Below are positions 1-32,143 of a stretch of DNA of 32,143 nt, one piece after another; the first letter of the stretch is position 1, and every line of letters starts with the position of its first letter. This DNA comes from Bacteroidales bacterium (GTDB lineage Bacteria > Bacteroidota > Bacteroidia > Bacteroidales > UBA932): the NCBI GenBank assembly GCA_017502125.1, contig JAFVVN010000006.1:1-32143 (forward strand), read 5' to 3'. Both the position numbers and the translations under genes were made by a program. Below the pieces are notes generated by a model. It had not been told where the DNA came from. It searched no databases and saw only the letters and a list, made by a program, of their open reading frames with translations.

Positions 1-64
1 AGGGGCTCGAACCCTGGACCCCAACATTAAGAGTGTCGTGCTCTACCAACTGAGCTAGGGAAGC
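1..64 (-). tRNA. tRNA-Lys (CTT), cut by the window start
   Basis: The 64 visible bases are identical to positions 116-179 of the next tRNA, so this is a tandem copy. On the minus strand the anticodon loop is CTCTTAA, giving anticodon CTT. The 3' acceptor strand lies outside the window. Confidence 0.93.
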
Positions 65-106
65 GTTGCTTGAATTGCTTCAATATTTGTGGGGCTTTCG
101 CCTTTG

Positions 107-179
107 TGCTCCCCCAGGGGCTCGAACCCTGGACCCCAACATTAAGAGTGTCGTGCTCTACCAACTGAGCTAGGGAAGC
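107..179 (-). tRNA. tRNA-Lys (CTT)
   Basis: Read on the minus strand this folds as a full cloverleaf: acceptor GCTTCCC pairs with GGGGAGC, the D-arm has GCTC/GAGC, the anticodon stem CGACA/TGTTG encloses loop CTCTTAA (anticodon CTT, plus positions 144-146), and the T-arm has CAGGG/CCCTG. The discriminator base is A at 107. CCA is not encoded. Confidence 0.96.
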
Positions 180-191
180 AGTAATTTTCCG

Positions 192-264
192 TGATTCGCT
201 TGGGGCTCGAACCCAAGACCCCAACATTAAAAGTGTTGTGCTCTACCTACTGAGCTAGCGAATC
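192..264 (-). tRNA. tRNA-Lys (TTT)
   Basis: Minus-strand cloverleaf with acceptor GATTCGC/GCGAATC and anticodon loop CTTTTAA (anticodon TTT). It is the first gene of the tRNA-Lys cluster in the direction of transcription and has no encoded CCA. It decodes AAA/AAG, while the two CTT copies decode AAG only. Confidence 0.96.
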
Positions 265-315
265 AATCCGTGGTCATTCTTGGGTCTCAAATGAGTTCCT
301 TTCGAATTGGGACTG

Positions 316-346
316 CAAAGGTACATTTTTTTTCGTAGTCTGCAAA
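316..346 (-). promoter_or_regulatory. Bacteroidales-type promoter of the tRNA-Lys cluster
   Basis: On the minus strand there is a perfect -7 box TACCTTTG (316-323, consensus TAnnTTTG) and a -33 TTTG (343-346) separated by 19 bp. It lies about 50 bp upstream of the first tRNA. Confidence 0.75.
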
Positions 347-384
347 TTTTTTCTCAAAAAAATCTGGGGTCTCCACATCAAAAA

Positions 385-463
385 GCCTTTACATCCTCCC
401 TTCCCTCCTGACTGCCTGAGAGGTGGGGAATCATGTGTTGACTCACATGCCGGATGTAAAGGC
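385..463 (-). other. Three-way-junction RNA element or terminator downstream of the envelope operon
   Basis: A closing stem of 12 perfect base pairs (385-396 with 452-463) encloses two further hairpins: 432-437 with 444-449, and a C-rich/G-rich stem near 398-429. On the minus strand the closing stem is followed directly by TTTTT, so it may end the transcript of the operon that stops at 492. A small structured RNA or a cis element is also possible. It matches no RNA family I can name. Confidence 0.5.
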
Positions 464-491
464 CGATCTGTTCAAGACTTCACTACAAGTC

Positions 492-1103
492 TCAGAAGGC
501 TATACCAAGCTTGAAACCGAGGTTATTGATGCCTTTGAGATCATATGACTTGTTCTGATTGGTGGCGTAGCTGTAATAAGCTGCGACATGGAATCCGAAA
601 TCAGTCTTCTCAAATGGAAAGAATGTCATACCCACCTCGGGCGATATATAGAATCCCCAGTTGTCCTGCCTGCTGACAAATGTCGACATATAGGTGCTCT
701 GAGTCGAGTATTCAGTACCGATTTTTGCCTCGACATAAGGCTGGAACATTCCTCTTGTGAATCTCATTCTCATTGTGGCACCGAAAGGCACTTGATAAAG
801 TGACCTGTCAAGATCGGTGGTGAGAGCAGCCTGGTTCGCAAAGGTGTATGTCTCCTTCGGATGATACTCATTATTCGAATTGAAGCTGGCAAAGCCGCCG
901 ACTGCAAACAATGGAGTCAGATAATATCCGCCTTCGATGTAGGCTCCATAGCCCTGTGCACTCTTTGCAAAGGTGTTGCCCGGAGTTCCATTGAACTGCC
1001 ATCCTCCATTGATATAATTCCTTTTACCCATCTGGGCATTGGCCTCGCCTGCAAAGAGCACAAGTGCCATCGAAGCTGCCAATATATATATAAACTTTTT
1101 CAT
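492..1103 (-). CDS. Small outer-membrane beta-barrel protein
   Basis: The 203-residue protein starts with a clear signal peptide (about residues 1-23, ending in GEANA). The rest alternates aromatic and polar residues, as in transmembrane beta strands, and ends in a strand with terminal Phe (GFKLGIAF), the usual sorting signal for beta-barrel insertion. Size and pattern fit the 8-strand porin-like (OMP_b-brl) group. It is the last gene of a three-gene minus-strand run with gaps of 28 and 19 bp, next to a DUF4136 lipoprotein and a DUF4251 protein, which suggests a shared envelope role. The substrate, if any, is unknown. Confidence 0.8.
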   Translation of the reverse strand: MKKFIYILAASMALVLFAGEANAQMGKRNYINGGWQFNGTPGNTFAKSAQGYGAYIEGGYYLTPLFAVGGFASFNSNNEYHPKETYTFANQAALTTDLDRSLYQVPFGATMRMRFTRGMFQPYVEAKIGTEYSTQSTYMSTFVSRQDNWGFYISPEVGMTFFPFEKTDFGFHVAAYYSYATNQNKSYDLKGINNLGFKLGIAF

Positions 1104-1122
1104 ATCATCTTTCTTTTATGAG

Positions 1123-1773
1123 TTATCTGTTTGCGGTTGTCTTTGCAAGATAAGGCGACTGGGCAAATGCCTGATCGACTGCTACCTTCATCCTTTCCAC
1201 ATCATTCTGCACGCTGTAACCGGCCGGACCTCCGATATAGCATGACCAGACTATGGTGAGAGGAGTGGTCTCTCTGGCGACCTCGGTAAGGTCAACCATA
1301 TCCGCTATCAATGCGTTTGTCGTGTAGGTATAGGTCACAGGGTATGGATAATACCATCCGGTCCAGTTTCCCCAGTAGCCTGAAGGCCAATAGCCGGGAT
1401 AATCAAGCCACCAATAAGGATCGTTGTCGTAGTAGTGGATGAATCTCTCGGTCTTGACGATGTATGTGAGCTGGATTCCCAGATCTGCATCAGGGTTAGA
1501 CGGAGTGTATATGTATCCGAGTTTCTCCATATTGGTCCTGTATGCCTGAATCAATGCCAGGGCGTTGTTTGACTGTGAATACTGCGGTTTGTCGCTCTGA
1601 CCGATGACGAGCAGGCTGTCTGCAATATCGAAGGTCTGGAAATCAGCAAAGTTCACATTTTTCGCAGGCTCTGTATAGACGAGGTATTCAGCATCTGCGT
1701 CCTGTGGATATGGTTCTTTGTGGCAAGCTGCTGCCAGAAGAGCCAATGTCGAGAAGAATAAAATCTTTTTCAT
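1123..1773 (-). CDS. DUF4136-family lipoprotein
   Basis: The 216-residue protein has a lipoprotein signal with lipobox LAAAC (Cys17). The segment after it (NVNFADFQTFDIAD) and the YRTNMEKLGY and DLGIQLTYIVKTE segments resemble DUF4136, a periplasmic or outer-membrane lipoprotein family common in Bacteroidota and Proteobacteria. A Trp/Tyr/Gly-rich loop follows (DPYWWLDYPGYWPSGYWGNW). The gene sits between the DUF4251 and beta-barrel genes with short gaps, so it is probably cotranscribed. Molecular function is not established for the family. Confidence 0.82.
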   Translation of the reverse strand: MKKILFFSTLALLAAACHKEPYPQDADAEYLVYTEPAKNVNFADFQTFDIADSLLVIGQSDKPQYSQSNNALALIQAYRTNMEKLGYIYTPSNPDADLGIQLTYIVKTERFIHYYDNDPYWWLDYPGYWPSGYWGNWTGWYYPYPVTYTYTTNALIADMVDLTEVARETTPLTIVWSCYIGGPAGYSVQNDVERMKVAVDQAFAQSPYLAKTTANR

Positions 1774-1801
1774 CTTATATTCAATTTAAGTTCGTGACTA
1801 T

Positions 1802-2422
1802 CTACAATGAGCTTCCTTCTATTACATTTGAATTCTCATATGGTACTATATTTCCGTCAAGCCATACTGTGTTGGAGTTGAAGTTCGGATATATGGTGGC
1901 CGATGCCCTGTTGGTACCAGGAACAATGAAGACATCCACCTGGGCGTTGATTCCCACACCCATGACATTGATGCTGTATGTTATCCTGCCCTTCTTGTCC
2001 TTCATGATCTGCTTGTCTGTTATCATACCGTCCACGGTGACGCCACCAAGACCATTTGGACCCGATGCAAAGTTGCTTGGGGATATCTGCACCACAGCCC
2101 TGTTACCCTTTACTGAAATGAAATTTGTATTGGAGTTGACGAATGTGGTCATTCCGTTCTTGAAGGTAACCTGGTCTGCTTCGAGGACGAAATCCTGATT
2201 ACGCACAGCCGCCATAGCCTGAACTCCTGCAAGAGAATCTGCAAGTTCATTAAGTTCACGGCTATGCTCGGAGCGTGCTCTGAACTCTGCCATGTCCTTG
2301 TGCCATGCATCCATCCTCTGCTGGAAGTCTGAGCTGCGAGGCTTGGTTTGTGCGTTGATATCGGGGGCAATCACTGATAGCCCTGCGACGAAGACCGTTA
2401 AGGTCAGTAAGATTCGTTTCAT
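1802..2422 (-). CDS. DUF4251-family exported protein
   Basis: The 206-residue protein has a signal peptide of about 24 residues ending in DINAQ. The body contains the DUF4251 pattern: a helical stretch, then FVLEADQVTFKNG, a conserved NTNFISVKGNRAVVQ strand pair and a C-terminal beta-rich half. DUF4251 proteins are small secreted or periplasmic Bacteroidota proteins of unknown role. It is the first gene of the three-gene envelope operon and is divergent from the rel gene across a 139-bp intergenic region. I could not find a good -7 box for it. Confidence 0.8.
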   Translation of the reverse strand: MKRILLTLTVFVAGLSVIAPDINAQTKPRSSDFQQRMDAWHKDMAEFRARSEHSRELNELADSLAGVQAMAAVRNQDFVLEADQVTFKNGMTTFVNSNTNFISVKGNRAVVQISPSNFASGPNGLGGVTVDGMITDKQIMKDKKGRITYSINVMGVGINAQVDVFIVPGTNRASATIYPNFNSNTVWLDGNIVPYENSNVIEGSSL

Positions 2423-2525
2423 ATACTGTCAATTTTAAAAATTCCAAACACGACAAGGCAAAGGGCGCGCCAAACAAAATTCCCGTAATAAGAATTTTAG
2501 CCATCGGATTTCAAACGATATTTTG

Positions 2526-2533
2526 TAACTTTG
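2526..2533 (+). promoter_or_regulatory. -7 box of the rel transcript
   Basis: A perfect TAACTTTG lies 28 bp before the rel ATG, giving a short leader. No good TTTG was found at the -33 distance, so the box alone supports the call. Confidence 0.5.
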
Positions 2534-2561
2534 TAAGTCATGAACCATAAAACGGACAGAT

Positions 2562-4715
2562 ATGGAGCGGATTGAAAGACTTTTCCCCAGATTTGATGCC
2601 AATGGCATAGAACTTATACGTAGGGCATATGCGATCGCAGAAAATGCCCTTAAGAATGATTTCAGAAGCAACGGTCGCCCTTTTATAGAACATCCGATTG
2701 CCGTGGCCCGCATTGCAGATGAGGAGATCGGTCTTTCGGCCGAGTGTATTGCGGCTGTCTTTCTTCATGAAAGCGCGAGATTCCATCCTGAAACAGATCT
2801 GAGCGGATTCGGACAGGACGTATATACCATCGTTGACGGACTGAACAAGATTTCAACCATCAATCCCCGAGACACCAGGCTTGAGGCTGAGAACTACAAA
2901 AGGCTGATAGTCTCTTACTCACGCGATCCCCGTGTGACTGTGCTCAAGATTGCAGACAGGCTTGAAGTAATGCGGTCCCTGGATATGTTTCCGAAGGCAT
3001 CCCGTGAGCGTAAGGTACTGGAAACCATGATGCTGTACATACCTCTGGCACATCAGTTGGGCCTTTACAACATAAAGAGCGAGCTTGAGGACATATATTT
3101 CCGGCATGCGGATCCGGAACAATATAGAACCATAACCAACAAGCTTAGAAGTACGGAGAGGGACAGACAGAAGCTGATGACTCAGTTCATTGAACCGCTG
3201 AAGCAGAAATTGTCGGATGAGGGTATCAGCTACAAGCTCAAGGTCAGGACAAAGACAGCCCTTTCCATATACAGGAAGATGCAGAAGCAGAAGGTGCCTT
3301 TTGAAGGGGTGTTCGATGTGTTTGCAATCAGATTCATCATCGACTGCGAAGAAGACCGCTCAGTGGAGCACGCCCTTTGCTGGAAGGTCTTTTCCTATGT
3401 GACGGAAGAATATGAATCTGACACCAAGCGTCTTCGCGACTGGATATCCAATCCGAAACCAAACGGCTATGAGTCCCTGCATATCACCGTAAAAAATCGT
3501 GAAGAAAGCTATCTTGAGGTGCAGATCAGAACAAAGAGGATGGACGACATGGCAGAAAGCGGACTTGCATCCCACTGGTCCTACAAAGGGATCCGTCATG
3601 AAGCAACCCTCGACAAATGGCTTACGGCAGTCCGCAGAGCATTGGAGAGTCCACTCGGATCTGAGGGGGATCCTATGTCCGCATATTATGAAGATGAAGT
3701 CCATGAACTTCCGACAAAGGATGTGTTCGTGTTCACGCCGTCAGGGGAACTGCGTAAGCTGCAGGCCGGGGCGACTGTGCTGGACTTTGCCTTTGACATC
3801 CATACTAACCTCGGATTGAAATGCACGGGCGGAAAGGTCAACGGAAAGGTCGTCAGAATAAACGAGAAGCTCAAGACCGGAGATATAGTGGAGATCATGT
3901 CCGGCAAGAACCAGAAGCCTTCGTCCGACTGGATGAACATTGTTGTGACCACCAAGGCCAGAAACAAGATCCGCCAGAAACTCAGCGAAGCAGAGTTCCA
4001 GAAAGCCTCCGACGGCAAGGAATTACTCGGGAGACGTCTGAAAAACTGGAAAATGGAACTTGATGACGAAACCATGGCCACTATGCTGAAGAAACTTCAG
4101 TTCAAGACGGTCAATGCCTTCTATGCCGCAATCGGAAAAGAGGAGCTGGATATAGCTGACGTAAAGAATCTGATAACAGAGATTACCCAGGGAAGTGTTG
4201 AACAGCAGGTTGAGCAGGAGAAAAAGGCAGTCAGGACTGTAGTGCAGGAGAAGGGCAGCGATGACATACTGGTGATTGATGCCAGAAATGTGCGTGGAAT
4301 AGACTATCGTATGGCAAAATGCTGCAATCCGGTCTTCGGTGATGATGTATTCGGTTTTGTGACCCGTACCGAGGGCATCAAGATACATCGTATGTCTTGC
4401 CCGAATGCTGCCAGACTTATGGACCTGTATCCATATAGAATCCAGAAGGTCAAATGGAGCGCAACCCCTAGCAGCGGTAACTTCCAGACTGGTCTGCGCG
4501 TAACCGCCGCCTTGGAACCGGCTGTCATCAATGAGATCATGGATATCATGAACTTATTCAGGACTTCGCTCAGGATGTTCAATGTGACGGAAAATGACCG
4601 TCAGGGGACATATGAAATCACAATGAAGATTGCAGTTCCAAGCAATCTCGAGCTTGACAAGGTGACATCGCAGATACGCAATCTGAAGAACGTTCTGAAG
4701 ATAAGCAGAATATAA
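2562..4715 (+). CDS. Long RelA/SpoT homologue, (p)ppGpp synthetase with degenerate hydrolase site
   Basis: The 717-residue protein has the full long-RSH layout: N-terminal HD-hydrolase fold (1-180), synthetase (225-345), TGS (about 386-447), a Cys-rich region (CC at 587-588, SCP at 612-614) and a C-terminal ACT domain (about 643-717). Synthetase residues look intact: RTK at 229-231, RLRD at 290-293 (like RxKD of bifunctional enzymes), NGYESLH, and Glu319 in LEVQIRT. The hydrolase centre is damaged. The usual HD-xx-ED segment reads HESARF (69-74), so the metal-binding Asp and the ED pair are replaced, and the usual RLHNM reads RLEVM; His44 and Asp132 remain. I infer an alarmone synthetase that cannot degrade (p)ppGpp, with a separate hydrolase elsewhere in the genome. 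Confidence 0.9.
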   Translation: MERIERLFPRFDANGIELIRRAYAIAENALKNDFRSNGRPFIEHPIAVARIADEEIGLSAECIAAVFLHESARFHPETDLSGFGQDVYTIVDGLNKISTINPRDTRLEAENYKRLIVSYSRDPRVTVLKIADRLEVMRSLDMFPKASRERKVLETMMLYIPLAHQLGLYNIKSELEDIYFRHADPEQYRTITNKLRSTERDRQKLMTQFIEPLKQKLSDEGISYKLKVRTKTALSIYRKMQKQKVPFEGVFDVFAIRFIIDCEEDRSVEHALCWKVFSYVTEEYESDTKRLRDWISNPKPNGYESLHITVKNREESYLEVQIRTKRMDDMAESGLASHWSYKGIRHEATLDKWLTAVRRALESPLGSEGDPMSAYYEDEVHELPTKDVFVFTPSGELRKLQAGATVLDFAFDIHTNLGLKCTGGKVNGKVVRINEKLKTGDIVEIMSGKNQKPSSDWMNIVVTTKARNKIRQKLSEAEFQKASDGKELLGRRLKNWKMELDDETMATMLKKLQFKTVNAFYAAIGKEELDIADVKNLITEITQGSVEQQVEQEKKAVRTVVQEKGSDDILVIDARNVRGIDYRMAKCCNPVFGDDVFGFVTRTEGIKIHRMSCPNAARLMDLYPYRIQKVKWSATPSSGNFQTGLRVTAALEPAVINEIMDIMNLFRTSLRMFNVTENDRQGTYEITMKIAVPSNLELDKVTSQIRNLKNVLKISRI

Positions 4716-4735
4716 ACGGAAACTAAAAATAAGAC

Positions 4736-5242
4736 ATGGACACAAAGATCAGCATAGATGAAAGGGTTGCAAGAGCCAAGAGACTGTTCAAGGAGGAAGG
4801 ATATAACTGCTGCCAGGCGGTCGTATTGGCTTACAGCGACTTGTTTGGACTGGACGACACTACGGCAGCATCCCTGTCTTCAGGTTTCGGAGGAGGAATG
4901 GGACGCATGAGGGAAGTGTGTGGGAGCGTAAGTGGCATGATAATGTTGGCTGGTCTCATCTCACCGGCATGTGACCCGTCAGTCAAGGCGGACAGAACCA
5001 GGAACTACAGTCTCGTCCAGGAAGTTGCCGGAGAATTCAAGGTTCTGAACGGTTCCATCATCTGCAGGGAACTGCTTGGACTCTCGTCAAAATGTACATC
5101 TGACGGAAAACCCGTGGAATCCCCCGAGCCTTCGGAAAGGACGGAAGAGTACTATAGGAAACGTCCATGCGAGGAGTTGGTGGGAATTTCAGCCAAGATT
5201 ATAGGCGAAAAGCTGATCAAGTATGTTAAGGATGAAAAATAA
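4736..5242 (+). CDS. C_GCAxxG_C_C family protein
   Basis: The 168-residue protein has no signal peptide. It carries the Cys pattern of the C_GCAxxG_C_C family: NCCQAVV (Cys25-Cys26), the glycine-rich GFGGGMGRMREVCGSVSG with Cys62, then further Cys at CDPS, ICREL, SKCT and PCEEL. The family is thought to be redox-active or metal-binding, but no reaction is established. It lies 20 bp after rel and 31 bp before pyrophosphatase, on the same strand; pyrophosphatase has its own -7 box, so linkage to rel is likelier than to ppa. Confidence 0.85.
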   Translation: MDTKISIDERVARAKRLFKEEGYNCCQAVVLAYSDLFGLDDTTAASLSSGFGGGMGRMREVCGSVSGMIMLAGLISPACDPSVKADRTRNYSLVQEVAGEFKVLNGSIICRELLGLSSKCTSDGKPVESPEPSERTEEYYRKRPCEELVGISAKIIGEKLIKYVKDEK

Positions 5243-5246
5243 TTTC

Positions 5247-5254
5247 TAAATTTG
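5247..5254 (+). promoter_or_regulatory. -7 box of ppa
   Basis: TAAATTTG matches TAnnTTTG exactly and starts just after the preceding stop codon, 19 bp before the ppa ATG. The -33 element is not obvious. Confidence 0.5.
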
Positions 5255-5273
5255 CGCGACCAAAACTATACAG

Positions 5274-5897
5274 ATGGATTATAATAAAGCACACAAAGCC
5301 CACCCATGGCATGGAATCAGCCTTGGCAAAAATGTGCCGGATGAAGTAAGGGCCTTCATTGAAATCGTACCGACAGACACCGTGAAATATGAAGTGGACA
5401 AGGAATCCGGATATCTTTGTCTGGACCGACCTCAGAAATTCTCTAATATAGTGCCGTCACTTTATGGTTTCCTTCCTAAGACATACTGCGGACCGAAGAT
5501 GGCAGAGCTCACCAACAAAGCTCTTGTTCGTCTTGACGTGGAAGGTGACGGTGACCCGCTTGATATATGCGTTCTCACAGAAAAGGATGTGACTCATGGT
5601 GATGTAATCGTCAACGCCCGTCCCATTGGAGGACTCCGTCTTTTGGACCACAACCAGGCAGATGACAAGATCATAGCAGTCCTCAAGAGCGATGCCGTTT
5701 ATGGAATGATGACGGACATCGAACAGGTTCCGGTGGACATCATCCGCCGACTGATCCACTACTTCAGCACCTACAAGGATATTCCTGGAGAACACACCAG
5801 CCGAATGCAGTTCATAAGCATCTACGGCCCAGACGTTGCCAAAGATGTGATCCAGCGTTCTATGGAAGACTATCAGGATCTCATCGCCAGCAAATAA
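5274..5897 (+). CDS. ppa: Family I inorganic pyrophosphatase
   Basis: The 207-residue cytoplasmic enzyme hydrolyses diphosphate to two phosphates and so pulls biosynthetic reactions forward. The family I signature is present as DGDPLD (Asp92, Asp94, Asp97), where the acidic residues bind catalytic Mg2+. Other conserved parts are KYEVDKESG (38-46), NIVPSLYGFLPKTYCG, and ARPIGGLRLLDHNQADDKIIAV. Length is within the usual range. A strong intrinsic terminator follows directly. Confidence 0.93.
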   Translation: MDYNKAHKAHPWHGISLGKNVPDEVRAFIEIVPTDTVKYEVDKESGYLCLDRPQKFSNIVPSLYGFLPKTYCGPKMAELTNKALVRLDVEGDGDPLDICVLTEKDVTHGDVIVNARPIGGLRLLDHNQADDKIIAVLKSDAVYGMMTDIEQVPVDIIRRLIHYFSTYKDIPGEHTSRMQFISIYGPDVAKDVIQRSMEDYQDLIASK

Positions 5898-5911
5898 ATT
5901 CCTCATACTAC

Positions 5912-5957
5912 AATCGTCGCAGAAGAATCATTGGATTTTTCTGCGACGATTTTTTTC
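5912..5957 (+). terminator. Intrinsic terminator after ppa
   Basis: A perfect 13-bp stem (5912-5924 with 5939-5951) with a 14-nt loop is followed by a run of T. It points with ppa and separates it from the convergent aldolase gene. Confidence 0.9.
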
Positions 5958-5987
5958 ACTCTGTCTTTCCTGGAAGACAAAAACAGA

Positions 5988-6989
5988 TTACTCTGCCTTT
6001 CCGTTTGAACCGAGTACGTTAACGATCTTGTGAATGTAGAGCTTCTTCATGTTGTCACGTGCAGGACCAAGGTACTTGCGTGGGTCGAACTCTGCAGGCT
6101 TGTTGGCGAACACCTCACGGATTGCTGCTGTCATTGCGAGACGTGAGTCAGAGTCGATATTGATCTTGCATACTGCAGACTCAGCTGCCTTGCGGAGCCA
6201 AGGCTCAGGAATTCCGATAGCTGCCTTGAGAGCACCACCGTACTTATTGATTGTAGCAACCTCCTCCTGTGGAACTGAAGAAGAACCGTGAAGAACGATA
6301 GGGAATCCAGGAAGCTCCTTCTCAACACCCTCGAGAACGTCGAATGCGAGCATTGGAGGTACGAGGAGACCTGTCTCAGGGTCAACTGTGCACTGCTCAG
6401 GAGTGAACTTGTATGCACCGTGTGAAGTTCCGATAGAGATGGCGAGAGAGTCGCAGCCTGTGCGTGACACGAAGTCAACAACCTCCTCAGGCTTTGTATA
6501 TGTGTGGTGGTCTGAGCTTACCTCATCCTCAACACCTGCGAGGACTCCAAGCTCACCCTCAACTGTTACGTCGAACTGGTGTGCGTACTCAACAACCTTC
6601 TTTGTGAGAGCAACGTTCTCCTCATATGGGAGGTGTGAACCGTCGATCATAACTGAAGAGAAGCCCATGTCGATACAGCTCTTGCAAGTCTCGAATGAGT
6701 CACCGTGGTCGAGGTGAAGAACGATCTGAGGGTTCTCCCAACCAAGCTCCTTAGCATACTCTACAGCACCCTCTGCCATGTAGCGGAGAAGAGTCTGGTT
6801 TGCATACTGACGAGCACCCTTTGAAACCTGAAGGATAACTGGAGACTTTGTCTCAGCTGCTGCTGAGATGATAGCCTGGAGCTGCTCCATGTTGTTGAAG
6901 TTGAATGCTGGGATGGCATAGCCACCTTCGATAGCCTTAGCGAACATCTCCTTGGTGTTCACGAGGCCGAGTTCCTTGTAAGAAATCAT
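5988..6989 (-). CDS. fba: Class II fructose-bisphosphate aldolase
   Basis: The 333-residue enzyme cleaves fructose 1,6-bisphosphate to dihydroxyacetone phosphate and glyceraldehyde 3-phosphate in glycolysis, and does the reverse in gluconeogenesis. Class II (zinc) features are visible: PAFNFNN near the N-terminus, LHLDHGDS with Asp94 and His95, the VEGELG segment, the GTSHGAYKF loop with His190, and VLHGSSSVP with the second metal His. No signal peptide. Codon use on this gene is very regular, as expected of a highly expressed gene. It converges on ppa and is divergent from gmk. Confidence 0.95.
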   Translation of the reverse strand: MISYKELGLVNTKEMFAKAIEGGYAIPAFNFNNMEQLQAIISAAAETKSPVILQVSKGARQYANQTLLRYMAEGAVEYAKELGWENPQIVLHLDHGDSFETCKSCIDMGFSSVMIDGSHLPYEENVALTKKVVEYAHQFDVTVEGELGVLAGVEDEVSSDHHTYTKPEEVVDFVSRTGCDSLAISIGTSHGAYKFTPEQCTVDPETGLLVPPMLAFDVLEGVEKELPGFPIVLHGSSSVPQEEVATINKYGGALKAAIGIPEPWLRKAAESAVCKINIDSDSRLAMTAAIREVFANKPAEFDPRKYLGPARDNMKKLYIHKIVNVLGSNGKAE

Positions 6990-7036
6990 AATCGTATAAT
7001 TTTTTAAAAATCGTTTTCGTTAACACAAAATCTTGG

Positions 7037-7044
7037 CAAATTTA
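7037..7044 (-). promoter_or_regulatory. -7 box of fba
   Basis: On the minus strand this reads TAAATTTG, a perfect TAnnTTTG, 48 bp upstream of the fba start. It is only 2 bp from the oppositely oriented gmk box, so both promoters cover the same DNA. The -33 element is unclear. Confidence 0.5.
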
Positions 7045-7046
7045 GT

Positions 7047-7054
7047 TATTTTTG
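7047..7054 (+). promoter_or_regulatory. -7 box of gmk
   Basis: TATTTTTG matches the consensus and lies 24 bp before the gmk ATG. Its polymerase footprint would overlap that of the fba promoter on the other strand. Confidence 0.5.
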
Positions 7055-7077
7055 CGGAATATTAAAAGAAATAATCA

Positions 7078-7659
7078 ATGAACAATAAGGTTATAATCTT
7101 CTCTGCACCCTCGGGGGCCGGTAAAAGCACAATTGTCAACCACATTCTCAGTCTTCACCCTGAAATCGAATTTTCAATCTCTGCAACTTCACGCGCACCG
7201 CGCGGCGAGGAGAAGCATGGAGTGGAATACTATTTCTTTACAGCCGACGAATTCAGACAGATGATTGCCGAGGAGAAGTTTGTTGAGCATGAGGAGGTTT
7301 ATCCCGGTTCATTCTACGGCACACTGAAGTCCGAGGTCGAGCGGATATGGGCGAAGGGTCATGTGATCATATTCGACATCGACGTTCAGGGAGGTGTAAA
7401 TCTCAAGAGGATCTTCGGAGACCAGGCCCTGTCGGTGTTTATCCAGGCACCGTCTGTGGAAGTGCTTCGTCAGAGACTCGTGGGCCGTGGAACCGACACA
7501 CAGGAGGCGATAGAGAGAAGGGTTGCCAAGGCACAGTCAGAAATGGAGTTCGCTGCCGGAAAGTTCGATCATGTTCTTGTGAACGACGACCTGGCGACGG
7601 CTTACGCTGAAGTGGAGAAGGTTGTAAACGACTTTTTGAGTGATAGCGCAAGTCTCTGA
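7078..7659 (+). CDS. gmk: Guanylate kinase
   Basis: The 193-residue enzyme phosphorylates GMP to GDP with ATP. The P-loop is SAPSGAGKST (residues 9-18). SATSRAPRGEEKHGVEYYF is the GMP-binding segment, followed by EEVYPGSFYGT and the IFDIDVQGG motif. Length is typical. It is followed at 73 bp by nadD; the gmk-nadD pair recurs in Bacteroidales. Confidence 0.96.
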   Translation: MNNKVIIFSAPSGAGKSTIVNHILSLHPEIEFSISATSRAPRGEEKHGVEYYFFTADEFRQMIAEEKFVEHEEVYPGSFYGTLKSEVERIWAKGHVIIFDIDVQGGVNLKRIFGDQALSVFIQAPSVEVLRQRLVGRGTDTQEAIERRVAKAQSEMEFAAGKFDHVLVNDDLATAYAEVEKVVNDFLSDSASL

Positions 7660-7732
7660 CACTCAGCAACATAACCCACTCACCTCGACGTCCAAAGACA
7701 GCGAGCACTATACATTAAAATTCTGTTAATCA

Positions 7733-8353
7733 GTGGATTACAAATCACGCAACATAGCAGTATATAGCGGTTCTTTCAATCCCTTGCACATCGGTCATCT
7801 TGCGATCATCAGACATATGATCGAGGTGGCCGGTTTCGATATGGTGTATCTGATTGTCTCGCCGAAGAATCCCCTTAAGGACGGTATCAGCAGCGACAGC
7901 GGAAGGGAGAGGTATATGGCAGCTGTGGAGGCTGTGGAAAGAAGATTCCCCCACTCCGGTCTGTCGACCTCCGGTAGAAATGACAGCAAGGCAGTAGAGG
8001 CAAGGGTGAAGGTGGATGACATAGAACTGAATATGCCTGAGCCGCACTATACCATAAGGACACTCGACGCCCTGAAAGAACGGGAACCTGAAAACCGGTT
8101 CACCCTGGTAATGGGAGCGGACAATCTTGCCGACATCCGCCGCTGGCGCAACTACACACGCATTCTGAAGGAATACGCAGTGGCAGTATTCCCGCGTGAA
8201 GGTCATGATCTGACAGAAATAAAACAGGACCTCATGAAAGAAGATCCTGCATATAGAATCCAGATTCTTGACGCCGATATGGTGAACATTTCCTCGACTC
8301 AGATCCGCAGTGCCATAACAGTCGGAGAAGACATATCAAGATACCTGATGTAA
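7733..8353 (+). CDS. nadD: Nicotinate-nucleotide adenylyltransferase
   Basis: The 206-residue enzyme joins nicotinate mononucleotide and ATP to make deamido-NAD in NAD synthesis. The nucleotidyltransferase motif GSFNPLHIGH is at 13-22 and the second ATP motif ISSTQIRS near the C-terminus. The start must be GTG at 7733: an in-frame TAA lies only two codons upstream (7727-7729), and the next in-frame ATG falls after the essential HxGH motif. It follows gmk and precedes a TraX-like gene by 11 bp. Confidence 0.94.
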   Translation: MDYKSRNIAVYSGSFNPLHIGHLAIIRHMIEVAGFDMVYLIVSPKNPLKDGISSDSGRERYMAAVEAVERRFPHSGLSTSGRNDSKAVEARVKVDDIELNMPEPHYTIRTLDALKEREPENRFTLVMGADNLADIRRWRNYTRILKEYAVAVFPREGHDLTEIKQDLMKEDPAYRIQILDADMVNISSTQIRSAITVGEDISRYLM

Positions 8354-8364
8354 CCAGAGCGCAT

Positions 8365-9054
8365 ATGACCGGATCAATTCTGAAACTCATCGCATGCATT
8401 GCCATGCTTGTGGATCACATGGCTGCATTTCTTCCCGGTGACTTCATGAACATGAAGGATACGCTGTTCATGATCGGAGAGAGGGCTGTATCACTGCGGT
8501 TGATCATGAATTCCATAGGAAGAATCGCATTCCCCATCTTCGCCTTTCTGATAACTGAAGGATTCGTGCATACACATGACCGCAGAAAATATGGTCTCAG
8601 ACTTCTGGCATTTGCTTTCATTTCTGAAATCCCGTGGAATCTGGCCAAGTCCGGTGAGCTTCTGTATCCCCGGCAGAACGTATTCTTCACCCTCCTGCTC
8701 GGTTATCTGGGATTATGCATGATCGAATATTTCAGGAATGACAGAAAAAAGATGGCAGGTGCCCTGGGACTGCTTTTCATTGCCTCCCTCCTCCTGCGCG
8801 CCGACTATGGCTCCTTCGGTTTCGGATTCATAATCCTTTTGTACATGCTGAGGGAACAGAAGTTCATAATGGCAGTGACTGCATGCTGCGTGCTGCCGAG
8901 CAGATGGATCGGTGGCGCCGGATTCATTCCGATCCTCATGTACAACGGCAAAAGAGGATTCTCAAAAGGAAAGTGGACAAAATATGCATTCTACATATTC
9001 TATCCACTTCATCTTCTTATCCTGTATCTTATCAGGACCTATATTCTGCTGTAA
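8365..9054 (+). CDS. TraX-family integral membrane protein
   Basis: The 229-residue protein is almost entirely hydrophobic, with about seven predicted membrane segments, and begins with the family pattern LKLIACIAMLVDHMAA, followed by GRIAFPIFAFLITEGF and SEIPWNLA. TraX was named for F-pilin N-acetylation; chromosomal relatives like this are usually of unknown substrate and resemble membrane acyltransferases. It is the third gene of the gmk-nadD run and converges on the SulP gene with a single base between the stop codons. Confidence 0.85.
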   Translation: MTGSILKLIACIAMLVDHMAAFLPGDFMNMKDTLFMIGERAVSLRLIMNSIGRIAFPIFAFLITEGFVHTHDRRKYGLRLLAFAFISEIPWNLAKSGELLYPRQNVFFTLLLGYLGLCMIEYFRNDRKKMAGALGLLFIASLLLRADYGSFGFGFIILLYMLREQKFIMAVTACCVLPSRWIGGAGFIPILMYNGKRGFSKGKWTKYAFYIFYPLHLLILYLIRTYILL

Positions 9055-9055
9055 T

Positions 9056-10771
9056 CTATTTTTTCACAAGTTCCCTGGCCTTCTCAAGAGCCGGAACGAT
9101 GTGAGGGAAGATATGGTCCGGACCGATCTCAAGGTCCACTCCGAACTTCATCAGGGATTTATGTACCTTTTCAGTAACACCTGAAAGGATCACGGTCACT
9201 CCCCTCCTGTGAGTACGTTCACAAAGGTTGCGGAGGTTGTTGATTCCTGTCGAATCAATGAACGGCACCTTTCTCATACGGATTATTCTCACTTTTGTTC
9301 CCGGCTTCTTCATCTGTTCAAGTTCCTCGAAACGGCTTGCAAGGCCGAAGAAGAAAGGTCCGTCGATTTCATACACCTCGACTCCCGCAGGAATATCCAG
9401 ACGGTCAGTATCCTCCATAGCTGCTTTTTCAGGGTCCTCAGTAGCAGCCACAAAGTCTTCCTGAAGCATCTTCACCTGAGATGTCTCCATCACACGACGC
9501 ACGAAGAGCACGATTGCGAGGACGACACCCACCTCGATAGCCACGGTAAGGTCAACGATCACAGTGAGGAAGAATGTGAGCAGCAGCACTGCCACATCAG
9601 ACTTGTCACCGCGAAGGAGATATTTGAATGTCCTCCACTCACTCATGTTGTACGCAACCTGAACGAGGATTGCCGCAAGGCATGAAAGAGGGATATACAC
9701 AGCATACGGCATGAGGAAAAGGTAGATCAGCAACAGAACCACAGCATGGATGATTCCGGTCACCGGGCTCTTTCCGCCGTTGTTGATGCTGGCCATTGTC
9801 CTTGCAAGGGCTCCTGTCGCAGGAATACCTCCGAAAAGCGGAGTAACGATATTGGCGATACCCTGGCCTATGAGTTCGGTGTTCGCATGATGACGCTTTC
9901 CTGTCGCGCCGTCTGCAACCATTGCAGCAAGAAGAGACTCTATCGCGCAGAGGATAGCAATCGTAAATGCTGGCGAAACCAGCCCTTTGATGGTCTCGTA
10001 GTCAAACTCTGGAGCGACAGGCTTAGGCATCGGGAGTCCGTCAGCAAGTTCCGGGAACTTGGATCCGATGGTAGCCAGTTCCACGCCAGCAAACTCGTTC
10101 AGAAGAACTGAAGCCACAGTACCTATAATCAGAGCGATGAGCGATCCGGGAACCTTCTTGGTCACCTTACCCCAGCCGAAGCAGATCACAAGGCAGAGGA
10201 TACTCATCACAAGTTCCACCCAGTCTATATGCGACACATTCTGGAAGTAGCATATCCACTGAGGGATAAAGCCAGCCGGCACTTCGAGGTCAAGAGGAAG
10301 TCCGAAGAAATCCTTCATCTGAGTCGAAAAGATGGTCAGTGCGATACCGCTGGTGAATCCGACAACTATCGGATACGGGATGTACTTGAAGATGACACCC
10401 ATCTTGAACACTCCCATAAGCACGAGGAAGACTCCCGCCATGATGGTAGCGATGATGAGTCCCTGCATTCCATACTGACCGACTATTCCGGCGACTATGA
10501 CAATGAATGCACCTGTAGGACCACCTATAAGGAAGTTGGAACCGCCGAAAAACGATATAAGGAATCCTGCAACTATCGCTGTAATAAGGCCCTGCTGAGG
10601 AGTGACACCACTTGCAATACCGAAGGCGATGGCGAGAGGGAGGGCGATTATTCCGACAATTACTCCGGCAATCAGATCGGATGTGAATGTCTTGCCGTCA
10701 TAACCTCCTTTTCTGAACAGTCCAAAAAGCTTGGGCTGGAATACGTCATTTACATTAAAGTTAAGTTTCAT
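9056..10771 (-). CDS. SulP-family anion transporter with STAS domain
   Basis: The 571-residue inner-membrane protein has the SulP core (about residues 20-430): GVTPQQGLITAIVAGFL, then SNFLIGGPTGAFIVIVAGIV, and PLFGGIPATGALART in the transport domain. A cytoplasmic STAS domain occupies about 455-565, with the characteristic FIDSTGINNL. SulP proteins import sulfate, bicarbonate, dicarboxylates or other anions; the substrate cannot be told from sequence. The gene ends one base from traX on the other strand and lies 38 bp downstream of rsmD, so it may be read from the rsmD transcript. Confidence 0.92.
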   Translation of the reverse strand: MKLNFNVNDVFQPKLFGLFRKGGYDGKTFTSDLIAGVIVGIIALPLAIAFGIASGVTPQQGLITAIVAGFLISFFGGSNFLIGGPTGAFIVIVAGIVGQYGMQGLIIATIMAGVFLVLMGVFKMGVIFKYIPYPIVVGFTSGIALTIFSTQMKDFFGLPLDLEVPAGFIPQWICYFQNVSHIDWVELVMSILCLVICFGWGKVTKKVPGSLIALIIGTVASVLLNEFAGVELATIGSKFPELADGLPMPKPVAPEFDYETIKGLVSPAFTIAILCAIESLLAAMVADGATGKRHHANTELIGQGIANIVTPLFGGIPATGALARTMASINNGGKSPVTGIIHAVVLLLIYLFLMPYAVYIPLSCLAAILVQVAYNMSEWRTFKYLLRGDKSDVAVLLLTFFLTVIVDLTVAIEVGVVLAIVLFVRRVMETSQVKMLQEDFVAATEDPEKAAMEDTDRLDIPAGVEVYEIDGPFFFGLASRFEELEQMKKPGTKVRIIRMRKVPFIDSTGINNLRNLCERTHRRGVTVILSGVTEKVHKSLMKFGVDLEIGPDHIFPHIVPALEKARELVKK

Positions 10772-10809
10772 ACTGATAATTTTTACACTACTGCTTTTCT
10801 ATATCCCTT

Positions 10810-11346
10810 TCATGAGTTCTCAAAGAAGGAGAAATGCACGTTTCCATATTTCCTTTCCTTGACAAAACGGGGATGGGATTCAAAATTATATTCTTCAGGA
10901 TGCTCAAGAATGAGATAAGCTCCCGGATGAAGTATGTCACGAGCGAAGACCTTGTCCGGAATAGTAGCAAGATCTTCCAAAGCATATGGAGGGTCCGCAA
11001 AGATTATATCGAATTTCTCGCGGCATATCTCCAGGAACTCAAATACGTTGTGACGCACTACAGTGAGATTCTTCATTCCGAACTTTGCTGCCTGCGACTT
11101 TATAAAGTTGGCATGAAGCGGCAGCATCTCAACACAATATACCATCGAAGCCCCACGCGAAGCAAACTCATATGATATTGCTCCCGTGCCGCCAAACAGG
11201 TCCAATACCTGAAGCCCCTCCATCTCATATTCATTGTTCAGAATATTGAAGAGTCCCTCCTTGGCAAAATCCGTAGTTGGGCGTGCCTTATACCCTTGCG
11301 GCGGAAGGATGGTCTTGCCTTTAAGTCTACCTCCGATTATCCTCAT
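10810..11346 (-). CDS. rsmD: 16S rRNA (guanine-N2)-methyltransferase RsmD
   Basis: The 178-residue enzyme methylates G966 (E. coli numbering) of 16S rRNA. The family start MRIIGGRLKGK is followed by RPTTDFAKEGLFNIL, the SAM-binding DLFGGTGAIS (49-58) and the catalytic DPPY (118-121). It follows a DUF3822 gene by 12 bp, an arrangement I associate with Bacteroidota. Confidence 0.93.
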   Translation of the reverse strand: MRIIGGRLKGKTILPPQGYKARPTTDFAKEGLFNILNNEYEMEGLQVLDLFGGTGAISYEFASRGASMVYCVEMLPLHANFIKSQAAKFGMKNLTVVRHNVFEFLEICREKFDIIFADPPYALEDLATIPDKVFARDILHPGAYLILEHPEEYNFESHPRFVKERKYGNVHFSFFENS

Positions 11347-11358
11347 GGCATCAAGTCT

Positions 11359-12039
11359 TTATATATGGTCGACCTTGCTGAAGTAACGATACAGCGACAT
11401 TTCCTGCTCTGCATCGAGAGGAGTACGGAACGTGATGGTCGAGACCTCAGGATTAAGCTGAAGACGCTTCATCACCATAAAGATGAAATACTCAGCAGTC
11501 GTAAAGTCCTGAGCCTTGAAAGAATTGCAAAGCATAAGATTACTGCCTTGTGCCACAGCAAGATAAAGGACACCATCAGCATACGATGCAAGTATCTTGT
11601 TATGTTCTTCCAATGACGGCAGACTCCTCAACATATAATAGATTTCAGGATGAGGCCTGGACTTGGTTCCATCCGAAAGAAGCACAGTCTCTGAAATCAC
11701 CTGAGCGAGATCACCTGCAGAAAGTGGCGAATATATAAGGACTGCACCATACTCCGGAACGTCAACAGTCTCCACCGCATCTTCATCATGAACCTCAGCA
11801 ACCTCCGACAGCATTCCTGCAGCAGACTCCTTATCACAGAAGCCGGCAGGTGCCAGAGTGAATTCTGGAGTGAGGACGGATATCTCCACTTCCCCATACC
11901 TTCTCTGGAACTCATATGTAGCAAGCACCTTATCCGCACTCATCCATTCGGAAGAGTACGAAGCGGCAGCCGATTCTATCTTAAAAGAATATCCACTCAA
12001 GCCAACTTGAATGGATATCCTGTCTGTATTTTGTTTCAT
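11359..12039 (-). CDS. DUF3822 family protein
   Basis: The 226-residue protein has no signal peptide. It shows the DUF3822 layout: an N-terminal QVGLSGYSFKI strand pair, an actin-like fold pattern across the middle, and a C-terminal segment ending in TPLDAEQEMSLYRYFSKV. DUF3822 is a Bacteroidota family of unknown function, usually directly upstream of rsmD as here. It is the middle gene of a likely operon that begins at 12764. Confidence 0.82.
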   Translation of the reverse strand: MKQNTDRISIQVGLSGYSFKIESAAASYSSEWMSADKVLATYEFQRRYGEVEISVLTPEFTLAPAGFCDKESAAGMLSEVAEVHDEDAVETVDVPEYGAVLIYSPLSAGDLAQVISETVLLSDGTKSRPHPEIYYMLRSLPSLEEHNKILASYADGVLYLAVAQGSNLMLCNSFKAQDFTTAEYFIFMVMKRLQLNPEVSTITFRTPLDAEQEMSLYRYFSKVDHI

Positions 12040-12074
12040 AGTCGTCCTGTGGCGTCATGCGCCAAAATAAAAGA

Positions 12075-12764
12075 CTACTCCCAGTTACCTGCGTTGTTGT
12101 TAGGTGCTGTAATACTTCCCACCTGAAGGCCCTTGTACTTGCCCTGATCCTCGCACTGAGCATCGAGGTTGATACGAAGCTGGTTGTTAAGACCCTTGAG
12201 GAGTGACTTGTAAGGCATTGAAGCCTCAAACAAAGGAACATTCACACCTGATACCTTCTTAACCGTCGAAGCCATGATGATGGAATCACCGCAGAAAGGA
12301 ATGAACGCAAGAGAGTCAGCGATGAAGTTCTCACGGTCATTGAAGAGAGTATCCTTGACTGCGATCTGGTTCTCAATCTTGAACACGAGAGACTGGCCTT
12401 CATTGTAAAGCTTGAGCATCTCCTCCGGCTTGATCTTCGGCTTACGCTTCTTGAGAGCCTTTGTATTCGCTACAGCAACAGAGTCATCCTGTGAACCGAC
12501 CTGCATCACCACCTTCATCTTACCTTCATTGTAGAACATGATAAGAGAATCAATGTCTGCTGTGTACTTTCCGTTCACATTCTTGTATGCAACCTGAAGG
12601 TCACGAATGTCCTTGAGTCTCTGCACTGCAATACCCTTGCGGTACTCTCTGTGCTTCTCAAACTGAACGGGCTCCATGATGCTTGAAACAAGCGCATAGG
12701 TAAGTCCTGCGATACATGCAGGAAGAACCAGATAGGTGATAACCTTTTTAAGAATAGAATTCAT
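12075..12764 (-). CDS. Conserved membrane-anchored protein of unknown function
   Basis: The 229-residue protein has one N-terminal membrane segment (about residues 7-29) preceded by a short basic stretch, so the rest is probably periplasmic. After the anchor come a helical region with many charges, a Lys-rich patch (KALKKRKPKIKPEE, near residue 105) and a C-terminal domain. The layout recalls pseudopilin-like proteins but no motif confirms that. It has its own promoter and leads into DUF3822 and rsmD. Confidence 0.7.
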   Translation of the reverse strand: MNSILKKVITYLVLPACIAGLTYALVSSIMEPVQFEKHREYRKGIAVQRLKDIRDLQVAYKNVNGKYTADIDSLIMFYNEGKMKVVMQVGSQDDSVAVANTKALKKRKPKIKPEEMLKLYNEGQSLVFKIENQIAVKDTLFNDRENFIADSLAFIPFCGDSIIMASTVKKVSGVNVPLFEASMPYKSLLKGLNNQLRINLDAQCEDQGKYKGLQVGSITAPNNNAGNWE

Positions 12765-12804
12765 TATTTTATGTGTTTATATTTTCATTCTCACAAAATC
12801 CGCA

Positions 12805-12835
12805 CAAAGTTAGGAATTTCATTTATGAAATGCAA
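12805..12835 (-). promoter_or_regulatory. Promoter of the 12764-rsmD operon
   Basis: On the minus strand a -7 box TAACTTTG (12805-12812) is preceded by TTG (12833-12835) at 20 bp. The leader to the ATG would be about 35 nt. Confidence 0.6.
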
Positions 12836-12845
12836 TATAATTTTG

Positions 12846-12853
12846 TAATTTTG
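12846..12853 (+). promoter_or_regulatory. -7 box of the DHH phosphoesterase operon
   Basis: TAATTTTG matches the consensus 26 bp before the ATG at 12880. The -33 site is not clear. It faces away from the promoter on the other strand, with the two boxes 33 bp apart. Confidence 0.5.
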
Positions 12854-12879
12854 CGGCTGTAAAAATTTATCGACAGACA

Positions 12880-13941
12880 ATGCAAGACATCAACCGGCAT
12901 AATGTGCAAAAGCTTGTTTCGCTTATTGCAGAAGCGAAGAAGATAACCGTAGTCAGCCACATGAAACCCGATGGCGATGCGGTGGGATGCTGCATAGGAA
13001 TGTACCATTATCTTGCAGCATCCGGCAAGACCGGAACAAAAATAGTCCTGCCGCACAGAGTGCCGTCATACCTGAATTTCCTCATCGACAAGGATATGGC
13101 ATGTGATCTCTGCATCCATGAGGACAAGCCTAAGCTGGCTTTGGAGGTGATCAGTTCCAGCGACCTCATCATATGCTTGGATTTCAATGCCTTTCATCGG
13201 ACTGACTCCCTGGAGGACGCCCTCCGTTCATCTGCTGCGGAAAAGGTTCTGATAGACCATCATCTCAACCCGGACAGGACAAGTTTCACTCTCGCATTTT
13301 CAGAGACGGAAGTATCTTCCGCATCCGAATTCCTGTTCCAGATCCTGATGCGTACTCCTATCATCAACGAAGATGCGGGAAACCTGCCTCAAAAGACGGC
13401 CCTTGCCCTAATGACCGGCATGACTACCGACACGAACAACTTCAACAACTCAGTCTTTCCGTCCACCCTGCGAATGGCTTCAGCACTAATCGAAGCGGGT
13501 GTAGACAGGGACTTCATACTGTCAAACCTGTATAATCAATACAGCGAGAAGAGGATGAGGCTGATGGGACACACCCTTCAGGACCTGATGACGATCACCA
13601 AGGACGGAGTGGCATACATCATATTCGACAAGAAGCTCCTTCAGGAATACCACATTGAGGAGGGCGACACCGAAGGCTTCGTAAACCTGCCTCTCAGCAT
13701 AGGCAGGGTGAAGATGAGCCTTCTCCTGAAAGAAGACGGAGACAGGATCCGCGTGTCCATAAGATCGAAGAAAGGGGTGTCGGCCAACCGCTGTGCACAG
13801 CTCCATTTCAATGGCGGAGGGCACGAGAACGCCGCCGGGGGCAGACTTTACATACCGAAGGATGTCGCAGGAATAGAAGAAGCTGCGGCATATATAGAAA
13901 CATACACACATTTATTCATGACAACGGAGAATGAGAAATAG
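12880..13941 (+). CDS. DHH-family phosphoesterase (NrnA-like nanoRNase/pAp phosphatase)
   Basis: The 353-residue cytoplasmic enzyme has the DHH core: SHMKPDGDAVG with His27, Asp31 and Asp33, Asp101 in CLDFN, and DHH at 126-128. The C-terminal DHHA1 domain ends with FNGGGHENAAGG, the GGGH substrate-binding motif. NrnA enzymes degrade 2-5 nt RNAs and often dephosphorylate pAp; the exact balance cannot be read from sequence. It overlaps the next gene by 11 bp, so translation of the two is probably coupled. Confidence 0.9.
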   Translation: MQDINRHNVQKLVSLIAEAKKITVVSHMKPDGDAVGCCIGMYHYLAASGKTGTKIVLPHRVPSYLNFLIDKDMACDLCIHEDKPKLALEVISSSDLIICLDFNAFHRTDSLEDALRSSAAEKVLIDHHLNPDRTSFTLAFSETEVSSASEFLFQILMRTPIINEDAGNLPQKTALALMTGMTTDTNNFNNSVFPSTLRMASALIEAGVDRDFILSNLYNQYSEKRMRLMGHTLQDLMTITKDGVAYIIFDKKLLQEYHIEEGDTEGFVNLPLSIGRVKMSLLLKEDGDRIRVSIRSKKGVSANRCAQLHFNGGGHENAAGGRLYIPKDVAGIEEAAAYIETYTHLFMTTENEK

Positions 13942-14494
13942 GATATCTGTCATATTGCTGATGACCATAGGCATATTTGCCACTTCATGCCTCAAGACCC
14001 AGCTGGAGACCACATACAACAAGCAGGAGACCCAGATTGACCAGTATATAAGCAAGAATATGGTGGTAAAGAATGAAGAGGGAGGGCAGGATACACTCAG
14101 AGTGGTCAGAAACGGAGGAGCCAACAGACTTGTACTGAAGGAAGGTACAGGCGAGGAACTGAACGGAAACGGGCATGTTTCGTTCTACTATGCAGGATAC
14201 ACGTTCTCCGGAAGCGTCAGCGCAGCCAACTTATTCGCAACCAACATGTTATCAGTTGCCGAAGAAGCGGGATGGAAGGCTGAAGACGTGGAAGACGACC
14301 TATACGAAGTAAGTCTGAGCGATGCCGAATTCATAGAAGGTCTGAGGAAAGGACTTGAAGGTGTGAGGGCGGGAGAAGAATGCGAAATCCTTTTCAGCGC
14401 AAAATACGGGTTCGGGAACAAGGCTCTTGGCATAATTCCTGCTAAGACTGCCCTGCTTTACAGAATATGGGTGACCGGAGTCACAAACGATTAA
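13931..14494 (+). CDS. FKBP-type peptidyl-prolyl isomerase lipoprotein
   Basis: The 187-residue protein has a lipoprotein signal with Cys20 (FATSC). A single FKBP domain covers the C-terminal two thirds: VSFYYAGYTFSG, then FIEGLRKGLEGVRAGE and the closing YGFG and IPAKTALLYRIWV segments. It probably catalyses prolyl isomerisation or acts as a chaperone in the periplasm. It overlaps the DHH gene and is followed by a second FKBP lipoprotein at 42 bp. Confidence 0.87.
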   Translation: MRNRISVILLMTIGIFATSCLKTQLETTYNKQETQIDQYISKNMVVKNEEGGQDTLRVVRNGGANRLVLKEGTGEELNGNGHVSFYYAGYTFSGSVSAANLFATNMLSVAEEAGWKAEDVEDDLYEVSLSDAEFIEGLRKGLEGVRAGEECEILFSAKYGFGNKALGIIPAKTALLYRIWVTGVTND

Positions 14495-14536
14495 AAATAT
14501 TTAGTATCTTCGCAGATTCAAATTTATCATAAGACA

Positions 14537-15580
14537 ATGAGAAGAATTTTCGTTTCCATCTTATATACGGCAGTCCTCATGTCAGCTGCAGGATGTGCAA
14601 AAGAATCAAAGGTCGGTCCCAATGATGCCAACAAGAGATTTCTTGAAGCCTGGATGCAGGTGAATCATCCCGACGTGCAGCCTGCCGGACTTGGGGTATA
14701 CACACTTGAAGAATCGGAGGGATCCGGAGTGCAGATCAAGGAAGGCGGGTTCGCCATTGTTGACTTCATCACCACAGACCTGGAAGGCAATATCACTTCA
14801 TATACCGACAAACAGACAGCAAAACAGCTGGGAAAATACGACACCACATACTATTACGGTCCCAAGGTGTGGACCACCACAAAGGGTACCCTCCAGGCCG
14901 GTGTAGCTGATGCCCTCATCGGCATGAAGGCTGGTGGCAGAAAGAAGGTCGTGATACCAAGCTGGCTCATGACCTACAAATCGTACGACAGTGCGGAAGA
15001 CTACCTCAACCCGCCGAAGAAAAAGAAGGATGAGGAAACCTCAGCCACCGGATATGACAATACAGTGTACGACATCACTGTCAGAGATTATGTATCAGAC
15101 ATCTACGCCTGGGAAATAGAGAAGATCGGAGACTATCTTTCTGCAAATCCATCCATGAACATGAGTATCACGGACTCCTTGCAGTACGGATTCTACTACA
15201 AGCAGATCACAATTCCTAAAGACACGACTTCATTTCCTAAGGACACCACCATCTACATCAATTACACAGGTAAACTCCTCAACGGTCTTGTATTCGACAC
15301 CACTGTCGAGCGTGTAGCCAAAGATAACGGAATATATTCTTCCTCAAAGAGTTATGCCCCTGTTTCCGTCTCATGGGGAGAGAACTACACAGACATCGAA
15401 ATGAGCGGTTCAAGCATTATAGGGGGATTCGGTCTCACCCTCTGGCAGATGCGTGCATTTGAAAGAGGCATAGGTATATTCTACTCCCCTCTCGGATACT
15501 CATACTCCGGAAGCGGCTCAAGCATTCCTGGCTATGCTCCTCTCATATTCGAAATAGAGATTGTCAAGAAACCTGAGTAG
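14537..15580 (+). CDS. Larger FKBP-type lipoprotein with two FKBP-like regions
   Basis: The 347-residue protein has a lipobox at Cys20 (SAAGC). The first FKBP-like region (about residues 50-155) contains LQAGVADALIGMKAGGRKKVVIPS. The second (about 215-345) contains YINYTGKLLNGLVFDTT but has an altered C-terminal part, so it may be a non-catalytic copy. A Lys/Glu-rich linker lies near residue 160. An imperfect -7 box (TATCTTCG, 14505-14512) precedes it. Likely a periplasmic folding factor working with the upstream FKBP lipoprotein. Confidence 0.85.
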   Translation: MRRIFVSILYTAVLMSAAGCAKESKVGPNDANKRFLEAWMQVNHPDVQPAGLGVYTLEESEGSGVQIKEGGFAIVDFITTDLEGNITSYTDKQTAKQLGKYDTTYYYGPKVWTTTKGTLQAGVADALIGMKAGGRKKVVIPSWLMTYKSYDSAEDYLNPPKKKKDEETSATGYDNTVYDITVRDYVSDIYAWEIEKIGDYLSANPSMNMSITDSLQYGFYYKQITIPKDTTSFPKDTTIYINYTGKLLNGLVFDTTVERVAKDNGIYSSSKSYAPVSVSWGENYTDIEMSGSSIIGGFGLTLWQMRAFERGIGIFYSPLGYSYSGSGSSIPGYAPLIFEIEIVKKPE

Positions 15581-15584
15581 ATTC

Positions 15585-16976
15585 ATGTCAGAAAAGAACA
15601 GAGCGATACCGACGGAACTCGGTACTGAGAATATAGGAAAGCTGCTGAAGCAATATGCCCTCCCGGCGATCATTGCCCAGACAGCTTCCTCTCTGTATAA
15701 TATGGTGGACAGCATCTTCATCGGACAGGGAGTCGGTCCTCTCGCCATATCAGGACTTGCAGTAACCTTCCCGCTCATGAATCTCTCCACAGCCTTTGGA
15801 ACCCTTGTGGGAGCGGGCGCAGCGACTATGCTTTCCGTCCTGCTCGGTCAGAAGAACTACAAGGCAGCCAACAAGGTTCTGGGGAATGTAGTCAGCCTTA
15901 ACATAATCATAGGTCTGATATTCATGGTTGCAGCCTTGATTTTCATCGACCCCATACTTTATTTTTTCGGAGCAAGTGAGAATACGCTTCCATATGCAAA
16001 GGAATATATGAAGATAATCCTGTATGGAAATATAGTAACCCACCTGTATTTCGGTCTGAATGCAGCGATGCGTTCATCCGGAAATCCTAAAAAAGCTATG
16101 GGACTCACCATATTCACCGTGATATTCAACACCATCCTGGATCCTATATTCATCTTTGTCTTCGACATGGGAATAGCCGGAGCGGCATGGGCTACGGTTC
16201 TCGCGCAGACGGCTGCCATGATGGTGGTGCTTCACCATTTCAGCGACAGGTCCCGACCATTCCATTTTGAAAAAGGCATCGTCAGTCTGGACATGAGGGT
16301 GGCCAAGGATTCACTTGCCATCGGAATGGGACCGTTCCTGATGAATTCAGCAGCCTGCCTGGTGACACTCTTCATCAACCAGCAGCTGCGCGAATACAGC
16401 GGAGACCTGGGCATCGGAGCCTACGGCATCACCAACAGATTCGGTTTCATGTTCATAATGATATGTATGGGACTCAACCAGGGCATGCAGCCGATTGCCG
16501 GATTCAACTACGGCGCGAGACAATACTCCCGTGTGAAGGAGGTGTTCTGGAAGACTGCCCGTCTTGCTGTTCTGGTCACGACTACATGCTTCATCATCGG
16601 AGTCTTCATTCCGCAGGTTGCAGTGGGAATATTCACCCGTGACCCTCAGTTGAGCGAACTCTCATCACGAGCCCTGAGAATAACGATGCTGGTCTTCCCT
16701 ATCGTAGGATTCCAGATGATATCCACAAACTTCTTCCAGAGTCTCGGAATGGTAAAGAAGTCTGTAATCCTCTCACTTTCAAGGCAGATACTCTTCCTGC
16801 TTCCTCTGTTATATGCCCTCCCGAAATGGTATGGCGCAGACGGCGTATGGATGAGCTTTCCGATTTCCGACGTACTCGCCACTCTCCTGACCATCTACAT
16901 GCTGGGCAGACTGTTCAGAAAGTTCAATAAACTAAAAGACGGCGACGATCCATCCATCCTTGGAGGCCAGATTTAA
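15585..16976 (+). CDS. MATE-family multidrug/Na+ exporter
   Basis: The 463-residue protein has about 12 membrane segments in two six-helix halves, starting with LLKQYALPAIIAQTASSLYNMVDSIFIGQ, a typical MATE opening. GFNYGARQYSRVKEVFWKT is the conserved segment in the second half. MATE proteins export cationic drugs or toxins by H+ or Na+ antiport; the substrate is not predictable. A longer TTG start at 15561 would overlap the preceding gene by 20 bp and adds eight residues, so I prefer ATG at 15585. Confidence 0.9.
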   Translation: MSEKNRAIPTELGTENIGKLLKQYALPAIIAQTASSLYNMVDSIFIGQGVGPLAISGLAVTFPLMNLSTAFGTLVGAGAATMLSVLLGQKNYKAANKVLGNVVSLNIIIGLIFMVAALIFIDPILYFFGASENTLPYAKEYMKIILYGNIVTHLYFGLNAAMRSSGNPKKAMGLTIFTVIFNTILDPIFIFVFDMGIAGAAWATVLAQTAAMMVVLHHFSDRSRPFHFEKGIVSLDMRVAKDSLAIGMGPFLMNSAACLVTLFINQQLREYSGDLGIGAYGITNRFGFMFIMICMGLNQGMQPIAGFNYGARQYSRVKEVFWKTARLAVLVTTTCFIIGVFIPQVAVGIFTRDPQLSELSSRALRITMLVFPIVGFQMISTNFFQSLGMVKKSVILSLSRQILFLLPLLYALPKWYGADGVWMSFPISDVLATLLTIYMLGRLFRKFNKLKDGDDPSILGGQI

Positions 16977-16987
16977 GATATACGACC

Positions 16988-17599
16988 ATGAAGAAGAACA
17001 TAGTGATAACCATCGGAAGACAGTTCGGCGGCGGAGGTAAATGCGTTGCCGAAATGCTGGGGCAGAAACTCGGGATTCCGGTATATGACCAGGAACTGAT
17101 AATGAAGGCTGCCCAGGAGAGCGGATTCAGCGCTGAATTCTTTGAACAAAGCGATGAAAAGAGACGTTTCTTCTCATTATCCTCCATATTCGCAGGCACC
17201 TACAGTTCTGAAACAGAGAACTTCATGAGCGACAAGGGACTTTTTCGCCTTCAATGCGAGACCATCAGACGAATTGCAGAACAGGGACCGGCTGTCATCG
17301 TGGGACGGTGCTCCGACTATGTGTTGAGAGACAGGGAAGACACTTTGGACGTATTCCTTACATCACCGCTGGAAAAAAGAGCCTGCAGAGTGGCAGAACG
17401 TCAGGGAATCACTCTTGAAGAAGCCATGATCCTTGTGGAAAAGAAGGACAGGAGCAGAGAGGAATATTACAACTACTACACTTTCGGGAACTGGGGTATG
17501 GCCTCAAATTATGACCTCTGTATTGATTCAAGCATATTAGGACCCGAAAAAACAGCTGAATATATAATTGACTTTGCCGGAAAAGCCGGACTCTTATAG
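16988..17599 (+). CDS. Cytidylate-kinase-like family protein
   Basis: The 203-residue protein starts with a P-loop variant IGRQFGGGGK (residues 9-18) and continues with LGQKLGIPVYDQELI and, later, AVIVGRCSDYVL, the pattern of the cytidylate-kinase-like family (PF13189). These are related to Cmk but differ in the NMP-binding part; substrate is unproven. It lies 11 bp after the MATE gene and 8 bp before a serine hydrolase, so the three are probably cotranscribed. Confidence 0.85.
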   Translation: MKKNIVITIGRQFGGGGKCVAEMLGQKLGIPVYDQELIMKAAQESGFSAEFFEQSDEKRRFFSLSSIFAGTYSSETENFMSDKGLFRLQCETIRRIAEQGPAVIVGRCSDYVLRDREDTLDVFLTSPLEKRACRVAERQGITLEEAMILVEKKDRSREEYYNYYTFGNWGMASNYDLCIDSSILGPEKTAEYIIDFAGKAGLL

Positions 17600-17607
17600 A
17601 CCAAAAC

Positions 17608-18888
17608 ATGAGCAAACGACTGATACTGGGCATTATATCATTTATCTCGATCGCCGTTATCCTCACAGCAATAGTGGTTGTGAGCAACAATAGAAAAGAG
17701 AACCTCGAGGAGGAGGTACCTCCTGTCCGTCTCAATGAGGTCCTGACTAACGAGATGTCGGACATTCCGGAGCTTTACGCACTGGACAAGAAGGTGAAGT
17801 CCTATATGCGTAGATGGCATATGAAGGGGGCCTCACTTGCAATCACACGTGGGGACTCGCTCCTATACGCCAAAGGATACGGATGGGCTGACGAAGAAAA
17901 CGAGGTGGAGATGGCTCCGGGAAATATAATGCGTATGGCATCTGTCTCAAAGCTCATCACAGCTACGGGAATCATGGTTCTTCAGGACAGAGGGCAATTG
18001 AATATCAAGGACACCGTCTTCGGACCGTCCGGCATTCTCAACGACACGACATTCACTGAGCTCATCAGGGACAAGAACCATTACAAGATCACGGTCGAAC
18101 ACCTCCTGAGACATCAGGGAGGATTCCGCAGAGATCCTTTGTTCTCTTCCAGAGATGTGATGCACCAACTGAAACTGGACCATGCTCCTGAAGCGGAAGA
18201 CTTCTATAAGGTGGTTCTTAACCGCAGGCTGAAGTTTGCGCCGGGAAGCTGGCAAAGCTATTCGAATTTCGGTTATCTCCTGCTTTCAAAAATCATAGAG
18301 AAAGTATCAGGACAGCCTTATGACGAGTTCATCAAAAAGGAGGTACTGGAACCTGCCGGATGCTATGACATGCACATAGGAGGGATATATTACAAAGACA
18401 AGAGGGAGAATGAAGTACGCTACTACACGCATGAAGGTGACGGGAAATATATAGAAGAATACACCGACAGCGGTGTGATGGTGGAAAGATGCTATGGAGG
18501 CAACAATATTCCCATGCTCTCCGGAGCTGGAGCCTGGTGCGGTTCTCCAGCTGAAATCGCCCGTTTCGTAGCCTCGATTGATGGTCGCCCTGAAGTCAAG
18601 GACATAATATCCAAGGAAAGTGTGGAGCTGATGACCGGGTACTATGACAAGGATACGTTTTCGCTTGGATGGAATGACACTCACCCCGACAAGGGATGGA
18701 GCAGGAGCGGTACCCTCGCAGGCACGACAGCCCTCGTAAAGCTGTTTCCTGATGGAGAATGCTGGGTTTTCATAAGCAACACCAGTACATGGAAAGGCCC
18801 GCGACAGGCGAAATATACTGACGCATTATTCCGCAGCTGCCGCGAGCTCTTCAGCGGCAAACTTCCCTGCCGCAATCTGTTTGAATAA
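17608..18888 (+). CDS. Membrane-anchored serine hydrolase (beta-lactamase/class C-like PBP family)
   Basis: The 426-residue protein has an N-terminal membrane segment (about 4-26) and then the beta-lactamase fold. The catalytic SxxK is Ser112-Val-Ser-Lys115, the YxN motif is Tyr218-Ser-Asn220, and a third motif near SRSGTLAG takes the place of KTG/HxG. VEHLLRHQGGF is also typical of the family. The exported enzyme is likely a DD-peptidase or esterase; nothing shows that it confers drug resistance. It ends three bases from the convergent buk gene. Confidence 0.88.
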   Translation: MSKRLILGIISFISIAVILTAIVVVSNNRKENLEEEVPPVRLNEVLTNEMSDIPELYALDKKVKSYMRRWHMKGASLAITRGDSLLYAKGYGWADEENEVEMAPGNIMRMASVSKLITATGIMVLQDRGQLNIKDTVFGPSGILNDTTFTELIRDKNHYKITVEHLLRHQGGFRRDPLFSSRDVMHQLKLDHAPEAEDFYKVVLNRRLKFAPGSWQSYSNFGYLLLSKIIEKVSGQPYDEFIKKEVLEPAGCYDMHIGGIYYKDKRENEVRYYTHEGDGKYIEEYTDSGVMVERCYGGNNIPMLSGAGAWCGSPAEIARFVASIDGRPEVKDIISKESVELMTGYYDKDTFSLGWNDTHPDKGWSRSGTLAGTTALVKLFPDGECWVFISNTSTWKGPRQAKYTDALFRSCRELFSGKLPCRNLFE

Positions 18889-18891
18889 AGT

Positions 18892-20007
18892 CTATTCGAC
18901 AATATTCCGGTATTCCCTCACTTCAAACTCACCATTCAGTATCCCATAGCCGTTCTCAGCCAGGGATTCAAGTTCGTTTTCACCGGCGTAGACTTCAACC
19001 GGTGCAATGAAGCTGATTCTCTCCGTTATATTTCTGACAATGTCCCTGCTATGAGCAATTCCACCTGTCAGGATGATTGCATCAACCTTCCCGGCCACTA
19101 CAACAGCGAGTGAGGCAATGTATTTTGCGACAGAGATGCAGAAACCTTCAAGGAATATGCGGCATTCCTCATCTCCTGCCCCAGCTCTTGCTGTGATCTC
19201 CCGCATATCATTAGTCCCGAAGTATGCGACTGCCCCTCCTTTTCCCACAAGTTTCTTCTTTATTTCATCCTTGGTGTATTTTCCACTGAAGCACATTTCC
19301 ACAAGCGGGAATCCCGGAACCGATCCTGCACGCTCAGGACTTATAGGACCATCACCGCCGAGAGCATCAGTGGTGTCGATCACAAGTCCGTTTCTATGAA
19401 GAGAAACTGAGGAACCTCCGCCCATATGTGCAACGATCACAGTGACTTCCCTGTTTGTCTTTCCGATACTACGCGCATACCTTCTTACCATTGCGCGTGA
19501 GTTCAGCGCATGGAAGAGAGTCCTTCTCCTGAACTCCGGAATACCTCCCACCTTCACTTCAGGAAGCATCTCATCAGCCATAGGCGGATCTGCAATAAAT
19601 GCACGACACCTGTCGGTGACACCCTTTGACTCACGCACCTTATTGACCTCCTGAGCTATGTCATCGGCAATCAGTGCACTCAGATTGCAGGCATGCACTC
19701 CATCCCGTCCTGATATCAGAGCATCTTTCATATCTTGATTGACCTCATAAACTCCTGTCTTTATAGGAGTTATAAGACCACCACGAGCCATTGCCACATC
19801 TATGGAATCAAGGGCAACACAACTTTCCGCAAGAAAAGCCATGATTGCGTCCCGACGCATCGGGGTCTGGTCCATTACCGAGTCATATCTGGCGACTTCC
19901 TCGGCAGAGTGAGTCAGATTCTGCTCAAAAAGCTTCTCTCCAGCATCGTAGAATCCTATCTTTGTGGATGTGGAACCGGTGTTGATTACCAGTATTCTAC
20001 CTTTCAT
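18892..20007 (-). CDS. buk: Butyrate kinase
   Basis: The 371-residue enzyme of the ASKHA superfamily interconverts butyryl phosphate plus ADP and butyrate plus ATP; relatives also accept branched-chain acids. The N-terminal phosphate-binding segment is INTGSTSTK (8-16), followed by VAHMGGGSSVSLH and the adenosine-binding ILTGGIAHS. Length and pattern match Buk rather than acetate kinase, which is encoded separately two genes upstream. It is the last gene of ackA-ptb-buk. Confidence 0.92.
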   Translation of the reverse strand: MKGRILVINTGSTSTKIGFYDAGEKLFEQNLTHSAEEVARYDSVMDQTPMRRDAIMAFLAESCVALDSIDVAMARGGLITPIKTGVYEVNQDMKDALISGRDGVHACNLSALIADDIAQEVNKVRESKGVTDRCRAFIADPPMADEMLPEVKVGGIPEFRRRTLFHALNSRAMVRRYARSIGKTNREVTVIVAHMGGGSSVSLHRNGLVIDTTDALGGDGPISPERAGSVPGFPLVEMCFSGKYTKDEIKKKLVGKGGAVAYFGTNDMREITARAGAGDEECRIFLEGFCISVAKYIASLAVVVAGKVDAIILTGGIAHSRDIVRNITERISFIAPVEVYAGENELESLAENGYGILNGEFEVREYRNIVE

Positions 20008-20082
20008 TCTATGTGGTTGTTAGTTTCTGTTATCAATTGGCATGACCACCCCTCAAAAGAGATGATTCATGCATGGTCTCTG

Positions 20083-20991
20083 TCACTGGACAGACATGGC
20101 AGCCATCGCAATGGAATTGAGCTTGGTCTCGATGCTGTCAGCACGGCTTGAAAGCACACAAGGCACTTTGGCTCCGACGAGCATTCCAGCCTGCTTCACT
20201 CCCGGAACAAGCTTCGAATTTGCCTTATAGAAGACATTACCAGACTCAATATTCGGGAAAAGCAGGCAGTCAGGATCTCCTGCGACCTCACTGACAAGCC
20301 CCTTTATCTTCACAGATTCCATATCGATAGCCACATCCAATGCCAAAGGACCGTCAGCTATACAGCCTTTGATCTGTCCGCGGTCCACCATCTTGGCCAG
20401 AAGTGCCGCATCAATGGAGGCCGGCTGGCTCGGCAGCACCTGCTCAGTCGCAGCAATTATAGCCACCTTCGGCCGAGCAACGCCCACTGCCTTTGCAGTC
20501 TTGACAAGGCACTCCATGATGACCTGCTTCTGCTTGATGTCCGGAGCAGGTATGACAGCCACGTCTCCCACAAACAGAAGCTTGTGATAGCTTGGAATCT
20601 CAAGAGTCGTGCAGTGGGTCAATGTTCCCTTAGGAGGAAGAAGACCGGTCTCCTTGTTGAGAATCGCACGGAGGAACTTGTCAGTAGAACACAATCCCTT
20701 CATAAGAAAATCTCCCTGACCTTCGCGTATCATCTGCACAGCCTGGGCAATTGATTTCATCTCGTCCGGATTATGAACGACCGTGAAGAGGGATTCTGAA
20801 ACTCCCTCCTCGCAGCAAGCCTTTGATATCATATCCCTATCACCCACAAGGGTAACATCAGCAATGCCCTCCTTTACAGCCTCTGCAGCTGCTGCCACTG
20901 TGTGACCGTCAACACCCCAGGCAGCCACCATCCTCTTTCTATAGGCGCTGCCGTGGAGTGCGGCAATTATTTCTGAGAATTTTGTATACAT
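20083..20991 (-). CDS. ptb: Phosphate butyryltransferase
   Basis: The 302-residue enzyme transfers an acyl group between CoA and phosphate. Family segments are FLMKGLCSTDKFLRAILNKE, LTHCTTLEIPSYHKLLFVGD, and ADGPLALDVAID, which separate Ptb from Pta. With buk it makes ATP from butyryl- or branched acyl-CoA. It lies 18 bp after ackA and 75 bp before buk; that gap shows no clear signal. Confidence 0.92.
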   Translation of the reverse strand: MYTKFSEIIAALHGSAYRKRMVAAWGVDGHTVAAAAEAVKEGIADVTLVGDRDMISKACCEEGVSESLFTVVHNPDEMKSIAQAVQMIREGQGDFLMKGLCSTDKFLRAILNKETGLLPPKGTLTHCTTLEIPSYHKLLFVGDVAVIPAPDIKQKQVIMECLVKTAKAVGVARPKVAIIAATEQVLPSQPASIDAALLAKMVDRGQIKGCIADGPLALDVAIDMESVKIKGLVSEVAGDPDCLLFPNIESGNVFYKANSKLVPGVKQAGMLVGAKVPCVLSSRADSIETKLNSIAMAAMSVQ

Positions 20992-21009
20992 CTTCTTCCG
21001 AAATGAGCT

Positions 21010-22224
21010 TTATTCCTCTTCATTCTGGACTATATGCATGGTGTCACGTGCAATCATGAGCTCCTCGTTGGTGGTTATGAGGGCCACCTTGACCTTGGAA
21101 TCAGGCAAAGTCAGCATCGTATCCTCTCCCCTTGCAACATTTGCATCATAATCGAACTTGACGCCGAGATATGTAAGGTTCTCACATACCCTGCGACGCA
21201 GACGGCTGTTGTTCTCTCCTATTCCGCCGGTGAAGACGATGAGGTCCACACCATTCATGGCAGCTGCATATGCACCTATATACTTGGTAATCTCATATGT
21301 GAGCTTCTTGAGAGTGAGCTTGGCCTTAGGATCTCCTTCATTTGCCGCAGCATCCAGGTCACGGGCATCGGAAGACACACATGAGAGTCCGAGGAAACCG
21401 CTCTTCTTATTGAGGACCTTACTCATTTCCGAGGCACTGAGGCCTTCCTTCTCCTGAATATAGGTCACGACATCAGGATCGACGCTTCCGCTTCTCGTTC
21501 CCATAAGAAGACCTTCAAGCGGAGTAAATCCCATGGTGGTGTCAATCGACTTACCGTTTACGACTGCAGCTATTGAACTTCCGTTACCCAGATGACAGGT
21601 GATTATCTTTGAATAACCAAGGTCAAGACCGGCAAACTTTGCACCCTTTGCGGACACATATTTATGGCTGGTACCATGGAAGCCATATCGACGGATACGG
21701 TATTTGTCGTAGTATTCATACGGAAGAGCATACATATATGCATATGCAGGCATGGTCTGATGGAAGGCTGTATCAAACACACCCACCTGAGGAACGGCAG
21801 GAAGAACGGCACTTACAGCCCTGATGCCCAGGATGTTTGCCGGATTGTGAAGAGGCGCGAAGACCGAGCACTTCTCAAGCTGTGCTATCACCTCGTCGGT
21901 AATAAGCTGACTGCACACAAAATCTTCGGCACCGTGAACCACGCGATGACCGACAGCCTCTATATCCTCCAAGGTGCTGAGAACACCATATTCCTTGTCA
22001 AGAAGTGCATCTATAACCGCCTGAATACCGACTGTATGATCTGCTATAGGCATTTCCCTTACAAGTTTCTCCTTTCCTGTAGCCTGGTGCTTAAGGCAGC
22101 CTACTTCCATTCCGATTCTCTCGACAAGACCTTTCGCGAGAAGATCATAAACTTCGTCATTCTTCATATCAAGAAGCTGATACTTCAGGGACGAGCTTCC
22201 ACAATTTACTACTAAAATGATCAT
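21010..22224 (-). CDS. ackA: Acetate kinase
   Basis: The 404-residue enzyme interconverts acetyl phosphate plus ADP and acetate plus ATP. NCGSSSLKYQ (7-16), RRYGFHGTSHKYVS, CHLGNGSSIAAV, and FTGGIGENNSRLRR are the expected acetate kinase motifs. It starts the ackA-ptb-buk run from a clear Bacteroidales promoter. The usual partner pta is not in the window, so either it lies elsewhere or Ptb supplies acyl phosphate. Confidence 0.95.
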   Translation of the reverse strand: MIILVVNCGSSSLKYQLLDMKNDEVYDLLAKGLVERIGMEVGCLKHQATGKEKLVREMPIADHTVGIQAVIDALLDKEYGVLSTLEDIEAVGHRVVHGAEDFVCSQLITDEVIAQLEKCSVFAPLHNPANILGIRAVSAVLPAVPQVGVFDTAFHQTMPAYAYMYALPYEYYDKYRIRRYGFHGTSHKYVSAKGAKFAGLDLGYSKIITCHLGNGSSIAAVVNGKSIDTTMGFTPLEGLLMGTRSGSVDPDVVTYIQEKEGLSASEMSKVLNKKSGFLGLSCVSSDARDLDAAANEGDPKAKLTLKKLTYEITKYIGAYAAAMNGVDLIVFTGGIGENNSRLRRRVCENLTYLGVKFDYDANVARGEDTMLTLPDSKVKVALITTNEELMIARDTMHIVQNEEE

Positions 22225-22288
22225 CTTATCATGAATTTATAATTGTTTACCCTGTTTAAGTCTAAAAAGCAAAATTTTAAGACCAATC

Positions 22289-22321
22289 TTTGCAAAGTTA
22301 TAAAATTTATCGCTACTTTAG
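22289..22321 (+). promoter_or_regulatory. Probable comEC promoter, overlapping the ackA promoter
   Basis: A -33 TTTG (22289-22292) lies 21 bp before TACTTTAG (22314-22321), which has one mismatch to the -7 consensus. The TTTG directly abuts the ackA -7 box of the other strand. Confidence 0.4.
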
Positions 22322-22325
22322 CAAA
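22293..22325 (-). promoter_or_regulatory. ackA-ptb-buk promoter
   Basis: On the minus strand a perfect -7 box TAACTTTG (22293-22300) is preceded by TTTG (22322-22325) at 21 bp. The leader to the ackA ATG is about 60 nt. Confidence 0.65.
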
Positions 22326-22339
22326 AAATAGGTACTTTC

Positions 22340-23464
22340 ATGAATGGGGCGAGAGATATTGCGGGGATTACAATACCTTATGCCGTCGGAGTTCTTCTGA
22401 CGGTCTATGCAGGCACCTCGTTATGCAGGAATTCCGTACTGATACATATCCTCACTCTTTCAGGAATCGTGTTCATCACGACCCTGCTTCTCTATAGAGA
22501 CCACTGGAAACCAGATCACATCGCCACCGAATCACTGACAATTCCGGTCATGGGAATTTGCGGCGTACTCTCAGGGCTCACCGGCCTATCATCGGAACTG
22601 GCGCTTCCGGTCTCCCCTGTAGAAAGCTACGCAACAGGCCTGGGGGAAAGGATACAGCATTCTATAGACGCGATTCCATTCAGATACGCCCACACAGGTG
22701 CGCTTATCAAAGCTCTGCTTACAGGAGAGAGAAGTTCACTCCCCAAAGAACTGACAGAAGCATTCCGTGACAGCGGAGCTTCACATATCCTGGCCCTTTC
22801 CGGCCTTCATCTGGGAATCATATATGGAATATTGTCCGGCATCCTCTCCTTAGCCGGAAACAGCAAGAGAGCACAGAAGTGGCGGTCAGTCATCATGATC
22901 CTCATATGTGGGATGTATACCATGGCAACGGGAGCCGGCGCATCGATAGTCCGCGCCTTCATATTCATCCTGCTTGGAGAGGCAGGAAAGCTCACCGGAA
23001 GGCATAATTCCCTGAGTCACACCCTAATGACAGCTCTTATGATTCAGCTTACTTTCTCTCCCCTGTCAGCACGGAATGTAGGATTCCAGCTATCATACGC
23101 AGCCATGGCCGGGATAGCCTTCATATATCCGTGGATAAAGGGATTATGGCCGGAGGAAGATGCCGGGACATCAATGGGAGCATTGTTCGGAAAAGTGACA
23201 AGAAAGATATGGAACTCGTTGGCATTGTCCATAGCGTGTCAGATCACCACCGGTCCTCTGGCCTTTCTGTATTTTGACACATTTCCCAGATATTTCCTGC
23301 TCACTAATCTGCTGTCATTGCCACTTACAGGCATCCTCATCCCATCTGCCTTGCTGACACTCTGCCTGTCCATCATGGGACACTGTCCTCAAATGCTGAT
23401 CAATATTACAGAGATGCTGGCACGGACACTGACATGGAGTCTTGAGGTCATCGCCTCCATGTAG
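22340..23464 (+). CDS. Short ComEC/Rec2-family membrane protein (competence domain only)
   Basis: The 374-residue protein carries the ComEC competence domain: FRDSGASHILALSGLHLGI, GAGASIVRAFIFILL, and NVGFQLSYAAMAGIAF, with about nine membrane segments. Full ComEC proteins are about 650-800 residues, with an OB-like DUF4131 domain before and a metallo-beta-lactamase domain after; both are absent here. A natural stop follows and the next gene starts close by on the other strand, so no frameshifted remainder is visible. It would be the channel through which single-stranded DNA enters the cytoplasm, if functional. Confidence 0.85.
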   Translation: MNGARDIAGITIPYAVGVLLTVYAGTSLCRNSVLIHILTLSGIVFITTLLLYRDHWKPDHIATESLTIPVMGICGVLSGLTGLSSELALPVSPVESYATGLGERIQHSIDAIPFRYAHTGALIKALLTGERSSLPKELTEAFRDSGASHILALSGLHLGIIYGILSGILSLAGNSKRAQKWRSVIMILICGMYTMATGAGASIVRAFIFILLGEAGKLTGRHNSLSHTLMTALMIQLTFSPLSARNVGFQLSYAAMAGIAFIYPWIKGLWPEEDAGTSMGALFGKVTRKIWNSLALSIACQITTGPLAFLYFDTFPRYFLLTNLLSLPLTGILIPSALLTLCLSIMGHCPQMLINITEMLARTLTWSLEVIASM

Positions 23465-23467
23465 CCG

Positions 23468-24541
23468 TCAAATGGTCTCGAGGACAAAACCGGAAGAGCA
23501 CCAGGTTCTGAACACTCCTCCTTCATCGTAGATCAGACAGGCTTCCAGTTCTGTGTGCGACTCAATGAAATCAATTGCGGCTTCCAGACCGACGACCATA
23601 CAATATGTGGCATAAGCGTCTGCAGTCATCGCGTCAGGTGCCACCACTGTTGCACTCAGAAGTCCATGCTGAACAGGATAACCTGTCTTCGGATTTATTG
23701 TGTGGGCGTATTTCTGACCATCACGCACATAAAACTTGCGGTAATTTCCTGAAGTGACGACCCCGTGCGGGCCATCCGGTACACGGAATATCCCCTGCAT
23801 ATCGGCACCAGGCTCGTTATTTCCATCCACAGGCCGGTCTATGCCGATAGTCCACCTTTTTCCAGACGGATTGACTCCGTCACAGAAAATCTCTCCGATA
23901 TCTACCATCATATCCTTGACTCCTATAGAATACAGATAGCGGGCAACTACATCACAACTATATCCCTGAGCTATGGCGTTATAATTCAACTTAGGGAGCC
24001 TGGGATCTGCCGCATGGTCCAGAAGGACGGCAGACGGATCCAGTTCTCCACTCTCAGATAAGACCTCGGACATATCTGTCTTCAACCTCTTCATTCCGGA
24101 CGACACTACCGTCTGATCTACAAGTTCATCAGACGGTATTTCCCCATTCTTGAAACCAAACCCCCATATATCGAAGAGCGGAGCAGCCGCTACATCCACA
24201 AATCCGTCAGTATTTTCAAATATCACATATGCCTGAGAATATATATCAATGAACAGACTGTCCGGGACAACAATTTCCCCGGCATTGAAGCGGCTCAATA
24301 TGGAATTCCTGTTATACCCTGACAATGAATGGTCTATCCTTCTAAGGATGGAATCCACTGAATCACGGATTTCCTCCGGACTTTCCGATATTCCCTCCAT
24401 ATTGAACTTCACATTATATGTCCCGCCCTGAGCAAAGCCTGAAATGGTAACGTAACCCGGTTCCGGAGCACAGGAAAGAAAAGTACAGAATACTGCAAAA
24501 GCAAATGGAATCAACCTTTTAAACAGATGTATCATTTTCAT
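23468..24541 (-). CDS. apbE: FAD:protein FMN transferase, lipoprotein
   Basis: The 357-residue ApbE enzyme attaches FMN to Thr/Ser of exported redox proteins such as NQR or RNF subunits. GGTYNVKF, a DPSA segment, HTINPKTGYPV, and MTADAYATYCMV are family motifs; the lipobox ends at Cys24. A GTG start nine codons upstream (24568) is possible on paper, but it overlaps the -7 box at 24568-24575, so the ATG at 24541 is the likelier start. Confidence 0.9.
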   Translation of the reverse strand: MKMIHLFKRLIPFAFAVFCTFLSCAPEPGYVTISGFAQGGTYNVKFNMEGISESPEEIRDSVDSILRRIDHSLSGYNRNSILSRFNAGEIVVPDSLFIDIYSQAYVIFENTDGFVDVAAAPLFDIWGFGFKNGEIPSDELVDQTVVSSGMKRLKTDMSEVLSESGELDPSAVLLDHAADPRLPKLNYNAIAQGYSCDVVARYLYSIGVKDMMVDIGEIFCDGVNPSGKRWTIGIDRPVDGNNEPGADMQGIFRVPDGPHGVVTSGNYRKFYVRDGQKYAHTINPKTGYPVQHGLLSATVVAPDAMTADAYATYCMVVGLEAAIDFIESHTELEACLIYDEGGVFRTWCSSGFVLETI

Positions 24542-24567
24542 AATCGGACTACGGCAAAGTATTTGCA

Positions 24568-24575
24568 CAAAGGTA
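24568..24575 (-). promoter_or_regulatory. -7 box of apbE
   Basis: On the minus strand TACCTTTG matches the consensus, 26 bp before the chosen ATG. It decides the start, because the upstream GTG lies inside the box. Confidence 0.5.
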
Positions 24576-24626
24576 GCGGTTTTTCAAATTAAAATGACCA
24601 TATTTGCATGATTTAATCAACCTGAA

Positions 24627-25682
24627 ATGAAGATGAAAATAAACATACACAAACTCCTCATCGCTTTAGCCGTAGGAATACTGGCCGCATCATCATGCAA
24701 GAAAGAGGAGGAGGCGACTGTCACCCCAAGTCTTGAGGGAGCACTGACCTTCCATGCACCGGCATTCATCAAGCCCGGAGAAACAGTTTCCATGACTCCG
24801 AAAGGCATTGAACATCCGGAAGGAAAGGGTGTAGGATTCTATTGGAAGGTGTCCGGTGAAAAGAGCGACACCACAAGGCTGGAAAACGGGCTGTCACCTG
24901 ACGGAAAGGAATCTGACGGCACATTCGTCTACACTTTCCCGGATTCACTGGCTGTGTACACAGTAACATGTTATGCATTTGCTGAAGGCTATACAGGCTC
25001 TTCTTCAAGTAAGTATGTAACTACAGTAAAACCAGGTCTCAATGGTTCGCTGACAAATACAGGCATCAGGGCAAATGACTCCCATGTCGACATTGACGGT
25101 CAGGATTACTATTATACGAAGATCGGTTCTCTGGAATGGATGAGAAACAACCTCGGCGTCAGAAAAGGCGGAGCTCCTTATGACAATGCAGACATAATGT
25201 CAGATGTATTCGGAAGGTTCTACAACTATGAAGATGCCATGACTGCATGTCCGGAAGGATGGAGACTGCCGACAGAAAATGATTGGCTTGCCCTTGGCAC
25301 GACAATTAACGGCAAGGAAACATCCAAGTATGGAATCATAGAAGGAGTGGCTGCAAAATTGATGGCAGATGCAAGATTCAATGGTGTGGACATGTGGGAT
25401 TACTGGCCTGAAGTAGGCCCCCTGACCAACAATTACGGCTTCGCAGCCATACCTGCAGGATATCTCAACTTAGGCGAGAAGAACGAAAGCGGAGAATATC
25501 CGGAAGCGGTGTCCAAAGGTGTCTATGAATATGCAGTGTTCTGGACAGCGGATCCGGTGGACGGTGAATCCGGAATGGCATACTACAGATACATTGTTGC
25601 AAATCAGCCTGACATGTTCACCAGCAAAGGTGATATGGCCAACTTCGGAGCGTCAGTACGCTGTGTAAGAGATGCCAGATAA
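24627..25682 (+). CDS. FISUMP-domain lipoprotein
   Basis: The 351-residue protein has a lipobox ending in SSC followed by KKEEE, an acidic/lysine pattern that in Bacteroidota favours display on the cell surface. A PKD-like beta domain spans about 38-130. The C-terminal region (about 145-351) is the Fibrobacter succinogenes major paralogous domain: SLEWMRNNLG, FGRFYNYEDAM, CPEGWRLPTENDW, and a closing SVRCVRD. Such proteins are surface or adhesin-like; a ligand is not known. A near-consensus -7 box (CATATTTG, 24599-24606) precedes it and a strong terminator follows. Confidence 0.87.
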   Translation: MKMKINIHKLLIALAVGILAASSCKKEEEATVTPSLEGALTFHAPAFIKPGETVSMTPKGIEHPEGKGVGFYWKVSGEKSDTTRLENGLSPDGKESDGTFVYTFPDSLAVYTVTCYAFAEGYTGSSSSKYVTTVKPGLNGSLTNTGIRANDSHVDIDGQDYYYTKIGSLEWMRNNLGVRKGGAPYDNADIMSDVFGRFYNYEDAMTACPEGWRLPTENDWLALGTTINGKETSKYGIIEGVAAKLMADARFNGVDMWDYWPEVGPLTNNYGFAAIPAGYLNLGEKNESGEYPEAVSKGVYEYAVFWTADPVDGESGMAYYRYIVANQPDMFTSKGDMANFGASVRCVRDAR

Positions 25683-25700
25683 TACAGACCTGTAAAATAG

Positions 25701-25736
25701 ACAAAGCGTCCTTCCGATGGAAGGACGCTTTGTTTT
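25701..25736 (+). terminator. Intrinsic terminator after the FISUMP gene
   Basis: A perfect 15-bp stem (25701-25715 with 25719-25733) with loop GAT is followed by TTTT. It is the last backbone feature before the tRNA fragment. Confidence 0.9.
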
Positions 25737-25763
25737 GGTGGATACAGTCGGAGTCGAACCGAT
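25736..25763 (-). other. tRNA 3'-end fragment with encoded CCA, probable att junction
   Basis: On the minus strand the segment reads as a T-arm (stem TCGG/CCGA around TTCGACT), the 3' acceptor strand TGTATCC, discriminator A and CCA. No tRNA body follows to the right, where the 5' part should be. Such 3' duplicates are left when a tyrosine-recombinase element inserts at a tRNA gene. Given the orientation, the full tRNA should be at the right end of the element, beyond the window. Confidence 0.65.
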
Positions 25764-26013
25764 ATTTTTTAGAGTTTCCCAGAGTATTGTATGTGCTTAA
25801 TATACAGTGATATAAGTATAATACAATCTAACCCGATATACTTACATATTTCAAAATCTGTTTGTAAATCTGTTTGTACTTTTAATACGAACAGGTATGT
25901 CAATACATTGACATCGCAGAAAAGACCAAAGCAGATGCAATGAAAAAGATTGACGATGCTTGGGGAATGTAAGAAAAGTTTAAATTTGCACTATATATAA
26001 TATAAGGTATAGG
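25764..26013. other. AT-rich spacer between att-like site and DUF1016 gene
   Basis: The stretch holds a 12-bp tandem duplication of AATCTGTTTGTA (25855-25866 and 25867-25878), a short open tail (25886-25972) and a -7 box TAAATTTG (25981-25988) 25 bp before the next gene. A TTG lies 18 bp upstream of that box. No intact gene is visible. Confidence 0.6.
25886..25972 (+). pseudogene. Possible integrase C-terminal remnant
   Basis: An open stretch of 28 codons after an in-frame TAA ends YIDIAEKTKADAMKKIDDAW-GM. It has the look of a tyrosine-recombinase C-terminal helix after the catalytic Tyr and lies next to the att-like site, where int genes sit. It is too short to identify with certainty. Confidence 0.25.
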
Positions 26014-27141
26014 ATGGACATGAAGACAACTGAGATCACCGAAATCAACATCAATTCTCTCTTTGAGAAGATTGCTTCTGTAATTGAGGAAGCGAGAAGA
26101 AGAGCATCAACAGCTATCAACCTTTCCGAGGTTTACGCAAAGTTCAACGTCGGTAGATACATTGTGGAAGATGAGCAGGGCGGAAAGGAAAGAGCTGCTT
26201 ACGGAAAGCAAGTCCTTGAGCAACTTTCAAAGAAGATTGAGGAACGCTTCGGTGAAGGATGGTCAGTTGACACATTAAAGCGCTGTCGTAAGTTTTATAG
26301 TATATACTCTACTCCAGCAATTGGGGCAACAGTGTTGCACCAATTGGAAACTAGAGCAGACTTTGTGAATTTGGGCAACACTGTTGCCCAAATTCAAGAG
26401 GCATCTCCAGAACCACACAAGTTTGTCCTCTCATGGTCTCATTACCTTATTCTCATGCGTGTCAAGGATGCCAATGCGCGTAGCTTCTATGAAATAGAAT
26501 GCGCTAAGCAGAATTGGAGCATCCGTTGGCTGCAGCGTCAGGTGAACAGCAGTCTCTACGAACGTCTCGCACTCAGCAAAGACAAAGATAAAGTAATTCG
26601 CATGGCAACAGAAGGTCAGGTAGTTGAGAAGCCTGCAGACATAATCAAGAATCCGATTACTCTTGAGTTCCTGGGATTGAAGCCTGAAGCGGCATATTCA
26701 GAATCAAAACTGGAGAATGCCATTATCAGCAAACTGCAGCAGTTCCTCCTTGAACTTGGAAAGGGATTCCTATTTGAGACCAGACAGAAGCGATTCACAT
26801 TCGAAGAAGAAAACTTCTACGTTGATCTCGTATTCTATAACCGTCTTCTACAATGCTATGTCCTCATAGATCTGAAGATTGACAAACTCACTCATCAGGA
26901 TCTTGGCCAGATGCAGATGTATGTGAACTACTACGACAGACATGTAAGGCGTGAATGGGAGAAACCTACCATCGGAATCCTCCTCTGCAAAGAGAAAAAG
27001 GACGCACTCATCAAACTCACCCTTCCTGAGGATGCAAACATCTACGCTACTGAATACGCTCTTTACCTTCCAGACAAGAAGGAACTCCAAGAGAGACTGC
27101 AACAGTGGATTCTGGAATTTGACAAAGAAGAAGATCTATAA
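26014..27141 (+). CDS. DUF1016 / PDDEXK nuclease-family protein (YhcG-like)
   Basis: The 375-residue protein has the DUF1016 N-terminal domain (ARRRASTAINLSEVYAKFNVGRYIVE, then YGKQVLEQLSKKIEERFGEGWS) and a C-terminal PDDEXK-type nuclease domain (FYVDLVFYNRLLQCYVLIDLK with Asp and Lys of the active site, then LGQMQMYVNYYD). Family members cluster with restriction and mobile-element genes; the cellular role is not firmly known. The linker before LSWSHY is encoded by two 27-bp palindromes (26319-26345 and 26368-26394). It has its own -7 box and a terminator. Confidence 0.88.
   Translation: MDMKTTEITEININSLFEKIASVIEEARRRASTAINLSEVYAKFNVGRYIVEDEQGGKERAAYGKQVLEQLSKKIEERFGEGWSVDTLKRCRKFYSIYSTPAIGATVLHQLETRADFVNLGNTVAQIQEASPEPHKFVLSWSHYLILMRVKDANARSFYEIECAKQNWSIRWLQRQVNSSLYERLALSKDKDKVIRMATEGQVVEKPADIIKNPITLEFLGLKPEAAYSESKLENAIISKLQQFLLELGKGFLFETRQKRFTFEEENFYVDLVFYNRLLQCYVLIDLKIDKLTHQDLGQMQMYVNYYDRHVRREWEKPTIGILLCKEKKDALIKLTLPEDANIYATEYALYLPDKKELQERLQQWILEFDKEEDL
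26319..26394. repeat. Pair of related 27-bp palindromes inside the DUF1016 gene
   Basis: Unit 2 (26368-26394) is a perfect 12-bp inverted repeat around ACT, with arm AATTTGGGCAAC. Unit 1 (26319-26345) is a related imperfect palindrome with arm AATTGGxGCAACA. They are separated by 22 bp and both stay in frame. Confidence 0.85.
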
Positions 27142-27146
27142 ACACT

Positions 27147-27170
27147 ACAGCCACTCCGAAGAGTGGCTGT
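27147..27170 (+). terminator. Hairpin after the DUF1016 gene
   Basis: A perfect 10-bp stem (27147-27156 with 27161-27170) with a CGAA tetraloop lies six bases after the stop. There is no T run, only TATAC, so it may be a 3' stabiliser or a weak terminator. Confidence 0.6.
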
Positions 27171-27192
27171 TATACTATAGGGCTCGAAACCG

Positions 27193-27258
27193 ATGAAGTC
27201 GCTTGAGCGAAGCGAAAGTAATCGACTTGTCGCTTGAGCGAAGCGAAAGAAACTTCAT
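27193..27258. repeat. 66-bp symmetric element with two copies of a 20-bp repeat
   Basis: TCGCTTGAGCGAAGCGAAAG occurs at 27199-27218 and 27230-27249. Each copy can form a CGCTT/AAGCG hairpin. The pair is bounded by ATGAAGT (27193-27199) and its complement ACTTCAT (27252-27258), and AAGTCG/CGACTT (27196-27201, 27223-27228) gives a further inverted pair. Confidence 0.75.
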
Positions 27259-27269
27259 TAGAAAGGGTT

Positions 27270-27536
27270 GTCATCCCTTACGCGAATTCCCACAACACCC
27301 TGACAAACCCATAGCCCTTGTCGAATCAGAAAAGACAGCAATTATCTGCTCAGGACTCATGCCACAATACCTATGGCTCGCCACCGGAGGAAAATCCCAG
27401 CTCTCCCAAGAAAAAATCTCCGCCGCAGAAATAGACATCACAGTCAGCGATATCCTCCTGCGAATACTTACCAGAGATCCACAGCCTGATAAACGACTTC
27501 AACCTCACTCCCGTCACAGAAGAATGGCTCATCTGA
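27270..27536 (+). pseudogene. Remnant of a toprim-type (DUF6371-like) primase gene
   Basis: The translated segment PDKPIALVESEKTAIICSGL followed by LWLATGGKSQL matches the toprim-like core I know from DUF6371 proteins of Bacteroidota mobile elements. The expected downstream part (a DVDG-containing segment) is missing, and the reading continues with EIDITVSDILLRIL. The last portion seems to have moved to another frame that ends EWLI and TGA at 27534. There is no credible start. I read it as a gene with an internal deletion and a frameshift. Confidence 0.6.
27434..27536 (+). repeat. 103-bp remnant repeat, copy 1
   Basis: This end of the primase remnant is repeated at 29083-29185 with the same length and about ten mismatches. 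It marks the left edge of the first cassette unit. Confidence 0.85.
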
Positions 27537-27557
27537 ACTGTCCCACTATCTCGAAAG

Positions 27558-27609
27558 TGTCCCGCTGTCTCGGGTGTCTCGCCCTCGGGACAGCGAGACA
27601 GACGGGACA
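27558..27609. repeat. TGTCTCG inverted repeat, copy 1
   Basis: TGTCCCG-CTGTCTCG (27558-27572) pairs with CGAGACAG-a-CGGGACA (27594-27609) with one bulged base. Related copies lie at 29207-29258 and 30703-30738, always just beyond a lipoprotein terminator. Confidence 0.85.
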
Positions 27610-27616
27610 AATGGGA

Positions 27617-27647
27617 CAAAAAAAGCACACAGCCGAAACTGTGTGCT
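27617..27647 (-). terminator. Terminator of lipoprotein cassette 1
   Basis: AGCACACAG (27624-27632) pairs with CTGTGTGCT (27639-27647). On the minus strand the hairpin ends in seven T. Confidence 0.9.
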
Positions 27648-27674
27648 AATATCATAAATGGTCTGATGCAAATA

Positions 27675-28610
27675 CTACTGCTGCTTAACCCACTTGCCTG
27701 CTTCTGTGATTGCAGGTAACAGATATGCATGACCAATCTCCAGATTTTTGGCATACTTGGAGCCATTATGCTCACCTCTATCCACAGTATAAGTGTAAAC
27801 ATCTGTACCATTAGTCAAATAGAAATGATACTTGTCGTTTGCATCGCTTTTTGTATTAGATGTGTAACCACAAACAATAAAAGACAAGTCACCTCCGGTT
27901 TTCAGGCCTAAAGAATATTTATCTCTGCCGCCCCAAGTGCCAATATGTCCACTACTCTCTGTGAATCTGAATCCATTCTCTTGATGACTTGTTAAAGCAT
28001 ACGAACTTGGTCTTGTTGCACTTGGTGTATAGGTATTATCACCGACAGTCATCTGCCACACTCCATCTTCATTTAAACCCTTTACTGACACCTGCACTTG
28101 TTTTCCCGTAGTATACGGACTGGCATCAAATGTCATTAAAATCTCACCCAAAGTTAATACGTCAGATGCAACCACATACTCACCAAAGCTACTAAGAATT
28201 ACACCTCCGATGTAGGTTGCCAATGTACCTTCACCGTCAAGAGAGATATTCTTACCAGCAGCTACTCTGTAATGAATTGCTGAAAATTTTCCAGATGCCC
28301 CTAACTCAGCTACCAAGGCACTTGAAACTTTTGAAGATGACCATGAAGTTCCATCATAGTTCAAATAAATTATCTTTGAATTATCAGCAAGATAATTACC
28401 GGTAGCTCCAGGCTGACAGAAAATTGCAATCTGATCACCGGCTTCCCAACCAGTCTTTACCGCTTTTGTAGCAGCATCAAATCCACCCTTTCCTGCAACA
28501 TTAAACTCTACATTATATTCCTTTGAAGGAGTAGTAACCTCCTGCTTTGAGCATCCGACAACCACTATGGTCATAGCCACGGTGGCAAAAAGTATAGTTC
28601 TTAATTTCAT
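27675..28610 (-). CDS. Mfa-like fimbrillin-superfamily lipoprotein, cassette 1
   Basis: The 311-residue protein starts with a lipoprotein signal ending in VVVGC (Cys20). The N-terminal part carries the fimbrillin/Mfa-like pattern ATKAVKTGWEAGDQIAIF, and the C-terminal part ends YTVDRGEHNGSKYAKNLEIG. It is a clear paralogue of the cassette 3 product; both share QPGxTGNYxADN, YDGTSW, and FYLTNGTDVYTYTVDRG. The open frame extends 12 codons upstream to 28646, but that overlaps the peptide gene; ATG at 28610 gives a standard signal peptide. It lies 29 bp after the peptide gene. I infer a cell-surface protein; whether it polymerises is unknown. Confidence 0.8.
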   Translation of the reverse strand: MKLRTILFATVAMTIVVVGCSKQEVTTPSKEYNVEFNVAGKGGFDAATKAVKTGWEAGDQIAIFCQPGATGNYLADNSKIIYLNYDGTSWSSSKVSSALVAELGASGKFSAIHYRVAAGKNISLDGEGTLATYIGGVILSSFGEYVVASDVLTLGEILMTFDASPYTTGKQVQVSVKGLNEDGVWQMTVGDNTYTPSATRPSSYALTSHQENGFRFTESSGHIGTWGGRDKYSLGLKTGGDLSFIVCGYTSNTKSDANDKYHFYLTNGTDVYTYTVDRGEHNGSKYAKNLEIGHAYLLPAITEAGKWVKQQ

Positions 28611-28639
28611 TTCCGTAAATTTTAAAAAGTTAGACATAA

Positions 28640-28786
28640 TTACCATTCCTCCTCTGAACCAAAACCGCCATAAACTGGAGTTCCAAAATCAGACTCTGTT
28701 CCAGATGCTGACAAGATCGCCTGCTCCACGATAATCTCTATAGTTTCCATCTGCGGAGACTCATAAACATTCTTTTCAACTTTCAT
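28640..28786 (-). CDS. Small cassette peptide 1 (48 residues)
   Basis: The peptide starts MKVEKNVYESPQMET and contains EIIVEQAILSAS, then FGTPVYGGFGSEEEW at the C-terminus. It has no signal peptide or membrane segment and is acidic. Homologous peptides precede the other two lipoproteins at the same place. The pattern YESPxxExxEIxxEQ followed by a variable Gly/acidic tail resembles small unannotated Bacteroidales proteins; I know of no tested function. A leader-plus-core peptide, a chaperone-like partner of the lipoprotein, or a regulatory peptide are all possible. Confidence 0.75.
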   Translation of the reverse strand: MKVEKNVYESPQMETIEIIVEQAILSASGTESDFGTPVYGGFGSEEEW

Positions 28787-28930
28787 AACATTATATTTTT
28801 TAGGTTAAACTTTGCACACGGCACAATACAACAACAGCCCGTTACCCCAGTAACGAGCCACTAAGCGTGTATTCTATTTCTAATGGATTATTCGACAATG
28901 CAAATGCTATTTCGCTGATAATCAACGAAA

Positions 28931-29051
28931 TACCCCCCCCATTTCAGATTTTGGGGTGAGGCCGTATTTCCACAAAGCATCATCCGTATATCACTTTGAA
29001 CTTCAAAGGTATACAAAAAATTCCATAACATCAAAGTAAATGGGGGGGGTA
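28931..29051. repeat. Inverted repeat flanking the cassette 1 promoter (candidate invertible segment)
   Basis: TACCCCCCCCATTT (28931-28944) and its exact complement AAATGGGGGGGGTA (29038-29051) are 14-bp arms around a 93-bp spacer that contains the whole promoter. Confidence 0.75.
29004..29035 (-). promoter_or_regulatory. Cassette 1 promoter
   Basis: On the minus strand TTTG (29032-29035), 20 bp, then TACCTTTG (29004-29011): a full match to the Bacteroidales consensus. Transcription should begin near 28998. Confidence 0.85.
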
Positions 29052-29082
29052 AATACAGCCTTTTACAATACATTTAAGCCTC

Positions 29083-29185
29083 GACATCACACTCAGCGAC
29101 ATCCTCCAGCGAATACTTACCAGAGATCCACAGCCTGATAAACGACTTCGGCCTCACTCCGGTCACAGGAGAATGGCTCATCTGA
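29083..29185 (+). repeat. 103-bp primase remnant, copy 2
   Basis: About 90% identical to 27434-27536 and ending in the same TGA. It sits directly against the leader of cassette 1 and has no other primase sequence near it, so it was carried here by duplication of the unit. Confidence 0.85.
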
Positions 29186-29206
29186 ACTGTCCCACTGTCT
29201 CGAAAG

Positions 29207-29258
29207 TGTCTCGCTGTCTCGGGTGTCTCGCCCTTGGGACAGCGAGACAGACGGGACA
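29207..29258. repeat. TGTCTCG inverted repeat, copy 2
   Basis: Same arrangement as copy 1, with TGTCTCG-CTGTCTCG on the left and CGAGACAG-a-CGGGACA on the right. Additional CGAGACA units follow to 29275. Confidence 0.8.
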
Positions 29259-29277
29259 AACGAGACACCGAGACAAT

Positions 29278-29305
29278 AAAAAAGCACACAGCCGAAACTG
29301 TGTGC
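29278..29305 (-). terminator. Terminator of lipoprotein cassette 2
   Basis: GCACACAG (29284-29291) pairs with CTGTGTGC (29298-29305) around CCGAAA; on the minus strand it ends in six T. Confidence 0.9.
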
Positions 29306-29340
29306 CTATATCAAATTGATTATTAAAATTCACCAAACGT

Positions 29341-30258
29341 CTATTCAAACTCAACGTTTACTGTGTACATTTTTCCATTAACGATAGTTGTTTCCTTTGT
29401 AAAGGTCTTTCTCTGCACATAACCTCCTGCCTCAATCTGAAAATAATCATCAACATTATATGTTCGTCCACTAACGCCAGCAAAACCATACATGTACACT
29501 GTTGCTGTATTACCAGATATTGTTTGGTAATTCTTTAAAAGCATACTAGTAGAAGAACTTAAATATGTAAAATCATCAAAATAAGTCCAACCAAATTTTG
29601 ATGGATGCTTTGATGTGCCTGATTTGTCAAAACCTCTTACATATATGAAATTCGGAGTCACACCATCAACAGGGAAAGTAAGGTTAAGTTTAATGACGTA
29701 TGTCTGATGTGCAAGAGTTACATCAAATTCAGAACCCGACATAGTAGCTTGACCATGCATCACTGCAACATTCTTCAAATGACTAGGATCATTTAGAACA
29801 TTTGACACATCTGGATGGGAAACCTCAAAGTACGCATTTCCTTTATAAGCTGCATACAGGACTCCGCTTTCTGACTTCCATTTACTTTCAGCAGTGCCTG
29901 ATCCCACTGACAAAGCAGGATATATGACAAAGACTTCATTTGCCCAGGTGTCATTTGTATACGTTCCTGTAAATGTAGCAGATTTACCTGACGAAGTAGC
30001 AGTAAACACATCGTTTGAAAGAAGTTTATTACCTGCATCTACGGCTACAACAGAAACTTTATCTCCCACCTCCCAAGCTGTACGGAGCACATTATCGACA
30101 TCCTCAAAAGTAACCTTTGTATCATCAGATGCGATAGAAACATTAAGGGTCATATCTATAGGATTTGTTTCCTCGTGAGAAACTTTCGGTTCTTCGGTCT
30201 TCTGACAAGAAGCAAGGACTGCACACACAGCAGCTATTAAAGTAATATATCTCTTCAT
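29341..30258 (-). CDS. Fimbrillin-like lipoprotein, cassette 2
   Basis: The 305-residue protein has a lipobox ending in VLASC (Cys18) followed by QKTEE. The N-terminal half carries fimbrillin-like segments DDTKVTFEDVDNVLRTAWEV, then KSATFTGTY; the remainder is beta-rich. It is only distantly similar to the lipoproteins of cassettes 1 and 3 and lacks their shared C-terminal NGTDVYTYTVDRG, so it is a different subfamily in the same slot. The frame could start at 30276, overlapping the peptide stop (TAATG), but ATG at 30258 gives the normal signal peptide. I infer surface exposure. Confidence 0.78.
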   Translation of the reverse strand: MKRYITLIAAVCAVLASCQKTEEPKVSHEETNPIDMTLNVSIASDDTKVTFEDVDNVLRTAWEVGDKVSVVAVDAGNKLLSNDVFTATSSGKSATFTGTYTNDTWANEVFVIYPALSVGSGTAESKWKSESGVLYAAYKGNAYFEVSHPDVSNVLNDPSHLKNVAVMHGQATMSGSEFDVTLAHQTYVIKLNLTFPVDGVTPNFIYVRGFDKSGTSKHPSKFGWTYFDDFTYLSSSTSMLLKNYQTISGNTATVYMYGFAGVSGRTYNVDDYFQIEAGGYVQRKTFTKETTIVNGKMYTVNVEFE

Positions 30259-30275
30259 AATATTAAACCTTAACA

Positions 30276-30407
30276 TTATTCAACATAGGCGAACAAATCA
30301 CCACCATCTTCCATGTCTGGAATACTTGACTGGAGCACAGCCTGCTCCACAATAATCTCCATCGTTTCCACCTTTGGAGACTCATACAAATTCTTTTCTT
30401 CTTTCAT
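30276..30407 (-). CDS. Small cassette peptide 2 (43 residues)
   Basis: The peptide starts MKEEKNLYESPKVETMEI and continues IVEQAVLQSS, matching peptides 1 and 3 through residue 25. After that it diverges (IPDMEDGGDLFAYVE) and lacks FGTPxYGGFG. Its neighbour lipoprotein is likewise the divergent one. Its stop codon overlaps the first possible ATG of the lipoprotein frame. Confidence 0.72.
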   Translation of the reverse strand: MKEEKNLYESPKVETMEIIVEQAVLQSSIPDMEDGGDLFAYVE

Positions 30408-30550
30408 GACTTTATAATTTTTAGGTTAAACTTTCACACGAAACAATACGACAAAAGCCCGCTACATCTGTAACGAGCAACGATGCGTATATTCTATTTC
30501 TAATTGATTAGTCGACGACAATAATGCTATTTCGCTGATAATTAACGAAA

Positions 30551-30672
30551 TACCCCCCCCTATTCAGATTTCGGGGTGAGGCCGTATTTCCACGAAGCAT
30601 CATCCGTATATCACTTTCAACATCAAAGATATACAAAAAATTCCATAACATCAAAGTAAATGGGGGGGGGTA
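30551..30672. repeat. Inverted repeat flanking the cassette 2 promoter (candidate invertible segment)
   Basis: TACCCCCCCCTATT (30551-30564) faces the complement of TACCCCCCCCCATT (30659-30672): 13 of 14 bases match. The G tract here has nine G, against eight in cassette 1. Confidence 0.7.
30624..30655 (-). promoter_or_regulatory. Cassette 2 promoter
   Basis: On the minus strand TTTG (30652-30655), 20 bp, TATCTTTG (30624-30631). Same orientation and spacing as cassette 1. Confidence 0.85.
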
Positions 30673-30702
30673 AATACAGTCTTTTACAATACATTTAAGC
30701 CA

Positions 30703-30738
30703 CTGTCTCGCTGTCTCGCCCTTGAGACAGCGAGACAG
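30703..30738. repeat. TGTCTCG inverted repeat, copy 3
   Basis: A perfect 15-bp inverted repeat, CTGTCTCGCTGTCTC (30703-30717) with its complement (30724-30738), loop GCCCTT. The primase remnant that precedes the other copies is absent here. Confidence 0.9.
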
Positions 30739-30754
30739 ACGGGACAAATGGGAC

Positions 30755-30784
30755 AAAAAAAGCACACAGCCGTGTGCTTTTTTT
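30755..30784 (-). terminator. Terminator of lipoprotein cassette 3 (bidirectional)
   Basis: AAAAAAAGCACAC (30755-30767) pairs with GTGTGCTTTTTTT (30772-30784), 13 bp with loop AGCC. It has a T run on both strands. Confidence 0.92.
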
Positions 30785-30869
30785 AGTTGCTGTATATCGG
30801 ATTATTGATAATCGTGGATCTGGATGGAATTCAGGTAGATGATCTCTGCCTGACCACCACCAGGGCATC

Positions 30870-31829
30870 TCATTTCTGCTTGGTCCACTTGCCAGCCTCA
30901 TTTATTGCCGGTAATACATAAGCATGTCCGATTTCAAGGTTCTTCTCGTACTTTCCATCAGCATACGTGCCTCTGTCAACAGTATAGGTATATACATCCG
31001 TTCCGTTTGTCAGATAGAAATGATATGTTGCGTTTTCTGGCTCGCTTCCTAAATCATCATTCCTCATAAACACAAATGAAATGTCATATCCATTTTGTAC
31101 ACATGCACATTCGCTGTAAGTGGAAAAATTACCACCCCATGTGCCAATAAATCCACTGTTTGTAATAAGCCTCCAAATTCCTGGATAGGTACCTTCGTGA
31201 GCTAATTGATCCTTTGAAGTCACATTATCTACACCTGGGAAATAGTTGCCATTCGCAATGCCCATTGTCCATCCGTCAGAGGCTTGAAGATCTTTCACAG
31301 ACACCTGAAACAGCTGACCTGATACCTGATACTTGTTAGGTTCGAGTGTCATCGCTATTTCGCCAAATGAAATTTTCTCGGCAGATGTTGTATATGCGCT
31401 TTTGCATATAAGTATCTCACCTCCATTGTAGTTTGCAAAGGTCTCATTGTCATTTTTAAGTGAAACGTTATCGCCATTAGTGACTCTATAATGTATTGCC
31501 GTAAAATTGCCATCTGTCCCTAATGCTGTTGCAAGCTCCTGAGATACTGATGACGCAGTCCATGAGGTTCCGTCATATTTAAGATAGACGAGTTTTTCAT
31601 TATCGGCAATGTAGTTGCCTGTACCTCCAGGCTGGCAGAAGATCGCAATCTGATCACCGGCTGCCCAAGTCGTCTTGACTGCCTTCGTTGCCGGACCAAA
31701 ACCATTCTTCTCAGCAACGCTGAACTCTATCTTATAGTCTTTCGATTCCACAGGTGCATCCTGCTTGGCACATCCTGCCGCTGTCATGGCAACTGCCAGA
31801 ACAGTCCAAAGTATATTCTTCATTTTCAT
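30870..31829 (-). CDS. Mfa-like fimbrillin-superfamily lipoprotein, cassette 3
   Basis: The 319-residue protein has a lipobox ending in TAAGC (Cys20). It shares with the cassette 1 product ATKAVKTxWxAGDQIAIF, then QPGxTGNYxADN, SxFIGTWGGNF-like segments, and the C-terminal FYLTNGTDVYTYTVDRG. The two are paralogues with divergent central regions. The frame extends eight codons upstream to 31853, overlapping nothing, but ATG at 31829 aligns with the chosen start of cassette 1 and gives a standard signal. It lies 26 bp after peptide 3. Confidence 0.8.
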   Translation of the reverse strand: MKMKNILWTVLAVAMTAAGCAKQDAPVESKDYKIEFSVAEKNGFGPATKAVKTTWAAGDQIAIFCQPGGTGNYIADNEKLVYLKYDGTSWTASSVSQELATALGTDGNFTAIHYRVTNGDNVSLKNDNETFANYNGGEILICKSAYTTSAEKISFGEIAMTLEPNKYQVSGQLFQVSVKDLQASDGWTMGIANGNYFPGVDNVTSKDQLAHEGTYPGIWRLITNSGFIGTWGGNFSTYSECACVQNGYDISFVFMRNDDLGSEPENATYHFYLTNGTDVYTYTVDRGTYADGKYEKNLEIGHAYVLPAINEAGKWTKQK

Positions 31830-31855
31830 TTCCGTAGATTTTAAGTAAGACATGA

Positions 31856-31996
31856 TTACAATTCCTCTTCTTCTCCGAATCCACCGTATGTCGGTGTTCC
31901 AAAAGTCGGTGTAGATGCTGATAAGATTGCCTGCTCGACAATGATCTCCGTAGTTTCCAACTTAGGAGACTCATACAAATTCTTTTCTACTTTCAT
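31856..31996 (-). CDS. Small cassette peptide 3 (46 residues)
   Basis: The peptide starts MKVEKNLYESPKLETTEI and continues IVEQAILSAS, then FGTPTYGGFGEEEEL. It matches peptide 1 over nearly its full length, with a two-residue gap, and its neighbour lipoprotein is the paralogue of that in cassette 1. No signal peptide, membrane segment or Cys is present. Confidence 0.75.
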   Translation of the reverse strand: MKVEKNLYESPKLETTEIIVEQAILSASTPTFGTPTYGGFGEEEEL

Positions 31997-32143
31997 AACA
32001 TTATATTTTTTAGGTTAAACTTTCACACGAGACAATACGACAAAAGCCCGTTACCCCAGTAACGAGCCACTAAGCGTGTATTCTATTTCTAATGGATTAT
32101 TCGACAACGCAAATGCTATTTCGCTGATAATTAACGAAATACC
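31997..32143 (-). promoter_or_regulatory. Conserved cassette leader, copy 3 (cut by window end)
   Basis: It matches the first half of the other leaders. The hairpin is at 32046-32067 with loop CCCA, and the second hairpin is complete at about 32118-32142. The window ends at the beginning of the expected C tract, so the promoter and inverted arms of this copy are not visible. Confidence 0.85.

Follow-up and report, generated by a model that had tools for sequence, protein, structure and literature searches.

Organization of the array

The right-hand end of the window (the whole stretch of DNA analyzed here, a contig of 32143 bases) carries a tandem array of three units, each with a small peptide gene followed by a lipoprotein gene. 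The preliminary description had proposed such an array, and this was borne out, since repeats were found at the limits that it claimed. The claim that all units share one orientation also held, but the strand is the minus strand, so that each unit reads from high to low coordinate. Unit 3 runs off the contig end; the promoter held to be common to all three units is thus seen for units 1 and 2 only, and that of unit 3 would lie beyond the end.

27434..29080, minus strand: unit 1, complete (repeat comparison)
29083..30701, minus strand: unit 2, complete (repeat comparison)
30703..32143, minus strand: unit 3, truncated at the end of the contig, no promoter in view (repeat comparison)
28787..29080, minus strand: leader of unit 1 (262/293 aligned bases identical to unit 2)
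30408..30701, minus strand: leader of unit 2 (alignment to unit 1)
31997..32143, minus strand: leader of unit 3, 3' half only (141/147 identical to unit 1, 129/147 to unit 2)
28640..28786, minus strand: peptide 1, 48 aa, YESP...EQAILSAS, tail ...GTPVYGGFGSEEEW
30276..30407, minus strand: peptide 2, 43 aa, N-terminal half as in peptide 1, tail ...IPDMEDGGDLFAYVE
31856..31996, minus strand: peptide 3, 46 aa, tail ...GTPTYGGFGEEEEL
27675..28646, minus strand: lipoprotein 1 of family A, 323 aa with lipobox VVGC (Mfa_like_1 at 18 of 27 bits, under the cut-off)
29341..30276, minus strand: lipoprotein 2 of family B, 311 aa with lipobox LASC (Pfam: none at E 0.1)
30870..31853, minus strand: lipoprotein 3 of family A, 327 aa with lipobox AAGC (Mfa_like_1 at 25.6 of 27 bits)
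27434..27618, no strand: 3' homology block of unit 1, with TGTCYCG repeats and the apparent broken end of a DUF6371 gene (weak)
29083..29267, no strand: 3' homology block of unit 2 (94% identity with the block of unit 1)
30703..30755, no strand: 3' homology block of unit 3, short, with the inverted repeat of TGTCYCG (91%)
27266..27424, plus strand: DUF6371 (PF19898) gene fragment beside unit 1 (E 2.7e-16, domain positions 89-138 of 150)

Comparison of the units gave a repeat pair at 27434-27618 and 29083-29267 (94% identity), an ungapped leader block at 28798-29049 and 30418-30669 (87%), and a trio at 28720-28934, 30340-30554 and 31929-32143 with 60% and 88% identity to the reference copy. The block with TGTCTCG and the terminator lies at 27575, 29224 and 30712. 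A 3' part shared by all units had been claimed; units 1 and 2 do share 185 bp, but unit 3 has only 53 bp at 91%.

Leaders and 3' homology blocks

When the 291-bp leader of unit 1 was used as a blastn query against this genome, it found unit 2 (E 5.5e-106) and the truncated unit 3 (E 3.2e-60), values that exclude a chance repeat, and no further match elsewhere in this genome at E 0.001. The whole leader was absent from 60 relatives (0/60, blastn), and among 400 sampled genomes of the genus, with two candidates scored in each, nine others gave leader matches of only 23-46 bases. The preliminary description had set a blastn search of Bacteroidales genomes for the leader as one check and had named a leader confined to this locus as a ground for rejection; taken to the letter, that is what was found. 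The expectation of a widespread leader therefore falls, but the cassette idea survives, because other loci do likewise with other leaders. Viral contigs contained no match to two DNA patterns and no relative of the peptide, and a search of Rfam returned a single match at chance level (E 0.43).

The 185-bp block of units 1 and 2 holds no intact gene and surrounds unrelated lipoproteins. The DUF6371 fragment lies just outside it, and, as a reading only, a DUF6371 gene may have its end in the block itself. Translated over 26 residues, the block aligns near the ends of two intact plasmid proteins and gave no tblastn match in plasmids; of four block alignments compared with shuffles, one beat most (2/500) and the others gave 34, 37 and 77 of 500.

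Lipoproteins and peptides

As had been claimed, the lipoprotein varies between units; lipoproteins 1 and 3 nevertheless form one family (51% identical), and lipoprotein 2 belongs to another (25%). The lipoboxes were read by eye, and all three proteins presumably sit on the cell surface. None of them reached the Mfa_like_1 cut-off (27 bits), and the term fimbrillin-like rests on sub-threshold Pfam scores. No full-length relation between families A and B is claimed: a profile comparison with separate sets matched 69 N-terminal columns only (probability 95, E 3.2e-8), and another was set aside as driven by long C-terminal extensions. Lipoproteins 1 to 3 had no sequence match in PDB at E 1. A further PDB sequence search returned five marginal matches (best E 0.016), with the names PsbP and pantetheinase.

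The small peptide gene had been described as shared. This is true of about the first 23 residues, which are conserved in peptides 1 to 3, but the tail changes with the lipoprotein. Among 36 dereplicated pairs, similarity of the tail correlated with that of the lipoprotein body (Mantel r = 0.47, P = 1e-4; partial r = 0.44), and the corresponding value for the N-terminal half was 0.22 (P = 1e-4). In 31 further loci that were found by the lipoprotein alone, the tail assigned the family correctly in 28 (12/14 for A and 16/17 for B; Fisher P = 1.9e-6, one tie left out), a count in which the spurious-looking "peptide" of locus L124 was kept as a miss; the N-terminal half placed 28/31 in B and so did not separate the families. 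Under the peptide rule used, 25 of 56 tested loci lacked a peptide, and an unblinded reading of those 25 found one in 13, with the expected kind of tail in 12 and not in L155. Of the loci found by the peptide alone, 27 of 29 had the peptide followed by a lipoprotein-type open reading frame, as judged by eye. On these sequence comparisons, the C-terminal half of the peptide belongs to the payload, its tail being matched to the lipoprotein family. Part of this match is expected without contact between the products, because neighbors on a chromosome are inherited together. Peptide and lipoprotein are proposed to act together.

A scan of 27 of the peptides gave no match in NCBIfam and one chance-level match in Pfam. 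With a profile skewed to the genus of the window, an order-wide search at E 0.001 found the peptide in 4/195 genomes outside that genus; six stretches were inspected, of which five had a YxxP open reading frame, followed in four of them by a lipoprotein-type open reading frame.

Mosaic structure of the units and weighing of explanations

Along units 1 and 2, identity is 82-94% up to near base 60 of the peptide gene, falls there to about 40%, and returns to 92-96% at the terminator, so that leaders (262/293) and 3' blocks (94%) enclose lipoproteins that are only 25% identical. Lipoproteins 1 and 3 differ at 0.72 per synonymous site over 319 codons (dS about 2.3) and are saturated, yet their leaders are identical at 141/147 bases, which argues for shared flanks around exchanged payloads. 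Mosaics of this sort also occur in other species of the genus, where different leaders precede them. The loci of genomes G258 and G080 are 94-100% identical over 1.1 kb (one 50-base bin, 86%) and then 46-56%, the drop falling just past the lipoprotein signal peptide, and further mosaics were found in pairs within each of the genomes G375, G068 and G416; the G250 pair was left out because its overlapping stretches were aligned to themselves. The array, the mosaic, the match of tail to family and the recurrence in the genus can be read directly from the genomes compared. Recombination or gene conversion is the process that we infer for the swapping.

Ordinary tandem duplication, in which leaders were kept by selection on a regulatory RNA and lipoproteins diverged fast with no exchange of payloads, would account for leaders that fold better than most shuffles (z of -2.2 and -2.3, with 6/200 shuffles as good in each) and that hold a hairpin with one pairing-preserving change, U-A to U-G, read by eye. 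It would leave unexplained a 3' block without an intact gene that is 94% identical around unrelated lipoproteins, and the saturation of lipoproteins 1 and 3 at synonymous sites. Moreover, 13 other peptide loci of this genome have leaders that are dissimilar by eye, and blastn finds this leader in the array only; the leader sequence is thus not generally required. We consider duplication of this kind unlikely. Less probable still is an assembly artefact that joined bodies of different strains or loci at repeated leaders. The genome is a MAG that is 78% complete in 85 contigs, this contig ends inside a leader, and in 7/9 related loci the shared block lies no more than about 400 bases from a contig end. 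However, exact repeats between units reach 63 bp at most, the next being 47 bp, so that short reads can span the unit repeats; 31/293 bases distinguish the leaders of units 1 and 2; and runs of peptide-lipoprotein pairs in tandem are present in better assemblies too, G068 (99% complete) among them. Integron-like cassettes recombined at attC sites would fit one gene pair per unit, a common orientation and an inverted repeat at each 3' end. With core patterns that we take to be RYYYAAC and GTTRRRY, no core was found on either strand of the three junction stretches, and units 2 and 3 do not share the same 3' junction, so that this explanation is close to refuted.

The region upstream of the peptide genes bears on a further alternative, namely, that each promoter, lying between a C tract and a G tract that form an inverted repeat, flips, or the tracts slip, so that cells express different subsets of the units.

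29004..29035, minus strand: candidate promoter of unit 1, Bacteroidales-type TTTG-N20-TACCTTTG (pattern match)
30624..30655, minus strand: candidate promoter of unit 2, Bacteroidales-type TTTG-N20-TATCTTTG (pattern match)
29042..29049, no strand: C8 tract upstream of the unit 1 promoter (G on the plus strand; run search)
28933..28940, no strand: G8 tract in the 5' leader of unit 1 (run search)
30662..30670, no strand: C9 tract upstream of the unit 2 promoter (run search)
30553..30560, no strand: G8 tract in the 5' leader of unit 2 (run search)

The promoter calls presume the Bacteroidales consensus behind the TTTG-N20 pattern, whose loose form has five occurrences, distributed over both strands of the window; two promoters are visible in the array. 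Phase variation would explain why the only four G/C runs of at least 6 in the 32-kb window bracket these two promoters, why tract length differs (C8 and C9) and why the repeat around the promoter reaches 14 bp in unit 1, and PMC11892184 reports, for gut bacteria, groups of invertons close to fimbrillin genes. As in inverton-controlled surface genes of gut bacteria, a promoter with inverted tracts on either side precedes a gene for a surface protein. The repeat of the array is, unlike theirs, short and not conserved, being only 10 bp in unit 2 and mostly the tract itself; both promoters point one way, there was no flipped promoter segment among the six inverted pairs listed for 26000-32143, and no recombinase or invertase was seen by eye among the open reading frames of the window. 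Furthermore, where the motif recurs in an Alistipes record, its two tracts pair as a tight hairpin that encloses no promoter. Phase-variable promoters thus seem to us about as improbable as plain duplication. A promoter of its own in each complete unit, inverted pairs without a flipped segment and open reading frames without a visible recombinase lend no support to antigenic or phase variation in time; the preliminary description had likened the array to a locus for antigen variation or adhesin diversification. Its view of control sequence kept around exchangeable lipoproteins is upheld by mosaics here and at other loci of the genus.

We therefore favor, as the best explanation and with a probability of about 0.72, tandem expression cassettes that exchange payloads by homologous recombination. 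The upstream homology would consist of an own promoter and structured leader in each complete cassette, reaching about 60 bases into the peptide gene, and the downstream homology of the terminator and the TGTCYCG inverted repeat. The payload would be the C-terminal half of a peptide of 43-48 aa and a fimbrillin-like lipoprotein of the matching family, which would move together.

Comparison with known systems

The preliminary description knew of no described system with this layout. The layout does resemble the vmp loci of Borrelia hermsii, but for the peptide half, and for its match to the lipoprotein, no counterpart was found in the literature searched. In the vmp loci, according to PMC6011951, homology sequences flank the variable lipoprotein bodies on both sides; the upstream one is short and reaches into the coding region, and the downstream one is extragenic and holds an inverted repeat. 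The array likewise has homology upstream and downstream of its variable bodies, and vmp exchange is, by analogy, the closest working analogue. In Borrelia, about 60 silent genes feed one promoter on a linear plasmid; the array instead has a promoter-like site in each complete unit, with no silent archive and single expression site found, and a peptide tail that moves with the lipoprotein. Type V pilins, which begin as surface lipoproteins (PMC12632263, available part), and the fimbrillins of Bacteroidota share with the array proteins the lipoprotein signals and, for units 1 and 3, a weak Mfa_like_1 similarity. Unlike them, the array proteins score under the Pfam cut-off, with no match for unit 2, and an anchor, stalk and tip set was not identified; the available part of PMC12632263 makes no mention of such a peptide for type V pili.

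A possible link to RiPP biosynthesis

The N-terminal half of the peptide (YxxP ... Glu ... Ser) resembles leaders bound by RiPP recognition elements (RREs). Linear polyphosphorylated peptides (LPPs), RiPPs of Bacillota, have a YxxP leader, a conserved N-terminal half and a variable C-terminal half, and their set comprises a discrete RRE, an HprK-like kinase, an archaeal-type signal peptidase, an NTP transferase and an MsbA-like transporter (PMC13381572, in which "bacteroid" has 0 occurrences). YxxP peptides also occur in the genus, and part of its genomes carry an RRE with an HprK-like kinase, a protein like a signal peptidase and an exporter of the MsbA type, but the precursors are scattered, each beside a lipoprotein and outside the enzyme cluster, with tails matched to lipoproteins. 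The RRE-type domain PF05402 is found in 83/101 genomes of the genus; all four components stood together in the RRE surroundings of 15/20 genomes, these 20 being best-scoring or hand-picked rather than random, and an NTP transferase accompanied 3 of the 15 full sets. In the 15 kb of this genome that were covered, only a lone RRE was seen.

Nearness of RRE and peptide was not significant. Among 18 RRE loci not chosen for nearness (ten of 2-3 kb and eight of 12-17 kb), one had a peptide, with about 0.4 expected, and the peptide occurred in 3/4 of the loci that were so chosen. Peptide matches in RRE-positive (23/83) and RRE-negative (3/18) genomes did not differ significantly either (P = 0.39). 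No peptide was found beside the enzymes, the nearest being at 3.8 kb (G021) and those in other RRE stretches with a peptide at 7-9 kb. The LPP leader pattern is YxxPx[hydrophobic]; the residue at P+2 belongs to the published set (LVIAFY) in 31/81 peptides, or 60/81 with M and C added; Y and P are present by selection, and a Ser lies at positions 18-21 in 75/81.

Maturation of the peptide by RRE, kinase and protease is accordingly offered as a working guess by analogy with LPPs. The N-terminal half would be the leader recognized by a discrete RRE, the HprK-like kinase, the signal-peptidase-like protease and the MsbA-like exporter would make and export the tail, and the exported tail would then join its own lipoprotein. 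A private RiPP for each lipoprotein, with dispersed YxxP precursors, one shared RRE-kinase-protease-exporter operon, a core bearing a family-specific tag that suits its own lipoprotein and an array that swaps core and lipoprotein as a single payload, is a tentative and rather doubtful extension.

Implications

If the cassette reading, with exchange of payloads between shared flanks, holds, surface diversification in an uncultured gut-type genus proceeds through the swapping of a two-part payload, and a class of unannotated peptides of 40-50 aa gains a testable role. The tail rule opens the pairing of peptides with lipoproteins from sequence to anyone. Should the private-RiPP reading also be true, the cell would change a surface protein and its matching modified peptide together; the RRE operon supplies a concrete enzyme set and would link pilus-like lipoproteins with RiPP biosynthesis.

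Organization of the cassette array

Three cassettes lie in tandem on the minus strand of the window, which is contig C79 in full (32143 bases); the MAG to which it belongs is 78% complete. The preliminary description had reported this array of units 1 to 3, with shared leader and 3' sequences, and that observation was sound. Read 5' to 3', a complete unit carries a C tract and a promoter-like site, followed by a leader that contains a G tract. Next come a peptide gene (43 to 48 amino acids across the units) and a lipoprotein gene (311 to 327 amino acids) that overlaps the peptide gene or almost abuts it; a terminator hairpin then precedes the TGTCYCG repeats. Unit 3 stops within the leader. 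The window has four G or C runs of at least 6 bases, all inside the two complete leaders. Units 1 and 2 also have in common a 185-bp 3' block. A DUF6371 gene fragment adjoins unit 1, and the block may, on weak support, consist of broken pieces from the remainder of that gene. Genes of this type are annotated on Bacteroidales plasmids (11 matching plasmid records).

Features of the array and its border
29035-29004, minus strand: promoter-like site of unit 1 (pattern match TTTG-N20-TAnnTTTG)
30655-30624, minus strand: promoter-like site of unit 2 (pattern match TTTG-N20-TAnnTTTG)
27266-27424: DUF6371 gene fragment adjoining unit 1, just beyond the 185-bp block (E 2.7e-16)

Two further repeats were seen nearby: a 27-base inverted repeat (89%) at 26319-26394, within the YhcG-type nuclease gene adjoining the array, and a 24-base repeat in two copies (96%), 31 bases apart, at 27198-27252, in the interval that separates the DUF6371 fragment from the nuclease gene.

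Probable exchange of payload between shared flanks

Lipoproteins 1 and 3 (family A) had 51% residue identity over 319 aligned codons, with a difference of 0.72 at synonymous sites (dS, ~2.3) and 0.31 at nonsynonymous sites, and the visible leaders of the same units were identical at 141 of 147 bases. Between units 1 and 2, the leaders were identical at 262 of 293 bases, and lipoproteins 1 and 2 (families A and B) had 25% identity, with flanks of 89% and 94%; identity fell within the peptide gene, near its base 60, and recovered at the terminator. Within the first 24 peptide codons, third positions accounted for 8/13, 8/12, and 6/10 of the differences, a majority as expected if the peptide is translated. 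A 94% block without an intact gene flanks unrelated genes, which would be hard to account for if the payload had not been exchanged. The preliminary interpretation was half right and incomplete: conserved flanks do surround exchangeable lipoproteins, the peptide tail (the variable C-half) belongs to the payload as well, and antigen variation in time is hypothetical.

Across 400 sampled genomes of the genus, which may be Candidatus Cryptobacteroides, 105 contained relatives of the peptides (profile A3 of the three array peptides; E 0.01 per genome), and profile A5 gave 15 matches in the array's own genome. As judged by eye, a lipoprotein-type ORF lay immediately downstream in 27 of 29 fetched peptide loci, window excluded; at L017 the contig ends, and the L027 frame stops 17 codons in. 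Peptide and lipoprotein genes formed tandem runs in genomes G068, G375, and G250. Loci L009 and L011 (genomes G258 and G080) were 94 to 100% identical per 50-base bin over 1.1 kb (one bin, 86%), with identity extending just beyond the lipoprotein signal peptide and then dropping to 46 to 56%, and L009 and L015 had only the peptide and signal-peptide stretch in common, the DNA being dissimilar on either side. Mosaic pairs within single genomes had in common ~350 bp (G375), ~450 bp with similarity reappearing later in the body (G068, contig C3), ~130 bp comprising the end of the leader and the first part of the peptide (G416), and ~100 to 150 bp (G068, contig C15).

Contigs ended within ~400 bases of the peptide/signal-peptide block in seven of nine loci (G192, G258, G080, G360, G352, G416, and G147), as if assembly had met several bodies behind one start. 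One lipoprotein was preceded by two consecutive peptide genes at L098:1459-1830 and, by eye, upstream of position 3147 of L060 in the array's own genome. In three genomes (L108:417-761, L114:2406-2750, and L115:1430-1822), a short protein was encoded upstream of peptide-lipoprotein pairs with a regulator-like gene adjoining; we take it to resemble the Bacteroidota T6SS tube protein Hcp/TssD, and a 70-residue piece of this type of protein had no Pfam match.

A search for the leader had also been proposed. Among relatives and the sampled genus genomes, the whole leader was found only in the array's own genome, where 13 leaders at other peptide loci had no similarity to it by eye, but the mosaics do occur at other loci of the genus. 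Two further records in the GTDB contig collection contain a 22-base leader piece (G tract plus TATTTCGTTRATTATC). At L050:89-265 (Alistipes sp. RGIG1766 MAG), the G tract and TATTTCGTTGATTATCA lie inside a strong hairpin (z, -4.1) preceding a small ORF of similar style (MKKIYYQRPLIEIV... / MKKIYYQRPLIEIVAINNERGFAFSGSILD) that is cut by the contig end. At L051:5160-5181 (UBA4360), an acetyltransferase-like gene carries the motif in frame at its end and is followed by a glycosyltransferase-like gene (both named by eye). In the predicted folds of the window's leaders, UAUUUCG after the G tract pairs with CGAAAUA downstream; as read from the sequence, it could alternatively pair with the earlier GAAAUAC.

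Peptide tail and lipoprotein family

Tail similarity correlated with lipoprotein similarity at a Mantel r of 0.75 (49 pairs) or 0.47 (36 dereplicated pairs), and the corresponding values for the conserved N-half were 0.45 and 0.22 (P = 1e-4 in all four tests); the partial r for tail and lipoprotein given the N-half was 0.44 (36 dereplicated pairs). A lipoprotein-only search (E 1e-8; scoring limited to five candidates in any one genome) placed family A in 63 and family B in 132 of the 400 sampled genomes. After removal of 3 training loci, 29 loci for A and 30 for B left 56, of which 31 had an upstream peptide by rule. With training tails from the 49-pair set only, the tail gave the correct family in 28 of 31 loci (A, 12/14, with one tie and one wrong; B, 16/17; Fisher P = 1.9e-6, n = 30, tie excluded; P = 1.4e-5 with repeated tails removed). 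The N-half assigned almost all loci to B (11/14 A loci and 17/17 B loci; P = 0.08). Reading by eye (unblinded) showed a peptide in 13 of the 25 loci that had none by rule; the tail was of the expected kind in 12 of the 13 and not in the remaining one (L155). Family B tails mostly resemble P-[GD]-[FYI]-x-D-G-G-[DEN]-[LI], and most in family A contain GF or PF followed by acidic residues and W.

A possible role of the peptide as a RiPP-type precursor

The 81 distinct N-halves, chosen so that Y and P are fixed, follow the pattern YxxPx-[hydrophobic]-E ... E-[GQ] ... S, with LVIAFYMC at P+2 in 60, the published set LVIAFY in 31, and Ser at positions 18 to 21 in 75. According to PMC13381572, discrete RiPP recognition elements (RREs) of lasso peptides recognize [Y/W]xxPx[L/V/I/A/F/Y], and Bacillota precursors of linear polyphosphorylated peptides (LPP) have YxxP and a phosphorylated Ser. 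The RRE fold (PF05402, PqqD) occurred in 83 of 101 genus genomes, including 42 of the 47 better ones, and in 3 of 14 control genomes. RRE surroundings were compared in 20 genomes (ten best-scoring matches plus twelve chosen stretches, two genomes twice). Genes for an HprK-like kinase, a signal-peptidase-like protein, the RRE, and an MsbA-like ABC transporter were adjacent in 15 of the 20, joined by NTP_transf_5 in 3 of those 15; G070 and G081 had three of the four genes, and the set was absent at the RRE stretch examined in G000, G035, and G013. The kinase and protease names are weak, below curated cutoffs (TIGR04352, E 2.9e-6; TIGR02228, E 6e-4). In the array's own genome, an RRE of 88 amino acids stood alone in the 15 kb examined. 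Against such a role, one of the 18 RRE loci that had been chosen without regard to nearness contained a peptide (~0.4 expected), and co-occurrence was not significant (23/83 RRE-positive versus 3/18 RRE-negative genomes; P = 0.39). We regard the peptide only tentatively as a candidate precursor of the RRE/kinase/protease/exporter set, a role that it more probably lacks.

G068 has four RRE matches, G081 has two that lie 1.5 kb apart (contig C3, L196), and G013 has a different RRE locus (L194:4613-10668), with asparagine-synthase-like, sulfotransferase-like, and kinase-like genes by eye, which is perhaps a lasso-type cluster.

Relation to known systems

As a cassette system, the array resembles vmp exchange in Borrelia hermsii, but it departs from vmp in the feature of a single expression site with a silent archive. 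The array lipoproteins are at most distant members of the fimbrillins. The candidate peptide pathway is similar to that of LPP RiPPs, but here the precursors are scattered and tied to lipoproteins. A term search of a paper on Bacteroidales RiPP clusters (PMC10352776) gave no occurrence of YxxP, fimbri-, or lipoprotein. No description of the peptide-lipoprotein pairing was found in the literature searched, which covered a minority of subscription journals. Of the new findings, payload exchange between shared flanks and the rule that links the peptide tail to the lipoprotein family are the most solid.
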